Assembly: GCF_000328625.1 (NCBI RefSeq)
Contig: NC_019978.1
Coordinates: 1,178,001 to 1,242,000 of the forward strand
DNA: 64,000 nucleotides
Source: Halobacteroides halobius DSM 5150
GTDB taxonomy: Bacteria > Bacillota > Halanaerobiia > Halobacteroidales > Halobacteroidaceae
Direction: 5' to 3'
The notes under the pieces are model-generated. The model made no database searches, was not told the origin of the DNA, and saw only the letters and a list, made by a program, of their open reading frames with translations. Made by a program: the position numbers and the translations under genes. Shown here in pieces: positions 1-64,000 of the stretch (positions are counted from its first letter, which is position 1; every line of letters starts with the position of its first letter).

Positions 1-258
1 GCAAGTAAAGTTAAGAGTCGGATTAATGCTATAATAGATGATGTTGACGCTATTGCTTTAGCATCTTGTATAAAATTAGGGACGCCAATAGGTTATCCAT
101 GTCCCCATGTAGCAACTATAGAAGAAAGTATCAATCAAGTGGATAATAAAGTTATATTTTTTGACTGGACTCATTCTAGTAAGTGGTTAGAAATACTATG
201 GGGGCGGGTTAAGAGTAATAATTTAGATAAAATTTTTAAAAAAGGAATGAAAGTATAA
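1..258 (+). CDS. CGGC-domain protein, 3' part only
   Basis: The reading frame is open from the first base of the window to TAA at 256-258, giving 85 residues. It matches the C-terminal half of CGGC-domain proteins: it has ALASCIKLG and YPCPHVATIEESI, equivalent to ALSSCIVN and NCPYTAAIKDSL in the next gene. The N-terminal half with the CGGC motif lies outside the window. Its stop overlaps the ATG of the next gene by one base (TAATG), so the two paralogues are translationally coupled. The family is thought to bind metal through its cysteines; the function is not established. The tail after the domain (about 25 basic residues) is longer than in the neighbour. Confidence 0.75.
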   Translation, partial: ASKVKSRINAIIDDVDAIALASCIKLGTPIGYPCPHVATIEESINQVDNKVIFFDWTHSSKWLEILWGRVKSNNLDKIFKKGMKV

Positions 259-578
259 TGAAATTAGGGTTAATTCGTTGTTTTAATAAAGAAAATCAGT
301 GTGGAACAATAAACTGTCTAGAGACTATTAAAGAGCGAAAAAGTGAGTTAGAAAATGTGGTTAAAGTAAAGTTAGTAGGAATAACTACTTGTGGAGGATG
401 CTCAGGAAAAAAGATTGGTTTAAGGGCCAAGCAAATGTTACAAGATGGAGCTGATAAGATAGCTTTATCTTCTTGTATTGTTAATACAGAATCTTCAGAC
501 TTTAATTGTCCTTATACAGCAGCTATTAAAGATTCGCTTGCTCAAGTTGTAGGTGAGGAGCAGATAATTTATTTGTAA
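258..578 (+). CDS. CGGC-domain protein (putative metal-binding)
   Basis: A 106-residue protein, close to the usual length for a CGGC-domain protein. The motif TTCGGCSGKK is near residue 44, followed by SSCIVN and NCPYT, so five cysteines sit in positions typical of the family. No signal peptide or membrane segment is visible. The ATG overlaps the stop of the upstream paralogue; AAAGGA about 11 bases upstream is a weak ribosome site, which fits coupling. The family is found in anaerobes and presumed to bind a metal or Fe-S centre; no reaction is known, so the call is by family only. Confidence 0.8.
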   Translation: MKLGLIRCFNKENQCGTINCLETIKERKSELENVVKVKLVGITTCGGCSGKKIGLRAKQMLQDGADKIALSSCIVNTESSDFNCPYTAAIKDSLAQVVGEEQIIYL

Positions 579-581
579 ATA

Positions 582-593
582 GTGGTATACCAC
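582..593. promoter_or_regulatory. 12-bp perfect palindrome GTGGTATACCAC
   Basis: A perfect palindrome centred on GTATAC lies just after the CGGC gene and about 180 bases before the oxidoreductase operon. GTATAC-centred palindromes are typical of GntR-family operators (known for the family). It is followed by A residues, not T, so it is not a terminator for the upstream gene. No GntR gene is in the window; the assignment is inference. Confidence 0.35.
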
Positions 594-639
594 AAAAAAA
601 TACTTAATTAATAAGCTATAGTTTCTTTTAAATGGTTGC

Positions 640-718
640 TTTTGTGATAAACACACAAAAAAAGCGTTAAAACTTATTTCGTGAAGATAAAGACAAACTT
701 CTAATTGAGAGATATAAT
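640..718 (+). promoter_or_regulatory. Promoter with upstream inverted repeat for the 0.8-10.5 kb operon
   Basis: A -10 TATAAT at 713-718 has AAGACA at 690-695 as a -35, with 17 bases between them. Upstream, TTTTGTG (640-646) and CACAAAA (654-660) form a 7-7-7 inverted repeat. TTGTG/CACAA arms resemble Rex or Crp/Fnr-type sites, but the spacing is one base shorter than the Rex consensus. A redox-responsive regulator would suit the Fe-S/FAD enzyme encoded downstream; this is inference. Confidence 0.5.
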
Positions 719-774
719 AATACTAACAAGTAATATTGTGAAAATTATATCTTATAGAAAGGAAGTGTTTTATC

Positions 775-3294
775 TTGTTATCAGAAGAAGTAGTAAGCAA
801 GATGAATGAAGTTATTGATGATTGTATGGGAGATGCTCCACCTGCTTGTGTAGCAACTTGTCCTTTACATATTGATGCTAAAGGATATGTTGATCTAATT
901 GGAAAAGGAGAGTATAAGCAAGCTCTTGAATTAATTAGAGACACAACACCTTTTCCAGGAATTTTAGGTCGAGTTTGTGCTCATCCTTGTGAAGAAGAGT
1001 GCAAGCGACAAGATGTGGAGGCGGCTTTATCAATTAAAAATTTAAAAAGATTTGTTGCAGATCATGATAATCCAAGCAATTGGGATTTAACTACTGCTGC
1101 TAAGACAGGGAAAAGTGTAGCAGTTATTGGTGCTGGTCCAGCTGGTGCTTTGGCAGCTTATGACTTACGTAAGAGTGGTCACCAGGTAACTATTTATGAA
1201 AAGCTACCAGTAGTTGGTGGGATGTTACGAGTCGGTATTCCAGCTTATAGACTACCACATGAAGTAATTGACCAAGAGTATAGTATTTTAGAAGACTTAG
1301 GGGTTGAGATTAAATTAAATACTGAAGTAGGTGTAGATCTACCTTTTGAAAAATTAGAAGCAGATTATGATGCAGTATTTATAGCGATTGGTGCTCATGA
1401 GAGTATTATGCTTCCTTTAGATGGTGCTGATTTAGATGGTGTTAAGCCAGGTGTTGATTTACTAAAAAAGGCTGGCTTAGAAAATTATGATGAAATAGAT
1501 TTAGGTGAGAAAGTGACTGTTATTGGTGGCGGTAATGTAGCTATGGATGTAGCTCGAACTGCTTGGAGAACAGGAGCTAAAGAGGTAGAAATAGTTTGTT
1601 TAGAACAAAGAGAAGAAATGCCAGCCCACGAATGGGAAGTTATAGATGCAGAAGAAGAAGGTATTGAAGTGCATTGTGGTTGGGGACCAGAAAAGATTAA
1701 TGGTGATGATAAAGTTGAATCTATCACATTTAAGAAATGTGTTTCTGTTTTTGATGATGATGGTAATTTTAATCCAACTTATGATCAAGATAATTTAAAA
1801 GAGATTAAAACTGATAATGTAATCTTTGCTATTGGTCAGAGTGCTCAATCTGAATTTTTAGAAGAATCTGCTATTGAATTGAATCGTGGTGGTAAAGTTG
1901 ATACTGAGGCTATTACTTTGCAAACAGATAAGGAGCATGTATTTGCTGGTGGAGATGTTGCTGGTAGGCCATTACTAGCTATTGAGGCTATGGCTCATGG
2001 TAGAAAAGCAGCTATATCCATTGATCGTTACTTAAAGAGCCAAAATCTTTACGAAGATAGAGAGAATGAAGGTAGTTATGAAACTTGGTTAGATAAAGAG
2101 GTAGATCAGCCCCGTAAAGAACGAGTTAAGATGGAGATGTTGCCTATAGAAGAGCGAAAAGGTAACTTTAAGGAAGTAGAGTTAGGTTTTGATGAAGCAA
2201 AGGCTCAACGTGAAGCAGATCGTTGTTTACAATGTGAATGTAAAGATTGTGTTGGTGAATGTGAATTCTTAGATGACTATTGTGAACACCCTAAAGAATT
2301 AATGCAGAAGTTACTAGATAATCCTGAAGATAATATAGATATGTCTTATTTCTGTAATTTATGTGATACTTGTACAGTTTATTGTCCCAATGAATTTGAA
2401 TTAGCTGATATCTTCTTACAGATTAGACGAGAGTTAGTTAGACAAGGAGCAGGGCCCCTTGAAGGTCACAACCCTGTTACTAAATTCCACCAACCGTTAG
2501 GTTTTTCTAGTTTCTTTACGACAAAACTTAATGATAAGCAAGCTGGTGAGACCAAGAGAGTATTCTTCCCAGGCTGTAGTTTATCATCTTATGCACCGGA
2601 TGTTGTACAGGAGACATACCAGTACTTACAAGATAATTTACCAGGGACTGGATTTGTTTTAAAGTGTTGTGGTGCACCGACTAATATGGTAGGTCAAGAG
2701 GATAAATTTGAAAATAGATTTCAAGATTTAATTGCTGATGTACGAGCGTTAGGAGCAGATGAAATAATTACTGCTTGTCCAGATTGTACGCATAATATTA
2801 TTGATCATAAACCAGATGATATTAAGGTTACTCCATTATATGAAGTATTAGATGAGATTGGAATCCCTAAAGAACGTAAGGGGGTAGCTGAAGGTAAGAC
2901 AATTGCTATTCATGATTCTTGTACAGCACGTCACTTCCCTAAAATTCACGAGAGTGTAAGAAATATTGCTCAAGATTTAGGGTTAGAAATTGATGAGTTT
3001 GAACATAATCGTGAGGATACTCGTTGTTGTGGTTTTGGTGGTATGGTACTGTTAGCTAATCAAGATTTATCAACTGATGTAATGGCTAGAAGAGCTAGTC
3101 AGACTGATAGAGAAGTTGTAACTTATTGTGCTGCTTGTCGAGAATCTATGGCAATGGTTGATAAACCAGCCTATCATTTACTTGAATTTATCTTTAGAGA
3201 TAATTGGAAAGCAGGAGCCAAAGGACTTGATAATCCACTTCAGCAGTGGTTTAAACGTTGGAGAGCTAAAAGAAAGGCTAAAAAAGTTAAGTAA
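775..3294 (+). CDS. FAD/NAD(P)H oxidoreductase fused to a CCG-domain (HdrD/GlpC-like) Fe-S module
   Basis: 839 residues. Residues 1-110 are the GltD-type Fe-S domain (CVATCPL, CAHPCEEEC). A dinucleotide fold starts near 114 (GAGPAG) and a second near 247 (GGGNVAMD); AGGDVAGRP near 391 closes the FAD domain. Two further Fe-S clusters follow (CLQCECKDC near 484, CNLCDTCTVYC near 527). Two CCG domains end the protein (PGCS/KCCG near 599-631; CCGFGG near 750, CAAC near 785), as in heterodisulfide reductase HdrD and GlpC. The fusion predicts NAD(P)H oxidation coupled to a disulfide or quinone-like acceptor in the cytoplasm; the substrate is unknown. The start is TTG, 9 bases after AAAGGAAG. It is the first gene of the operon. 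Confidence 0.85.
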   Translation: MLSEEVVSKMNEVIDDCMGDAPPACVATCPLHIDAKGYVDLIGKGEYKQALELIRDTTPFPGILGRVCAHPCEEECKRQDVEAALSIKNLKRFVADHDNPSNWDLTTAAKTGKSVAVIGAGPAGALAAYDLRKSGHQVTIYEKLPVVGGMLRVGIPAYRLPHEVIDQEYSILEDLGVEIKLNTEVGVDLPFEKLEADYDAVFIAIGAHESIMLPLDGADLDGVKPGVDLLKKAGLENYDEIDLGEKVTVIGGGNVAMDVARTAWRTGAKEVEIVCLEQREEMPAHEWEVIDAEEEGIEVHCGWGPEKINGDDKVESITFKKCVSVFDDDGNFNPTYDQDNLKEIKTDNVIFAIGQSAQSEFLEESAIELNRGGKVDTEAITLQTDKEHVFAGGDVAGRPLLAIEAMAHGRKAAISIDRYLKSQNLYEDRENEGSYETWLDKEVDQPRKERVKMEMLPIEERKGNFKEVELGFDEAKAQREADRCLQCECKDCVGECEFLDDYCEHPKELMQKLLDNPEDNIDMSYFCNLCDTCTVYCPNEFELADIFLQIRRELVRQGAGPLEGHNPVTKFHQPLGFSSFFTTKLNDKQAGETKRVFFPGCSLSSYAPDVVQETYQYLQDNLPGTGFVLKCCGAPTNMVGQEDKFENRFQDLIADVRALGADEIITACPDCTHNIIDHKPDDIKVTPLYEVLDEIGIPKERKGVAEGKTIAIHDSCTARHFPKIHESVRNIAQDLGLEIDEFEHNREDTRCCGFGGMVLLANQDLSTDVMARRASQTDREVVTYCAACRESMAMVDKPAYHLLEFIFRDNWKAGAKGLDNPLQQWFKRWRAKRKAKKVK

Positions 3295-3318
3295 TTAATA
3301 TATAGGGAGGTTATAAAG

Positions 3319-4056
3319 ATGAGTGAAGAAGTAAAGGTGCAAGAGAAGAAAAAAGGTAATTGGAAAAAAGTAGCTGTATTTGTTGCAGTGATTGCGGCTG
3401 TTATTTTGGTTATTAATCAGCTGGGGTATATGAAGTATTTTAAGAACCCTCAACTGTTAAAATCAGCTATAGATGGATTAGGCTTTTGGGGACCTGTTGT
3501 ATTTATTTTAATGTGGATTGCATCGGCTATTTTCTTACTACCAGGTGGTGCTTTAGGATTAGTAGGTGGTTTGCTTTTTGGCCCTTGGATGGGAACATTA
3601 TATACTATTTTTGGAGCAACTATAGGAGCAGTTTGTGCCTTTTTAGCAGGTAAGTATGTAGCTCGTGATATGGTTAAGGGTATGGTAGAGAATAATCCTA
3701 AATTACAAAAGATTGATCAAGGGGTTGAAGAAGAAGGTTGGCGTTTTTTAATGTTAACGCGGCTAGTACCTATTTTCCCATATAATGTTCAAAATTATGT
3801 TTATGCTTTAACAAGTATTGATTTACTTTCTTATACAGTAGCTACATTTGTATTTATGTTACCAGGTTGTCTAGCTTTTTCTTTTGCCGGAGGAGCAGTT
3901 AGTTCTGGTGGCAGTCCAGTCAAAATTATTATGTATTTAGCAGTAGCAGGTGTAGTATTATTTGGTATTTCTTTAATTCCTAAATGGCTTAAGAAAAAGC
4001 GTGGTGGAGATGTACTAGAAGATTTAGAAGATGAAGAAGAGACGGAGGGTGTGTAA
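3319..4056 (+). CDS. TVP38/TMEM64 (VTT domain) membrane protein
   Basis: 245 residues. It has an N-terminal membrane segment (about 18-35) and then the VTT (DedA-like) core, with PGGALGLVGGLLFGPW near 84 and RLVPIFPYNVQNY near 148. It ends in an acidic, charged tail. VTT proteins are linked to lipid scrambling or membrane homeostasis; the substrate here is unknown. It follows the oxidoreductase by 24 bases with an AGGGAGGT ribosome site, and its stop overlaps the next ATG. E. coli has TVP38 proteins (YdjX, YdjZ) next to the YnjBCD ABC system, so this pairing is conserved across phyla. Confidence 0.85.
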   Translation: MSEEVKVQEKKKGNWKKVAVFVAVIAAVILVINQLGYMKYFKNPQLLKSAIDGLGFWGPVVFILMWIASAIFLLPGGALGLVGGLLFGPWMGTLYTIFGATIGAVCAFLAGKYVARDMVKGMVENNPKLQKIDQGVEEEGWRFLMLTRLVPIFPYNVQNYVYALTSIDLLSYTVATFVFMLPGCLAFSFAGGAVSSGGSPVKIIMYLAVAGVVLFGISLIPKWLKKKRGGDVLEDLEDEEETEGV

Positions 4057-5318
4057 TGTTAAAGCAGAAAAATATTGCTGTGATTTTAACTACTAGTTTA
4101 TTATTTATTTTTTCAGTCACAGCTGGAGCTTGGTGGATCTTTGGTGAAGAAGAAACTAAGCAAGAAAAGGTATCACAAAAAGATTGGTCAAAAATAGTTC
4201 AGTTAGCTCAAGGATCAACAGTTAATTTTTATATGTGGGGCGGTAGTCGAACTATAAACCACTGGGTTGATTCTATTGTAGCAACAAGATTAAAAGAAAA
4301 GTATAATATTAATTTAAATCGAGTCCCAATGGGGCCTGATGATTATTTAAATAAATTACTAACAGAAAAACAGGTAGGAAAAGAAGAGGGAAGCATTGAT
4401 TTACTATGGATTAATGGTGAAAACTTTAAAACAGCTATGAAACAAGATTTATTATGGGGACCATTTGTTAATAAGCTGCCTAATTATCATAAGTATATAG
4501 ATACAACAGCTGAGACTAATAAAACTGATTTTGGTTTTCCAACCCAGGGATACGAAGCACCTTATAGTAGAGCACAATTCGTATTTGTATATGATAAAGC
4601 TAAAACAGATTATCCGACTAATTTTGACCAGTTAATTAGCTGGATTAAAGAACATCCTGGGAAATTTACCTATCCTGCTCCACCAGATTTTACTGGTAGT
4701 GCTTTTGTACGCCACGTAATTTATCGGGTGACAGGTGGATATAAGCAATACTATGATATGCCAATTGAAAAGGTAAGAAAAAAAATCAAACCAGCTCTTA
4801 ATTTATTAGCTGAACTAGAACCATATTTATGGCGTCAGGGAGAGACATATCCAGCTACTATAGCTCAGTTAGATAATATGTTTGCGGATGGGGAAGTTTT
4901 GATGAGTATGGGCTATGACCCTAGTAAAGCAACACGGCAGATCATTAAGGGAAAATATCCTGATTCTGCTAGAACTTTTGTGTTAGAGAAAGGAACAATA
5001 TCTAATACCAACTTTTTAGCTATACCATTTAATGCCCCCAATAAGAGTGGAGCTTTAGTTACAGTAAATTATTTAGAGAGTTTTGCAGCTCAACTTTCTA
5101 AGTATAGACCAAAAAACTGGGGAGCTTTGCCAGTCTTTGATTATGATAAGTTAAGTAAGGGCCAACAAGAAAAATTAGATAATATAAAAGTAGGGCGGGC
5201 TACTTTATCACAAAAGGTTTTATCTACCCATAGTGTACCTGAGTTACCAGCCCATTTAGTTCCAGTTATTGAAGAAGAATGGCAAAAGATAGTAGGTATA
5301 AATAGTGAAGCTAAATAA
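4056..5318 (+). CDS. ABC transporter substrate-binding protein, YnjB-like
   Basis: 420 residues. A hydrophobic N-terminal segment (about 7-28) is an export signal or membrane anchor. It lacks a lipobox cysteine, so it is probably held as an uncleaved anchor or released. The body is a periplasmic-binding fold of the extracellular solute-binding type 1 class, with FYMWGGSRTINHWVD and the YnjB-like LLWINGENFKTA. The ATG overlaps the upstream stop (TAATG). It is followed by two permeases and an ATPase, making a complete importer resembling E. coli YnjBCD. The ligand of YnjB is unknown and nothing here identifies it. Confidence 0.85.
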   Translation: MLKQKNIAVILTTSLLFIFSVTAGAWWIFGEEETKQEKVSQKDWSKIVQLAQGSTVNFYMWGGSRTINHWVDSIVATRLKEKYNINLNRVPMGPDDYLNKLLTEKQVGKEEGSIDLLWINGENFKTAMKQDLLWGPFVNKLPNYHKYIDTTAETNKTDFGFPTQGYEAPYSRAQFVFVYDKAKTDYPTNFDQLISWIKEHPGKFTYPAPPDFTGSAFVRHVIYRVTGGYKQYYDMPIEKVRKKIKPALNLLAELEPYLWRQGETYPATIAQLDNMFADGEVLMSMGYDPSKATRQIIKGKYPDSARTFVLEKGTISNTNFLAIPFNAPNKSGALVTVNYLESFAAQLSKYRPKNWGALPVFDYDKLSKGQQEKLDNIKVGRATLSQKVLSTHSVPELPAHLVPVIEEEWQKIVGINSEAK

Positions 5319-6171
5319 TTATTCATTTTGGAAACCATATATTTTATTATTTCCAGCCTTGACTATTTTAGTTGGTTTATTTTTAGGTGGAGTAACCTTA
5401 GCTTTGGCCCAAAGCTTTGGTTACTTTCCACTTTTAGGTCTTAATAATTTTACTTTAAAGTATTACATTAAAGTGTTATCTAGCCCAGAGTTTTTAGATG
5501 CTTTACAGTATAGTTTATATATATCTTTTATGTCGTCAGTTATAGCTGTAGTCTTAGGCGTTTTTTTAGCTTATCAGTTAGTTAAATTACCTAAAGAGCA
5601 TAAGTTAGTGCGGCTTATTTATAAGTTACCTATTATTGTACCTCATATTGTTGCTTCTTTATTGGTTTTTTTATTTTTTACTCAAAGTGGATTAGTATCT
5701 CGTTTATTATATAAATTAGATTTAATAGAGCAGTTGAAGTCTTTTCCTGCTTTAGTTTTTGATTCGTGGGGGATGGGGATTATACTAGTTTATTTATGGA
5801 AAGAGATACCATTTGTTGCTTTGGTAACTTATACAGTCTTAAAGCATATTAATAACTCTTTTAGTCAGGTAGCTGCTAATTTAGGGGCCAATCGCCACCA
5901 GATATTTTGGAATATTTATTTTCCCTTATCATTGCCTAGTATTGGTTCAGCATTTATTATTGTATTTGCTTTTTCTTTTGGTGCTTTTGAAATTCCTTAT
6001 TTATTAGGGCCAACCTATCCTAAAACACTACCTGTTATGGCTTATCAAAGTTATATTAGTTCTGATTTGAGTCAACGTCCGATTGCTATGGTAATTGCTA
6101 TTACATTAACTGTTATTTGCTTTGGATTAATTTATATTTATAAAAAATTATTAGATTTAATACTATGTTAA
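5305..6171 (+). CDS. ABC transporter permease, YnjC N-terminal-half-like
   Basis: 288 residues with about six membrane segments. The EAA loop with the ATPase-contact motif lies around residues 190-215 (QVAANLGANRHQIFWNIYFP). It starts at GTG 5305, inside the end of the binding-protein gene (14-base overlap). Only a weak TAGGT ribosome site lies about 8 bases upstream, so translation is probably coupled. In E. coli, YnjC is one long chain with two such halves; here the halves are separate genes. Confidence 0.85.
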   Translation: MKLNNYSFWKPYILLFPALTILVGLFLGGVTLALAQSFGYFPLLGLNNFTLKYYIKVLSSPEFLDALQYSLYISFMSSVIAVVLGVFLAYQLVKLPKEHKLVRLIYKLPIIVPHIVASLLVFLFFTQSGLVSRLLYKLDLIEQLKSFPALVFDSWGMGIILVYLWKEIPFVALVTYTVLKHINNSFSQVAANLGANRHQIFWNIYFPLSLPSIGSAFIIVFAFSFGAFEIPYLLGPTYPKTLPVMAYQSYISSDLSQRPIAMVIAITLTVICFGLIYIYKKLLDLILC

Positions 6172-6186
6172 AAGGAGGGATGAAGG

Positions 6187-6996
6187 ATTAAAAATGGAAT
6201 TAAAGTAATTAGGTATAGTAGTGTATATGCTTTAGTATTTATTTTAATTATACCCTTAATTATCTTAAGTTTATGGTCTATTACTAATAGTTGGTCTTGG
6301 CCTCATTTAATACCACAGAATTTTAGTTTAGAAGGGTGGCAGTATTTTCTTAATCCAGTTAATGAAGCTTTTGCGGCTTTAAAGATTAGTTTTATAATTG
6401 GAATAGCTGTTACTATTGCGGCCTTAGTGATTAGTATTCCTGCTGGTAAAGCATTAGGATTATATGACTTTGCAGGAAAAGAACTGATTAAATTATTAGT
6501 ATTAGCACCAATTATTATACCTCCTTTAGCAGTTACAATGGGGATTCATATTAATTTTATTAAATTTGGTTTAAGTGATAGACTGTTAGGAGTTATTATT
6601 GTTCATTTAATCCCCACTATTCCTTATTCAATTCGGATTTTAACCCATGTTTTTGAGGCTTTAGGGGACAAACTAGAGGCTCAAGCCCGAGTATTAGGAG
6701 CTAGTGGTTGGCAGACTTTTATTCATATTACACTACCTTTAATTTATCCTGGTATTTTTTCTGCCGGGATAATGGTCTTTATAATTTCTTTTAGTCAGTA
6801 TTTTTTAACATTCTTAATTGGAGGTGGCCAAGTAGTTAGTTTTCCTATGGTTTTATTTCCACTAGTTAGGAGTGGTGATAGGATGTTAGCTGCTGTTTAT
6901 AGTGTAGTATTTATAGTAGCTGCTTTAGTATTTACTCTAGTAATGGAGCGTTTATTTAAAGATGAAGAGAGAACAAATGATCACTTTTATCTGTAA
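6187..6996 (+). CDS. ABC transporter permease, second YnjC half, with AUU start
   Basis: 269 residues if read from ATT 6187. The frame holds no ATG, GTG or TTG between the stop at 6181-6183 and GTG 6427. Starting at 6427 would delete the first membrane segment (VYALVFILIIPLIILSLW) and about 80 residues of normal permease sequence. A strong site, AAAGGAGGG, ends so that GGAGG (6174-6178) lies exactly 8 bases before ATT. Two out-of-frame ATGs nearby hit stops after 3-4 codons. The EAA loop is intact (EAQARVLGASGWQTFIHITLP). The alternative is a one-base frameshift near the start. Confidence 0.8.
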   Translation: MKNGIKVIRYSSVYALVFILIIPLIILSLWSITNSWSWPHLIPQNFSLEGWQYFLNPVNEAFAALKISFIIGIAVTIAALVISIPAGKALGLYDFAGKELIKLLVLAPIIIPPLAVTMGIHINFIKFGLSDRLLGVIIVHLIPTIPYSIRILTHVFEALGDKLEAQARVLGASGWQTFIHITLPLIYPGIFSAGIMVFIISFSQYFLTFLIGGGQVVSFPMVLFPLVRSGDRMLAAVYSVVFIVAALVFTLVMERLFKDEERTNDHFYL

Positions 6997-7023
6997 TGAT
7001 ATAAATTAGTAAGGAGATCGATA

Positions 7024-8052
7024 ATGGTAGAAATCAAATTAAATAATTTAACGAAGAGTTTTGCAGATGAAGTAGTAATTGATGGATTAGATTTGACTAT
7101 TAATTCGGGAGAGATAACTGCTTTACTTGGCCCGTCAGGATGTGGGAAGACAACAACCTTAAAGATAATAGCTGGTTTATTAGCTCCAAATCAAGGTGAT
7201 TTATTATTTAATCAAGAGTCGGTAATAGATATTCCAACTGAATCACGAGAAGCAGTCTTAGTCTTTCAGAATTATTTATTATTTCCTCATTTGAATGTAG
7301 CTGAGAATATTGCTTTTGGTTTAAAGATGCGTCATGTTTCTGATCAAAAGCAGCAAGTACGGGTTAAAGAACTGTTAGATTTAGTTAATCTAACGGGGTA
7401 TGAGCAGCACTCACCTGCTGAATTATCGGGGGGCCAAAGGCAAAGGGTTGCTTTAGCTAGAGCTTTAGCTATCAATCCCGAAGTTTTATTATTAGATGAA
7501 CCGCTTAGTAATTTAGATGCTAATTTACGTGGTGAAATGCAAGATTTAATTAGAAAGATTCATCTAAAAGAAGAAATGACTATTGTATTTGTAACTCATG
7601 ATCGAGAAGAAGCAATGTTAATGGCAGATAAAATTGCAGTGATGAACCAAGGTCAGATTGAGCAGGTTGGTAGTCCTGAAGAATTATACAAACAACCTGT
7701 AACTAAATTTGTGGCTGATTTCTTTGGTACAGCTAATTATTTAAGTGGAAGATTGACTAAGGAGTCTTTTTCTTTTTCAGATGGAGAAGTAGCTATTGAT
7801 AATAAGTTAGCTCCTAGAGAAGAAATAGAAGCTATGTTAAGGCCTGAATTTATTAAATTAACTGCTAAAGAAGAAGCAAAGTTGACAGGAACTATTATAA
7901 ATAAAAGGTTTGTAGGAGAACGTATTTTATACCAAGTAGATATCGGGAAGCAAAATCTAGCAGTAACTATTTTACCTCCGGCTAGATTTAATGTAGGAGA
8001 TAAGGTTGGTTTAAAGATTGATCTAGATAATATGTGGTTTATGGAGGGGTAG
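7024..8052 (+). CDS. ABC transporter ATPase, YnjD/PotA-like
   Basis: 342 residues. Walker A is GPSGCGKTT near 39, the signature LSGGQRQR near 138 and Walker B LLLDEP near 158, with the H-loop in VTHDREEA. A C-terminal TOBE-like domain (about 240-342) is typical of spermidine, iron and molybdate importers. It begins 27 bases after the second permease with an AAGGAGAT ribosome site and supplies energy for that importer at the inner face of the membrane. The stop is two bases from the next gene, so the transporter and sugar-transferase genes are one transcription unit. Confidence 0.9.
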   Translation: MVEIKLNNLTKSFADEVVIDGLDLTINSGEITALLGPSGCGKTTTLKIIAGLLAPNQGDLLFNQESVIDIPTESREAVLVFQNYLLFPHLNVAENIAFGLKMRHVSDQKQQVRVKELLDLVNLTGYEQHSPAELSGGQRQRVALARALAINPEVLLLDEPLSNLDANLRGEMQDLIRKIHLKEEMTIVFVTHDREEAMLMADKIAVMNQGQIEQVGSPEELYKQPVTKFVADFFGTANYLSGRLTKESFSFSDGEVAIDNKLAPREEIEAMLRPEFIKLTAKEEAKLTGTIINKRFVGERILYQVDIGKQNLAVTILPPARFNVGDKVGLKIDLDNMWFMEG

Positions 8053-8053
8053 A

Positions 8054-8743
8054 ATGAGCAAACTTATTTCTGTGATTATACCTGTTTTAAATGAGGAGAC
8101 TACAATTACTACTACTTTAAAGCAGGTTCATAATTTAACTGGCGCAAAAGAAATTATAGTTGTTGATGGTGGTAGCCAAGATAAAACTGTTGAGTTAGCT
8201 ACTAAACTGGCTGATAAGGTTTGTCAAACTCAAGCTGGACGAGGCCATCAGATGAATGTAGGGGCCAAAGAAGCTAGTGGAGATATTCTTTTCTTTTTAC
8301 ACAGTGATTCTCAGTTAGAAACAGATGCTTTATTAGCTATTGGCGATGCTTTAGAAGATAAAAGAGTAATCGGTGGTTGTTTTAACTTTAAGATAAATGA
8401 TGATGCTTGGCCTCTCAAGTTTATTTCCTGGACTTCTAATTTACGGGCCAAATACCTAAACTTAATCTTTGGTGACCAAGGGATTTTTGTACGGGCTGAT
8501 ATTTTTTCTCAGGTAGGTGGTTATCCAGAGCAAGAACTAATGGAGGATTGGGAGTTTTCTCGGAGGTTAACTAAAACTGAAGGAAAACTTGTCCAGCTGG
8601 AGCCTAAGATCTATACTTCGGCTCGCAGATGGCATGAGTCTGGTATCTGGAAGACTATTTTTTTAATGCATAAGATTAAGTTTCTTTATTTATTAGGAGT
8701 AAAACCATATAAGTTACGAGAGATATATCATGATGCGAGGTAG
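8054..8743 (+). CDS. Family 2 glycosyltransferase, rSAM/selenodomain-associated transferase 2 type
   Basis: 229 residues. GT-A fold: ISVIIPVLNEE at the N terminus, VVDGGSQDKT for nucleotide binding, and FLHSDSQL as the DXD-like motif. FGDQGIFVR, the EDWEFSRR acceptor-side motif and ARRWHESGIW near the C terminus are characteristic of the TIGR04283 family. It has no membrane anchor. Family members are often next to TIGR04282 proteins, as here, and in some organisms next to arsenosugar genes; no radical SAM partner is visible in this window. The sugar donor and acceptor are unknown. Confidence 0.85.
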   Translation: MSKLISVIIPVLNEETTITTTLKQVHNLTGAKEIIVVDGGSQDKTVELATKLADKVCQTQAGRGHQMNVGAKEASGDILFFLHSDSQLETDALLAIGDALEDKRVIGGCFNFKINDDAWPLKFISWTSNLRAKYLNLIFGDQGIFVRADIFSQVGGYPEQELMEDWEFSRRLTKTEGKLVQLEPKIYTSARRWHESGIWKTIFLMHKIKFLYLLGVKPYKLREIYHDAR

Positions 8744-8790
8744 AATCAAACCCTAAATTGTAAACTGGTATAAGTGGGGGAGGTGAGATT

Positions 8791-9510
8791 ATGTCAGTCG
8801 GAATTATCTTAATGAGTCGAGCTCCTATTCCTGGTCAGACTAAGACTAGATTGCAGACCCATTTGACTGGAAAGCAGTGTGCTAGGTTGCATAAAGCTTT
8901 TTTGCAGGATTTGAGTCAGATGCTTATAGAGGTTAGTAAGCTACGGAATGATATTAATTTATATTTAACCTATACACCTAAAGGTAAGAAAGATATGTTT
9001 GATAGTTTAGTAGCAGATGATTTTCATTTTTTTGCTCAACAAGGTAGTAATTTAGGAGATAAGATGTATCATGCTTTAGATTATGTAGCCCAAAAGAATG
9101 AGAAACAGATTATTTTAGGTAGTGACTTGCCTACTTTACAGCCTAGTATTATCTTAGCAGCAATAAAGAAACTAGAAGAGCAGGATCTAGTAGTTGGCCC
9201 GGCTCAAGATGGTGGCTATTATCTGTTAGGAACTAACAAGCCAGTTTCTTTCTTATTTAATGATATTATATTTGGTAAAAATAATGTTTTACAGGCTACC
9301 ATTAAGGAGATAAGAAAGCATGATTTAAGTTATGGGCTAGTAGATACTTGGTCTGATATAGATCGGTACCCGGAATTAGTAAGTCTTTACCAGGAATTAA
9401 CCGTAGATAGTAAATGGGAAGTTTATCCTCAAGCTACAGCTGATTTAGTAACTAATCTATTAGAGACTGAATTGGAAGGAGGAGAAGTATATGGCCAGCA
9501 AGCTAAGTAA
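8791..9510 (+). CDS. DUF2064/TIGR04282-type transferase (rSAM/selenodomain-associated transferase 1)
   Basis: 239 residues. It resembles nucleotidyl- or glycosyltransferase A folds: SRAPIPGQTKTRL at the N terminus (the signature loop), QQGSNLGDKM near 88, LGSDLPTLQP near 109 (metal-binding Asp) and GPAQDGGYYLLG near 131. A GGGGGAGG ribosome site precedes the ATG. It overlaps the phosphotransferase gene downstream by 20 bases. The paired TIGR04283 gene lies just upstream. Together they suggest building or activating a sugar-containing metabolite, perhaps the one handled by the ABC system; that link is inference. Confidence 0.85.
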   Translation: MSVGIILMSRAPIPGQTKTRLQTHLTGKQCARLHKAFLQDLSQMLIEVSKLRNDINLYLTYTPKGKKDMFDSLVADDFHFFAQQGSNLGDKMYHALDYVAQKNEKQIILGSDLPTLQPSIILAAIKKLEEQDLVVGPAQDGGYYLLGTNKPVSFLFNDIIFGKNNVLQATIKEIRKHDLSYGLVDTWSDIDRYPELVSLYQELTVDSKWEVYPQATADLVTNLLETELEGGEVYGQQAK

Positions 9511-10516
9511 TGAGGATTTATTAAAGCAAGTAAGAAAGTATGTTAAACAAGATCAGTTCCAAGAAAGATTGAAGTTAAGAGCAACTCCTCAGGTTTCGTT
9601 TTTGGCCCAAGGAGAATATAATATCAATTTTTTATTAACGAGTAACGAGGATAAATTTGTCCTCCGGTTAAATACAGGAAGTCAAATGCACCTAAATAAT
9701 CAAATCAAGTATGAATATCAAGCACTTAACTATTTACAGCCTTCTGGAGTAACGCCCAAGCCTTTATTATTAGATGATACTTGTGATCAACTGCCATTAG
9801 GGATGTTAGTGATGGAGTATCTGCCAGGGAGAAGTCTAGATTATAGAAAGGACTTAACTAAAGCAGCACAGGTATTGGCCCGGGTTCATGAGGTTGAAGT
9901 TCCTCAAAACCACCAGTTAATTGTTGAAGAAAAACCACTCTCTGGTATCTGGAAGGAATCTTCCGAGTTAGTCCCTATTTATCTTGATTCACCATTAGGT
10001 AAAGATAATATCAAGCAGTTTTTAGAAAGAATGGTAGCAAAGTTAGATGAGTTGCGTAGAGAAGAAGAGGAAATTATGAATCTACTGCCTTATTCTATTG
10101 TTAATACAGAGGTCAACTCTGGTAATTTTTTAGTTGATGATAAGCATAAAGCTGCTTATTTAGTTGATTGGGAGAAACCATTAGTAACTTCTCCTCTCCA
10201 GGATATAAGCCACTTTATGGTACCAACTACAACTCTCTGGAAGACCGATTATCGCTTGACTGAAGAAGATAGAGCAAGGTTTCTACAAGCCTATTGTGAT
10301 GAGCGAGGTTTGGATAATGAAAAATTAGCAGAGATTAAGAAAGCATTAGATGTATTTGATAAGTTTTCTGCTATGCGAGGGATATCTTGGTCAGCTATGG
10401 CCTGGATTGAGTATCAACAACCTGATCGTTTACTAAAGAATGAGGATACATTTAGAACAATGGATGCTTATTTACAAGAAGAGTTTTTAGCAGATCTATT
10501 TCCAAAATTAATATAG
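9491..10516 (+). CDS. APH-fold phosphotransferase with altered catalytic loop
   Basis: 341 residues, aminoglycoside phosphotransferase/choline-kinase fold. It has the nucleotide region FLAQGEYNINFLL near 37, the hinge MLVMEYLPGRSLDY near 111, and the DFG-like VDWEKPL near 227. The catalytic loop normally reads HxDxxxxN but here is NTEVNSGN (near 206), replacing His with Asn and the catalytic Asp with Glu. The enzyme may use another base, or the group may define its own subfamily. It overlaps the previous gene by 20 bases and ends the operon, being followed by a terminator. A small-molecule kinase is likely; the substrate is unknown. Confidence 0.75.
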   Translation: MASKLSNEDLLKQVRKYVKQDQFQERLKLRATPQVSFLAQGEYNINFLLTSNEDKFVLRLNTGSQMHLNNQIKYEYQALNYLQPSGVTPKPLLLDDTCDQLPLGMLVMEYLPGRSLDYRKDLTKAAQVLARVHEVEVPQNHQLIVEEKPLSGIWKESSELVPIYLDSPLGKDNIKQFLERMVAKLDELRREEEEIMNLLPYSIVNTEVNSGNFLVDDKHKAAYLVDWEKPLVTSPLQDISHFMVPTTTLWKTDYRLTEEDRARFLQAYCDERGLDNEKLAEIKKALDVFDKFSAMRGISWSAMAWIEYQQPDRLLKNEDTFRTMDAYLQEEFLADLFPKLI

Positions 10517-10520
10517 TACT

Positions 10521-10550
10521 AGGGCCCTTGTGGGCTCTTTTTTATTTTTT
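10521..10550 (+). terminator. Rho-independent terminator of the ABC/transferase operon
   Basis: A 7-bp stem, AGGGCCC / GGGCTCT with one G-U pair and loop TTGT, is followed by TTTTTATTTTTT. It lies 5 bases after the phosphotransferase stop. Confidence 0.9.
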
Positions 10551-10633
10551 GGAACACTAACAAATAAAGGTATTTAAACAATTATGTAGAATTAATTACC
10601 AAAAGATGAGTCTTGATAAAGGAGGAGATTATA

Positions 10634-12517
10634 ATAAAGAACATAGCTTTAATTGCTCCCTATAGGAAGTTGAAGCGGTTAAGTGACCAAGTTATTAAAG
10701 AGAATAATTTATTTGTTACGACTATGGTAGGAGATTTAAAAGAAGGAGTTAAAGTAGCTAACAGGGCAATAAACAAAGGCGCTGAAGTAATTATTAGTAG
10801 AGGAGGAACAGCTTCTTTAATTAAACAAAATATTAGTGCACCAGTAGTAGAGATCAATGTAACAGGCTATGATTTGTTAAGGGTCCTTTATAAGTATAGA
10901 CAACACCAAGAACAAATAGGGGTCATTGGCTATGAGAATGTAATTTATGGTGTTAAGGCAATTTCAGAGTTGATTGGGATTAATATAGACTATTATAAAA
11001 TTGAAGAAGAATCACAAGTAGAAAGCAGGGTAGAAGAAGCAGTCAATAATAATGTAAAGACGATCATTGGTGATACAATAACTGTTAGGACTGCTAAGGG
11101 ATATAATTTAAATTATGAATTAATTACATCTGGAAAGGAGGCTATTTTAAATAGTATTTATAGAGCACAGAAGGTTTATGAGGCTACTGTAGTAGAAAGA
11201 GAAAAGAAAGAAAAATTGGAGACTATTTTAGACTCAGCTCACGAAGGAATTATTGCTATTGATAAAGAGGGAGTTATAACTGCTTTTAATCCCAAAGCAG
11301 AAAATCTATTTAATAAACAAGCTGCTGAGGTAATAGATAATAAAGTAGATCAGATAATACCTAGTACTAAATTATTAGAAGTGTTAAAAGAAAAGCAGCC
11401 TAAGGTTGGTGAAATACAGAATGTAGGTCAGACTAAAATTGCCACTAATCGAGTTCCCATTAAGGTAGGCGGAGTGGTTAAAGGAGCAGTTGCTACCTTT
11501 CAGGATGTTACTAAAGTACAAGAGTTAGAACAAAAGATTAGACAAGAACTGAATAAAAAAGGCCTGACTGCTCAATATAAGCTAGAGGATATTATAGGAG
11601 TGAGTAAAGAGATACAAGATAAGAAAAGGTTAGCTTATAGATATGGACAAGTAGATTCTACTGTCTTAATCAATGGTGAAAGTGGGACTGGTAAGGAGTT
11701 ATTTGCTCAAGGAATTCATAATTGCAGTCAGCGTAAGGTTGGCCCTTTTGTAGCAATTAACTGTGCAGCCCTTCCTACTAACCTATTAGAAAGTGAGTTG
11801 TTTGGTTATGAAGAGGGGAGCTTTACCGGAGCCCAAAAAGGTGGCAAAAAAGGGTTATTTGAGTTGGCCCATCAAGGAACTATCTTTTTAGATGAAATAG
11901 CTGAGATGGATCAGTCTTTACAGGCTAGATTGTTGCGGGTAATTCAAGAAAAGGAAGTGATGAAGTTAGGTGGTAGAGAGATTATACCTATAGATGTGCG
12001 AATTATAGCAGCTACTAATAAAAATTTAAAAGAAGAAATTGAAGCAGGAAGGTTTAGAAAAGATCTATATTACAGATTAAATGTATTGGATTTAACTATT
12101 CCTCCGTTAAGAAAAAGAAGAGAAGATATACAAGCTATTTTAGATTTTTTAATTGTTAAGAAGAGTGGAGAGTTAAACAAACAAATAATTAGGGTAGATA
12201 AAGAGGTGATAAAGACTTTAGTTGAGTATGATTGGCCCGGAAATGTTAGAGAATTAGAGAATATAATTGAAAAGATGATTGTAACTAGTAAAGGAAAAGT
12301 AATAGAAAAGGAAGAGGTCGATTTTATATTAGCTAAGCTAGTTAAAAAAGAAGATGATTTTAAAACTTTTCAGTGCACTATAAATGCAACTGGAACATTA
12401 GAGGAGATGGAGAAAGAAATAATAAAGCAAGTAGTTACAGAGGTAGGTAGTAAGACTCAAGCAGCTAATAAATTGGGAATTACTAGAAGTACTATCTGGA
12501 GAAAACTAAAAGAGTGA
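10634..12517 (+). CDS. Sigma-54-dependent PrpR-type transcriptional activator, with AUA start
   Basis: 627 residues from ATA 10634. Domains: PrpR_N sensor (about 1-180, [11 protein letters not shown]), PAS (about 190-300, [20 protein letters not shown]), AAA+ ATPase with Walker A GESGTGKE (near 348) and the sigma-54 contact loop GSFTGA (near 395), and a Fis-type helix-turn-helix at the C terminus ([16 protein letters not shown]). AAAGGAGGAG sits inside the frame opened by TTG 10613, so that TTG cannot be the start it serves. ATA 10634 lies exactly 8 bases after GGAGG and gives [13 protein letters not shown], a normal family start. It should activate the -24/-12 promoter downstream, sensing a sugar acid or its product. 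Confidence 0.85.
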
Positions 12518-12519
12518 TT

Positions 12520-12546
12520 AAAATTCAAACAATATGTTTAAATTTT
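12520..12546 (+). promoter_or_regulatory. Candidate upstream activator site
   Basis: The 11-bp inverted repeat AAAATTCAAAC / GTTTAAATTTT (one mismatch, 5-base spacer) lies about 135 bases upstream of the -24/-12 promoter. That is the usual distance for an enhancer-binding activator such as the PrpR-like protein encoded just before it. The sequence is AT-rich, so chance is possible. Confidence 0.4.
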
Positions 12547-12676
12547 AAACCTCTACTATATAAAATTAAACTTAACAAAGAAGAAAAAATATTTTCAAAA
12601 GGGATATTTTACTATAATATAAGAAAAAATATCTTTTTAGCAAGAAAATTAAATTTATTTTATTAATCATAAATCT

Positions 12677-12694
12677 TTGGCATAGTAATTGCAT
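12677..12694 (+). promoter_or_regulatory. Sigma-54 (-24/-12) promoter
   Basis: TTGGCATAGTAATTGCAT has GG at 12679-12680 and GC at 12691-12692 with exactly 10 bases between, matching the TGGCAC-N5-TTGCW consensus except for one base. It lies between the sigma-54 activator gene and the sugar-acid operon, about 140 bases before the first ATG. In the 316-base gap 12518-12833 the other features are the inverted repeat at 12520-12546 and the hairpin at 12760-12801. Confidence 0.85.
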
Positions 12695-12759
12695 TATTAT
12701 ATTGATGAGATTACTTATAATTAAAAATAAGGTGTATAAGTATAATAATTTTTATAAGC

Positions 12760-12801
12760 AACCACTATATCTAGGGAAGACTATACCCAGATAAAGTGGT
12801 T
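12760..12801 (+). promoter_or_regulatory. 5' leader stem-loop of the sugar-acid operon
   Basis: AACCACT (12760-12766) pairs with AGTGGTT (12795-12801), and ATCT-GGG inside pairs with CCCAGAT with one bulge. Together they make a long hairpin ending about 20 bases before the ribosome site. It is followed by ATTTTACTTT, a poor U tract, so it could be a weak attenuator or an mRNA-stability element. Confidence 0.45.
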
Positions 12802-12833
12802 ATTTTACTTTAAGAACTTAAGGAAGGGGGCCA

Positions 12834-13130
12834 ATGATGAGCAAACAAGGGTTAGTGATGAGCAAAGAGGATAATGTTGCAACAGTAGTTGAGGAAGTTA
12901 GTACAGGAGAAAAGGTAACTATTAGAATGGGGGGAGAGACAAAAGAAATTAAGGTTACAGAAGCTATTCCATTTGGGCATAAGTTTTGCTTAGCAGAGAT
13001 TAAAAAAGGAGAAGATGTAATTAAGTATGGAGAAAGTTTAGGAGCAGCAAACCAAGATATTAATGTAGGTGACTATGTTCATGTTCATAACCTAGACAGT
13101 AAGCGTGGACGTGGAGATATGATAGATTAA
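12834..13130 (+). CDS. UxaA-family dehydratase/lyase, small SAF-domain subunit
   Basis: 98 residues forming one SAF domain, with PFGHKFCLAEIKKGEDVIKYGE and the end motif HVHNLDSKRGRGD. It corresponds to the N-terminal part of altronate dehydratase, encoded separately as in SuyA-type and many Firmicutes enzymes. Start ATG 12834 follows AGGAAGGGGG; ATG 12837 is nearly as good. It is the first gene behind the sigma-54 promoter and must work with the large subunit 24 bases downstream. The true substrate (altronate, threonate, sulfolactate or other sugar acid) cannot be read from sequence. Confidence 0.8.
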   Translation: MMSKQGLVMSKEDNVATVVEEVSTGEKVTIRMGGETKEIKVTEAIPFGHKFCLAEIKKGEDVIKYGESLGAANQDINVGDYVHVHNLDSKRGRGDMID

Positions 13131-13154
13131 ATTTATTAAATAGGAGGGGTAGTT

Positions 13155-14312
13155 GTGAAGATTCAGGGGTATAGACGGGCCAATGGAAGAGTAGGGGTTA
13201 GAAATCATCTGTTAGTATTACCTACATCAGTTTGTGCTAGTGAAACAGCAGCTAGAATAGCAGAGCATATCAATGAAGCTATAGCTTTACCTAATCAACA
13301 TGGATGTTGTCAAGTGGGGGCAGATGCTGATTTAACAGTTAATACATTAGTTGGCTTAGGAAAAAATCCTAATGTTGGAGCTGTGTTAGTAGTAGGTTTA
13401 GGTTGTGAAGGAGCAGAGCCATCAGAAGTAGCAGCTAGAATCACTAAAACAGGTAAGCCAGTTGAAAAAATAGTTATTCAAGAATGTGGCGGAACATTAA
13501 AAGCTATTGAAAAAGGAATTAGAATAACTAGAGATTTAGCTAATGATTTAGTACTAATGGAGAAAGAAGAAGCAGACCTTAGTGAAATTATCTTAGGTAT
13601 TGAGTGTGGAGGGACTGATGCAACTTCTGGTATTGCAGCTAATCCTGCAGTAGGTGGAGCTTCGGATAAATTAGTAGAACTAGGTGGTACTGCTATGTTA
13701 TCTGAAACAACAGAGTTAATTGGGGCAGAACATGTTTTAGCTAAGAGAGCAGCTAATGAGCAGGTAAAAGAAGAATTATTAAATACTGTAAAGCAGATCG
13801 AGAATAAAGCTATGAGTTTAGGGGTTGATCTAAGAGGAGGTCAGCCAACACCCGGCAATAAAGAAGGTGGAGTTACTACTATTGAAGAAAAATCTTTAGG
13901 CTGTATTTATAAGGCAGGTACTGCTACTATTAATGGTGTGTTAGATTATGCCCAACAAGTTGAAGAAAAAGGATTTTATGTCATGGATACTCCAGGACAG
14001 GATATTGAATCAATTGCTGGTATGTTAGCTGGAGGAGCTCAGATAATAATCTTTACTACTGGACGAGGGACTCCAACAGGCTCTCCAATTGCTCCTGTAA
14101 TTAAAGTAACTGGTAATACACAGACTTATCAAAAGATGATAGATAATATTGATATTAATGCAGGTAAGATAATTGATCAAGGCTTAACTATAGATGATTT
14201 GGCAGAAGAGATTTTTGCTAGTTTGGTTGATGTTTGTAATGGTGAAAAGACAAAGGCAGAGTTATTAGGGCATCAAGAATTTGGTATTCATAAACTAAAT
14301 TCAACTTTTTAA
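13155..14312 (+). CDS. UxaA-family dehydratase/lyase, large subunit
   Basis: 385 residues, a cytoplasmic enzyme of the altronate/galactarate dehydratase C-terminal family (the SuyB-like group also fits). It has GYRRANGRVGVRNHLLVLP at the N terminus, QHGCCQVG near 51, VLVVGLGCEG near 80, GIECGGTDATSG near 149 and TTGRGTPTGSPIAPVIKVT near 301. These are the Cys/His-rich metal and substrate motifs of the family. It starts at GTG after TAGGAGGGG. The family removes water (or sulfite) from 2,3-hydroxy acids. In this operon it may feed or branch from the kinase/PdxA route, but direct dehydration of the imported acid is equally possible. Confidence 0.8.
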   Translation: MKIQGYRRANGRVGVRNHLLVLPTSVCASETAARIAEHINEAIALPNQHGCCQVGADADLTVNTLVGLGKNPNVGAVLVVGLGCEGAEPSEVAARITKTGKPVEKIVIQECGGTLKAIEKGIRITRDLANDLVLMEKEEADLSEIILGIECGGTDATSGIAANPAVGGASDKLVELGGTAMLSETTELIGAEHVLAKRAANEQVKEELLNTVKQIENKAMSLGVDLRGGQPTPGNKEGGVTTIEEKSLGCIYKAGTATINGVLDYAQQVEEKGFYVMDTPGQDIESIAGMLAGGAQIIIFTTGRGTPTGSPIAPVIKVTGNTQTYQKMIDNIDINAGKIIDQGLTIDDLAEEIFASLVDVCNGEKTKAELLGHQEFGIHKLNSTF

Positions 14313-14324
14313 AGGGGGATTATC

Positions 14325-15296
14325 ATGAAGATTAAGCAGTCAATTGAGAAGATACCTGGTGGAATGATGGTGGTACCTTTAATTTTAGGCGCTTTTGTTA
14401 ATACTTTTTTTCCTCAGGTTTTAGAAATTGGGGGCTTTACAACTGGGATGACCAAAGAAGGTGCTTTACCTTTAATTGGTGCCTTTTTACTCTGTATGGG
14501 AGCCGGGATTAGCTTTAAAGCAGCTCCTAAAGCGATTACCAAAGGAACTGTTATTACAGCAACTAAGTTTTTAGTAGGTGTGGCTCTTGGTTTAATAGTA
14601 GCTAATTTTATGGGGGATAGTTTATTTGGACTTTCCTCTTTAGCAATTATAGCAGCTATGACTAATACAAATGGAGGCTTATATGCTGCTTTAACAGGAG
14701 AATTTGGTGATAAAACTGATGTAGGAGCTATAGCTATTATCTCTGTTAATGATGGGCCCTTTTTAACCATGATTGCTTTAGGAACAGCTGGAATTGCTAA
14801 TATTCCTTTTATGACTTTAGTTGCAGTAGTATTACCAATTATTGTAGGGATGATTTTAGGGAATCTTGATCCTGAAATGAGAGAATTTTTAACTAAAGGT
14901 GGGCCAATCTTAATTCCTTTCTTTGCTTTTGCACTAGGTGTAGGTATTAACTTTGGTATGTTAATTACCGCTGGATTACCTGGGGTTTTATTAGGACTAA
15001 TGACTAGTCTAATAGGTGGTTTCTTTAATGTTATGGCTGATAAAGCATCTGGAGGTAGTGGTTTAGCAGGTGCAGCAGCATCTAGTACAGCAGGTAATGC
15101 AGTAGCTACTCCTAAAGCAGTTGCTATTGCAGACCCATCATTAAAAGCAGCAGCAACTATAGCTACTCCTCAAGTAGCAGCTTCAACAATTACGACTGCT
15201 TTAGTAACCCCAATGGTAACAGCGTATGTCAATAAGAAGGTAAATGGGGAAGAAAAAATAGCTCCAGGATCAGAGGAAGACATCACAACTGGATAA
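14325..15296 (+). CDS. kdgT: 2-keto-3-deoxygluconate permease family transporter (KdgT)
   Basis: 323 residues with about ten membrane segments, the normal length for KdgT. The family-type start [17 protein letters not shown] is present, with [16 protein letters not shown] near 110 and an Ala/Gly/Thr-rich end. KdgT members import 2-keto-3-deoxygluconate, and homologues in threonate/erythronate operons import four-carbon sugar acids. Placed between the dehydratase and kinase genes, it is likely the uptake system for the acid this operon degrades. The ribosome site AAAGGGGG precedes its ATG. Confidence 0.85.
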
Positions 15297-15314
15297 GAAA
15301 AGGAGGGGGAGGAG

Positions 15315-16616
15315 ATGGCTAATAAGTTAGCAGTTATTGCTGATGATTTCACTGGGGCCAATGATACTGGAGTTCAATTTAGTAAAGCCGGATTAAAAAC
15401 ATTAGTTACATCACAATTAGAGACTATTGATCAGTTAGACTATAAGGCTGATGTAGTGGTGATTGATACTAATAGCAGAGCTGATCAACCAGCGACTGCT
15501 TATAAAAAGGTTGCCCAAGCAACACAACAGTTACAAGAATTAGGAATAGATTATATTTATAAAAAGTTGGACTCTACTTTAAGAGGAAATATTGGAGCAG
15601 AGATAGAAGGTGCTTTAGTAGCAGGAGGCTATGAGCTGGCAATAGTTGCTCCAGCTCTGCCAGCTACTGATCGAACTACAATTGGAGGGAATCAATTAGT
15701 ACAGGGAGTACCTTTAGAAGAAACTGAAATTGCTCACGATCCAGTAACTCCTGTTAATCGCTCTTATATTCCTGATATTATTGGAGAACAGACTACTAAA
15801 GAGGTAGTAGCTATTAATCTAAAGGATCTTTTAAAAGGGGCAGATTATTTGGTTCAGTTGATTGAAGAAAAAGCTGAGAGTGGGGCAGAGATTATTGTGG
15901 TAGATGCTACTACCAGTAAAGATTTAGAGATAATTACTGCTACTTTAAATTTATTAGAAGCTGATTGCCTATTAGTTGGTTCAGCCGGCTTTGCTGAGAG
16001 TCTCCCAGTTGGCTTAAATTTAGTTACTAGTGAAAAGGAAGAAGTTACTAAATCTAAAGGCAGTATTTTAGGGATAGCAGGTAGTGTCAGTGATATAACT
16101 AGAGGGCAGGTCAATTATGCTCAACAAGAGTTGGATAATTTAAGTGTAATTGATATTCAGCTAGCAGATGTGCTACAAAATAACTATCAAGTTGAGCTAG
16201 ATAGAGTAATAAGTGCAGTTGATAAGTTAATTACAGCAGATCAGGATATAATTATTCGGTCGGCTAAAGATAACGATTTAGTAGCTAAAGCTAAGCAGTT
16301 GGGTAAAAAAAATGGTCTAACTGGAATTGAGGTCAGTAATAGAATTGCTCGGTTTTTAGGAGAGGTTGCTAAGTATTTTTATGTGGCTAATAAGATAGAG
16401 GGGATATTTTTAACTGGTGGAGATATTGCTGTTAAATCGGCTGCTTTAATTGGAGCAGAAGCAACAGTAATTAAAGATGAAATCCTACCTGGAATTCCTA
16501 GAGGAAGATTTTTAGGAACTGATCTACCTCAGATTCCTGTAGTTACTAAGGCAGGAGCTTTTGGAAATGAAGAAGCACTAGTAGAAATAATTGCAGAACT
16601 TAAAAGGAGGAACTAA
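15315..16616 (+). CDS. Four-carbon acid sugar kinase (DUF1537, OtnK/DtnK type)
   Basis: 433 residues, the usual length. N-terminal domain: ADDFTGANDTGVQFSKAG near 9 and KKLDSTLRGNIGAE near 84. C-terminal nucleotide domain: LTGGDIAVKSA near 361. The family phosphorylates D-threonate, D-erythronate or related 3-oxo acids at O4. The PdxA-like gene immediately downstream is the known partner that oxidises 4-phospho-D-threonate to DHAP and CO2, so D-threonate is the best guess. Strong AGGAGGGGGAGGAG site. The stop is one base before the next ATG. Confidence 0.85.
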   Translation: MANKLAVIADDFTGANDTGVQFSKAGLKTLVTSQLETIDQLDYKADVVVIDTNSRADQPATAYKKVAQATQQLQELGIDYIYKKLDSTLRGNIGAEIEGALVAGGYELAIVAPALPATDRTTIGGNQLVQGVPLEETEIAHDPVTPVNRSYIPDIIGEQTTKEVVAINLKDLLKGADYLVQLIEEKAESGAEIIVVDATTSKDLEIITATLNLLEADCLLVGSAGFAESLPVGLNLVTSEKEEVTKSKGSILGIAGSVSDITRGQVNYAQQELDNLSVIDIQLADVLQNNYQVELDRVISAVDKLITADQDIIIRSAKDNDLVAKAKQLGKKNGLTGIEVSNRIARFLGEVAKYFYVANKIEGIFLTGGDIAVKSAALIGAEATVIKDEILPGIPRGRFLGTDLPQIPVVTKAGAFGNEEALVEIIAELKRRN

Positions 16617-16617
16617 A

Positions 16618-17607
16618 ATGGCAGATGATAAGATTATAACTGGTATAACTATGGGTGATCCGGCAGGGGTTGGCCCGGATATTATCCTACAAGCTGTTGC
16701 AAATAATAGACTTCAGAGCCAACATCTAGTGATTGGAGATACATCTGTATTAGAAGCTGTAAAGAAAGAACTAAATTATGGAGTTGAGATCAATAGTGTT
16801 CAAGATGTTAATGAAGTAGTTGCTACGGCAGGGGTAGTCAATGTCTTAGATTTAGATAATATTAAGATAGCTGAACTTGATCCAGGGGTAGTACAACAGG
16901 AAGCAGGAAGAGCAGCAGTAGAGTATGTTAAAAAAGGGATTAGATTGGCTTTAGCTAATCAGATTGATGCAGTAGTCACAGCACCTATTAATAAAGCAGC
17001 AATTCATAAGGCAGGATTTAAATATCCTGGCCATACAGAGATATTTGCTGAAATGACAGAAACTGATGACTTTGCTATGATGTTATATTCTGAGAAATTA
17101 AATGTGATTCATGCTACAACTCATATGGCCCTTGGTGAAGCTTGCCAAACAATAAGTCAGGAAAGGGTAGAAACAGTTATTGAATTGGCTGATGAAACAT
17201 TACAGAGAATGGGGATAGCCAATCCACAGATAGCAGTAGCAGGACTAAACCCCCATGCCGGAGAAAGTGGTATCTTTGGTCAGGCCGAGATTGAAGAGAT
17301 AACTCCGGCTATTAAAACCAGTCATAAGCAAGGCATCAATGCTGCCGGGCCAATTCCTCCAGATACAGTCTTTGTGCGAGCTGTTGAAGGAGAGTATGAT
17401 ATAGTAGTAGTCATGTATCACGACCAAGGCCATATCCCTGTTAAATTATTAGGCTTTGATAGTGGAGTTAATATTACGGCTGGTTTACCTATTATTAGAA
17501 CCTCTGTTGATCATGGTACTGCCTTTGATATAGCTTGGCAAGGTAAGGCCTATGATACAAGCCTAGTTGAAGCCGTTAAAGTAGCTATTAAGCTAGCTGA
17601 TAAATAG
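16618..17607 (+). CDS. pdxA: PdxA-family dehydrogenase, probable 4-phospho-D-threonate dehydrogenase
   Basis: 329 residues. Start ATG 16618 follows AAAAGGAGG by 7 bases; an upstream in-frame extension lacks a ribosome site. Motifs: [12 protein letters not shown] at the N terminus, metal-binding His in PGHTEIFAEM, HATTHMALGEAC and YHDQGHIPVKLLGFD, and [13 protein letters not shown] near the C terminus. True PdxA acts in vitamin B6 synthesis, but the partner kinase and transporter upstream point to the catabolic PdxA2 role, making DHAP from 4-phospho-D-threonate with NAD. It closes the operon before a terminator. A second PdxA-family gene lies about 10 kb downstream. Confidence 0.85.
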   Translation: MADDKIITGITMGDPAGVGPDIILQAVANNRLQSQHLVIGDTSVLEAVKKELNYGVEINSVQDVNEVVATAGVVNVLDLDNIKIAELDPGVVQQEAGRAAVEYVKKGIRLALANQIDAVVTAPINKAAIHKAGFKYPGHTEIFAEMTETDDFAMMLYSEKLNVIHATTHMALGEACQTISQERVETVIELADETLQRMGIANPQIAVAGLNPHAGESGIFGQAEIEEITPAIKTSHKQGINAAGPIPPDTVFVRAVEGEYDIVVVMYHDQGHIPVKLLGFDSGVNITAGLPIIRTSVDHGTAFDIAWQGKAYDTSLVEAVKVAIKLADK

Positions 17608-17616
17608 TTTAGATTT

Positions 17617-17646
17617 AGAGCCCATTAGGGCTCTTTTTTATTTTTT
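17617..17646 (+). terminator. Rho-independent terminator of the sugar-acid operon
   Basis: AGAGCCC / GGGCTCT with loop ATTA is followed by TTTTTATTTTTT, 10 bases after the pdxA stop. Confidence 0.95.
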
Positions 17647-17794
17647 GTAATGTTATTTATTAATAAATTCAGATATAAAACTGTTATTATAGCAAAAAGT
17701 AACATTGAAATGGTTAACTAATTCATGTAAGATTAAGGATATAATTGTAAAACAGGCACTTGGATATCTAGCAAATATTGAGAGGAGAAAAAAG

Positions 17795-20700
17795 ATGTCA
17801 GCAAATTCATATCAATCAGTTTCTAAATCTATCGCATTTATTTTAGTATTTTTTATGTTATTTAATGTAGTAGGATTATCTGTAGCTCAAGCAAGGACGA
17901 GTATTCCTAATCAAGCTACTAAGAAAAAGGATATTACCCCGAATATTGGAGAATTGCCTGATCAGCCACCAGAGTCAAGAAAAGAATTGAAAAGTAAACG
18001 GACTAGGTATTCTACGAGGTATATTAATCCTGATGGTAGTTTTACAGAAGAAATTTATCTAAAGCCTAAGTTTTATAAGGATTCAGAAGATAATAAGTGG
18101 AAAAAAATTAATAATAATTTAGAAGTAAGTGCTAAGAAGAAAGACAGACTTAAAAATACGGCTAATGGTTTCCAAGCAACTTTTGCTCAAAGTTCGGGAC
18201 AAACTGGAATAGCAGCTATTGAAAAGAATGGTAAACGAGTCAGTTTTGTTCCGATTGGGGCTAAGAAAGTGACTGGTACTGTTAAGAATAATAAGATTAC
18301 GTATCAGAATATCTATAATAATACTGACATTAGATATCAGGCTCAAGGCGCAGGAATAAAAGAAGATATTATTTTAAATCAGTATACTGGTCAGAACACT
18401 TTCACCTTTGAATTAAAGTTGCAAGGCTTAGAGGCAAAACAAGAAGATAATGGTATGATCTATTTAGTAAATCAGCAAGGTGAAAAGTTATGGTACTTTG
18501 AGAAACCATATATGGTAGATGCTAATGGGAAACATTCTACCAAAGTAGAACTCAAGCTAAGAAAAGAAGCTGGCAAAGTATATATAGATGTAGTAGCGGA
18601 TAAAGGATTTTTAGAGGATTCAGCTACCAAGTATCCAGTTACCATAGACCCAACTATTAATAACTGGAATGTGATGCGAGATTCTTTTGTAGCTAGTAGT
18701 TTTCCTGATTCATCATACTCTAGTTTAAATGATATGTATACAGGTAATGATGCTTATTATTATGGTAAAATGCGTTCTTTGGTCAAGTTTTTCTTACCAA
18801 GTCTACCAAGTGATAGTAAAATTTCTAATGCTAGTTTTAGTGTTTATCAAACTTATGATAGTATGACAAATCACTCAATTGATTTATATCGAGTAACAAG
18901 TGATTGGACAGATTCTGTGACTTGGAATACGCAGCCGACAATTGCAGCTAATCCAGAGTCAACAGTAACTGATAATAGTTATAATCAATATTGGCAGTGG
19001 GATATTACTGATCTAATGATTGATTGGTATAATAGTGAACAAGCTAATTATGGCTTCATGTTAAAGCAACAAGATGAAACAGGAGTCTTTAGAAGATTTA
19101 ATACTGTAGATAGTGGTAGTAATACACCTAAGATTTCAATTGATTATACAGTAGATCCAATCGGTCAAGAAGAATTCTGGGGTTATACCAAGGATGGAGT
19201 TAATCCAGCTAATGGTAATTTAGTTCTTCAAGAGAAGGACTTTGCAATTCCGGGAAGAGGAATTCCGATTAATCTGAAACGAACTTATAATAGTCGTAAG
19301 TCAAGTATAGCAGGCATCTTTGGTTATGGTTGGACTACTAACCTAGAAGCTCAGCTTGTTGATGCCGGTGCAGGCCCAATTACCTTAATTGATGGTGATA
19401 ACACCCGCCATATCTTTGGTCAGAAAGTCGGCGGTGGCTATGAAGCAGCAGGTGGGATCTATCTAACTCTTGATAAGCATGCTGATGGAACCTATACTGT
19501 TACTAAAGCCGATGGAACTAAACTGAATTTTACTACAAGTGGTAAGATTAGTTCTATCGTTGACCCTAATGGTAATACAACTACTTTAACTTATCAGAAT
19601 GGTGATTTAACTTCAGTTCAAGATCCTTCTGGTAGGACAGCAGACTTTAATTATGGGACTAATGGTCTTGTCTCTAGTATTGATCTACCTGGCAGTCGGA
19701 CAATCAGTTATGAATATGATCCAGCAGGTAATCTGACAACAGTAATTGATGCTGAAGGAAATGCAGTTAATTTGGATTACGATTCAAATCATAATTTAAC
19801 AGCTATCACAGACCAACGAAGTAATACAACTACAATTAATTATGATGGGTCAGGTAGAGTAGATGATATTAGTAGTCCAATTACTATCGATGGAGTGACC
19901 GAAACAAGTACTACTGATTATGTCTATGATGAGACCAATAGTATTACTTCTGTAACTGATGGGGAAGGTAGACGAATTGATTATCAGTATAATCCTAATG
20001 GGAATATTGTCCAGACAACTAAAAATCCACTTGATGCTAATCAGAAAGCAGTAACTACCTTTGCTTATGATAATAATAATAATTTAGTAGAAATGAAAGA
20101 TGCGAATACTAATCAAGTAGAGGGCACAAGTGCTTATGTTTACACTTATGATGATAATGGTAATATAACTCAAGTGCAATTGCCAGAAGGGCAAACAGGT
20201 GAGTTTGCTTATGATAGTAATAATAATTTAACCCAGAAGACTGATTTTAAGGGGCAGGAAAGTTCTTATGATTATGATCAAAATAATAACCAATTAGAAT
20301 CAATAGCTCCTAATTTGCAGGCTACGGCTTCTAGATATAGCTCAGAAGGAAATGTTAAGTACAAGACAAAATCAATATCTGCTGCTAATAACCTAGTAGC
20401 TAATTCAAATTTTGAGAATGATAGTAATGGAGACAGCTGGGCTGATAACTGGACTACAGCTACTGAATCAGGGACAACAGCCAATTTTGCCTGGTCAGAT
20501 ACAGCTAAATTGGGATCTAAATCTGTCAGCATTTCAGATCCAACAGGTTGGGCTATTGTAAGTTCAGAGATGATTCCTTACCAAACAGGAGATGAATATA
20601 CTGTTAGTGGTTATGTTAAAACAGTAAATACTACTAACTCTGTTACAATTAAATTAGAATTCTTTGATGACCAAGATAATTGGTTAGATCAAGAAATTTC

Positions 20701-23356
20701 TTATGGTCTGCAAGGAACTCATGATTGGACTCGAGTCAATACAATTATTGATCAAGTACCAACAGGCACAGCTAAAGTTCGGGTCTCAGTAGGATTAAAT
20801 GCTGGTTCAGGTACTGCTTACTTTGATGGTATTCAACTAGAAAAAGGAACGGTAGTAAGTGCTTATAATCTAGTAGAGAATGCTGGATTTGAAAGAGATA
20901 GCGATAGTAATGAGCTACCTGATAGCTGGACAGTAAGTTCTAATTTAGCTGCTAATGATGGACTTGATAGCAATAATAGTTATTCTGGTCAGAATTCCTT
21001 TAAACTGACTGGAGAAGCAGGAACAGATAAGTATCTTAAACAACGGATTAATATCTCTGGTGACTCAACTACCAATCTAACCTTATCTGGTTGGTCTAAA
21101 CAAGTAGCTGCTGATCCAAATGGTGGTAACTATAACCTACAGGTAGCAATTAATTATAGTGATGGAACAGTTGACTGGAGTAATGCTAATGCCTTTAATA
21201 AGACTAAGGCAGGTTGGCAGCATATTGCAGCCGAGATTAATCCTATGAAATCATTTGATTCAATTGATGTCTACTATTGCTATTATGATCAACCAGGAAC
21301 AGCTTGGTTTGATGCAATGAGACTAGAAAAGAATGCCTCTTTTACTTCTTACACCTATGATAGTGGGAAAAACTATGTAACTAGTGTAGAAGATCCGGCT
21401 GGAAATACTGTTGATTATAGCTATGATCCTTACGGAAATAAGACAAGTCAGACTGATGGTCAAGGAAATACCACTGCTTATCAGTATGATAATAGAAATC
21501 TATTAACTAAAGTTACTGATGCTAAGCAGAATGAAACATTATATGGTTATGATGGGGCAGGAAATCGGACTACAGTGACTGATGCTAAAAATAATCAAAC
21601 AACTTATGATTATAATGAGTTTAATAAAGTGTCTAGCTTCACTAATCCACTGGATCAGGTGACTGAATTTGAGTATGATAAGAATGGGAACAAAACAGAT
21701 ATTATCTTCCCGAATGGGAATCAAGTTTCTTATGGGTATAATGCTTTGAACCGACTAGATAGCATAGATTATAATGGTAGCCAACAGTGGAGTTTAGCCT
21801 ATGATAGAAATGGGAATCTAACTTCTGTAACTGATAGTGATACAGGAAAGACTACAACTTACACTTATGATCAGAATAATCAACTGCTTAAGCAAGAAGA
21901 AGGTTCAACTAATAGTCTTGAGTATAGTTATGATAATAATGGCCAACCTACTGCACTGACTATAACAGCTGGTTCGACAACAGCAACTCATGGTCAAGAT
22001 TATAATCCACTTGGTCAATTAGTAGGTTTAACTAGAAATAGTAGTACTATCGAGGAGTTTGCCTATGATGAAGAAGGCAATCTAACAACTATCATCCGTT
22101 CTAATGGAACTTATACTTCTTTAGAGTATAATGGTGCTAATCAATTAACAGCAATCAGAAATTATGATGCTAATGGTGGCTTACTTGATAAGTATGAGTA
22201 CACTTATGATGCTAATGGAAATCGAACCAGTGTTACTACTACAGATGGAACTATTAGTTATCAGTATGACAAGCTAAATCGATTAGTCCAAGAAACACTA
22301 CTAGATGGAACTACTATCTCTTATGAGTATGATGCCACAGGTAACAGAACGAAGAAGATAGTAGATGATGGAACTGTAACAACGACTGACTATAGTTATG
22401 ATGCAGCTAATCAATTGACAGCAGTAGATGGACAAGCCTACTCCTATGATCAAAACGGAAACCTAACTGCTAATGGAGAGAATAGTTTTGTCTACAACGC
22501 GAAGAATCGGTTAATTGAAGTTAAAGATTCTTCAGATCAGACAATAGCTAGTTTCACTTATAATCACAAAGGGAAAAGAAAGAGTAAGACTACTGCTAGT
22601 GGAACAGTTTACTATCACTATAATAAACAAGGTAAGCTAGTCTACGAAACAGATGAGAATAATAATATCGTAAGAGAATACACTTATGATGCGCAAGGAA
22701 ATCCAGCGACAATGACTCACAATGGCGAGACTTATTACTACCATGTTAATGGTCACGGAGATGTAATGAGCTTAACAGATAGTAGTGGTGCTGTAGTAGC
22801 TGAGTATGAGTATGATGCCTGGGGTAATATTATTTCTCAGAGTGGTACGATGGCTGCTGAGAACCCACATCGTTATGCTGGGTATTACTATGATGAATCT
22901 ACAGAACTATATTATCTTAATGCTCGGTACTATAATGCTGAGATTGGAAGATTTATTACTAGAGATACTTTTCAAGGCTTTGAAGATAATCCTCAATCTT
23001 TAAACAAGTATGCTTATTGTCAAGGTAATCCTGTGATGAATGTTGACCCAAGTGGTTATTTTGGTTTATCAGTGGCAACTTATTTTATTGGAAAAGCTAT
23101 ATTCTATGGTACTTTAGGGTATGGGAGTTATTTAATTGGACGTTATGGATGGTGGAATGCACACAGATATTTTAGTTTTAATGATTGGGCATGGAGTGTA
23201 GCATCTGCTGCAGTTTTTAATCTTCCGGTTCCTATAATACAAACAGCAGGTAGTATATTCTTTCAAGATAGCCTAATTTATAAAGCAATTTATGGTATTA
23301 CTTGGGGTTCAGCTATGGCTGCAGCTACTTGGATTGCTAGAAAAATTTATAGATAA
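17795..23356 (+). CDS. Secreted Rhs/YD-repeat protein with DNRLRE and carbohydrate-binding-like modules
   Basis: 1853 residues. Start ATG 17795 follows AGAGGAG; a 30-codon upstream extension has no ribosome site. Signal peptide 1-33, likely cleaved after AQA. A DNRLRE domain (about 295-450) is typical of wall-surface Rhs proteins. The DUF6531-like start NPANGNLVLQEKDF follows (about 465), then YD repeats (about 540-860) and two CBM-like modules opening VANSNFENDSN and VENAGFERDSD (about 865-1185). More YD repeats run to about 1690, then the Rhs core (LNARYYNAEIGRFITRD) and the PSG junction near 1752. The last 99 residues form a unique hydrophobic tip with at least two membrane-like segments, a candidate membrane-active effector. 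Confidence 0.9.
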   Translation: MSANSYQSVSKSIAFILVFFMLFNVVGLSVAQARTSIPNQATKKKDITPNIGELPDQPPESRKELKSKRTRYSTRYINPDGSFTEEIYLKPKFYKDSEDNKWKKINNNLEVSAKKKDRLKNTANGFQATFAQSSGQTGIAAIEKNGKRVSFVPIGAKKVTGTVKNNKITYQNIYNNTDIRYQAQGAGIKEDIILNQYTGQNTFTFELKLQGLEAKQEDNGMIYLVNQQGEKLWYFEKPYMVDANGKHSTKVELKLRKEAGKVYIDVVADKGFLEDSATKYPVTIDPTINNWNVMRDSFVASSFPDSSYSSLNDMYTGNDAYYYGKMRSLVKFFLPSLPSDSKISNASFSVYQTYDSMTNHSIDLYRVTSDWTDSVTWNTQPTIAANPESTVTDNSYNQYWQWDITDLMIDWYNSEQANYGFMLKQQDETGVFRRFNTVDSGSNTPKISIDYTVDPIGQEEFWGYTKDGVNPANGNLVLQEKDFAIPGRGIPINLKRTYNSRKSSIAGIFGYGWTTNLEAQLVDAGAGPITLIDGDNTRHIFGQKVGGGYEAAGGIYLTLDKHADGTYTVTKADGTKLNFTTSGKISSIVDPNGNTTTLTYQNGDLTSVQDPSGRTADFNYGTNGLVSSIDLPGSRTISYEYDPAGNLTTVIDAEGNAVNLDYDSNHNLTAITDQRSNTTTINYDGSGRVDDISSPITIDGVTETSTTDYVYDETNSITSVTDGEGRRIDYQYNPNGNIVQTTKNPLDANQKAVTTFAYDNNNNLVEMKDANTNQVEGTSAYVYTYDDNGNITQVQLPEGQTGEFAYDSNNNLTQKTDFKGQESSYDYDQNNNQLESIAPNLQATASRYSSEGNVKYKTKSISAANNLVANSNFENDSNGDSWADNWTTATESGTTANFAWSDTAKLGSKSVSISDPTGWAIVSSEMIPYQTGDEYTVSGYVKTVNTTNSVTIKLEFFDDQDNWLDQEISYGLQGTHDWTRVNTIIDQVPTGTAKVRVSVGLNAGSGTAYFDGIQLEKGTVVSAYNLVENAGFERDSDSNELPDSWTVSSNLAANDGLDSNNSYSGQNSFKLTGEAGTDKYLKQRINISGDSTTNLTLSGWSKQVAADPNGGNYNLQVAINYSDGTVDWSNANAFNKTKAGWQHIAAEINPMKSFDSIDVYYCYYDQPGTAWFDAMRLEKNASFTSYTYDSGKNYVTSVEDPAGNTVDYSYDPYGNKTSQTDGQGNTTAYQYDNRNLLTKVTDAKQNETLYGYDGAGNRTTVTDAKNNQTTYDYNEFNKVSSFTNPLDQVTEFEYDKNGNKTDIIFPNGNQVSYGYNALNRLDSIDYNGSQQWSLAYDRNGNLTSVTDSDTGKTTTYTYDQNNQLLKQEEGSTNSLEYSYDNNGQPTALTITAGSTTATHGQDYNPLGQLVGLTRNSSTIEEFAYDEEGNLTTIIRSNGTYTSLEYNGANQLTAIRNYDANGGLLDKYEYTYDANGNRTSVTTTDGTISYQYDKLNRLVQETLLDGTTISYEYDATGNRTKKIVDDGTVTTTDYSYDAANQLTAVDGQAYSYDQNGNLTANGENSFVYNAKNRLIEVKDSSDQTIASFTYNHKGKRKSKTTASGTVYYHYNKQGKLVYETDENNNIVREYTYDAQGNPATMTHNGETYYYHVNGHGDVMSLTDSSGAVVAEYEYDAWGNIISQSGTMAAENPHRYAGYYYDESTELYYLNARYYNAEIGRFITRDTFQGFEDNPQSLNKYAYCQGNPVMNVDPSGYFGLSVATYFIGKAIFYGTLGYGSYLIGRYGWWNAHRYFSFNDWAWSVASAAVFNLPVPIIQTAGSIFFQDSLIYKAIYGITWGSAMAAATWIARKIYR

Positions 23357-23370
23357 TGAAGGTGATTAAA

Positions 23371-23556
23371 ATGTTTATAAAAAAATCAATCGATATAATT
23401 ATCAAGCTATTTTTATGTTTTGTTTTATTAAAGCTTGGTGCAAGGTGGTCTAATGAAAAAGCTATACAAATAATGTTATCAGTATTTATAGCAACGTATA
23501 TTGTAGGGCCGTTGATAGTTAGATTTATGAAATTTATTTACAGGCTAATAAGGTAG
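23371..23556 (+). CDS. Small membrane protein, candidate immunity protein for the Rhs tip
   Basis: 61 residues, MFIKKSIDIIIKLF onward, with two hydrophobic segments (about 5-22 and 29-52) and a basic end. ATG 23371 is chosen because GAAGGTGAT lies 5-6 bases upstream; the earlier ATG at 23356 overlaps the Rhs stop without a ribosome site. It sits directly after the Rhs C-terminal tip, the standard place for a cognate immunity gene, and is a membrane protein like the tip. No family is recognised; the role is inferred from position. Confidence 0.55.
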   Translation: MFIKKSIDIIIKLFLCFVLLKLGARWSNEKAIQIMLSVFIATYIVGPLIVRFMKFIYRLIR

Positions 23557-23609
23557 AGAGATTAATTAAGAGTATGTTAATAATTTGAAATTAGTTAGGG
23601 GAAATATAA

Positions 23610-23968
23610 ATGTTAGAATTCTTAAGTAGTAAAATTTTTTTACCATATCATTGGGTGTTTTATTTTTGATAACAGGATTTATAATGCCGTTAATTATTAC
23701 TAATGATTTTTTAAATAGATTTATTTTTATTTTCTGTTTTTCAATTGGTTTTTCTTTAGTATTATTTTCTTTATCTTTTAGAAATTTCGAATCATTAAAG
23801 ATAGCTTTTATTAGAGCAATATTAGCTACTTGGTTGCCTATGATTTTTATATATTTTGTTTCATATTTAGGATTAAATTTGAAATTATCAACTAAAAGCA
23901 CTCTTTCTAGTATAATAAGTTTTTTATTATTAAAAGGAGGCATATTCAATCCTAATTATTGGAAATGA
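23610..23968 (+). pseudogene. Small membrane protein ORF with a frame break in a T run
   Basis: ATG 23610 follows TTAGGGGAAA and opens MLEFLSSKIF, but this frame ends at a TGA after about 19 codons. The frame that continues (LGVLFLITGFIMPL onward, about 105 residues, four hydrophobic segments) joins it by a -1 shift in the run of seven T at 23635-23641. The joined product would be about 118 residues. It is a second candidate Rhs-linked immunity-like membrane protein. The break may be a real mutation, a slippage site or a homopolymer sequencing error. No family is recognised. Confidence 0.45.
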
Positions 23969-23998
23969 ATAATAGAATATAGTTGATTTTAAATTTTT

Positions 23999-24033
23999 AA
24001 ACCATCCAGATTATTATTGGATGGTTTAATTCT
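23999..24033 (+). terminator. Hairpin after the Rhs-linked ORFs
   Basis: AAACCATCCA / TGGATGGTTT is a perfect 10-bp stem with a 9-base loop, followed by AATTCTATA, a weak U tract. It separates the Rhs module from the displaced Rhs cassette. Confidence 0.6.
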
Positions 24034-24130
24034 ATAGGTAGTTATCTACTAATAATAAAAATCACAGATGATTTTATTTTTTCTTAATGATTCTTTCTCA
24101 GCATTTGATAGTTTGTGGTCTAATAGTAAC

Positions 24131-25633
24131 GACCGAATTTGAGTATGACAAGAATGGAAATAAAACAGATATTATCTTCCCTAATGGGAATCAGATTTCT
24201 TATGGTTATAATGCTCTGAACCGACTAGATAGTATCTATTATAATAGTGTCCAAAAATGGGATTTAGCTTATGATCGGAATGGTAATTTAACTTCTGTAA
24301 CTGATAATGACACAGCAGAGACTACAACTTATAGCTATGATAAGAATAATAGATTAACAAGTCAGCAGGAAGGTTCAACGAATAGTATCGATTATAGCTA
24401 TGATGATAATGGTAGTCTAACTTCCTTGACTATAACAGCAGATTCTACTACAGTGACTAATGGTTATGATTATAATCCACTTAATCAATTAGTAGGTCTG
24501 ACTAGAAATAGTAGTGATTTAGAGGAATTTGTCTATGATGAAGATGGTAATCTAATTGCCATAGTACGTTATAATGAAACCTATACTTCACTAGAGTATG
24601 ATGATGCTAATCGCTTAACAGCTATCAGAAATTATGATGCTAATGGTGACTTACTTGATAAGTACGAGTACAGTTATGATGCTAATGGAAATCGAACTAG
24701 TGTTACTACTACCGCAGGAACTATTAGCTATCAATATGATGATTTAAATCGACTGACTCAAGAAACACTACTAGATGGCACTATTATCTCCTATGAATAT
24801 GATGCTGTAGGTAACAGAACGAAGAAGATAGTAGATGATGGGACTGTAACAACGACTGACTATAGTTATGATGCAGCTAATCAGCTGACAGCAGTAGATG
24901 GACAAGCTTACTCTTATGATGATAATGGTAGCTTGCTAGATAATGGCGAAAATGGTTTTGTCTACAACGAGAAGAATCGCTTAATTGAGGTTAAAGACTC
25001 TTCAAATCAGACTCTTGCTAGTTTCACTTATAATCACAAAGGCAAGAGAAAGAGTAAGACTACTGCTAGTGGAACAGTCTACTATCATTATAATAAAGAG
25101 GGTAAGTTAACTCACGAAACAGATGAGAATAATAATATCATAAGAGAATACACCTATGATGCGCAAGGAAATCCGGCGACAATGACGCAGAATGGCGAGA
25201 CTTATTATTATCATGCCAATGGCCACGGAGATGTAATGAGTTTAACAGATAGTAATGGTGCTGTGGTAGCCGAGTACGAGTATGACGCATGGGGAGATAT
25301 AAACTATCAATCAGAGAATGAGTTAAGTGTAAGATAGAGATTACTATAAGGAAAAGACTATCAATGATCACGGAGAGTTTTGGGCTTTAAAACTCGTAGG
25401 GTAATATTATTAGTCAAGGTGGAACAATGGCTGCTGAGAACCCACATCGTTATGCTGGGTATTACTATGATGAATCTACAGGGCTATATTATCTAAATGC
25501 TCGGTACTATGATGCTGAGATTGGGAGGTTTATTACTAGAGATACTTTCCAAGGTTTTGAAGATAATCCACAGTCCTTAAATAAGTATGCTTATTGTCAA
25601 GGTAATCCAGTGATGAATGTTGACCCGAGTGGA
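24131..25633 (+). repeat. 1.4-kb direct repeat of the intact rhs 3' region (21661-23056)
   Basis: The two copies are 1396 and 1503 bases between the same end points. The difference is exactly the 107-bp insertion, so there is no other net length change. They are clearly similar at nucleotide level, with scattered substitutions. Recombination between them would swap the downstream tip onto the full-length gene. Confidence 0.85.
25295..25401. other. 107-bp insertion disrupting the orphan Rhs cassette
   Basis: The insertion is defined by comparison with the intact copy, in which GGGG is followed directly by TAATATTATT. It contains the direct repeat ACTATCAAT (25303-25311 and 25357-25365) and an inverted repeat GAGTTTT / AAAACTC (25375-25381, 25389-25395, 7-base loop). 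A GGG is present at both edges. It has no coding capacity. A small miniature-element remnant or patchwork recombination are both possible. Confidence 0.6.
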
Positions 25634-25960
25634 CATTTGCCTTGGGGATTAGGTTTGAATTGGGCTGCTCTGGGTCTAGCTGTAGGAGCAGCTATTTCTG
25701 GAGGTTGGTGGGCAACGGCTGGTACCGTATTAGGTGGTATTATTCTTGCCCAAAGTTTTATGATTGGTTACTACGGAAAAGGATTAAGAGGATGGCAGTT
25801 AGCTAATTATATTTGGTTAGATGCAGCAACACTAATCCCTGGGAATGCAGGAACATTCTTTACTTTTTCTGCTGGGGCAGCAATGACTGTTTTTAATACA
25901 CTAAAGTATATTGTTATTAATGCCAGTAAGGAGCATTCCTGTTAGGTTTAAATATGACAT

Positions 25961-25989
25961 TCGACAAAAAAAGAACTCCTTGGTATAAT
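25961..25989 (+). promoter_or_regulatory. Transposase promoter
   Basis: TCGACA (25961-25966), a 17-base spacer and TATAAT (25984-25989) form a near-consensus promoter inside the left end of the IS. Its -10 lies within the start of the inverted repeat region. The transcript would therefore begin inside the 5' half of that hairpin and could escape sequestration, while read-through RNA would fold fully. Confidence 0.65.
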
Positions 25990-26018
25990 TTTGGTTGCAG
26001 ACACCAAATACCAAGGAG
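25976..26018 (+). promoter_or_regulatory. Hairpin masking the transposase ribosome site
   Basis: CTCCTTGGTAT (25976-25986) is a perfect 11-bp complement of ATACCAAGGAG (26008-26018), with a 21-base loop. The 3' arm contains the AAGGAGG ribosome site of the transposase. Read-through transcripts from the Rhs side would hide the site, a known IS strategy against impinging transcription. Confidence 0.7.
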
Positions 26019-26026
26019 GCCGACAA

Positions 26027-27313
26027 ATGAATTATACCCAAAATAAGAAGATTAAGCAAATTAAATCGACAACTTTAGTAATTGGAATTGATATTGCCAA
26101 GAAGCAACATGTAGCGAGAGCCCAAAACTATCGGGGGATTGAATATGATAAACCATTAAAATTTAAGAATACTCAGAATGGTTTAGAAAGACTTTTAAAT
26201 TGGATTAAGAAAGTTAAAATAGAAAATGAGAAAGAAGAAGTAGTTATAGGAATGGAGCCAACAGGTCATTATTGGCTAAATATAGCTCAATTCATCACAG
26301 AAGAAGAAATAAAACTAGTACTAGTAAATCCTCATCATGTAAAGAAATCGAAAGAGTTAGATGATAATAATCCAACAAAGAATGATGTTAAAGATGCCAA
26401 AGTAATAGCTCAATTGGTTAAAGATGGTCGCTTTTCTGAACCAAATATTCCTGAAGGAATTTATGCGGAAATGAGAGTAGCTATGACGCATAAAGAAAAG
26501 CTAACGCAAGATTTAACCAGAGTGAAAAACAGAGTAATGCGTTGGTTAGATATATATTTTCCAGAATTTAATGAAGTATTTAAAGATTGGACTGGAAAAG
26601 CAGCGTTAGCTACTTTAAAATATTTTCCTTATCCAGATCAGATAGCTAAGATGGAAGCAGAAGAAATAGTAGCTAAATGGCGAGAAGAAGGTATTAAAAG
26701 AGGTGTGGGAATAAAGAGAGCTAAGAAGTTAAAAAAGGCAGCTGTGAGGTCAATAGGTGTAACCGAAGGATTTAAGATGGGGAAAGAAGAGATTAGCTAT
26801 CATATAAAACAATATTGTTTTATAAACGAAGAGTTAGAAGTTTTAATGGAGAAAGTAGAAAAGTTGTTAGAAAAGATACCTGGGGTTGAAAAAATGCTGA
26901 CAGTAGATGGAGTAGGAGTTAAAACAATAGCAGGTTTCATCTCAGAAGTAGGTGATTTGTGGGATTATGAACATCCAAAGCAAATTATAAGTTTGGCGGG
27001 TTTAAACTTAAAAGAAAATAGCTCAGGTAAGCATAAGGGGGAAACCAAAATAACAAAGCGAGGACGTCCCAAATTAAGAGCTTTATTGTATAGGGTAGCA
27101 ATGCCTCTGGTGGCACAGAATGATGAATTTAGACAATTGCATAAATATTATACTACTCGTCGTGAAAACCCGCTTAAGAAAAAACAATCTCTGATAGTTT
27201 TGTGTTGTAAATTAATCCGAGTTCTTTTTACATTAGGTAGAAAGCAAGTAGAATACGATGGGAAAAAGATGTTGAATGATATTAAAAGACCTAATGTGAA
27301 GAATGCTGCTTAA
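26027..27313 (+). CDS. IS110-family transposase (DEDD)
   Basis: 428 residues. Start ATG 26027 lies 7 bases after AAGGAGG; upstream in-frame codons run through the promoter and hairpin. The RuvC-like DEDD domain has IGIDIAKKQH (Asp), GMEPTGHYW (Glu) and KNDVKDAKVIAQL (Asp, Asp). The C-terminal Transposase_20 domain has VDGVGVKTIAGFISEVGD, then NSSGKHKGETKITKRGRPKLR, which holds the conserved serine region. The frame is intact, so the element may be active. IS110 recombinases are guided by a non-coding RNA from their own ends; here the right end is the likely source. Confidence 0.92.
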   Translation: MNYTQNKKIKQIKSTTLVIGIDIAKKQHVARAQNYRGIEYDKPLKFKNTQNGLERLLNWIKKVKIENEKEEVVIGMEPTGHYWLNIAQFITEEEIKLVLVNPHHVKKSKELDDNNPTKNDVKDAKVIAQLVKDGRFSEPNIPEGIYAEMRVAMTHKEKLTQDLTRVKNRVMRWLDIYFPEFNEVFKDWTGKAALATLKYFPYPDQIAKMEAEEIVAKWREEGIKRGVGIKRAKKLKKAAVRSIGVTEGFKMGKEEISYHIKQYCFINEELEVLMEKVEKLLEKIPGVEKMLTVDGVGVKTIAGFISEVGDLWDYEHPKQIISLAGLNLKENSSGKHKGETKITKRGRPKLRALLYRVAMPLVAQNDEFRQLHKYYTTRRENPLKKKQSLIVLCCKLIRVLFTLGRKQVEYDGKKMLNDIKRPNVKNAA

Positions 27314-27379
27314 AGGTAAGTAAATCAAATTTATATATTGGTTCTTTTAGCTTTATTCATTATAGGAATTGTACTTTAA

Positions 27380-27550
27380 TAAACGAAGCCAGGAGAAGCT
27401 GGAAAGAATTTTTCCATAAGGGCATGACCCAGTTAAGGAGCATATCCAGCCTCCACCCATGGACAGGTAGAACGAAGGAATTTAGGGGCGTAGACCCTGC
27501 GAGATATGGGAGGTTAAACTGCCATGGTATTTGTGGAGATCTAATTTGGC
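27380..27550 (+). ncRNA. Candidate IS110/IS1111 bridge RNA (seekRNA) region
   Basis: This is the structured, GC-richer part of the 418-base gap 27314-27731 between transposase and pdxA. Hairpins seen: CCAG / CTGG (27389-27402), GGAAA / TTTCC (27401-27415), AGGG / CCCT around 27484-27498, and a possible long pair CCTCC (27454-27458) with GGAGG (about 27508-27512). It has no convincing protein. IS1111-group elements encode their guide RNA between the recombinase gene and the right end (known for the family). The guide loops cannot be assigned by eye. The rest of the gap (27564-27731) is AT-rich leader of pdxA with no other feature. Confidence 0.55.
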
Positions 27551-27731
27551 GACCATATTTAAAAATGCTAAATTCTCTTTTAGGTATAGTTTATCAAAGA
27601 TATTCCAAATATTTATTTATCTTCAATTAATATCTATTTGTCTAATGGAAAAATGTTTATTAAAAACTCAAATTCTAAGAATGAGTGAGTATAAGAGAGC
27701 TAGTTTAACTTACAAGAGGGAGGAGACAAAA

Positions 27732-28724
27732 ATGAAAGAGCAAACGATTGCAATTACAATGGGAGACCCAGCTGGAATTGGCCCAGAAATAGTTGTTAAA
27801 GCTTTAAATGACAGTAGCATTCAAAAAAAGGCGAAGTTAATTTTAATTGGTGATAAAAAGACTTTAGAACAGGCATTAGAGATAACAGAAGTTGGTTTAG
27901 ACATAAATATTATTCAAAAAATAGGAGATTATAAAAAAGAGGTAATTAATTTAATTGATTTGGCAAATGTTAAAGTTGATAAATTAGAGATAGGTACTAT
28001 TCAGGGAATGTGTGGTCAGGCTGCTTACGAATATATTAAAGAGGCTAGTCGGTTAGCTTTAGCCGGCAAGGTAGACGCTATTGCAACAGGGCCAATTAAT
28101 AAAGAATCACTTAAAGCAGGAGGAGTAGATTATATTGGTCATACTGAAATGTTAGCAGATTTAACTAATACTAGAGATCCATTAACTATGTTTCAAGTTT
28201 TTAATTTAAGAGTATTCTTTCTTTCTCGTCATGTCTCGCTTAAGAAAGCTTGTGAACTTGTTACCAAGGAAAGGTTAATAGATTATATTGAACGAAGCTA
28301 CCAAGCTTTAGAGCGATTAGGAGTTAAAGATGGTAAATTTGCTATAGCAGCTTTAAATCCCCATGGAGGAGAGCATGGTTTGTTTGGTTATGAAGAAGTA
28401 GACCAAGTAGTACCTGCTATTGAAGAAGCACGGCAAAAAGGTTATAATATAGTGGGGCCTATTCCAGCTGATTCAGTCTTTCATCAGGCATTAAATGGCA
28501 AGTATGATGCAGTTTTATCCTTATATCATGATCAAGGTCATATTGCTACTAAGATGGTAGATTTTGAGCGGACCATTTCAATCACTAATAGTCTACCTTT
28601 CTTAAGAACATCTGTTGATCACGGGACTGCTTTTGATATAGCAGGAAAAAATAAAGCAAGTGCTGTCAGTATGGAAGAGGCTATTAGACTTGCTATAAAG
28701 TATGCATCTAGTTTTAATAATTGA
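27732..28724 (+). CDS. pdxA: PdxA-family dehydrogenase, second copy
   Basis: 330 residues. ATG 27732 follows GAGGGAGGAG; upstream in-frame sequence belongs to the IS end. Motifs: [36 protein letters not shown] and [14 protein letters not shown]. The segment [13 protein letters not shown] lies where the first copy reads ATTHMALGEAC, so the two are diverged paralogues, not a recent duplication. It could be the biosynthetic 4-hydroxythreonine-4-phosphate dehydrogenase or another PdxA2-type sugar-acid enzyme; no kinase lies beside it. It may be the remnant of a larger catabolic cluster cut by the Rhs/IS region. Confidence 0.8.
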
Positions 28725-28743
28725 TTTACAGGAGGAGTAAATT

Positions 28744-29037
28744 ATGGAAAATTTAATAATACCAGGACAAGTTCAAAGTGATTATCAAGCTGGTAAGATA
28801 TCCGAAGAAGTATATCAGATGTTATGTCTTATCTTTGCCAAATTTTTAGAGGAAGAGTTTACTGTGTCTGATTTATTAGAGCAGGGTACAGTTAATGAAG
28901 TTAAAACTAATGAACTACTAGATCAAATAGTAGAGACGGGTTATATTACAAAAGTTAACAGTGCTCAACAGATTTATCAGGTTAAAGAATTTTATCAAGA
29001 AGGGGTTAAGTTGGCCTTGGCCCAAATGGAAGAGTAA
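28744..29037 (+). CDS. Hypothetical protein, 97 residues
   Basis: Not recognised. It is a soluble, acidic, mostly helical protein without cysteines, opening MENLIIPGQVQSDYQAGKIS. It has a good ribosome site (AGGAGGAG) and starts 19 bases after the second pdxA, so it is probably co-transcribed with it. Its middle (FTVSDLLEQGTVNEVKTNELLDQIV) resembles a winged-helix-like helical pattern, but no family can be named. Confidence 0.6.
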   Translation: MENLIIPGQVQSDYQAGKISEEVYQMLCLIFAKFLEEEFTVSDLLEQGTVNEVKTNELLDQIVETGYITKVNSAQQIYQVKEFYQEGVKLALAQMEE

Positions 29038-29127
29038 ATAATAAAATCTTCCTTGATTTTTACTCTTTAAATTAATATACTTATATATATAACCTAAAAA
29101 TAGTCAAGTTGAGAGGAGATGAGATGA

Positions 29128-29673
29128 GTGAAGTTGAGAAAATTTATTGAAGCAGGTTTATTGTTGGCAGGAGGTTTTGTGTTACATCAGATTATGCCGC
29201 CATTGATAGCAGGGATGAAGCCTGATATGAGTCTATTAATGTTATTTGTTGTTATTTTGTTATATCCAGAACGTGATTTAGTATTAGTTTCTGGTTTGGC
29301 TGCAGGGATGATTTCAGCTTTAACTACTACTTTTCCTGGGGGCCAAGTTGCTAATATGATTGATAAGCCCTTGACTGCTTTTACTGTGCTAGGAATAGTT
29401 TTATTAGCAGAAAAGCTGACAGTTTTAAAGCAATTTAAGTTAAGATTAGGACTGATTGGGGCTCTAGGAACTATGGTTAGTGGAAGTCTGTTTTTAGGTA
29501 CGGCTTCTTTAATTGTTGCTCTACCGCAGTCTTTTGCAGCTTTATTTACAGCAGTAGTTTTACCGGCAACTTTAGCCAATACAGTAGGTTTATATTTTGT
29601 CTATCCAGTGGTAGCTAAGATAAAAGAACAACTGCCAACAACTGAAGTGGTTTCTAATGATAAAGCAGCCTAA
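29128..29673 (+). CDS. TrpP-like tryptophan transporter
   Basis: 181 residues with five to six membrane segments. The motifs MPPLIAGMKPDMSLLM and ALTTTFPGGQVANMIDKPLTAF match the TrpP family of Bacillota, at the usual length. The start is GTG 29128, 9 bases after GAGGAG; the ATG at 29124 is out of frame and soon stops. In Bacillus the gene is controlled by TRAP; the 90-base leader here shows no T-box, no tandem GAG repeats and no clear attenuator. The terminator overlaps its 3' end. Confidence 0.8.
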   Translation: MKLRKFIEAGLLLAGGFVLHQIMPPLIAGMKPDMSLLMLFVVILLYPERDLVLVSGLAAGMISALTTTFPGGQVANMIDKPLTAFTVLGIVLLAEKLTVLKQFKLRLGLIGALGTMVSGSLFLGTASLIVALPQSFAALFTAVVLPATLANTVGLYFVYPVVAKIKEQLPTTEVVSNDKAA

Positions 29674-29691
29674 TAGCTGCTTTATTTTTTC
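29662..29691 (+). terminator. Terminator of the trpP-like gene
   Basis: AAAGCAGC / GCTGCTTT is a perfect 8-bp stem with loop CTAATA, followed by ATTTTTT. It starts inside the last codons of the transporter gene. Confidence 0.9.
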
Positions 29692-29753
29692 TGAGATTAT
29701 TAGCAAAATCTCTTATAAAATTAGAGAAATAGAATAAAATAGTTTAGGGATCT

Positions 29754-29781
29754 TCAGCTCAGCTATCTTTAGCTGAGCTGA
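29754..29781 (+). promoter_or_regulatory. Leader hairpin before the helicase gene
   Basis: TCAGCTCAGC / GCTGAGCTGA is a perfect 10-bp stem with an 8-base loop, ending 10 bases before the GGAGG of the helicase gene. It is followed by TTTATG, not a U tract, so it is more likely an mRNA leader structure than a terminator. Confidence 0.5.
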
Positions 29782-29801
29782 TTTATGTAAGGAGGAAAAA
29801 A

Positions 29802-31790
29802 ATGGATTTAACTGTAGCATTAAATGAAAGACAACGTCAAGCAGTCGAAACAACGGAAGGGGCAGTGTTAGTATTAGCAGGAGCCGGTAGTGGAAAGACG
29901 AGAGCTTTAACTTATCGGATTGCTTATTTAATCGAGCAAGGAGTTGATCCTTATAATATTTTAACATTGACCTTTACTAATAAGGCTGCTGAGGATATGG
30001 AGCAAAAGGTTAAAAAATTGATAGGTGATCAGATATCTAATATGTATTTAGGAACTTTTCATAGTGTTTGTGTTAGGATTTTAAGCCAGAATTTAGAGCC
30101 TTTAGGATATGAATCGGGTTTTGTAATCTATGACCAAAGTGAGACTAAAGCTTTAGTCTCTGATATTATTGTTACCTTTGATTTGGATAAAGAAAAGTAT
30201 GACCCTCAATCTATCTGTAGAATCATTAATAAAGCTAAGCAAAATTTATGGACTACAGAAGAATTAATAGATTATTATGAGGATACAGATTTTTATCAAA
30301 ATATTGCTGAGATTTATGTTAAGTATAACGAAGCTTTACAAGATAATAATGCCTTTGATTTTAATGATTTAATTGGAAAAACGATTGAATTATTTGAAGA
30401 AAACGAGGAAATTTTAGAGAAATATCAAGAGCGATTTAAATATGTACTAATTGATGAATATCAGGACACCTCACCTGTCCAATATCAACTAGCTAGAATG
30501 TTATCACGAAAACATAATAATATCTTTGCGGTTGGAGATGATTACCAAAGTATCTATAAATTTCGGGGAGCAGATATGAGTAATATTCTTGACTTTAGTA
30601 CCGATTTTGCTGATTGTAAGGTAATTAAACTAGAAAGAAATTACCGGTGTAAAGCCAATATCATTGAAGCTTCTAATGCGGTTATTGAACACAATTATAA
30701 CCAATCTGATAAACAGGCTTGGACTGATAATGAACCAGGAGAACCAATTGTAATTGCTGAGGCTAGTGATGAGTATGGTGAAGCTGATTACATAGTTGAT
30801 GAAATTAATAATTTAGTTAGATTTACAGGATATGATTATAGTGATATTGCTATTTTATACCGTTCTAACCACCAATCTAGAGTTTTGGAGGAGGCTTTTG
30901 TTAAACAAAGGATCCCTTATTATATTGTAGGTGGTTTAGGCTTTTATGATCGTAAGGAGATTAAGGATATTATCAGTTATTTAAAAGTTGCAGTTAACCC
31001 CCAAGATACAGTAGCTTTAAAAAGAATTGTTAATACCCCTAAAAGAGGTTTAGGGCCTAGGACAATAGATAAATTAATCAATCATGCCCAAGAGCATGTC
31101 CCTGAATTTGATCTCTTTAGTTTTGCGCAAGAGGATAATACATTAGGTTTATTTGATGTTATGCAAGAGCCTACTCAAGTTTCAGGAATTGGCAAGAAAA
31201 AAGCAGCTAAGGTCAGGCAGTTCCATGAGACTTTAGAGCAACTTATAGCTGTAAAAGAATCCGATTTATCATTACCACAGCAGGTAGATCAGATTTTAAA
31301 AAAGAGTGGTTACCAAGCAATGTTAGAGTTAGATACTTCTGAAAATGCTCAGACTAGATTAGAGAATATCAATGAATTTTTAGCTCTAACAAATAATTAT
31401 TACCAAAAAAATAAGAGTAGAGATTTAGAAGACTTTCTAAGAGATTTAAGGTTGTTCTCCGATCAGGATGATTTAAATGAAGCTAATCAAGTAAAGATGA
31501 TGACAGTTCATGCTGCTAAAGGGTTAGAGTTTCCAGTTGTTTTTGTAGTGGGGGTAGAAGAAGAAATTTTTCCTCATTATCGAAGTATTACAACAGGAGA
31601 GAGAGAGGATATAGAAGAAGAAAGAAGGTTATGTTATGTAGCTATGACTCGAGCTGAGGATAGGTTATTTATGAGTTATGCTCGTGAAAGAAAGAAGTAT
31701 GGAGAAACCCAAGAGATGATTCCTTCTCGTTTCTTAGATGAGTTACCCCGAGAGGTTGTTTTAGAAAAATATCATGATTTAGGTTTTTAA
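29802..31790 (+). CDS. UvrD/Rep/PcrA-family DNA helicase, short form
   Basis: 662 residues, superfamily 1A 3'-5' helicase. Motifs: LNERQRQAVE (Q motif), AGAGSGKTRAL (Walker A near 26), LIDEYQDTSPVQ (motif II near 217), VGDDYQSIYKFRGAD (III), VHAAKGLEFPVVFV (V) and CYVAMTRAED (VI). The chain stops soon after SRFLDELPREVV. The C-terminal Tudor-like domain that ties PcrA/UvrD to RNA polymerase appears absent, and the protein is about 60-80 residues shorter than PcrA. It works in repair or replication-fork maintenance. AAGGAGG precedes its ATG. Confidence 0.88.
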   Translation: MDLTVALNERQRQAVETTEGAVLVLAGAGSGKTRALTYRIAYLIEQGVDPYNILTLTFTNKAAEDMEQKVKKLIGDQISNMYLGTFHSVCVRILSQNLEPLGYESGFVIYDQSETKALVSDIIVTFDLDKEKYDPQSICRIINKAKQNLWTTEELIDYYEDTDFYQNIAEIYVKYNEALQDNNAFDFNDLIGKTIELFEENEEILEKYQERFKYVLIDEYQDTSPVQYQLARMLSRKHNNIFAVGDDYQSIYKFRGADMSNILDFSTDFADCKVIKLERNYRCKANIIEASNAVIEHNYNQSDKQAWTDNEPGEPIVIAEASDEYGEADYIVDEINNLVRFTGYDYSDIAILYRSNHQSRVLEEAFVKQRIPYYIVGGLGFYDRKEIKDIISYLKVAVNPQDTVALKRIVNTPKRGLGPRTIDKLINHAQEHVPEFDLFSFAQEDNTLGLFDVMQEPTQVSGIGKKKAAKVRQFHETLEQLIAVKESDLSLPQQVDQILKKSGYQAMLELDTSENAQTRLENINEFLALTNNYYQKNKSRDLEDFLRDLRLFSDQDDLNEANQVKMMTVHAAKGLEFPVVFVVGVEEEIFPHYRSITTGEREDIEEERRLCYVAMTRAEDRLFMSYARERKKYGETQEMIPSRFLDELPREVVLEKYHDLGF

Positions 31791-31850
31791 ATTTGTAGTT
31801 GTATAATATAAATTAGATTGAGTCACCTTAATTATAGGGAGGTGGGGTCA

Positions 31851-32273
31851 ATCGAACAAACTTTAGTACTAATTAAACCAGATGGAGTATCAGATGGTAA
31901 AATAGGACAAGTAATTAAACGTTTTGAAGATAAAGGTTTACAGCTGCAAGGGATGAAGATGATATGGTTAGATGAAGCTTTAGCTACTAAACATTATCAA
32001 CAGCATCAAGGTAAGAAATTTTTTGAACGGTTAATCTCATATATTACAGCCGCTCCAGTAGTAGCTTTGGTTTTAGCTGGAGAATCTGCTATTAAAGTAG
32101 TTAGAAATTTAGTAGGCACTACTAATCCAGCTAAAGCTAAGCCAGGTACTATCAGAGGGGATTTAGCTATTAGTTTAGAACACGGGAATATTATCCATGC
32201 TTCTGATAGCCGAGAAACAGCAGCTAAGGAAATTGAATTATTTTTTGCTAGTGAAGAAATTTTTACTTATTAA
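31851..32273 (+). CDS. ndk: Nucleoside diphosphate kinase, with AUC start
   Basis: 140 residues from ATC 31851: M/I-EQTLVLIKPDGV is the exact usual beginning of Ndk. GGAGG (31838-31842) ends 8 bases before this ATC. The only ordinary start in frame is TTG 31818, which lacks a ribosome site, lies upstream of the GGAGG and would add 11 non-family residues. It transfers the terminal phosphate between NTPs and NDPs. RGDLAIS is conserved and the catalytic His is present in NIIHASDS. An AT-rich TATAAT at 31803-31808 suggests its own promoter. It is followed by a terminator. Confidence 0.9.
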   Translation: MEQTLVLIKPDGVSDGKIGQVIKRFEDKGLQLQGMKMIWLDEALATKHYQQHQGKKFFERLISYITAAPVVALVLAGESAIKVVRNLVGTTNPAKAKPGTIRGDLAISLEHGNIIHASDSRETAAKEIELFFASEEIFTY

Positions 32274-32298
32274 AGCGTGTTTAACACGCTTTTTTATT
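32272..32298 (+). terminator. Terminator of ndk
   Basis: AAGCGTGT / ACACGCTT with a 3-base loop is followed by TTTTATTTATT, right at the ndk stop. Confidence 0.9.
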
Positions 32299-32308
32299 TA
32301 TTGACCAA

Positions 32309-32338
32309 TTGACAAATCAAGGAAATGACTGATATAAT
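32309..32338 (+). promoter_or_regulatory. Sigma-A promoter for the small ORF/malic enzyme operon
   Basis: TTGACA (32309-32314), an 18-base spacer and TATAAT (32333-32338) are all consensus. The leader before the first ATG is about 85 bases. AGTGAGGGG in the leader (32363-32371) is complementary to CCCCTCACT at 32558-32566. Confidence 0.85.
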
Positions 32339-32428
32339 GAGCCAAACTAAGTTATAAACTTAAGTGAGGGGTATTATTTTTATCCTAAATTAATATACAT
32401 ATATAAAGCAATAAAGGGGTTGGTTTTA

Positions 32429-32587
32429 ATGATTAAGGAAGGTGATTTAGTCTATCTTAAGGGCCAACTTGATGGGATAACTTATAAGGTAAAGCATATT
32501 ACAAAAGATAAAAGGGTAACTTTGGAATTAGTAGACTTACCCTTAACTACAATAGTGCCCCTCACTAAATTAGTCAAGTTTAAATAA
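32429..32587 (+). CDS. Small hypothetical protein, 52 residues
   Basis: It opens MIKEGDLVYLKGQLDGITYK and ends TKLVKFK. AAAGGGG lies about 9 bases before the ATG. It begins with a KOW/SH3-like pattern (GDLVYLKG) as seen in small beta-barrel proteins. It lies between a consensus promoter and the malic enzyme gene, 11 bases apart, so it is co-transcribed with it. No family is recognised. Confidence 0.6.
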   Translation: MIKEGDLVYLKGQLDGITYKVKHITKDKRVTLELVDLPLTTIVPLTKLVKFK

Positions 32588-32598
32588 GGAGGCTAACT

Positions 32599-33807
32599 AT
32601 GTCGAAGCAAGATCAAGCACTTAAATTACATCAAGAACACCAAGGTAAGATCAAGGTAGAGAGTAAATTTAAGATTGAGACTAAGGAGGATTTATCTTTA
32701 GCCTATACTCCTGGAGTAGCTAAACCTTGTCAAGAGATTGAACAAGATCACAAGAAGGTCTATGATTATACGGCTAAAGGTAATCTAGTGGCAGTAGTAT
32801 CTGATGGTACGGCAGTTTTAGGTTTAGGTGATATTGGCCCTGCAGCTTCTTTACCAGTAATGGAGGGTAAAGCTGTTTTATTTAAAGAATTCGCTGGAGT
32901 TGATGCTTTTCCGATTTGCCTTAATACTACTGATCCTGATGAAATTGTAGAAACAGTGATCAGAATGGCTCCTACCTTTGGAGGGGTTAATTTAGAGGAT
33001 ATTTCTGCTCCTAGATGTATAGAAATAGAAGAAGCCCTAAAAGAAGAATTAGATATTCCTGTCTTTCATGATGATCAACATGGTACAGCTATTGTCGTTT
33101 TGGCAGGTTTGATTAATGGTGCTAAATATGTAGCTAAAGAATTAACTGATCTAAATGTTGTGATTAATGGGGCAGGAGCTGCTGGATTAGCAATTGCTAA
33201 TTTATTATTAGAAGTAGGGATTGAGAATATCACTTTAGTAGATAAGTTTGGGGCCTTGGCCCCAGGGGTAGAAGAGATGAATTGGGCCCAAGCTGAATTA
33301 GCTACTAAGACAAATCCCGACCAAAAGACTGGAGAGTTAGCTAAGATAATGAAGGGCCAAGATGTCTTTATTGGTGTCTCAGCTCCTAACTTATTAAACC
33401 AAAAGATGGTAGCAAGTATGGCTGCTGATCCTATTATATTTGCTTTAGCTAATCCAACGCCGGAGATAGACCCAAATCTGGCTAAGCAAGCAGGAGCAAA
33501 AGTAGTAGCTACTGGCCGCTCAGATTATCCTAATCAGGTTAATAATTTATTGGCCTTTCCAGGTGTTTTTAAAGGCGCTTTAGCAGTACAGGCTAAAGAG
33601 ATTACTAATCAAATGAAGATTTCAGCTAGTTATGCTGTAGCTGATTTGATTTCTGAAGAAGAATTAGCTAGTGATTATATAATTCCTGCTCCGTTTAATG
33701 AACAGGTAGTTAATCGAGTAGCTTTAGAAGTAGCTCAGGAAGCTATGAAGTCTAATTTAGCTAAGAAGGAAGTAGAAATTGATAAACTAAAGAAATTATT
33801 CAAATAA
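32599..33807 (+). CDS. NAD(P)-dependent malic enzyme (oxaloacetate-decarboxylating)
   Basis: 402 residues, the short bacterial form. Motifs: DLSLAYTPGVAKPCQEI near 33, GNLVAVVSDGTAVLGLGDIGP near 60, the metal/catalytic VFHDDQHGTAIV near 158 and the nucleotide fold VINGAGAAGLAIANLL near 188. It lacks the phosphotransacetylase domain found in long MaeB proteins. It decarboxylates malate to pyruvate with NAD(P)H formation in the cytoplasm. Strong ribosome site AAGGAGG. It ends at a bidirectional terminator shared with rpmB on the other strand. Confidence 0.92.
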   Translation: MSKQDQALKLHQEHQGKIKVESKFKIETKEDLSLAYTPGVAKPCQEIEQDHKKVYDYTAKGNLVAVVSDGTAVLGLGDIGPAASLPVMEGKAVLFKEFAGVDAFPICLNTTDPDEIVETVIRMAPTFGGVNLEDISAPRCIEIEEALKEELDIPVFHDDQHGTAIVVLAGLINGAKYVAKELTDLNVVINGAGAAGLAIANLLLEVGIENITLVDKFGALAPGVEEMNWAQAELATKTNPDQKTGELAKIMKGQDVFIGVSAPNLLNQKMVASMAADPIIFALANPTPEIDPNLAKQAGAKVVATGRSDYPNQVNNLLAFPGVFKGALAVQAKEITNQMKISASYAVADLISEEELASDYIIPAPFNEQVVNRVALEVAQEAMKSNLAKKEVEIDKLKKLFK

Positions 33808-33815
33808 AAAGAAAA

Positions 33816-33842
33816 AAGCAAGGACTTTAAAGTCCTTGCTTT
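33816..33842. terminator. Bidirectional terminator between malic enzyme and rpmB
   Basis: A near loop-free palindrome, AAGCAAGGACTTT / AAAGTCCTTGCTT, with A residues on the left and T residues on the right. It serves the + strand malic enzyme gene and the - strand rpmB. Confidence 0.9.
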
Positions 33843-33847
33843 ATAAA

Positions 33848-34078
33848 TTAATATGCTCGTTCTACTTTACCTGCTTTTAGGCAGGAAGTACAAACTCTAA
33901 CCCGTTTTGGGCTACCATCAACGATAGCTTTAACTTTTTGTAAGTTAGGTTTTTGAACTTTTTTAGAACGGTTTGTAACATTACGTCCTACTCCACCTTT
34001 TTTCTTAGCTTTACCTCTACGTGGTACTTGATTACCACGATTAGAGCCTTTACCGCAAATTTCACAGCATTTAGCCAT
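33848..34078 (-). CDS. rpmB: 50S ribosomal protein L28
   Basis: 76 residues, starting MAKCCEICGKG. The paired cysteines (CCEIC, then CTSC near the C terminus) mark the zinc-binding C+ form of L28. A basic insert (KAKKKGGVGRNVTNRSKK) makes it about a dozen residues longer than the common 62-64. AAGGAGGT precedes its ATG on the reverse strand. Divergent rpmB in front of the Asp23/DAK2 genes is the usual Bacillota order. Confidence 0.95.
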   Translation of the reverse strand: MAKCCEICGKGSNRGNQVPRRGKAKKKGGVGRNVTNRSKKVQKPNLQKVKAIVDGSPKRVRVCTSCLKAGKVERAY

Positions 34079-34240
34079 TGATAAGTACCTCCTTATATAT
34101 ACAAATTATTATTCTCAGTTCCACTTAGATATTTTAACATAAATGATATGTGATTAGCAAGGGTAATTTTGTATTTTTATTATTGAAAGAAGGAGTTTAT
34201 TGTAGTTTATTGAATAATATCCAAAGTAGGAGGTATAAAG

Positions 34241-34438
34241 ATGAAAGTAACAAAAGAGACTTCTATTTTAAAATTATTAGCTAAAAATCCTAAAGCTAAA
34301 GAGATTTTAGCTAAATATAATTTAGGATGTGCCGAGTGTTTAGGAGCTATGGTTGATGATTTAGAATCAGCTGCTAAAGCTAATGATGTAGAGGTTGAAA
34401 AATTAATTGAAGAGTTAAATAAGTTAGGGGAGGAATAG
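34241..34438 (+). CDS. DUF1858 protein (hybrid-cluster-associated redox disulfide type)
   Basis: 65 residues. The LAKNPKAKEILAKYNLGCAECLGA pattern, with CxxC, is typical of DUF1858. These small helical proteins are presumed redox-disulfide or Fe-S related; their role is unknown. GTAGGAGGTA precedes the ATG. It lies three bases from the Asp23-family gene and so opens the housekeeping operon. Confidence 0.85.
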   Translation: MKVTKETSILKLLAKNPKAKEILAKYNLGCAECLGAMVDDLESAAKANDVEVEKLIEELNKLGEE

Positions 34439-34440
34439 GA

Positions 34441-34806
34441 ATGACAGCCCAAAAGTTGACTAATGATTTAGGGACAGTTAATATGTCAAAAGAGGTTATT
34501 GCAGTGATGGCTGGTTTAGCTGCTGTAGAATGTTATGGTCTGGTAGGTATGGCAGGGCAAGGAATTCAAGACGGGATTGCTGAGATATTAGGAAGTCAAC
34601 ATTTAGCTAAAGGAATTGAAGTTAAAGTTGTAAAGGATGGAATTAGAGTTGATTTATATATTATAGTAGAGTATGGTATTAAAATTTCAGAAGTAGCTAA
34701 TAATGTAATGGATAGAGTTAAATATGTATTAGAAAACCAGGCTGGAGTAAAGGTTAGTCAGGTAAATATTAATGTACAAGGAGTGAGGCTCGATCATGTT
34801 GAATGA
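34441..34806 (+). CDS. yloU: Asp23/Gls24 family envelope-stress protein (YloU)
   Basis: 121 residues. The family pattern is VIAVMAGLAAVECYGLVGMAG, then KGIEVKVVKDGIRVDLYIIVEYG and VSQVNINVQGVR. Such proteins form membrane-near assemblies in Gram-positive bacteria. Here, as in most Bacillota, the gene precedes the DAK2/fatty-acid-kinase gene, which it overlaps by 11 bases. Confidence 0.9.
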   Translation: MTAQKLTNDLGTVNMSKEVIAVMAGLAAVECYGLVGMAGQGIQDGIAEILGSQHLAKGIEVKVVKDGIRVDLYIIVEYGIKISEVANNVMDRVKYVLENQAGVKVSQVNINVQGVRLDHVE

Positions 34807-36430
34807 GCAATTAGACCAGGAAGTCGAAGAAGCAGATGCACTAGAATTTAAGCAGATGTTAATTACAGCAACTAAATCTTTAGAAAAAGCTAAAACTGAG
34901 ATCAATGATTTGAATATCTTTCCTGTACCTGATGGCGATACAGGAAGTAATATGTATGCTACTATCTCTAATGCAGTAAATGAAGCCCAAAAGATAAAAG
35001 AAGATTCTGTAGGTAGTGTAGCTGATAAGCTAGCTACAGGAGCATTAATGGGGGCTAGAGGTAATTCAGGAGTTATTTTATCTCAATTGTTAAAAGGATT
35101 AGCGGATGGAGTTGGTGATGTTGAGGTTTTAACAGCTGATGAATTAGCAGATGGATTAGAACAGGCAGCTGAGGTAGCTTATCAAGCTGTAATGAAGCCT
35201 GTAGAGGGAACTATTTTAACAGTTGCTAGAGAAGTTGGAGCAAGAGCTCAAGAGCTAAAAGGTCAGGTTGACCTGTTAGAATTATTAGTTGAAGTTGTTA
35301 ATCAAGCTCAAGAAAGTGTAGCTAAGACTCCAGAGTTGTTAGATGATTTAAAAGAAGCTGGAGTTGTTGATGCAGGAGGCAGGGGTTATCAAATCTTTTT
35401 GGAAGGATTATTATCTGGTTTAACAACGGATAATTTCACAAGAGATTATTCTTCATCAACTTCGTCTCAGAAACAAACATCTACTACTAGTCAAGAAGGA
35501 TATGGTTATTGTACAGAGTTTATTGTTAAGGATTCAACGATTGAAGTAGATCAATTTAGAGAAAAAATTGCAGGTTATGGAGATTCTTTATTAGTAGTTC
35601 AAGCTGAAGATATACTAAAGGTTCATATTCATACAGCTCATCCAGGCCAGGTTTTAGAAGTTGGAATTAATTATGGAGAATTAACTAATATTAAGATTGA
35701 TAATATGTCTAGACAACACCAAGAAAGAATGAACTTAGAAGAACAAGAGCAAGAAAGAGAGCAAGAAGAAACTGATCAATTAGCAGTCTTATCTGTGGCA
35801 GCTGGAGCAGGGTTGAGTGATATTTTTAAGAATTTAGGGGTTGATTATGTAGTTCAAGGTGGCCAATCAATGAATCCTAGTACTCAGGATTTATTAGAAG
35901 GAATTAAGAAGATTAATAGTCAAGAAATTATTATTTTACCTAATAATAAAAATGTTATTTCTACAGCAGAGCAAGTACAAGAATTATCTGATAAGCAAAT
36001 TAAAGTGATTTCTAGTCGCAATCTGCCCCAAGGTATAGCTGCAATGATGTCTTTTAATCCCCAAGGAGATTTAGAAGAGACTACTAATAATATGACAGAA
36101 GAATTAGAATTTGTAAAAACAGGTCAAGTAACTTATGCAGTTAGAGATACTCAGATTAATGATTTAGAGATTGAAGAAGGTGATATTTTAGGATTACTCG
36201 AAGGCGATATTAAGGTAACAAGTGATAATTATAATCAAGCTACTCTTGATTTAATAAATAAATTAATTACAGAAGAAGATACTTTGCTTACTATCTATGT
36301 AGGAGAGGAAGTTACTGATGATAAAAAGGAAGAATTAGATCAATTATTACAGGAGAACTATCCTCAAGTTGATATTGAAATTTATAATGGTGGGCAACCG
36401 ATTTATTATTATATTATTTCTGTAGAGTAG
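34796..36430 (+). CDS. yloV: DAK2-domain protein YloV, fatty acid kinase FakA-like
   Basis: 544 residues. The N-terminal DAK2 nucleotide domain has NIFPVPDGDTGSNM near 40 and LMGARGNSGVILSQ near 84. The middle and C-terminal parts match FakA (YCTEFIVK near 236, KVHIHTAHPGQVLE near 276). FakA phosphorylates fatty acids bound to DegV-family FakB proteins; the next gene encodes a DegV protein, which supports the role. A Gln/Glu-rich linker (about 315-330) joins the halves. The start ATG 34796 lies inside the preceding gene after AAGGAGTGAGG. Confidence 0.9.
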   Translation: MLNEQLDQEVEEADALEFKQMLITATKSLEKAKTEINDLNIFPVPDGDTGSNMYATISNAVNEAQKIKEDSVGSVADKLATGALMGARGNSGVILSQLLKGLADGVGDVEVLTADELADGLEQAAEVAYQAVMKPVEGTILTVAREVGARAQELKGQVDLLELLVEVVNQAQESVAKTPELLDDLKEAGVVDAGGRGYQIFLEGLLSGLTTDNFTRDYSSSTSSQKQTSTTSQEGYGYCTEFIVKDSTIEVDQFREKIAGYGDSLLVVQAEDILKVHIHTAHPGQVLEVGINYGELTNIKIDNMSRQHQERMNLEEQEQEREQEETDQLAVLSVAAGAGLSDIFKNLGVDYVVQGGQSMNPSTQDLLEGIKKINSQEIIILPNNKNVISTAEQVQELSDKQIKVISSRNLPQGIAAMMSFNPQGDLEETTNNMTEELEFVKTGQVTYAVRDTQINDLEIEEGDILGLLEGDIKVTSDNYNQATLDLINKLITEEDTLLTIYVGEEVTDDKKEELDQLLQENYPQVDIEIYNGGQPIYYYIISVE

Positions 36431-36441
36431 GAGTGATAAGA

Positions 36442-37284
36442 ATGGCTAAAATAGCAGTAGTAACAGATAGTACAGCTGATTTAACTAGTAATCAATTACA
36501 GGAGTATGATATAACAAGGGTTCCTTTACAAGTCATGATAGCTGACCAGGAGTACCAAGACTGGGTAGAGATTAATCCTGACCAGTTTTTAAAAAAATTA
36601 GAGGTTAGTGACCACTTGCCTACTACGTCTCAACCACCAGTGGGGAGATTTGTTAAAGTTTATGAGGAATTAGCTAAAGAGTATGATCATATCATTTCAC
36701 TGCATGTATCAACCCAATTAAGTGGTACAATTAAGGCAGCTCAATTAGCTGCCGATATGGTTGAAGAAGTAGAAATTAAAGTTATAGATTCTGAAACTGT
36801 TAGTATTTCTTTAGGGATAATGGCTATTGAAGTAGCTAAAAAAGTAAAAGAAGGAACTAAATTAGGTAAGATTATTAAGTTTATTGATCGAATTAAGGAG
36901 CAAGTTGGAATCTATTTTACAGTAGATGATTTAGATTACTTAGAGCAGGGGGGAAGAATTGGTAAAGCAGCAGCCTTTTTAGGTAATCTATTTAAAGTTC
37001 GTCCCCTTATGACCGTTGAAGATGGAGAAGTTGCACCTTATAAAAAGGTCAGGGGAGAAAAAAGATTATATCGAGTCTTTAAAGAAGTTATAGATGGTAA
37101 GTTAGATAATAAAAAGGGCCAAAAGTTAGTGATCCTATATAGTAAATATCAAGATAAAGCAAAGCAATTAGAAGAGATCTTAACAAATGAGTTTGCTTGG
37201 CGAGAGGTTGAAGTAAGAAAGCTTGGCCCAGTAATTGGAAGTCACGTAGGCCCGACTGCTTTTGGAGCTGCTATTTATAAGTAG
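36442..37284 (+). CDS. degV: DegV family protein (FakB-like fatty-acid carrier)
   Basis: 280 residues. Motifs: AVVTDSTADLT at the N terminus, TSQPPVGRF near 60, HVSTQLSGT near 86 (lipid carboxylate site) and GPVIGSHVGPTAFG at the end. ATG 36442 is 8 bases after TAGGAG; an in-frame GTG at 36433 overlaps that site and is rejected. It binds the acyl chain for phosphorylation by the kinase encoded just upstream. Confidence 0.92.
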   Translation: MAKIAVVTDSTADLTSNQLQEYDITRVPLQVMIADQEYQDWVEINPDQFLKKLEVSDHLPTTSQPPVGRFVKVYEELAKEYDHIISLHVSTQLSGTIKAAQLAADMVEEVEIKVIDSETVSISLGIMAIEVAKKVKEGTKLGKIIKFIDRIKEQVGIYFTVDDLDYLEQGGRIGKAAAFLGNLFKVRPLMTVEDGEVAPYKKVRGEKRLYRVFKEVIDGKLDNKKGQKLVILYSKYQDKAKQLEEILTNEFAWREVEVRKLGPVIGSHVGPTAFGAAIYK

Positions 37285-37300
37285 GAGAGTGACGTAACCT

Positions 37301-39727
37301 ATGAATAAAACAAAGAAAATCTTTGCTACATTAATTAAACCATTACCAATTGAAATCAAGTCTAAAGGATTAAATACTTCAGTAATAGGTGGTTTTGATA
37401 AGTATGTTTTAAGTTGGAGTCGTAAACTAAAAGAAGAGTCTAGTAATAAAAAAGTTATAAAATTAACCAAAGAATTAATTGATATAGTTTCTAATTATGG
37501 ACGAGCAACAATTGATGATCGCAGAAGGAAACTAAAAAAAATAATAAATTTAATTAATCAATTAGCTATAGAAATAGATGGTGCTAAGATTTTTAAGATA
37601 CAAGATAATAATTTAGTAAAGATAGAAAAAGAAAAGAAGACTAAAGAATCTTCTCTTCAACAACTACCTGACTTTTGGCAACAATCAGTTCAGTATATTA
37701 AAGGAGTAGGAGAGTATAGGGCAAAGAAATTTAAAGGTCTAAATGTAGAAAATATTAATGATTTACTTTATTATCTACCTCGTGATTATAATGATTGGAG
37801 TCAATTAGAAAAAATAACAAATCTAAAAAGTGGGATGAAGGTAACAGTCCAAGGAAAAGTAACGGAGATTAAACAGATTAAGCCGAGAAAAGGTTTAAGA
37901 ATTATTAAGATAGGTATTACTGATGGTACTGGAATCTTATATGGAGTCTGGTTTAACCAAGGTTATATTAAAAAACAGTTTAATAAGGGAGATATTATTT
38001 TATTTAGTGGGGAAGTAAAGTATAATTATGGTCAATTAGAGATTAATAATCCTCATTATGAAGAAATTGATGGGGAGAGTTTACATACTAATAGAATAGT
38101 TCCTATTTATCCTACGACTAAAGGACTTAACCAAAAGCAGGTTCGTAAGATTGTCAAAAGAGTATTAGATCAATATAGAGCTAAAGTACCTGAGTTTTTA
38201 CCTGAATTTATATTAGATAAGTATTCATTTCCATGTTTGCAAGAAGCTTTAGGACAAGTCCATTTTCCTGATTCTAAAAAAGATTTAAAGTTGGCTAGAA
38301 GAAGATTTGCTTATGAAGAATTATTTATTTTACAATTAGGTCTGGCGTTAAGAAAGACAGAAGTTCAAGAAAAAGTGCTAGGACTTAAACATGATCAAAA
38401 TAATCAATTGGTTAATCAATTTTTAACCTCTCTACCCTTTGAATTAACTGCAGCTCAAAGTAGAGTCTGGCAAGATATTAAAGGAGATATGGAATCTACT
38501 TATCAAATGAATCGCCTCTTACAAGGTGATGTAGGAGCTGGGAAGACAGTAATAGCTACCCTTGGTTTGTTAAAAACTGTACAATCTGGTTGGCAAGGTG
38601 CTTTGATGGCTCCTACTGAGATCTTAGCCGAGCAACATTTTTTAGGTTTAGAAGAAGATTTAGAGTCATTAGGGATTACAATAAAGTTATTAGTAGGTAG
38701 TTTAACTGCTAAGGAAAAGAGAGAAGTAATAGCAGAGATTGAAAGTGGAGCAGTAGATATAGTAATTGGGACTCATGCTTTAATTCAGCAAGGGATTAAT
38801 TTTGCTCAATTAGGTTTAGTAATTGTCGATGAGCAGCATCGTTTTGGGGTTAGACAGCGGGCTACTTTACAGGAAAAAGGGGATAACCCAGATGTATTAG
38901 TGATGACTGCTACTCCTATTCCTAGAACTTTAGCTTTAACAGTTTATGGTGATTTAGATGTTTCAGTAATTGATGAATTACCTCCAGGACGAAAGCCAGT
39001 AGTTACAGAGTGGAGAACTAAACAAGCTAGAGATAAAATTTATTCTTTTGTTCAGGATGAGATTAAAGAGGGTAGGCAAGCCTATATTGTTTGTCCTTTA
39101 GTTGAAGAATCAGAAAAATTAGATCTTGAATCTGCTGTTGAGATGTTTGAGCAACTAGAGGATGTCTTTCCTGATTTAGAATTGGGATTATTACATGGTC
39201 AAATGAAGGCTGATAAAAAGGAAGCAGTTATGGAAGAGTTTAGAATAGGGAAAAAAGATATTTTAATTTCTACAACTGTAATTGAGGTAGGAGTTAATGT
39301 TCCCAATGCTACACTGATGATTATTGAGGATGCCCAAAGGTTTGGTTTGGCCCAGTTGCATCAATTAAGAGGTCGGGTTGGACGAGGAGAAAAGCAGTCT
39401 TATTGTATTTTAATAGCTGATCCTAATACTCAAGAGGGTAAAGAAAGAATGAAGATTATGACTAAAACTAATGATGGGTTTAAAATTGCTGAAGAGGATC
39501 TTCATTTAAGAGGGCCAGGTGAATTTTTTGGTACTAGACAACATGGTATGCCTGATTTAAAAGTAGCAGATATTTTAAGAGACCAAGATTTATTAGAAGT
39601 AGCTCGAGAAGATGCTTTTAAATTAGTAAGAAAGGACCCTCAATTAGAAGAAAGTAACCATAAGTTATTAAGGCAATTTTTAACAGAAAGTTTTGATTAT
39701 GATTTAGACTTAATTGATATAAGCTAA
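37301..39727 (+). CDS. recG: ATP-dependent DNA helicase RecG with N-terminal extension
   Basis: 808 residues. The wedge (OB) domain begins near 130, after [13 protein letters not shown]. Helicase motifs: [14 protein letters not shown] near 405, [23 protein letters not shown] (DExH box), [10 protein letters not shown], and [16 protein letters not shown] near 688. It reverses stalled forks and processes Holliday junctions. The first 115 or so residues are an extra basic, helical region beyond the typical 680-700-residue enzyme, similar in position to the extension seen in Thermotoga RecG. Confidence 0.93.
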
Positions 39728-39762
39728 TAAGTATAGTTAACTTGTATAATTGGAGGGGTAAG

Positions 39763-40317
39763 ATGAGAATTATTGCCGGAAAAAATAAAGGAAAGAGATT
39801 AAAGTCACTTGATAGAAGAGATGTGAGACCTACAAGTGATAGAACTAAAGAAGCATTATTTAATATATTAGGACCTGATGTTGTTGGAACTAGGTGTTTG
39901 GATTTATATGCTGGATTTGGTGGTCTTGGTATTGAAGCAATTAGTAGAGGGGCCAATGAAGTTACATTTATAGAACAGAACAAACAAATTGCTAAAACGA
40001 TAGACCAGAATATAGCATCAGTTAGTTATCAAGACCAAAGTAAAGTTATTGTTGATGATGTATTGAAAGCTTTAAGGCGGTTAAGGGGGCATTTTGAGTT
40101 AATCTTTATGGATCCTCCTTATAAAGAAATAGAGCTATATACCAAGACATTAGACAGAATTAGTCAGTATAATTTATTGCATCCGACAGGGATTATAATT
40201 GTAGAACATCAAGCTAAAGCTGATTTAGATTGGCCTGCAGATTATGTTGTAATTAAGGAGCGTAATTATGGCAAGTCAACATTAACTTTATTAAGAGGAG
40301 CGAGTGATAATGGCTAA
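39763..40317 (+). CDS. rsmD: 16S rRNA (guanine(966)-N2)-methyltransferase
   Basis: 184 residues, [13 protein letters not shown] at the N terminus, AdoMet site [18 protein letters not shown] near 52 and catalytic MDPPY near 121. ATG 39763 lies 7 bases after GGAGGGG; an earlier in-frame TTG precedes that site. It overlaps coaD by 8 bases; the recG-rsmD-coaD-ylbJ order is standard. Confidence 0.93.
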
Positions 40318-40825
40318 GGTAGCAGTTTATCCTGGCAGTTTTGACCCAGTAACCACAGGTCATTTAGATATTATTAGACGTACTAGTAATATTTTTGATG
40401 AAGTAATTGTAGCAGTTTTTGTTAATCCTAATAAGAATCCTTTATTTACTAGAGAAGAAAGAGTTGAGATGCTAGAAGAGGTACTTAAAGATTTTAATAA
40501 TGTTATGGTTGATGATTTTGCTGGATTATTAACTGAGTATTTAAAAGAACAAGATGGTGATGTGATTGTTAGAGGATTACGGGCTGTATCTGATTTTGAA
40601 TCAGAATTTCAGATGGCTTCGATGAATAAGAAGTTGGCCCCGGAGATTGAAACATTATTTATGATGACTAATACTAAATATGCTTATTTAAGTTCTAGTG
40701 CTGTCAAAGAAGTAGCTAGTTTTGGGGGCTGTATTGAGGAGTTAGTTCCTGAATATGTGATTGATAAATTAATTAAACGTTTAAAAAAAGAAGATAAAAT
40801 GGTAACAGAAGAGGATAGAAATTAA
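40310..40825 (+). CDS. coaD: Phosphopantetheine adenylyltransferase
   Basis: 171 residues, with [15 protein letters not shown] (nucleotide HxGH-type motif), [17 protein letters not shown] near 87 and [15 protein letters not shown] near 124. It catalyses the penultimate step of CoA synthesis. ATG 40310 follows AGAGGAG; GTG 40304 is too close to that site. It has an acidic/basic tail of about ten residues beyond the usual end, and a terminator follows. Confidence 0.95.
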
Positions 40826-40851
40826 GGCACGGAATATCGTGCCTTTTTTAT
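40826..40851. terminator. Terminator of coaD (also near the ylbJ end)
   Basis: GGCACG / CGTGCC with loop GAATAT, then TTTTTTATTT. It starts one base after the coaD stop and touches the end of the convergent ylbJ gene. Confidence 0.9.
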
Positions 40852-42074
40852 TTAAAATGATGAAAAGAAATAACTTTAAGCTGTTTTATAATATAGAAGG
40901 TTAAAGAAATAAAGGTAAGGAAGCCAAAGAGTAAGATTAATCCAATTGACATATGTGCTAAATAATCAAGATAACCTAGGGAAAAGCCAGTGCTTTGAGT
41001 ACTAATTACTGGTATAGTTAGTCGAGATGAAATAGCATTTAAGGGATCAAATAAGAAGTAAGTTAAGGCCCCTGCTAAGATGGCATGTAAAATTCGGGCA
41101 AAAAAATAAAGCTTAAGTTTAATATCTGTTCCTTTAACCATAGCTACAACTTGGGCATGAACTGAAAGTCCACTCCAGGCAATAATAGCACTGGTAATGA
41201 TCACTTGTTGGTTTAATGGAGCATTGGCTTGACTGGCTAGATAGGAACCATTGGTAAGTTCGAATAATCCACTTATGATAGGTGAAATAAGTGCTTGATT
41301 AAAGCCAAGAGGTTCTAAGATAAAAGTTAGAATAAAAGCAATGAGCTGATTAAAACCAACTAAGTATAGTATTTTAGTTACTACTGAAAAGAAGATAATA
41401 AAGCCCCCAACGGTAAGTAAAGTCTTTACGGACTCTTCAATAGAATCTCCAAGTAATTGCCCAAAAGGGCGGCCATCTTTTTTACGAGCATTATAGAGTT
41501 CATTAAAAGCATAGGAAATAATATTCTCTTGTTGGGGACTAGAATTATCAGTTTTGGGAGTAGCATTGGGCTTATAAAATCTAAGTACAAAACCTACAAT
41601 TAAACAAGAAGCATAATGGGCCAAGCTTAAAATAGCCCCTAATTGAGGGTTTGAAAACATCCCTACTGCTACAGCTCCAATCATAAATAATGGGTCAGCA
41701 GTATTAGCAAATGAAACTAATCTTTCTCCTTCTGTTTTAGTACATAATCCTTCCCGGCGCAAATTGCCAGTGATCTTGGCCCCAATCGGATATCCAGAAG
41801 CCAGTCCAATAGCTACTGCAAAGGCACCTACTCCTGGTATTCTAAATAATGGGCGCATTAAAGGCTCAAGTAGTGCTCCCATAAAATGTACAACCCCTAG
41901 TCCCATTAATATTTCTGCTACAATAAAGAAAGGTAGTAAAGCAGGAAATACAATCTCCCACCAAGTCTCTAATCCATCAATTGCAGAGTTAAAAGCTGGT
42001 TCAGAGAAAACAATTAAAGCTACAGTAAATAAGATGGCGATAAGTGCTTTTAAATTTATTAGCTTTTTATTCAT
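40848..42074 (-). CDS. ylbJ: Sporulation integral membrane protein YlbJ
   Basis: 408 residues with about eight to nine membrane segments, belonging to the nucleoside-recognition/Gate family. Family pattern: WWEIVFPALLPFFIVAEILMGLG near 38 and ASGYPIGAKITGNLRREG near 92. A hydrophilic loop around residues 170-205 is typical. In Bacillus YlbJ is needed for spore cortex formation, so the gene supports an endospore-forming ancestry. AAGGGAGGG lies before its ATG on the reverse strand. Confidence 0.9.
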   Translation of the reverse strand: MNKKLINLKALIAILFTVALIVFSEPAFNSAIDGLETWWEIVFPALLPFFIVAEILMGLGVVHFMGALLEPLMRPLFRIPGVGAFAVAIGLASGYPIGAKITGNLRREGLCTKTEGERLVSFANTADPLFMIGAVAVGMFSNPQLGAILSLAHYASCLIVGFVLRFYKPNATPKTDNSSPQQENIISYAFNELYNARKKDGRPFGQLLGDSIEESVKTLLTVGGFIIFFSVVTKILYLVGFNQLIAFILTFILEPLGFNQALISPIISGLFELTNGSYLASQANAPLNQQVIITSAIIAWSGLSVHAQVVAMVKGTDIKLKLYFFARILHAILAGALTYFLFDPLNAISSRLTIPVISTQSTGFSLGYLDYLAHMSIGLILLFGFLTFISLTFYIIKQLKVISFHHFK

Positions 42075-42189
42075 TAAGTTCCCTCCCTTATTAAAATAGT
42101 GCTTAATTAATACTATTTAATTTTTATAGAGAATATGACTTTATATCTTTTAATGTATCAAATAAGATTTTAAACATTTTATTATCTGG

Positions 42190-42222
42190 ATATTTGAATA
42201 TAATCTTATTTTATGGTATATT
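42190..42222 (+). promoter_or_regulatory. Promoter with overlapping ATATTTGAATAT operator
   Basis: TTGAAT (42194-42199), a 17-base spacer and TATATT (42217-42222) form a plausible promoter for the CoA-disulfide reductase gene. The -35 lies inside ATATTTGAATAT (42190-42201), whose reverse complement is identical to the first 12 bases of the SqrR-like inverted repeat at 49674. A shared persulfide- or redox-responsive ArsR-type repressor is possible; this is inference. Confidence 0.4.
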
Positions 42223-42297
42223 AATAATAAGTTAGGTTATATTAATGAATAGTACATATGAAATTAGAAAAGGTAGTTGAATCAGGAGGGTAAATCT

Positions 42298-43944
42298 ATG
42301 GCAAAAAAAATTGTAGTAATCGGTGGTGTAGCTGGAGGAGCAAGTGCTGCAGCTAAAGCTAGACGAGAAGATGAAGAAGCAGAGGTTATTGTGTTTGAAG
42401 AAGGTAAGTATCCATCATTTGCAAATTGTGGACTTCCTTATTATGTAGGAGGGACAATTGAAGATCGTTCTTCTCTTTTACAAGTAAGTCCGCAGCGATT
42501 TGATAATTGGTTCGGGATTGATGTACGGGTTGAACACCAAGTGACCGAGATTGACCGAGAAGCTAAAAAAGTATCTGTAACGAATAAGCAAACTAAAGAA
42601 GAATTTAAAGAAAGTTATGATAAATTAATTATTGCTACTGGAGCTAGGGCCAGTAAACCACCAGTTCCAGGAATTGATTTAGATAAGATATTTACTTTAA
42701 AGACAATCCCTGATGCTGATGCAATTGTTGAGCAATTAGAGGCATCTCCAACAAGTGCAGTAGTCGTCGGAGCGGGATATATTGGGATAGAAGCGACTGA
42801 GGAGTTAGCAAAGAGAGGCTTAGATGTAACACTGATAGAAATGCAAGATCAAATTCTTCCAATATTAGATAAAGAATTAACTACTCCACTAACAAATCAT
42901 CTACAAAAGAAAGGCATTAATGTTTTGTTAGAAGAGAAAGTAGGTAAATTTGAAGAGCAAGAAAAAATAACTATCTCTTTACAGAGTGGTCAAAAGTTAA
43001 AAACTGATTTTGTAGTTATAGCTACAGGAGCAATTCCTAGATTAGGTTTAGTTGAAGATGCTGGATTAAAAGTAGGAAAAGAAGGGGTAGTAGTTAACGA
43101 ATGGATGCAAACAAGTGATCCTGATATTTATGCAGCAGGGGATATTACAGAAAGTAAACACTTAGTTACTAATGATAGAATAAATATCCCTTTAGCTGGC
43201 CCAGCTAATAAACAAGGGCGGATAGCAGGTGCTCATGCAGCAGGTAGGAAGAATAAGGAGTTTGCTGGTGTATTAGGTACAAATATCATCAAAGTCTGTG
43301 ATTGGACTGCTGGCGGAACTGGATTAACTGAAGATGATTGTAAAAAAGAAGATATTAATTATTATACAGTTTATACACCTAAAAATAATCATGCCGGATA
43401 TTATCCAGGGGCAGAAAAATTAATTGTAAAGATAATTATAGAAGAAGAAACTGGCAGGTTATTAGGAGGACAAGTAGTTGGTAAAGAAGGTGTAGATAAA
43501 CAAATAGATGTTTTAGCCACTGCTTTATCTGCCCAGATGACAGTAGAGGATTTAGAAGATTTAGATCTAGCTTATGCTCCTCCTTATTCCTCAGCTAAAT
43601 CACCAACAATTATGGCTGGTATGATAGCAGCAGATGTTTTACGAGGAGAAATGGAGATAATTAATCCGCAAGATTTAAAGGCAACATTAAATAATAACGA
43701 AGAAATTCAACTAGTGGATGTTAGAACTAAACCAGAATATGAAGCTGGATCTATTGGAGATGCTAAATTAATACCACTTAGTGATTTAAGAGAAGAAGTA
43801 GATAAATTAGACCCTCAAAAGAGAACAGTAATTTATTGTGCAGTAGGTTATCGTGGCTACTTAGCTTATAAGATACTAAAGCAAAATGGATTTAAAGAAG
43901 TAGAAAACTTAACAGGTGGTATAACAGCTTGGAATTTATTATAA
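42298..43944 (+). CDS. CoA-disulfide/polysulfide reductase with C-terminal rhodanese domain
   Basis: 548 residues. Residues 1-450 are an FAD/NAD(P)H disulfide oxidoreductase: VVIGGVAGGASAAAKARR at the N terminus, the active Cys in SFANCGLPYYVGG near 43 (CoADR motif), VVGAGYIGIEATEEL near 159 and YAAGDITE near 280. The last 95 residues are a rhodanese domain with the persulfide loop YCAVGYRGY (Cys near 522). Such fusions reduce CoA persulfide and polysulfide. ATG 42298 is 7 bases after AGGAGGG; upstream TTG 42277 precedes the site. Confidence 0.92.
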   Translation: MAKKIVVIGGVAGGASAAAKARREDEEAEVIVFEEGKYPSFANCGLPYYVGGTIEDRSSLLQVSPQRFDNWFGIDVRVEHQVTEIDREAKKVSVTNKQTKEEFKESYDKLIIATGARASKPPVPGIDLDKIFTLKTIPDADAIVEQLEASPTSAVVVGAGYIGIEATEELAKRGLDVTLIEMQDQILPILDKELTTPLTNHLQKKGINVLLEEKVGKFEEQEKITISLQSGQKLKTDFVVIATGAIPRLGLVEDAGLKVGKEGVVVNEWMQTSDPDIYAAGDITESKHLVTNDRINIPLAGPANKQGRIAGAHAAGRKNKEFAGVLGTNIIKVCDWTAGGTGLTEDDCKKEDINYYTVYTPKNNHAGYYPGAEKLIVKIIIEEETGRLLGGQVVGKEGVDKQIDVLATALSAQMTVEDLEDLDLAYAPPYSSAKSPTIMAGMIAADVLRGEMEIINPQDLKATLNNNEEIQLVDVRTKPEYEAGSIGDAKLIPLSDLREEVDKLDPQKRTVIYCAVGYRGYLAYKILKQNGFKEVENLTGGITAWNLL

Positions 43945-43960
43945 AAATATTAACTATTAT

Positions 43961-43993
43961 AAAAGGGCTCCTGTAAAGGAGCTCTTTTATTTT
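43961..43993 (+). terminator. Terminator of the CoA-disulfide reductase gene
   Basis: A 12-bp stem, AAAAGGGCTCCT / AGGAGCTCTTTT (one G-U pair, loop GTAA), is followed by ATTTT. Confidence 0.9.
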
Positions 43994-44107
43994 AAGGGTG
44001 GTACACTTGTTATTTGGTCACTTATTACTATAAAATCTAAGTTCTGTTGATAAAAATTCAATTATAAGAATAAGGTTAAATATAACTTTTACAAAAGGAG
44101 TGACCGT

Positions 44108-44827
44108 ATGATTATTCAACTGCGGGGTGGAAAGATTTATATCTGGTTAATAATCATTTATTTATTTTTTTGGGCCCCTAAACAATTAGAATTAGTCCAA
44201 AGTCCTCAACCTTTAGCTTCTCAAAGAGTAATAGTAATTGATCCTGGTCATGGAGGAATAGATGGAGGAACAAGTTATAATGAGGTACTAGAGAAGAATA
44301 TTAATTTAGAGATTGGACTTAAACTAAAAAAATATTTAGAAACTAAAAATAATCTTAAAGTGGTTATGACCAGAGAAGAGGATACAGCACTAGATCATCT
44401 AAATAACTATTCTAGTAGTCGCCATATAAGAGATTTAAGAGCTAGAATAGATATTATTAATCAATAGGAAGTAGATATATTTATTAGTTTACATGTTGAT
44501 CATAGAGCTGGGCAAACTAAAATGAGAGGGCCAACTGTTCTTTATCATTCTCGTCATCCCCAAAATAAGATTTTAGCTAAGACGTTACAAAAATATCTTA
44601 ACAAGATAGAATATTCTAATCTTGAGCCTGTTAATCATGCTCCTCAAGAGAGAAAGAATCTTTATATCTTAAAAGCCAAAAAAACTCCAGGAGTTATTGT
44701 TGAAGTAGGATTTATTACTAATGATTTAGATAGAAGATTACTGTTAAAAGAAGCATATCAAGAGATATTGGTTCAGGCAATTTATAAGGGAATAGAAGAA
44801 TATTTTTCAGGCTTTAAATTTATTTAA
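44108..44827 (+). pseudogene. N-acetylmuramoyl-L-alanine amidase (Amidase_3) split by an in-frame UAG
   Basis: The coding frame runs unbroken for 239 codons except for TAG at 44465-44467. Before it: an N-terminal membrane segment and the zinc site IDPGHGGIDGG near 47 with Glu in NEVLEKNINLEIG. After it, in the same frame: FISLHVDHRAG with the second zinc His, and VIVEVGFITND with the catalytic Glu. The truncated product would lack half the active site. There is no frameshift or other stop, so the loss is recent or the UAG is read through. UAG is a common true stop elsewhere in the window. It would cleave peptide stems from peptidoglycan outside the cell. Confidence 0.85.
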
Positions 44828-44927
44828 ATAATGTAAACTTTCTATTAGAAATTTGGAAACTTATAGAAAAAAGAATAAACCTTTAACCTGATACATATAA
44901 CTTTAGATGTATTTAGGGAGGGAAAAT

Positions 44928-46049
44928 ATGATTATTTTAATTAAGTTAAAAAGAAGATTACTTATATTATTAAGTGTAGTTTTTTTACTATCTTGTGCAA
45001 TTGGAGTAGGATTATATATAAAGAGTAGTAAAGATCCTACTGTAGCTGTAACCAATAATACACAAGATATAGTAACCAACAAGATAAACCGGATATTTAA
45101 AATCCGAACTAAAGCATTATTAGAAAATAATAAAAAGAGATTGGCTAATTTATACAATCGAAAGACTAAAACTGGAATCTGGGCTTATGAACATGAGCTT
45201 AAGAGAATGAATTATCTACACCAGTGGGCAACTAAACAAGGGGTTAAATTTAAAGCAATTAAACCGCAGATTGTTATTAAACGTATAAAAAAGAAGAATG
45301 AAGATATTACAGTAAATTTAACAGTTTCTACAGAATATAAATATGCTTATCAAAATGCACCACAACAAGTTAATTCTTTTAGAACGGGCACTTATCATTC
45401 TTTGGATTTAGAAAATTATAAAAAAGAATTATCTATTACTAAAGAGTGGTATAGAGATCCTTTAGCAAGTTCCCTAAGTCTAACTAAAATCGAAAAAATA
45501 AGACAATTAATTCTTGCTAAGAAACCTAAAGATTTATCAACTTTAAATCAGAGGAGAGTTAAAGCAATAAAGTATGTAGATCAATATTGTGGTGCTGCTA
45601 GTCCACCTAAGTACGGTTTTAATTATAATTCTAAGTATAAAAATTATAACTATCAGGGAGGAGATTGTGCCAATTTTGCCTCCCAAATGTTATATGAAGG
45701 GGCAGGATTTAGAAAAAATCGAATTTGGAATTATAGACAAGGTAAGGGGACTAGAGCTTGGCTAAATGCTAAGGCCTTTAATAGCTATATGCTAAATAGT
45801 GGTAGAGCTTCATTAATTGCTCGTGGTAGTTATAGTAAGGTACTAAAAACTTCCTATAAATTATTACCGGGAGATTATATAGCTTACGAAAAGAAAGGAG
45901 AAGTTGCCCATATATCTGTAGTAAGTGGTATAGATTCTAAAGGTTATATTTTAGTAAACTCTCATAATGCAGACCGCCATAGGGTTCCTTGGGATTTAGG
46001 CTGGAGTAATAAAGGAGTTAAGTTTTGGTTAGTACATGTAAATTATTAA
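44928..46049 (+). CDS. Membrane-anchored Amidase_6-domain protein
   Basis: 373 residues. An N-terminal hydrophobic segment (about 9-29) anchors or exports it. Residues 50-190 form a Lys-rich helical region. The Amidase_6 domain (about 200-373) has AIKYVDQYCG near 206, the catalytic Cys in GGDCANFASQMLYEGAG near 242 and VAHISVVSGID with His near 325. NSHNADRHRVPW follows. It probably acts on cell-wall peptides or another amide outside the cell. ATG 44928 is preceded by AGGGAGGG; an in-frame ATG at 44907 lies before that site. Confidence 0.8.
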   Translation: MIILIKLKRRLLILLSVVFLLSCAIGVGLYIKSSKDPTVAVTNNTQDIVTNKINRIFKIRTKALLENNKKRLANLYNRKTKTGIWAYEHELKRMNYLHQWATKQGVKFKAIKPQIVIKRIKKKNEDITVNLTVSTEYKYAYQNAPQQVNSFRTGTYHSLDLENYKKELSITKEWYRDPLASSLSLTKIEKIRQLILAKKPKDLSTLNQRRVKAIKYVDQYCGAASPPKYGFNYNSKYKNYNYQGGDCANFASQMLYEGAGFRKNRIWNYRQGKGTRAWLNAKAFNSYMLNSGRASLIARGSYSKVLKTSYKLLPGDYIAYEKKGEVAHISVVSGIDSKGYILVNSHNADRHRVPWDLGWSNKGVKFWLVHVNY

Positions 46050-46110
46050 TGTTAATAATTTTATATTTTTTAGTTACTTGGTCACTTATGAATATATATT
46101 TAATTGACTT

Positions 46111-46139
46111 TTGATAATAAGTATGTTATATTGTATAAT
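46111..46139 (+). promoter_or_regulatory. Promoter of the antiporter gene
   Basis: TTGATA (46111-46116), a 17-base spacer and TATAAT (46134-46139). The ATG lies about 43 bases downstream. Confidence 0.65.
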
Positions 46140-46181
46140 GTTTTAATAGATTAAAGTAATAAATAATGAAAGGAGATCTTA

Positions 46182-47483
46182 ATGAATCCAGTATTAATAT
46201 CAGTATTAACAATGATTATATTAAGTTTAGCTAATTTGAATGTTATTTTAGCTTTATTGGTTGCAGCAATTGTAGGAGGAGTAACGGGTGGATTAACTAT
46301 AACTAAAACAATGAATACTTTAATTGAAGGAATGGGGGCCAATACAGACATAGCTTTGAGTTATATTCTATTAGGAGCACTAGCAGTTGCAGTCCAACAG
46401 ACTGGAGTTGTATCTTTATTGAGTAATAAATTAAATAAAGTTGTGGGAAAAAGAAGGAAGTTTTTTATATTATCTATTGCAGCTTTTGCTTGTTTATCGC
46501 AAAATTTAATTCCAGTTCATATTGCTTTTATTCCTATTTTGATTCCACCATTATTGAAACTATTTAATAAGTTAAAGATTGATAGAAGAGCAGTAGCTTC
46601 CGCATTAACTTTTGGTCTCCAGGCACCTTATATGGCAATTCCAGCCGGATTTGGGCTTATTTTTCATAAGATTATTAGAGATCAAATGGCTGCTAATGGA
46701 ATGAAGGTTAATTTAAACCAAATTGCTAGTGTAATTTGGATACCTGTATTAGGAATGGCAATTGGCTTATTAGTAGCAATCTTTGTAACTTATAATAATA
46801 AACGAGAATATAACTTTAATTTAGCTCAACAGCAAGTAGCAGCTACTAGTGAAGAGGTAACTAGTTGGAGCTTAAAACATACTCTTGCTTTAGTAGCATT
46901 AGCTACGGCGTTAATTATCCAGCTAACTATTAATTCTTTACCACTAGGAGCATTAGTTGGATTAGTTATTATGGTTAGCTCAGGTAGTATCAAGTGGGAA
47001 GAATTAGATGATGTAGTTAAAGCAGGAGTCAATATGATGGGAGTTATTGCTTTTGTAATGTTAGTTGCAGCTGGATATGGCGATGTAATTAGGGCTACTG
47101 GAGGAGTAGAGACTATTGTTCAGTCAGTAACTACTTTAATTGGTGGTAGTCAAGTATTAGGAGCATTACTTATGTTAGCAGTTGGCTTGGTAGTAACAAT
47201 GGGAATTGGAACATCATTTGGAACAATCCCTATTATTGCAGTTATTTATGTTCCTTTAGCTCAATCACTAGGTTTTAGTCCTTTAGCTACAATTATCTTA
47301 GTTGGTACTGCTGGAGCATTAGGAGATGCTGGTTCCCCTGCTTCGGATAGTACTTTAGGGCCCACTTCTGGATTAAATGCTGATGGACAACATGATCATA
47401 TTTGGGATACTTGTGTGCCAACTTTCTTACACTATAATATTCCCTTGATTTTATTTGCTTGGTTAGGAGCTTTAGTTCTATAA
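46182..47483 (+). CDS. Na+/H+ antiporter family protein (YuiF-like)
   Basis: 433 residues with about eleven membrane segments. Family motifs: GGVTGGLTITKTMNTLIEGM near 30, IPVHIAFIPILIPPLL near 107, GIGTSFGTIPIIAVIYVPL near 346 and GTAGALGDAGSPASDSTLGP near 375. Bacillus YuiF is linked to amino acid or Na+/H+ exchange; the exact substrate is uncertain. AAAGGAGAT lies before the ATG. It stands alone between its own promoter and terminator. Confidence 0.85.
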   Translation: MNPVLISVLTMIILSLANLNVILALLVAAIVGGVTGGLTITKTMNTLIEGMGANTDIALSYILLGALAVAVQQTGVVSLLSNKLNKVVGKRRKFFILSIAAFACLSQNLIPVHIAFIPILIPPLLKLFNKLKIDRRAVASALTFGLQAPYMAIPAGFGLIFHKIIRDQMAANGMKVNLNQIASVIWIPVLGMAIGLLVAIFVTYNNKREYNFNLAQQQVAATSEEVTSWSLKHTLALVALATALIIQLTINSLPLGALVGLVIMVSSGSIKWEELDDVVKAGVNMMGVIAFVMLVAAGYGDVIRATGGVETIVQSVTTLIGGSQVLGALLMLAVGLVVTMGIGTSFGTIPIIAVIYVPLAQSLGFSPLATIILVGTAGALGDAGSPASDSTLGPTSGLNADGQHDHIWDTCVPTFLHYNIPLILFAWLGALVL

Positions 47484-47494
47484 TAAAATTAAGA

Positions 47495-47531
47495 AATAGT
47501 AGAGTGCATTGTGCTCTACTATTTTTATTTT
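47495..47531 (+). terminator. Terminator of the antiporter gene
   Basis: AATAGTAGAG / CTCTACTATT with a 9-base loop, followed by TTTATTTTTT. Confidence 0.9.
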
Positions 47532-47681
47532 TTGTAGAAAATTTATTTTTATGAAGGAATTTTATTTTTTATCTATAAATTAATAAAATAGGTATGATGT
47601 CTAACAACAACATAGTTTTATTAAAAAACCTTAAAGTTTCATACAATAAAAAGGTAGAATAATTTAAGGAGGAATTTATTT

Positions 47682-48401
47682 ATGCCAATTCATATTGAAG
47701 CTAAAGCAGAAGAAGTAGCAGATATTGTTTTATTACCAGGTAATCCCCAACGAGCAGAGTATATGGCTCAGAAATTTCTAGATGATCCTCAATTATATAC
47801 TGATTATCGAGAGATGTATGGGTATACTGGAACTTTTAATGGAGTTGAAGTTTCAATTCAAACTACTGGAATGGGAGTTCCTTCAATTGGAATTATGTTA
47901 GAGGAACTTAAGATGTTAGGAGCTAAAACTTTAATTAGAGTAGGAACTAGTGGTGCTTTAACTGAGGATTTAGACCAGGCAGACCTAATCATTGGTCAAT
48001 CAGCTGCTACAGTGGGTACGACAATTAATCAACTAGACCAGGATATTACCTTGGCCCCAGGTGCAGATTTTGAATTAATTAAGAATTTATATGATAGTGC
48101 AGTTAATTTAGATATGCCAGTTCATGTCGGCCAAATTGCTACTTCTGATTATTTTTATGGTAAGACTGATGATTATACTGAACAATTGAAGAGATTAGCA
48201 GATCGTGGTGTTTTAGCAGTAGAAATGGAGACTGCAGCTTTATATAATATTGCTGCTAAGTATGGTTTAAGAGCTGCAACTGTGCTTACTGTATCTGATC
48301 ATGTATTCTCCCAGGTTAGAGCAGATAAAGAAAAGATTCAACAGGGTGTAGATCGGATGACAGAAATGGTACTAGATACAGTAACTAAATTATATGGTTA
48401 A
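47682..48401 (+). CDS. deoD: Purine nucleoside phosphorylase, DeoD type
   Basis: 239 residues. Motifs: MPIHIEAKAEEVADIVLLPG at the N terminus (phosphate-binding Gly), RVGTSGAL near 87 and VEMETAALYNIA near 178, then TVLTVSDHVF with the catalytic Asp. It cleaves purine (deoxy)nucleosides with phosphate. Strong AAGGAGG site. The 200-base leader is AT-rich with no recognised riboswitch. It is followed by a long palindrome. Confidence 0.95.
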   Translation: MPIHIEAKAEEVADIVLLPGNPQRAEYMAQKFLDDPQLYTDYREMYGYTGTFNGVEVSIQTTGMGVPSIGIMLEELKMLGAKTLIRVGTSGALTEDLDQADLIIGQSAATVGTTINQLDQDITLAPGADFELIKNLYDSAVNLDMPVHVGQIATSDYFYGKTDDYTEQLKRLADRGVLAVEMETAALYNIAAKYGLRAATVLTVSDHVFSQVRADKEKIQQGVDRMTEMVLDTVTKLYG

Positions 48402-48419
48402 TTTATAAAGTAAATAGAC

Positions 48420-48461
48420 TAAAAGAGGAGTAAGCATCTTAAGATGCTTACTCCTCTTTTA
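48420..48461 (+). terminator. 42-bp perfect loop-free palindrome after deoD
   Basis: Arm AAAAGAGGAGTAAGCATC plus TT, mirrored exactly; the palindrome spans 48420-48461 with no unpaired centre beyond what folding forces. CTCCTCTTTT then ATATT at the right end makes it a terminator. Confidence 0.85.
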
Positions 48462-48541
48462 TATTAAGTAATATAAAAGAAAGAAATCGTTAAGACTAAG
48501 ATAATAACCCAGGAAGGAAAGATTTAAGGAGGGGATTATAG

Positions 48542-49525
48542 ATGTCCATTTTAGGTAGTCTATTTGCTGGTACAAAAAAGCAAATGGAGGTTAATGCTCA
48601 AGAAGTATATACTCTCTGGGATTTATTAAATACTAGATATTCTATTGTGAACTCTCTTAAGATTAATAGAAATTTTATTCATGATTCAGACTTTAGGAAA
48701 GTAGTTGATGGACATGTCGAGGCCTTCTCTAAGGAGGTCAATGAATTCGAGAAAAAGTTACAAAAAGTGGCAATCAAAGGGCCTCAGCCTGCAGTAACAG
48801 ATACCAAGATAGCAACTAGCAATGAAGTTATGCGTGATGAAGATATAGCTTGGAATCTCTATAATTATTATCGAGGTGAACTTAAGAGTTTAACTAGATC
48901 TTTTAGGGATCATACAACCAATGATAATATAAGCGAGTGGTTAATAAAAATTACTAAGCAGACTTTACACCGCTATCATAATTATGTTGATTATCTAAAG
49001 AAAAAAGGTTGGATTAATATTCCTCCCCGTTATCCACATGTACCAGATGATGTTGATGAAGAGATATTGACCACAGAAGTTTATCAGTTATGGTCCCATT
49101 TAACTTTTAGGTATGCCAATATTCATTTAACTAAGATTCTTTCCACTTATACAAATGATAAAGATTTTGATCTATTGTTAGAGACTGGTAAAGGGATGTT
49201 AGAAAACCAAATGAGCAAGATAGAGAAGTTGTTATTATATTTTGGGGTACCTCTACCCCGAGAATACAGTGATTTGATTCCGCAGCCAGATATGACTGAG
49301 AATATTGGTGATGAATTTATCTTTACAACAGTTTATAATGGAATGCAGTCTGCAGCAGTTCTTCATAGCTCAGCTCTTATAGATGGCATTTTAAATAAAA
49401 GGGCTAAAGATTTATTTGAAAAATTATATTTTGCAGAGTTAAATTATATTAGTAAAATGATTAAGTATGGGAAGATGAAAGGGTGGATTATCCCAGCCCC
49501 TAGATACACAAGAAATCAAACTTAG
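48542..49525 (+). CDS. DUF3231 protein, two tandem domains
   Basis: 327 residues made of two DUF3231 halves (about 14-165 and 180-325). The first opens VYTLWDLLNTRYSIVNSLKIN, the second VYQLWSHLTFRYANIHLTKIL. They end with alike segments, KKGWINIPPRYPH and MKGWIIPAPRY. Helical, ferritin-like bundles are predicted for the family, which is found in spore-forming Bacillota, sometimes linked with spore coat; the role is unknown. AAGGAGGGG precedes the ATG. The gene stands alone and is flanked on both sides by long perfect palindromes. Confidence 0.85.
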   Translation: MSILGSLFAGTKKQMEVNAQEVYTLWDLLNTRYSIVNSLKINRNFIHDSDFRKVVDGHVEAFSKEVNEFEKKLQKVAIKGPQPAVTDTKIATSNEVMRDEDIAWNLYNYYRGELKSLTRSFRDHTTNDNISEWLIKITKQTLHRYHNYVDYLKKKGWINIPPRYPHVPDDVDEEILTTEVYQLWSHLTFRYANIHLTKILSTYTNDKDFDLLLETGKGMLENQMSKIEKLLLYFGVPLPREYSDLIPQPDMTENIGDEFIFTTVYNGMQSAAVLHSSALIDGILNKRAKDLFEKLYFAELNYISKMIKYGKMKGWIIPAPRYTRNQT

Positions 49526-49528
49526 CCT

Positions 49529-49572
49529 ATATGACTAACTTAGCCCTAGATCTAGGGCTAAGTTAGTCATAT
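49529..49572. terminator. 44-bp perfect palindrome after the DUF3231 gene
   Basis: Left arm ATGACTAACTTAGCCCTAGA at 49531-49550, mirrored exactly at 49551-49570 and extended by two more base pairs. No U tract follows (ATCATCAG), so it is either a terminator of unusual type or a protein-binding or cruciform-forming site. Confidence 0.7.
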
Positions 49573-49604
49573 CATCAGATTGTAAGGCATAATTATAAAA
49601 AGAC

Positions 49605-49633
49605 TTGACAAATAAAGCAAGATAAACTATAAT
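49605..49633 (+). promoter_or_regulatory. Perfect-consensus sigma-A promoter
   Basis: TTGACA (49605-49610), exactly 17 bases, TATAAT (49628-49633). It drives the membrane ferredoxin gene, whose ATG is about 75 bases beyond the start point. Confidence 0.9.
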
Positions 49634-49673
49634 AATTTACAGTCAATATTAGATGTTTTTAAAATAAATCGCA

Positions 49674-49693
49674 ATATTCAAATATAAGAATAT
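49674..49693. promoter_or_regulatory. ATTC-N8-GAAT inverted repeat (SqrR/BigR-like operator candidate)
   Basis: ATATTC (49674-49679), 8 bases, GAATAT (49688-49693). ATTC-N8-GAAT is the reported operator form for persulfide-sensing ArsR-family SqrR. It lies in the transcribed leader, 20 bases before the ribosome-site/ATG region, where a repressor could block elongation or translation. The half ATATTCAAATAT recurs (reverse strand) at 42190 before the CoADR-rhodanese gene. No ArsR gene is in the window. Confidence 0.45.
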
Positions 49694-49713
49694 AAGTAGA
49701 GAGGGGTATAACA

Positions 49714-50385
49714 ATGAAATCTTTTATTAGTAATTGGAGTTGGATTTTATTAGTAGTTTTTTTAGGAGTGGGGTGGAAGTATCCAATCATCGGTAGTGTA
49801 GCCTTGGTGTGTATGTTAGCACCAGTAGTAGTTGCTACTTGGAGAGAAGGGCGAGTTTGGTGTGGAAACTTTTGTCCTAGAGGGAGTTTTAATGATAACG
49901 TATTAGCTAAAGTTAGCCGTAGTATGAAAATACCTAGAATTTTTAAGACAGTTGCCTTTAGAATAGCTTTCTTCCTCTTCTTAGTATATCAATTTGTAAT
50001 AGGAATTATGAATTCGGGAGGAGATTTAGCTAAAATAGGTTTTGTGTTTTATAGAATTATCTTTATTACAAGTGCTATTACTATAATTTTAGGTATCTTC
50101 TTTCACGAAAGAACTTGGTGTTCGTTCTGTCCGATGGGTTCTTTATCAGCATTGGTTATTAAAATAAAACGTAGTCTAAAGAGAGTCAAAGAACAGGCTA
50201 AAGAAGAGCCTAAACGAATTAAAGTAGATCAGAATAAGTGTGTTAACTGTCAATTATGTGCTAAAGATTGCCCGATGGACTTAGAACCTTATGATTTTAC
50301 TGATGATAGTGATAAAGATTTAGATTGTATACACTGTCAAGAGTGTGTTTATTCATGTCCTGTAGATGCGTTAACAAGAGAATGA
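49714..50385 (+). CDS. NapH/CcoG-like membrane 4Fe-4S protein
   Basis: 223 residues. Four membrane segments carry the NapH-type cysteine pairs WCGNFCPRGSF near 49 and WCSFCPMGSL near 135. The C-terminal soluble part has two 4Fe-4S ferredoxin motifs, CVNCQLCAKDCPMD near 176 and CIHCQECVYSCPVD near 207. It moves electrons at the inner membrane, but its partner is not visible. It has a perfect-consensus promoter and a leader with an inverted repeat. A thioredoxin-like gene follows behind a hairpin. Confidence 0.88.
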   Translation: MKSFISNWSWILLVVFLGVGWKYPIIGSVALVCMLAPVVVATWREGRVWCGNFCPRGSFNDNVLAKVSRSMKIPRIFKTVAFRIAFFLFLVYQFVIGIMNSGGDLAKIGFVFYRIIFITSAITIILGIFFHERTWCSFCPMGSLSALVIKIKRSLKRVKEQAKEEPKRIKVDQNKCVNCQLCAKDCPMDLEPYDFTDDSDKDLDCIHCQECVYSCPVDALTRE

Positions 50386-50388
50386 CCT

Positions 50389-50430
50389 AAAATAGCTATT
50401 AGTTTCTAAAGCTAATAGCTATTTTAATTA
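50389..50430 (+). terminator. Hairpin after the membrane ferredoxin gene
   Basis: A 14-bp stem AAAATAGCTATTAG / CTAATAGCTATTTT with a 9-base loop, followed by AATTATTTAG. The U tract is weak, so read-through into the thioredoxin gene is possible. Confidence 0.7.
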
Positions 50431-50450
50431 TTTAGACTGGAGGGATGAAG

Positions 50451-50804
50451 ATGTCTTTTACAAAGGTTAGTGGTGAAGAATTTAGTAAAAAAGTTAAAAG
50501 TTATAAGCAGCCTGTATTATTAGAGTTTTCCTATGAGTATTGTTCTGCTTGTCAGGAGGTAAAAGAGTTTCTTGCCGACCAACTAGAGAATGATAATCTT
50601 AACTTAATAGAGATAGATATCGCTAATAATCAAGAATTGGCCCAAGAATATGACGTTGATAGATCACCTACCTTATTATTATTTAATAAAGGGAAAGTAA
50701 TTGCTAAGCATATTGGATATATTGATCAAGAAGAATTAGATGATTTATTGGCTGAATTATCCTTATGGAATAGAATTAAGAAGAAATTAAGTCTAATAGA
50801 TTAA
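50451..50804 (+). CDS. Thioredoxin-family protein with CSAC active site
   Basis: 117 residues. The thioredoxin fold shows VLLEFSYEYCSACQEVKEFL near 25, cis-Pro in RSPTLLLFNKGK near 78 and a C-terminal helix. The active site is CSAC instead of CGPC, so the redox potential should differ from ordinary thioredoxin. No signal peptide. ATG 50451 is 6 bases after GGAGGG; an in-frame ATG at 50445 abuts the site. It may serve the Fe-S membrane protein upstream. Confidence 0.85.
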   Translation: MSFTKVSGEEFSKKVKSYKQPVLLEFSYEYCSACQEVKEFLADQLENDNLNLIEIDIANNQELAQEYDVDRSPTLLLFNKGKVIAKHIGYIDQEELDDLLAELSLWNRIKKKLSLID

Positions 50805-50864
50805 GTAGATATTAATTATTCCCTCGATTTTAGTTAATAATAGATAGTGATAGGGGGAGTTAAG

Positions 50865-53072
50865 ATGAGAAATAAAATTAGGATTCACTATGATAATGGT
50901 AATAACTTTAGTAAGCCTCGGTTATGGATTTGGACTATAGGAAGTGGTAGCTTAGAGCGTGAGATTGAGCCGGTAGGAGAAGATGAGTATGGAGTTTATT
51001 ATGATGTTATGGTTAATAGAAATAATTTCTATTTTAAATTCAAAGATATAGGTAAGAAAGGTGTCATTTGGGAAGATGACGAAAATAATAGAGAATATAA
51101 TGCAGGATTAGGAGGAGAAATTTGGTCTAAAGCAGGAATTCATAATATTTATAGTGTTAAGCCTGATAGGCCAATAGGTCATATTAAAGAAGTATATAAT
51201 AAAATTAAAGATTTAATTCCTCAGGAGAATTTCTATTTACCCCAAACTGATGTATCAGGGGGCAAAGTTCATTCCTTATTGGGAGCACATAAATTAACTG
51301 ATGGTTCTATTAGCTTTGCTCTTTTTCATCCTCGAGCAGCGAAAGTATCTTTAAGCCTTAATCAAGAAGATAAGTTAGTTGAGCTTGAGTTATATAGGGG
51401 TTTTTATAATCAACCAAATATTTGGTGGGGCAGAATTCCTGCTACACAAGTTAAAAATAGAGTTGAGTATAAGTTTTATGTTCAAGGAGGTACAGCCGGT
51501 AATGAAAGGTTGGTTTATGATCCTTATACTAGGGTGTATAGTGATGATTATAAATTAAGTAATTGTGTAGTTGTAGATCCAACAGAGTTTCAATGGACAG
51601 ATGAAGAATGGCAAACTCCTGATATTAGCCAGTTGATTATTTATGAATTAAATGTTTATGGGTTTACAGATGGTGATTCTGATATTCCACTAGAAGATCA
51701 AAGTACTTTTAGAGGAATAACTAAGCGGATTAAAGATGGTTATTTTGCAGATTTAGGAATTACAGCTTTAGCATTAATGCCTACCTCCGAAGCATGGAGT
51801 CATTTCGGGTTAGGTTATGATCCATGTAGTTTTATGTCTGTAGAACATGATTTTGGTAGTCCTGATGATTTTCGGGAGATGATTAATACTGCTCATCAAC
51901 ATGGTTTAGCTGTAATTATTGATCAAGTATTTAATCATACCTCTAATGATTTTAATCCACTGTGGAAATTAATTGATGATGGATCCAGTCCCGGTGGTTT
52001 ATATTTTGATGGGAGTACTAAATGGGGTAATAAATTAGCTACTGGGCGAGATGAAGTTGATAATATGTTGATTGATTCTTGTAAACTGTTTATTAAAGAG
52101 TATCATATTGATGGTTTTAGATTTGATGCTACTCATTCTAATTATACTGATCATAAATTACTTTATCAAATTCAAGATGAGATTAGAAACTCTGGTTTTA
52201 AATCTAATGCTATTTTAATCGCTGAGAATTTACCCAATCAATCAGATCTAAACTTTGCCGGGTATAATGGTTATGCCCAGTGGGCTGATTTATTTCATGA
52301 TAAAATGAAAGCTTTAATTAGAGAAGGTGTTTTTAGAAATTGGTGTGACGATAGTCCAAATAATTTAGGGGATATGTTTTATTTTTGTAAGAATCAATTT
52401 GCTAAACATACTAATAATGTAATTAATTATAGTGAAAGTCATGATGAACCTAGCATTAGATATGAAGTAGAAACAAATAATATTTTAGATTGTAATATTA
52501 AGGATCGTAAGGCGAGATTAGCAATGATGGCTACTATGGTAGCTTTAGGACAGCCAATGATTTATATGGGCCAAGAGTTTGGGGTTAATCGTAAATCTAA
52601 TGTAATTGATATTGATACAGTGACTCCTGATCCTAATTGTCCTGAATATGAGTATAATGATTTTTATCGTTGGACCCAAAAGTTAATTAAGTTGCGTAAA
52701 AGATATGATGCACTAAAGATTTCCGGAAGCAATCCTGTTGAGACAGATCAGTTTAGTTGGATGATTGGCCCGTGGATGTCAGATAATAAAGGAGCTAATA
52801 GAAAAGTGATTGGCTGGAGAACTAAAAGTGGTCATCAAGAAATGTTAATCTTGCTTAACTTTGGAAATAAGGACGTAGATGTTGATTTAGAATTTCCTGC
52901 TTGGGGAAGATGGATTAAGTTAGCTGATATTAAAGAGGTTAATGATTTACCACCAGTAGGAACTAGAAATCCAGCTAATAATAGTTTAGAGGTACAAAAT
53001 AATATTTTTTCTAACTTTACACTACCTCCTTATAGTGGTTTTATTTATAAAAAAGCTACTGGACGCAATTAA
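50865..53072 (+). CDS. GH13 alpha-amylase/branching-enzyme family protein
   Basis: 735 residues. An N-terminal starch-binding-like domain (about 1-95, IRIHYDNGNNF) and a CBM48-like domain (about 135-245) precede the GH13 barrel (about 260-640). Conserved regions: IDQVFNH, GFRFDATHS (nucleophile Asp near 420), LIAENLP (acid/base Glu near 454) and SESHDEPS (Asp near 527). A C-terminal beta domain ends it. No signal peptide, so it acts on intracellular glycogen-like glucan. Branching or debranching cannot be told from the motifs by eye. ATG 50865 follows AGGGGGAG. Confidence 0.85.
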   Translation: MRNKIRIHYDNGNNFSKPRLWIWTIGSGSLEREIEPVGEDEYGVYYDVMVNRNNFYFKFKDIGKKGVIWEDDENNREYNAGLGGEIWSKAGIHNIYSVKPDRPIGHIKEVYNKIKDLIPQENFYLPQTDVSGGKVHSLLGAHKLTDGSISFALFHPRAAKVSLSLNQEDKLVELELYRGFYNQPNIWWGRIPATQVKNRVEYKFYVQGGTAGNERLVYDPYTRVYSDDYKLSNCVVVDPTEFQWTDEEWQTPDISQLIIYELNVYGFTDGDSDIPLEDQSTFRGITKRIKDGYFADLGITALALMPTSEAWSHFGLGYDPCSFMSVEHDFGSPDDFREMINTAHQHGLAVIIDQVFNHTSNDFNPLWKLIDDGSSPGGLYFDGSTKWGNKLATGRDEVDNMLIDSCKLFIKEYHIDGFRFDATHSNYTDHKLLYQIQDEIRNSGFKSNAILIAENLPNQSDLNFAGYNGYAQWADLFHDKMKALIREGVFRNWCDDSPNNLGDMFYFCKNQFAKHTNNVINYSESHDEPSIRYEVETNNILDCNIKDRKARLAMMATMVALGQPMIYMGQEFGVNRKSNVIDIDTVTPDPNCPEYEYNDFYRWTQKLIKLRKRYDALKISGSNPVETDQFSWMIGPWMSDNKGANRKVIGWRTKSGHQEMLILLNFGNKDVDVDLEFPAWGRWIKLADIKEVNDLPPVGTRNPANNSLEVQNNIFSNFTLPPYSGFIYKKATGRN

Positions 53073-53092
53073 TCTGCGTCCTCTTTATTTTT
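53061..53092 (+). terminator. Terminator of the GH13 gene
   Basis: GGACGCA / TGCGTCC with loop ATTAATC, then TCTTTATTTTTT. It begins inside the last codons of the gene. Confidence 0.9.
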
Positions 53093-53202
53093 TATACTTA
53101 ATATTATTTTAACTTTAGTCTATAGATAATATAAAAATGCAGGAACTTAAGTAGAAAAGTTTAAATAAATAAAAGTAGATGTTAGATAAGGAGGGAGCTA
53201 AG

Positions 53203-55359
53203 ATGAAGAATAATAATGATTTAATTTTTGCTTTAGATATTGGAACCAGAACAATTGTGGGGTTATTATTAGAACCAACTAATGATAAATTTACTATTAA
53301 AGCTTCTGAAGTGGTTGAACATAATAAAAGATCAATGCTAGATGGACAGATACATAATGTAATGGAAGTAGCTAAGGAAGTTAAAAAAATTAAAGAAAAG
53401 TTAGAGAAAAGTTATGATATAAAATTGAAAAAAGCAGGTATTGCAGCTGCTGGTAGAGCATTAAAAACAGTTCAAGCTCATTATGAAGTTGAATTTAGTG
53501 GAAAAAAAGAAATAACTTCTGAAGAAGTAAAGGTTTTAGAGTTTGGGGCTGTACAAAAGGCTCAGCAGAAATTAAAGGAGACTAATAAATACGAAGCAAG
53601 TGGTTATCACTTTGTAGGTTATACAGTATTACAGAATAAATTAGATGGGATTAAGGTAAGTAACTTAATAGGACAAAGTGGAATACAGATAGAAGTTGAT
53701 GTAGTAGCAACTTTTTTACCACGGATAGTAGTAGATTCATTATTAACTGTAATTAGAGAGGCTGATTTAGAAGTAGAACACCTTACTTTAGAGCCTATTG
53801 CAGCATCCAAAATAACTATTCCTCGGCAAATGCATAATTTTAATTTAGCATTAGTAGATATTGGAGCGGGAACTTCAGATATTGCAATAACTAAAGAGGG
53901 ATCAATTACTGGTTATGCTATGGTTCCAGTAGCAGGGGATGAAATCACCGAGGCCATTTGTGATTATTATATGGTCGATTATCATACAGGAGAAGACATA
54001 AAAAAAGAGTTAACTAAAAAGGATAAAATAGAGGTTAGAAATATCCTAGATCAGACTACGACCCTTGCAACAGCTGAAATAACCAGAAATATTAAAGAGA
54101 GTGTCGATAAGCTAGCTAAATTAATTAGTAAAGAGATTTTAGATTTAAATAATGGACAACCTCAGGCTGTAATGTGCATGGGAGGTGGAAGCTTAACTCC
54201 TTTATTAAAAAGTAAGTTATCTGCTAGACTTGACTTACCAAAAGCTAGAATTGGTATTAAAGATGCTGAAAATATAGAAGAAATAGTAGGTAAGATCGAA
54301 GGTTTATCTGGCAGTCAAGCAATCACACCTGTCGGTATAGCAGTCAGTTGTTATCAAAATCTAAACCGGGCCAACTTCCTTGAGGTAGAAGTTAATGGAG
54401 ATTTAATTCATTTATTTACTTTAACAGAGCCTAAAGTGGCTGATGCTTTATTAGCAGCACAAATTGATATTAGTAATTTAGAGGCTAGTCCAGGTATGGC
54501 TTTAACTGTTGAAGTAGAAGGTAGAGTAAAAGTAATTAAGGGGACAATGGGCACTCCAGGCCAAATAAAAATTAATGGTCAAGAAGCTGATATTGATACT
54601 ACAATTAAAAATGGTGATAAGTTAACAGTTAAGTTAGGAGAAAAGGGGGCAGTTGGAGAAGGAACAGTAGCTGATGTGGTGCCTGATTTTCCTACGCGAG
54701 AAGTAAAATTCAATCAAGAAAAAGTAATAGTTAAACCTCAGTATTATATGAATGGAAAAGAGGTCACCTTAGATACTGAACTAAAAGATAGAGCTCAGAT
54801 TAGTTATCAAATCCCTCAAACTATCCAGGAAATAATTACAGAAGTATTAGATTTAGATCTTAATTCAATGAAAAGCAAACAGTTAGTCTATACTTTTAAT
54901 GGTAGAGAGAAAGAACATACTTATCAAAACTATAAATTATTATTAAATGACCAAGTAGTAGATTTTGATACTGAGATTAATGATGGTGATCAGATAGTAT
55001 TTTCTGAAGTAGAAAGTAGTCCATTGCAGATTAAAGATGTCTTAGCCCAAAACTTAATTAATAATCAATTAACAATTACCTTTAATCAGCGCGAAATAGA
55101 AGTTCCAGCTAAAGATTATAAATTAACGAAGAATAATCAAAAGACTAGCCAAGATGAATACGTGGAAAATGGAGATAATATAGAGTATAGAACCAGTGGA
55201 ATTAGGTTAAATCAATTATTAGAGCATATCAATTATAAATTATCTGATACTTTATTACAAGGAGATTTAGTAATAGAAAAGAATGATCAACCGGCTAAAT
55301 TAACTGAGTTATTGACTGATGGTGACCAGGTTAATATCTATGTTTCTAAGCGTAAATAA
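53203..55359 (+). CDS. Long FtsA/PilM-like ATPase with C-terminal beta repeats
   Basis: 718 residues. An actin-fold ATPase of the FtsA family (about 1-390): LIFALDIGTRTIVGLL (phosphate 1), LALVDIGAGTSDIAI near 215 (phosphate 2) and AVMCMGGGSLTPLL near 322 (adenosine). The remaining about 330 residues are not in classic FtsA. They hold a series of similar beta-rich, beta-grasp-like segments marked by DGD/NGD turns (IKNGDKLTVKLG, INDGDQIVFSE, LTDGDQVNIYV). No amphipathic membrane helix is evident at the end. ATG 53203 follows AAGGAGGGAG. No ftsZ is near, so a role apart from division is possible. Confidence 0.85.
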   Translation: MKNNNDLIFALDIGTRTIVGLLLEPTNDKFTIKASEVVEHNKRSMLDGQIHNVMEVAKEVKKIKEKLEKSYDIKLKKAGIAAAGRALKTVQAHYEVEFSGKKEITSEEVKVLEFGAVQKAQQKLKETNKYEASGYHFVGYTVLQNKLDGIKVSNLIGQSGIQIEVDVVATFLPRIVVDSLLTVIREADLEVEHLTLEPIAASKITIPRQMHNFNLALVDIGAGTSDIAITKEGSITGYAMVPVAGDEITEAICDYYMVDYHTGEDIKKELTKKDKIEVRNILDQTTTLATAEITRNIKESVDKLAKLISKEILDLNNGQPQAVMCMGGGSLTPLLKSKLSARLDLPKARIGIKDAENIEEIVGKIEGLSGSQAITPVGIAVSCYQNLNRANFLEVEVNGDLIHLFTLTEPKVADALLAAQIDISNLEASPGMALTVEVEGRVKVIKGTMGTPGQIKINGQEADIDTTIKNGDKLTVKLGEKGAVGEGTVADVVPDFPTREVKFNQEKVIVKPQYYMNGKEVTLDTELKDRAQISYQIPQTIQEIITEVLDLDLNSMKSKQLVYTFNGREKEHTYQNYKLLLNDQVVDFDTEINDGDQIVFSEVESSPLQIKDVLAQNLINNQLTITFNQREIEVPAKDYKLTKNNQKTSQDEYVENGDNIEYRTSGIRLNQLLEHINYKLSDTLLQGDLVIEKNDQPAKLTELLTDGDQVNIYVSKRK

Positions 55360-55372
55360 ATTAAAACTTATC

Positions 55373-55394
55373 TTATGTGATACAAGTCATATAA
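55373..55394. promoter_or_regulatory. Crp/Fnr-type box
   Basis: TTATGTGA-N6-TCATATAA, one mismatch from a perfect 8-6-8 repeat. It lies upstream of the CMD/hemerythrin operon. Its left arm is identical to that of the box at 59657, and a Crp/Fnr gene lies at 58969. Confidence 0.6.
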
Positions 55395-55476
55395 TTTTTA
55401 CCATTGATAAATTATAATACTAATATACTAATTGAAACAAATTAATGGTAGGAAGAATAAATTAGGAGGGTTAATT

Positions 55477-55860
55477 ATGAGTGAGCAAGATTTTGATAAA
55501 GAAAAGATGAAAGAGAAATTTAAAGAAGAGTTAGGTTTTATTCCTCCTGGAGTTATGACTGGAGAAGTTTTAGGAGATGACTTTCAGCAAATAATTTCTG
55601 ATTATCATGAAATTGTGTGGCGCGATGAAGTAATTCCTTTAAAGTATAAGTACTTAATTGCTATTTCTTCAGCAGTTTTTGCTGGTAATGAGAAGCGGGC
55701 CAAGTTGGAAATGCAAAAGGCAGTTAAGTATGGTGCTACAAAAGAAGAAATCATTGAAGTGCTCCGTCAGGTAGTCTGGTTAAGAGGAGCACCTACACTA
55801 GTGAAGTTGGCCCCGATTATATCTTTTATGAATAAAATTTTGAATAAAAAGGAGGAATAG
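55477..55860 (+). CDS. Carboxymuconolactone decarboxylase-like (AhpD fold) protein without the CxxC
   Basis: 127 residues. The CMD helical fold is recognised from KYKYLIAISSAVFAGNEKRAKLEMQKAVKYGATKEEIIEVLRQ (read as short segments), VVWLRGAPTLV and the C-terminal helix. Active AhpD members have CxxCxxxH in the region that here reads SSAVFAGN, so there is no cysteine; peroxidase activity is unlikely. ATG 55477 is 7 bases after AGGAGGG. It is adjacent to the hemerythrin gene (2 bases), so the two are co-expressed. Confidence 0.8.
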   Translation: MSEQDFDKEKMKEKFKEELGFIPPGVMTGEVLGDDFQQIISDYHEIVWRDEVIPLKYKYLIAISSAVFAGNEKRAKLEMQKAVKYGATKEEIIEVLRQVVWLRGAPTLVKLAPIISFMNKILNKKEE

Positions 55861-55862
55861 TA

Positions 55863-56429
55863 GTGAATGTAATAGAATTACTAAGAGATGAGCATGATAA
55901 TATTAAGAGAGTGTTAGTAGTTATGCGTAAGTTATGTATCAAAATTTTAAAGCAAGATCAAGTTGAGTTTGATGCTTTCTCTGATGCTATAGATTTTGTT
56001 AGAAATTATGCTGATAAACATCATCATGGAAAAGAAGAGGATATTTTATTTGCTATGATCTCTGATCACTTAGATGATGATATAGAAAAGGATCCAGTTG
56101 AAGCTATGCTTTCTGAACATGACTTAGGAAGATATTTTATTGGTAATTTAGAATCTGCTCTAGATTCTGTTAAAGAAGGTAAGGAAAATGCCAAAGTAGA
56201 TATTATAGCTAACGCTATAGCATATGCTGACTTACTAGCTGGTCATATTTATAAAGAAGATAATATTATTTATAGTTATGCTGAGGAAGAATTAAGTCAA
56301 GATTCACTACAGAAAGTGCATCAAGAAGGTAAGGAAGTAGAAGCAACTGCTAGTGAAGAGGGATTACAAGAAGGATATATTAATCTAGTTAATGAATTAG
56401 AAGCTAAAGTTAAAGATATTAAATTATAA
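55863..56429 (+). CDS. Hemerythrin-domain (HHE) protein
   Basis: 188 residues, four-helix bundle with the iron-ligand pattern LRDEHDNIKRVL near 6, DKHHHGKEEDILF near 54, SEHDLGRYF near 82 and HIYKEDNIIY near 120. These His/Glu sites can bind a di-iron centre that senses or stores O2 or NO. The start is GTG after AAAGGAGGAAT. It lies directly after the CMD-like gene and behind a Crp/Fnr box, which fits an oxygen or nitrosative-stress response in an anaerobe; this is inference. Confidence 0.88.
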   Translation: MNVIELLRDEHDNIKRVLVVMRKLCIKILKQDQVEFDAFSDAIDFVRNYADKHHHGKEEDILFAMISDHLDDDIEKDPVEAMLSEHDLGRYFIGNLESALDSVKEGKENAKVDIIANAIAYADLLAGHIYKEDNIIYSYAEEELSQDSLQKVHQEGKEVEATASEEGLQEGYINLVNELEAKVKDIKL

Positions 56430-56432
56430 ACT

Positions 56433-56452
56433 AGAGAATTCTAAAATTCTCT
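56433..56452 (+). terminator. Weak hairpin after the hemerythrin gene
   Basis: AGAGAATT / AATTCTCT with a 4-base loop CTAA; the following TAAATTAAT is a poor U tract. Partial termination before the Nfu gene is likely. Confidence 0.45.
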
Positions 56453-56479
56453 TAAATTAATACAAGGAGGCTATTACTT

Positions 56480-56701
56480 ATGAAGGAAAAAGTAGAAAAA
56501 GTACTAAATGAAATTAGACCATCATTACAAGCGGATGGTGGAGATGTAGAATTAGTTGAAGTAACTGATGAGGGAATTGTTAAGGTTGAATTGCAAGGCG
56601 CTTGCGCAGGATGCCCTATGTCCCAGATGACTTTAAAGAACGGGATAGAAAAGAGACTTAAAAAAGAAATTCCAGAAGTTAAAGAAGTCCAATCAGTTTA
56701 A
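56480..56701 (+). CDS. NifU C-terminal (Nfu) Fe-S scaffold protein
   Basis: 73 residues, the single Nfu domain: RPSLQADGGDVELVEV near 13 and the cluster-binding GACAGCPMSQMTL near 37 (CxxC). It carries 4Fe-4S clusters to apoproteins. AAGGAGGC precedes its ATG. It is followed by a strong terminator, and a promoter of its own is not obvious. Confidence 0.92.
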   Translation: MKEKVEKVLNEIRPSLQADGGDVELVEVTDEGIVKVELQGACAGCPMSQMTLKNGIEKRLKKEIPEVKEVQSV

Positions 56702-56708
56702 TTTTACT

Positions 56709-56740
56709 AAAAGAGCGGGAATCCCGCTCTTTTTTTATTT
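56709..56740 (+). terminator. Terminator of the Nfu gene
   Basis: AAAAGAGCGGG / CCCGCTCTTTT with loop AAT, then TTTATTTTTT. Confidence 0.95.
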
Positions 56741-56753
56741 TTTGAAAGAAAAT

Positions 56754-56767
56754 TTGATTTATATCAT
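56754..56767. promoter_or_regulatory. FNR-like box before the P-type ATPase
   Basis: TTGAT-TTAT-ATCAT differs from the FNR consensus TTGAT-N4-ATCAA by one base. It is about 60 bases before the ATPase ATG. Confidence 0.5.
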
Positions 56768-56827
56768 AGCTAGATGATTTAAGATATCATACAATTTAAC
56801 TACAAGATAGATGGAGGTGTCTAACAA

Positions 56828-58660
56828 ATGAAGAAAAAACTAAAGATTACTAGCTTAGCAGGGATTTTAATTGCTATTGGCTGGTTAGCAGAGCTGTTTA
56901 ATTTATCACCACTAATTTTTAATGGGGTGATGATTTTAGCAAGTATTGTAGCAGGTTATCAAGTTGCAATTAATGCCTTTAATACTCTAAAAATGGGAGT
57001 TTTAAGTATTAATACTTTAGTAACTATTGCTGCAGGTGGTGCATTAGTGATCGGTGAGTATTGGGAAGCAGCAGCTGTTACATTTCTTTTTGTATTTGGT
57101 AGTTATCTAGAAGCTAGAACAATGAATAAGACTAGAAATGCTATTAAGGGATTAATGGAGCTCTCTCCTAGTACTGCAACTGTAGTCAGAAAAGGAAAAG
57201 AAGAAGAAATACCCGCTAGAGATGTTATAGTTGGAGAAAAAGTAATTATTAGACCAGGAGAAAAAATTCCTATTGATGGTCAGGTAATTACTGGAGAAAG
57301 CGAGGTCAACCAAGCTTCTATTACTGGTGAATCAAAACCAGTAGCTAAAAAGCAAGGTGACGAAGTTTATAGTGGGACGATTAATAAAGGTGGTTATTTA
57401 GAAGTTGAAGCTGAAAAAGTGGGCCAAGATACTACTTTTGCTCGGATTATCCAACTAGTTGAAGAAGCTCAGGAAGAAAAAGCACCAACCCAAGAGTTAA
57501 TGGAGAAGTTTTCTCAGTATTATACACCAGGGATTATTCTGTTAGCAATAATAGCTTATTTAATTACGTGGGATATTAGATTAGCTTTAACTTTATTAGT
57601 CATTGGGTGTCCTGGAGCATTAGTAATTTCTACTCCTATTTCTATCGTTTCTGGAATAGGTAATGCTGCTCGAAATGGAGTACTAATTAAAGGGGGTGAG
57701 CATTTAGAAACAGCTGGAGATATAGATTGTGTAGCTTTTGATAAAACAGGAACTTTAACTCAAGGTCAGCCTGAGGTAACAGATATTATTGCAGTAGCAG
57801 AAACTAAAAAGAACTTATTGGCTACTGCAGCAAGTGCTGAGTTAAATTCAGAACATCATTTGGCCCAGGCAATATTAAATGAGGTTAAAGACCAAGAGAA
57901 TTTAACTAAACCTAATCAATTTTCTGTAATTACAGGAAAGGGAGTCCAGGCTCAAGTTAATGATCAAGATATATTAGTAGGTAATAGAAAACTATTAGCT
58001 GCAGAAGAGATTAAGATAGCTGATGATTTAGTTGAGCAACAAGAATCTTTAGAACGCGAAGGAAAAACAGTAGTCTTTGTTACGAAAGATAAGCAAATAT
58101 TAGGTTTAATAGCTATAGCTGATACTCCAAGGGCCAAGGCCACTCAAACTATCTCTAAGCTTAAGGAGTTAGGCATAAAGAAAGTACTAATGTTGACAGG
58201 AGATAATCAAAGAATTGCAGCAACTATTGCCGAGCAGCTAGGTTTAGATGATTATCGAGCTGATTTATTACCTGAAGAAAAGGTAACTGCTATAAAAGAG
58301 TTACAACAAGAGTATACAGTAGCTATGGTAGGAGATGGAATTAATGATGCACCTGCTTTAGCTACAGCAGATACTGGAATAGCAATGGGAGCTGCAGGAA
58401 CTGATGCTGCTATTGATACAGCAGATATAACTTTAATGGCGGATAAATTGACTAAACTTCCTTTTGCTTTAGGATTGAGTAAGGCTACTAATAGAAATAT
58501 TAAACAGAATGTTATCTTTGCAGTAGGTGTTGTCTTTGCTCTATTAGCAGGTGTATTAGGTAAAGAGGTATTTTTGGCTTCTGGAATGTTGATTCACGAG
58601 TTAAGTGTTTTATTAGTTATCTTTAATGCTATGCGTTTATTACGCTATAAAATTAATTAA
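56828..58660 (+). CDS. P1B-type metal-transporting ATPase with CPG motif
   Basis: 610 residues; no N-terminal metal-binding domain. Membrane helices bracket the actuator TGES (ITGES, twice: near 155 and 165) and the metal motif VIGCPGALVISTP near 261. CPG replaces the usual CPC/CPH/SPC. The phosphorylation site is DKTGTLTQG near 304, and the nucleotide-domain HP motif reads NSEHHLAQ instead of SEHPL. GDGINDAPAL is near 500. The atypical residues leave the metal undetermined. The HMA domain is encoded separately just downstream. ATG follows GGAGGTG. Confidence 0.88.
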   Translation: MKKKLKITSLAGILIAIGWLAELFNLSPLIFNGVMILASIVAGYQVAINAFNTLKMGVLSINTLVTIAAGGALVIGEYWEAAAVTFLFVFGSYLEARTMNKTRNAIKGLMELSPSTATVVRKGKEEEIPARDVIVGEKVIIRPGEKIPIDGQVITGESEVNQASITGESKPVAKKQGDEVYSGTINKGGYLEVEAEKVGQDTTFARIIQLVEEAQEEKAPTQELMEKFSQYYTPGIILLAIIAYLITWDIRLALTLLVIGCPGALVISTPISIVSGIGNAARNGVLIKGGEHLETAGDIDCVAFDKTGTLTQGQPEVTDIIAVAETKKNLLATAASAELNSEHHLAQAILNEVKDQENLTKPNQFSVITGKGVQAQVNDQDILVGNRKLLAAEEIKIADDLVEQQESLEREGKTVVFVTKDKQILGLIAIADTPRAKATQTISKLKELGIKKVLMLTGDNQRIAATIAEQLGLDDYRADLLPEEKVTAIKELQQEYTVAMVGDGINDAPALATADTGIAMGAAGTDAAIDTADITLMADKLTKLPFALGLSKATNRNIKQNVIFAVGVVFALLAGVLGKEVFLASGMLIHELSVLLVIFNAMRLLRYKIN

Positions 58661-58682
58661 TATAAAATTTAGGAGGATGATA

Positions 58683-58901
58683 ATGATGAAAAATGTAAGT
58701 TTATATTTAGAGGATTTAGCTTGTCCAGATTGTGCTCAAAAGATTGGTCAAATTCTTAATAAGCAAGAGGGAGTAGCAGAAGCTGAGGTACACTATACTA
58801 CTAGTAAGGCTAAAGTAGAGTTTGATGAAGATAAAGTAACCATAGATGACTTAAAGAAAGCTGTAGCTAGTACTGGTTATCATGTACAGAGAGTAGTATA
58901 A
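58683..58901 (+). CDS. Heavy-metal-associated (HMA) domain protein
   Basis: 72 residues, ferredoxin-like HMA fold: VSLYLEDLACPDCAQKIGQIL with the metal site CPDC near 14, and STGYHVQRVV at the end. It starts at ATG 58683 (6 bases after AGGAGG); ATG 58686 is possible. It lies 22 bases after the ATPase gene and probably delivers or senses the same metal, standing in for the ATPase's missing domain. Confidence 0.88.
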   Translation: MMKNVSLYLEDLACPDCAQKIGQILNKQEGVAEAEVHYTTSKAKVEFDEDKVTIDDLKKAVASTGYHVQRVV

Positions 58902-58911
58902 TTACAGAAAC

Positions 58912-58944
58912 AAGTGTGGGTGTGGTAATCTTACACTCACACTT
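58912..58944 (+). terminator. Hairpin after the HMA gene
   Basis: AAGTGTGGGTGT / ACACTCACACTT is a 12-bp stem with one G-U pair and a 9-base loop. ATATATT follows, so it is weak as a terminator. Confidence 0.6.
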
Positions 58945-58968
58945 ATATATTAATAAGGGGGGATCAAT

Positions 58969-59649
58969 ATGAGCTGTTCATCTTGTGTTAAAAAAGTACC
59001 TATTTTTGCTGAGTTAGACCAGGAAACTATAGCTAAAATTGATAAATTAGTAACTAGAAAAAGCTATCAAGCAGGAGAAATGATCTTTTGGGAAGGAGAC
59101 CCGGGAGAAAACTTATACATATTAAATTCTGGGCAGGTTAAGATTTATAAAACCTCTATGGAAGGGAAAGAATATATTGTACATCTATTAACTGAAAATG
59201 ATTTTTTTGGAGAGTTGGTCTTATTTAAAGAAGAACCATTATCTAATAATGCTCAAGCAGTTACTGACTGTGCTGTCTGCCTGATTAATAAAAATGATTT
59301 AGAAAGATTATTGAATCATGATCCAAAGTTGGCGCATCATTTATTAGCAGCTTTTGGTACTCGGTTAAAAGAGACTAGACAAATGTTACAATCTTTGGCC
59401 TTAGATGATTCTAAAGCAAAGACAATTAGATTTTTAGTTAATTTGGCCCAAGAAAGTGGAATTGAGAAGAAAGATGGAGTATTAATCAAATTACCTCTTA
59501 GTAGAAAAGGGTTGGCCGATTTTTTAGCTATGACTCCTGAAACTTTAAGTCGTAAGTTATCTGAGTTACAACAAGAAGATATTATTTTACTCAAAGGCCA
59601 AAAACAGGTGATAATTAAGCAGTTGGACTTATTAAAAAATAAGTACTAA
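58969..59649 (+). CDS. Crp/Fnr family transcriptional regulator with N-terminal CxxC
   Basis: 226 residues. The cNMP-binding-type barrel (about 15-130) has GEMIFWEGDPGENLYIL near 38 and FFGELVLFKEE near 82. The C-terminal winged helix has LSRKGLADFLAMTPETLSRKL near 175. The N terminus MSCSSCVKKVP gives two Cys, and CAVC near 101 gives two more; a Fe-S or thiol sensor is possible. Boxes at 55373 and 59657 share its likely target TTATGTGA, so it may control both neighbours. It has an AAGGGGGGAT site and follows the HMA hairpin. Confidence 0.88.
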   Translation: MSCSSCVKKVPIFAELDQETIAKIDKLVTRKSYQAGEMIFWEGDPGENLYILNSGQVKIYKTSMEGKEYIVHLLTENDFFGELVLFKEEPLSNNAQAVTDCAVCLINKNDLERLLNHDPKLAHHLLAAFGTRLKETRQMLQSLALDDSKAKTIRFLVNLAQESGIEKKDGVLIKLPLSRKGLADFLAMTPETLSRKLSELQQEDIILLKGQKQVIIKQLDLLKNKY

Positions 59650-59656
59650 TTTTTAG

Positions 59657-59702
59657 TTATGTGATATAGGTCACAGAAGATTTTTTAACTATAGAATATA
59701 AT
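59657..59702 (+). promoter_or_regulatory. Crp/Fnr box and -10 element in front of the tetR gene
   Basis: TTATGTGA-N6-TCACAGAA (59657-59678) contains a perfect TGTGA-N6-TCACA core. A TATAAT at 59697-59702 puts the box centre close to -41.5 relative to the expected start, the class II activator position. There is no good -35, as expected of an activated promoter. Confidence 0.65.
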
Positions 59703-59713
59703 TCAAATAGTAT

Positions 59714-59731
59714 TGAATGAGTGTTCATTCA
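59714..59731. promoter_or_regulatory. TetR-type operator TGAATGA-N4-TCATTCA
   Basis: A perfect 7-4-7 inverted repeat around the expected transcription start of tetR and just before its AAAGGAGG site. This matches autoregulatory operators of AcrR/TetR-type efflux regulators. Confidence 0.75.
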
Positions 59732-59750
59732 GAAAGGAGGTTAATTATAA

Positions 59751-60314
59751 ATGGATAAAAAAGAATTGATCCGTAACAGCGCTATTAAAGTGATTGCAGC
59801 AGAAGGGTATCATAACACAACAGTTAAAATGATAGCCCAAAAAGCAGAAATTGCAGTAGGTACAATTTATAATTATTTTTCTAATAAAGGTGAAATTTTA
59901 AATTATATATTTGAAGTAGAGTTTAATAAGCGAATTGAGTTATTACAGCAATTAAAGCAAAAAAATATTTCCTTAAAAGAAAAAATAATGATTTTTTTAG
60001 ATAAACACTTTGCTGATTTAAAAGCCAATTCCGATACAGCAACGGTTTTAATCCAAGAAAGTAAATTACCTAGAAAGCATAGTTTAGAAGCCATTAATAA
60101 CTTTATGAATAAATTGCCCGATTTATTGGCTAAAATAATAGACCAAGCTAGGGAAAAAGAAGAGATAAGGATAGTAAATTCGCAACTGGTTGCTAATATT
60201 ATTTTTCATACTATTCGTGGGGTGGCAACTAAAGTAGTTAAGGATAATAAATTGAGTTTTACAGAAGCTAAAAAAGAATTACTTGATCAAATTTGGTTTG
60301 GATTGAGCAAATAA
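59751..60314 (+). CDS. TetR/AcrR family transcriptional regulator
   Basis: 187 residues. The N-terminal helix-turn-helix has IRNSAIKVIAAEGYHNTTVKM and IAVGTIYNYFSNKGEILNYI, both standard TetR. The C-terminal ligand domain is of the FadR/YsiA kind, variable in sequence. Its own operator overlaps its promoter region. The efflux genes lie 0.4 kb downstream, so the regulator likely controls them and itself; the inducer is unknown. Confidence 0.9.
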   Translation: MDKKELIRNSAIKVIAAEGYHNTTVKMIAQKAEIAVGTIYNYFSNKGEILNYIFEVEFNKRIELLQQLKQKNISLKEKIMIFLDKHFADLKANSDTATVLIQESKLPRKHSLEAINNFMNKLPDLLAKIIDQAREKEEIRIVNSQLVANIIFHTIRGVATKVVKDNKLSFTEAKKELLDQIWFGLSK

Positions 60315-60347
60315 TTGGTAAATTAATATACTAAGGAGGAGTTAATC

Positions 60348-60665
60348 ATGGAAATTATTAAAATGGATCAACTTAAAGGAACAGAAAGATGGGAAGGGAT
60401 AACAGTTAAGAAAATACTCAAAAATGAGGATACTCAAGTAATGAATTTAGTATTACAACCGGGAGATAAAGTACCAGAGCATTCAGTACCTGTTAATGTT
60501 TTCTTCTATATAGTAGAAGGTAAGGGAACATTAAGAATAGGAGATGAGAAAAAAGTAGTGGAGGCAAAAGATATTATTCCTTGTACTCCAAATACTAAGA
60601 TGTCTTTACAAGCAGACCAAGGAGAAAAGTTTGTAGTCTTAAATATTAAGACACCTAGTCTGTAG
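60348..60665 (+). CDS. Small cupin-domain protein
   Basis: 105 residues. It has the cupin barrel motif GDKVPEHSVPVNVFFYIVEGKG near 44-65 with one His, and the second motif PCTPNTKMSL near 80. The first cupin motif normally has two His and a Glu; here only H and E remain, so metal binding may be weak. AAGGAGGAG precedes the ATG. It follows tetR by 33 bases and is terminated before the efflux genes. Function unknown. Confidence 0.8.
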   Translation: MEIIKMDQLKGTERWEGITVKKILKNEDTQVMNLVLQPGDKVPEHSVPVNVFFYIVEGKGTLRIGDEKKVVEAKDIIPCTPNTKMSLQADQGEKFVVLNIKTPSL

Positions 60666-60670
60666 TGGGA

Positions 60671-60705
60671 TAAAAGCCCATCTGTTATTTACAGGTGGGC
60701 TTTTA
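60671..60705 (+). terminator. Terminator of the cupin gene
   Basis: AAAAGCCCATCTGT / ACAGGTGGGCTTTT is a 14-bp stem with one G-U pair and loop TATTT. It separates tetR-cupin from the RND efflux genes. Confidence 0.9.
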
Positions 60706-60737
60706 TAATTAAATAGGATTAAAAGGGGGCCAAGCTA

Positions 60738-62111
60738 ATGGTAATGAATAAAAAGATTAGTCTGATCTTGATTGTTATATTATTAATAGCTACAGGATTG
60801 ATTGTAACTAAAATTCAAGATGTGAAAGAGATTGAACCACAAGTAAAAGATGAAAAGACAGGTTTAGGAGTTCCAGTTAAAGTAGCTCAGATAAAAGCAG
60901 GAGCTATAACCAAAACAATAGATTATACAGGGCAAGTAGAATTAAGTAAAGAGATTAGAATTTCTTCTTTGGTAGGAGGGCAAGTAAAAAAGGTAGCAGT
61001 AAAAGTAGGAGAAGAGGTTAAAGAAGGTCAAGTGTTAGTACAATTAGATAAAACTGAACTTCAATTAGCAGTAGATAGTGCTAAAAAAGCTGTTAAGCAG
61101 TCTAAAGTCAAGCTTAGGCAGACTAGATTGAATTTAAATAATTTAACCCAAGAACGAACAGAACTGAACTTAAGTTTGGAGCAAGCTAGAGTTTCTTTAC
61201 AAGAAGTAGAGGCTAAATTAGCTGAAGCTCAAGCTAATTTACAGCGAGTAAAAGCAGAGTATAAAAGAAAGAAACGATTATATGATAATCAGATTATATC
61301 CCAAGCAAAGTTTGATGTTAGTAAAGCTCGTTATAAATCAGCTGTAGCTAAAGTAGAGCAGTTAGAAGCAAAAATAGAGGGTGGAGAAATTAAGCTTAAG
61401 AAATTAAAAGTAAAGTTAGAACAGTTAGCTATTAGAAAGAAAATATTACAGGAGAATTTAAAGCAAACTCAACTGGGAGTGGAGTTGGCCCACAATAAAT
61501 TACAACAGGCCCAAAATAAATTAGGTTATGCTACAATTACTGCTCCTCAAAGAGGAATTATTCTTAAAAAAATTATTACCGAGGGAGAAATTGCTACTCC
61601 AGGTAGACCTCTATTGAACTTAGGAGTAGCTGACCAAGTTAAAGTAAAGATAGCTGTTGGTGATCAGACTTTAAAGTTACTTAAAGTAGGAACACCTGCT
61701 AAAGTCACTTTTGCTTCTTTACCACAACAAGTATTTAGAGCCCAAGTAACTAAAGTTTATCCAGTAGTAAATCAAGTAGGTCTTACTAAAGTTGAACTTG
61801 CTTTAAATAACAGTAACTTTCAGTTAAGAAAAGGAATGTCAGCTCAAGTAGAATTGATAACTAAATCACATAAAAAGACATTATTAGCTCCTAAAGAAGC
61901 AATTTATACTAGTCAGGGCCAAACTTATTTGTATCTAATAAAAAATGATAAAGCTATGCGAAAACAAGTTATTTTAGGTATTAGTAATGGAACCCAAGTA
62001 GAGATACTAACAGATATTGCTCCAGGCACTAGAGTAGCTACTACTAATCATCTTCAGCTAAAAGATGGAAGCCAGGTCTATATCTGGAGTAAGGAGGGCC
62101 AAAAGAAATGA
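60738..62111 (+). CDS. RND efflux periplasmic adaptor (HlyD/MFP family)
   Basis: 457 residues. A membrane anchor or signal (about 5-25) precedes the lipoyl-like half VKKVAVKVGEEVKEGQVLVQLD near 82. A long coiled coil (about 110-250, Lys/Glu/Leu-rich) follows, then the second lipoyl half ATITAPQRGIILKKIITEGE near 265 and a beta-barrel domain. It joins the inner-membrane pump to the outside of this cell type. ATG 60738 is 8 bases after AAAGGGGG; ATG 60744 is an alternative. It overlaps the pump gene by 4 bases. Confidence 0.9.
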   Translation: MVMNKKISLILIVILLIATGLIVTKIQDVKEIEPQVKDEKTGLGVPVKVAQIKAGAITKTIDYTGQVELSKEIRISSLVGGQVKKVAVKVGEEVKEGQVLVQLDKTELQLAVDSAKKAVKQSKVKLRQTRLNLNNLTQERTELNLSLEQARVSLQEVEAKLAEAQANLQRVKAEYKRKKRLYDNQIISQAKFDVSKARYKSAVAKVEQLEAKIEGGEIKLKKLKVKLEQLAIRKKILQENLKQTQLGVELAHNKLQQAQNKLGYATITAPQRGIILKKIITEGEIATPGRPLLNLGVADQVKVKIAVGDQTLKLLKVGTPAKVTFASLPQQVFRAQVTKVYPVVNQVGLTKVELALNNSNFQLRKGMSAQVELITKSHKKTLLAPKEAIYTSQGQTYLYLIKNDKAMRKQVILGISNGTQVEILTDIAPGTRVATTNHLQLKDGSQVYIWSKEGQKK

Positions 62112-64000
62112 CTTTAACTGAATTTGCAGTCAAGAAACGTTATACAACAATAGCTGCTACACTAGCAATTATCCTATTAGGGCTGGGAGGTTATATGTCC
62201 TTAGAGACACAACTTAATCCTGATATTGACCCAGTAGTTGTGAATGTAACAACTACTTATCAAGGAGCAGCACCGTCAGATATAGCTGAGTTAATTAATG
62301 AGCCCTTAACAGAGGAGTTAGGAACTATAGCAGGAGTTGAAAATATTAGTGCGCAAGCAATGGAAGGAAGCTCAATAATTACTGTTGAGTTTAACTATGA
62401 TAAAAATATCGATGTAGCTGCTGTAGAAGTACAAAATGTAATTAATCGGATTAGAGGTGAATTACCTGCTGAAATTAATAGCCCCCAAGTCAAAAAATTC
62501 AGTCCGGCTGATAAACCTGTAGTTACAGTTGGTATTACAGGAGATTATAATTTAACCTATTTACGGACTATAGCTACTAATAAGATTTCACAAAAGTTAC
62601 AATTAGTTAGTGGAGTAGCTAGTGTTGATGTTTTTGGAGGGCACAAAAGGGAGATTTATATAAGTGTTGACCAAGAGAGATTAAAAACTTATAATCTTTC
62701 ATTAAGTAGTATTGTTGCTAAATTAAACCAAGAAAATGTAACTATTCCTGGAGGACGGATTACAAAAGTCAAAAGTGAGTATTTAGTAAGAACGGTAGGA
62801 GAGTATAAATCATTAACCCCAATTAAAAATCTAGTAGTTGGAAATTATCAAGGCCAATTAATTTATTTACGTAATGTAGCTCAAGTTATAGATTCCTATC
62901 AGGATCTAAGAAGCAGGTTTAGATTAAGAGGAAAAGAAGCTGTAGCAATTAATATTATCAAGCAACAGACTGCTAATACAGTTCAAGTTGCCAGCAGAAT
63001 AAAGGATGAATTAAAGAAATTAAGGGTTGAGTATCCCAAGCTTAAATTTACCGTGACAGATGATCAATCTAATTTAGTTAAGATAGTAATTAATAATTTA
63101 ACTAGTAGTTTAAGATTAGGGATTATTTTGACGATGATCTTAATCTTTTTATTCCTTAATAACTGGAGAAATACATTAGCGATTTCTATTTCCATTCCTT
63201 TAACTTTTCTCTTAACTTTAGCTTTGTTAAAAGTATTTGGTTTGACTCTTAATTCTACTACGATGACAGGTTTGATTTTAGCTATAGGAATGTTAGTTGA
63301 TGATTCAATTGTAGTAATCGAAAATATTACTCGTCACTTTGAAGAATTAAAAAGATCACCTAGTCAAGCTGCAATTGAAGGAACTAATGAAATTGCATTA
63401 GCTACAGTAGCAGGGTCTACTACTTCTATGATTGTTTTACTTCCGATTATGTTTATTGGTGGTTTTGTACAACAGATGTTTAGACCATTAGCTATGACTT
63501 TATTATTTGCTTGGACAGGATCTTTAATCACTGCGTTAACCATTATTCCTTTAATAATGACTTTAGTCTTAAAAAGAAAGCAACGAAAAAAGGATAATTT
63601 TATTTATAAGGTGGTTAATTTATTTGGTAAAGCAGTTGATTATAGCCGAGATATCTATTTAAAATTATTAAAAGTAGCTTTGGCTTATCGCGGGGTAGTA
63701 ATAGTATTAGGGATTAGTCTATTAGTAATCAGTATTAGTTTGATGCCCTTAATTGGTTCTACCATGGTACCTAAAATGGATAGTGGGCAAATCTATATTT
63801 CTATTGAAGCTGAACCAGGTAGTTCTTTAACCAAAACAACTTGGATTACTAGACAAGTAGAAGAAATTATTAAGGAAATACCTGAGGTACAGATTTATTC
63901 TAGTCAGATTGGAGCAGAACCTGGGAGTGGCATGTCTAGTGTTACTGGAGCTATGGGGGTTCAACAATCATTTATATCTGTTGATTTAAGTAGTAGTAAC
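62108..64000 (+). CDS. RND (AcrB/HAE1-type) efflux permease, 5' part only
   Basis: 631 codons are open to the window end; the full family length is about 1000-1050. It starts MTLTEFAVKKRYTTIA with the first membrane segment at about 13-33. QLNPDIDPVVVNVTTTYQGA is the porter PN1 start, and GLILAIGMLVDDSIVVIENI near 388-407 holds the paired Asp residues of the proton relay. A duplicated second half begins at STMVPKMDSGQIYI near 552. ATG overlaps the adaptor stop (ATGA). The adaptor/pump pair exports hydrophobic compounds or metals; regulation by the nearby TetR is likely. Confidence 0.92.
   Translation, partial: MTLTEFAVKKRYTTIAATLAIILLGLGGYMSLETQLNPDIDPVVVNVTTTYQGAAPSDIAELINEPLTEELGTIAGVENISAQAMEGSSIITVEFNYDKNIDVAAVEVQNVINRIRGELPAEINSPQVKKFSPADKPVVTVGITGDYNLTYLRTIATNKISQKLQLVSGVASVDVFGGHKREIYISVDQERLKTYNLSLSSIVAKLNQENVTIPGGRITKVKSEYLVRTVGEYKSLTPIKNLVVGNYQGQLIYLRNVAQVIDSYQDLRSRFRLRGKEAVAINIIKQQTANTVQVASRIKDELKKLRVEYPKLKFTVTDDQSNLVKIVINNLTSSLRLGIILTMILIFLFLNNWRNTLAISISIPLTFLLTLALLKVFGLTLNSTTMTGLILAIGMLVDDSIVVIENITRHFEELKRSPSQAAIEGTNEIALATVAGSTTSMIVLLPIMFIGGFVQQMFRPLAMTLLFAWTGSLITALTIIPLIMTLVLKRKQRKKDNFIYKVVNLFGKAVDYSRDIYLKLLKVALAYRGVVIVLGISLLVISISLMPLIGSTMVPKMDSGQIYISIEAEPGSSLTKTTWITRQVEEIIKEIPEVQIYSSQIGAEPGSGMSSVTGAMGVQQSFISVDLSSSN

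Follow-up and report, generated by a model that had tools for sequence, protein, structure and literature searches.

A premature UAG codon in a CwlD-like amidase gene of Halobacteroides halobius: a probable recent nonsense mutation

In C. difficile CwlD, the zinc ion is bound by H49 and E65, and E199 is the catalytic residue (PMC8496864). Its structure (PDB 7RAG) is the closest solved relative of the amidase described here, with a match of 108.7 bits over residues 38-236. According to one published account, in-frame stop codons that are subject to purifying selection occur widely among bacteria (PMC7918605). We analyzed a CwlD-like N-acetylmuramoyl-L-alanine amidase gene that is interrupted by a single TAG codon and lies in a 64,000-nucleotide stretch of the Halobacteroides halobius DSM 5150 genome (contig NC_019978.1, positions 1,178,001 to 1,242,000), hereafter referred to as the window. 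The gene is one of two ancient CwlD-like paralogues and has probably suffered a nonsense mutation very recently.

The interrupted reading frame

The features of the locus are summarized in Table 1. The original prediction described the amidase frame as complete except for one TAG, placed between the first and second zinc-site segments, and this proved exact. The TAG follows the zinc ligands H48 and E62 and precedes H129 and the catalytic E199, and the frame then remains open to its TAA with no second stop. The sequence AAAGGAGTGACCGT upstream of the ATG constitutes a good ribosome-binding site, and the readthrough product consists of an N-terminal hydrophobic, membrane-type segment followed by a complete Amidase_3 domain. 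Reinitiation giving an active C-terminal piece was considered and rejected, as the 101-residue downstream frame opens, at the first ATG past the stop, only beyond H129 and has no clear ribosome-binding site; an active product from this frame is therefore unlikely.

Table 1. Coordinates of the CwlD-like amidase features (window positions unless a genome coordinate is given)
Feature	Position	Strand	Description
CwlD-like Amidase_3 gene with premature stop	44108..44827	+	239 codons plus TAA; ATG start
Premature TAG, codon 120 of 239	44465..44467	+	Column is L/E/K/D/S in 11 orthologues
Truncated product, 119 aa	44108..44467	+	Membrane segment and first domain half (H48, E62); lacks H129 and E199
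Downstream ORF, 101 aa	44522..44827	+	First ATG 3' of the stop; begins past H129
Intact CwlD-like paralogue, 230 aa	G000:C1:688393-689085 (L026 4394-5086)	- on L026	No internal stop

Residues 42-230 of the read-through frame match positions 1-173 of the 174 in the Pfam Amidase_3 profile (PF01520; E 2.5e-43, 148.5 bits against a curated cut-off of 27 bits). With H48, E62, H129, and E199 all present, the read-through frame thus belongs to Amidase_3, whereas under the standard code the TAG at codon 120 leaves no continuous Amidase_3 frame. The best NCBIfam match was spore_cwlD (TIGR02883), at 175.5 bits and hence below the curated cut-off of 221.55 bits for the CwlD equivalog. The orthologue in genome G003 scores 164.9 bits with the same model. 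The intact paralogue of H. halobius (G000) scores slightly higher than the window copy against both TIGR02883 (184.2 bits, also below the cut-off) and 7RAG (129.8 bits). SpoIVA was found in the genome, so that at least one sporulation marker is retained, and our literature search found no account of endospores in Halobacteroides.

Orthologues and age of the mutation

Counting the window's own, orthologues are present in all eight genomes of the family, with about 61% identity in each of the other seven, and in four of five genomes of the sister family. The 1.5-kb regions flanking the orthologues contained none of the genes that neighbor the window gene, and orthology therefore rests on the tree. 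None of the 11 orthologues contains an internal stop, and the window copy alone is interrupted. The codon comparison proposed originally gave a sense codon in all 11 relatives and TAG in none; in order, the column reads L (TTA), E (GAA), K (AAA), D (GAT), E (GAA), E (GAA), S (TCT), E (GAG), E (GAA), K (AAA), and K (AAA), with glutamate and lysine the most common residues. Codon 120 is a low-constraint site, apparently situated after a helix-like segment (RARIDIINQ) and before the H129-bearing strand.

The sequence downstream of the stop shows no sign of decay. Among the residues that are invariant in the other seven family members, the window copy retains 40 of 42 before the stop and 41 of 41 after it, and when each of the other members was left out in turn, these lost 0-5 residues before the stop position and 0-6 after it. 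The window copy does not sit on a long branch in the trees made from the two halves of the protein, and in the whole-family tree its branch measures 0.26, compared with 0.29 (L003), 0.35 (L005), and 0.56 (L009). Assuming that 4-6% of random substitutions create a stop, neutral divergence after the gene was inactivated can have reached no more than about 0.07-0.10 substitutions per site, given that a second stop is lacking. No congeneric genome was available for dating among the eight family genomes, where the window's own is the only one from its genus, and a scan of genome contigs gave only Halanaerobacter jeridensis and one distant MAG. A TAG in a paralogue of genome G005 (G005:C8:39910-40497) was examined as a possible recurrence and rejected, being the terminal stop of that gene. 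The proposal of a very recent loss is supported by the intact orthologues, the lack of further damage, and the complete retention of conserved residues after the stop. Conservation and the absence of a second stop would fit a very recent mutation, and would equally fit use by readthrough or a sequence error.

Decoding of UAG and alternative explanations

UAG was originally estimated to end about ten genes in the window, and TAG was indeed found to terminate 12 of the 50 non-overlapping long ORFs, the amidase frame included. The other 11 all have a further stop in frame 0-16 codons beyond their TAG, and several abut the start of the next gene, so that UAG is an ordinary stop codon here. The amidase TAG is no ordinary gene end, as it is followed by 119 codons of conserved amidase before the next stop. 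Nowhere else in the window does a TAG divide two stretches that share a frame and each span 90 codons or more; the three other such pairs meet at TAA and represent the ends of separate neighboring ORFs.

The suggestion that UAG might be decoded here as pyrrolysine started from the observation that some relatives encode this amino acid, which is right: pylS, pylB, and pylT were found together in G004 (L023) and G006 (L024) of the same family and in G011 (L022) of the sister family. For the window gene itself, such decoding was not borne out and is extremely improbable. In the H. halobius genome (a single contig of 2,649,255 bases, 99.99% complete), the PylS search gave only weak class-II synthetase cross-matches (best 22 bits against a cut-off of 178), while the same search returned 285-303 bits in the three relatives. 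Likewise, the best PylB match reached 182 bits against a cut-off of 348, compared with 474-481 bits in the relatives. The tRNA-Pyl of G004, which has 88-100% matches in the three pyl-containing genomes, found nothing in the genome when used as query, and none of the 75 tRNAs identified with the Rfam model and re-read by ARAGORN carries a CUA anticodon. A PylC-like match was rejected as PylC, being an ATP-grasp-like protein in a nucleotide-sugar neighborhood with no pyl neighbors. Furthermore, the three pyl-containing relatives have GAA at the stop position (L007, L008, and L011), so that nothing marks the UAG as the remnant of a former pyrrolysine codon. The gene should be kept out of lists of pyrrolysine candidates. 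Pyrrolysine decoding is patchy even inside this family, with two of eight genomes. In G006, two pylT-like copies were observed, 94% and 88% identical to the G004 pylT. As a separate observation on tRNA genes, a 21-gene array in H. halobius (L073, G000:C1:1824300-1826650) includes two copies of one block, ordered His, Arg, Gly, Phe, Met, Lys, Val, Glu in both, which apparently go back to a tandem duplication.

Decoding of UAG could also take place without a dedicated system, if near-cognate tRNAs (e.g., those for Gln, Tyr, or Lys) read the codon at low frequency and thereby supplied enough amidase for catalysis. The highly variable codon-120 column, which takes almost any residue, would accommodate such insertions, and two further points are in line with it, namely that the catalytic residues and every family-invariant residue downstream of the stop are retained, and that in-frame stops under selection have been described (see above); full conservation downstream of the stop would be expected also if low readthrough kept the gene useful. 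Against this, there is no suppressor tRNA, the RF1 gene is present (542.6 bits against a cut-off of 423), the stop occurs in no relative, the window contains no second gene divided by TAG in this manner, and recency explains the conservation equally well. We thus regard a leaky UAG as quite unlikely, and its use for dosage control of a cortex-type amidase, with useful low-level product made without a dedicated suppressor tRNA, as very unlikely. A sequencing or assembly error, with a sense codon in the true sequence and an intact gene, is an unlikely explanation as well. An error in a single base would indeed appear as a lone substitution in a gene that is intact elsewhere, but the genome was assembled as one highly complete contig, and substitution errors are rare in finished genomes.

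According to the preferred explanation, a recent nonsense mutation, a single base change would have created the UAG at codon 120, where RF1 presumably ends translation. The product left would be half a domain, anchored in the membrane and lacking both the third zinc ligand and the catalytic glutamate. Lacking H129 and E199, this half-domain is predicted to be inactive, and the gene would thus yield no active amidase, a loss that seems to be tolerated, perhaps through the intact paralogue.

The intact paralogue and comparison with known systems

The paralogue falls in a clade separate from that of the window copy, and each of the 13 genomes searched in the two families has a member of this clade. 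CwlD-like amidases form two old lineages in both families, and in this strain one of the two has probably just been hit. The genes surrounding the paralogue, named by eye from their translations, include two for SleB-like hydrolases, two polysaccharide deacetylase-like genes, and a VanW-like gene, which possibly represents a spore-cortex gene neighborhood. The cortex function of CwlD, a germination-specific amidase with a part in forming the muramic delta-lactam of the spore cortex, may rest on the paralogue in H. halobius, making loss of the window copy tolerable.

Compared with C. difficile CwlD, the window amidase has H48, E62, and E199 in the roles of H49, E65, and E199, but differs in carrying a stop and in scoring below the TIGR02883 cut-off. 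With pyrrolysine genes, including those whose in-frame UAG arose neutrally, it has in common that a conserved frame contains UAG at a position that is not itself conserved. It differs in that the H. halobius genome has none of the pyl components searched for, and the relatives that possess them carry GAA at this codon. The locus most closely follows an ordinary pattern, that of one more recent pseudogene with little weight beyond annotation. No difference was found between the window amidase and recent bacterial nonsense pseudogenes, with which it shares a single stop in frame at a variable position, the lack of further decay, and intact orthologues with a sense codon at the affected position.
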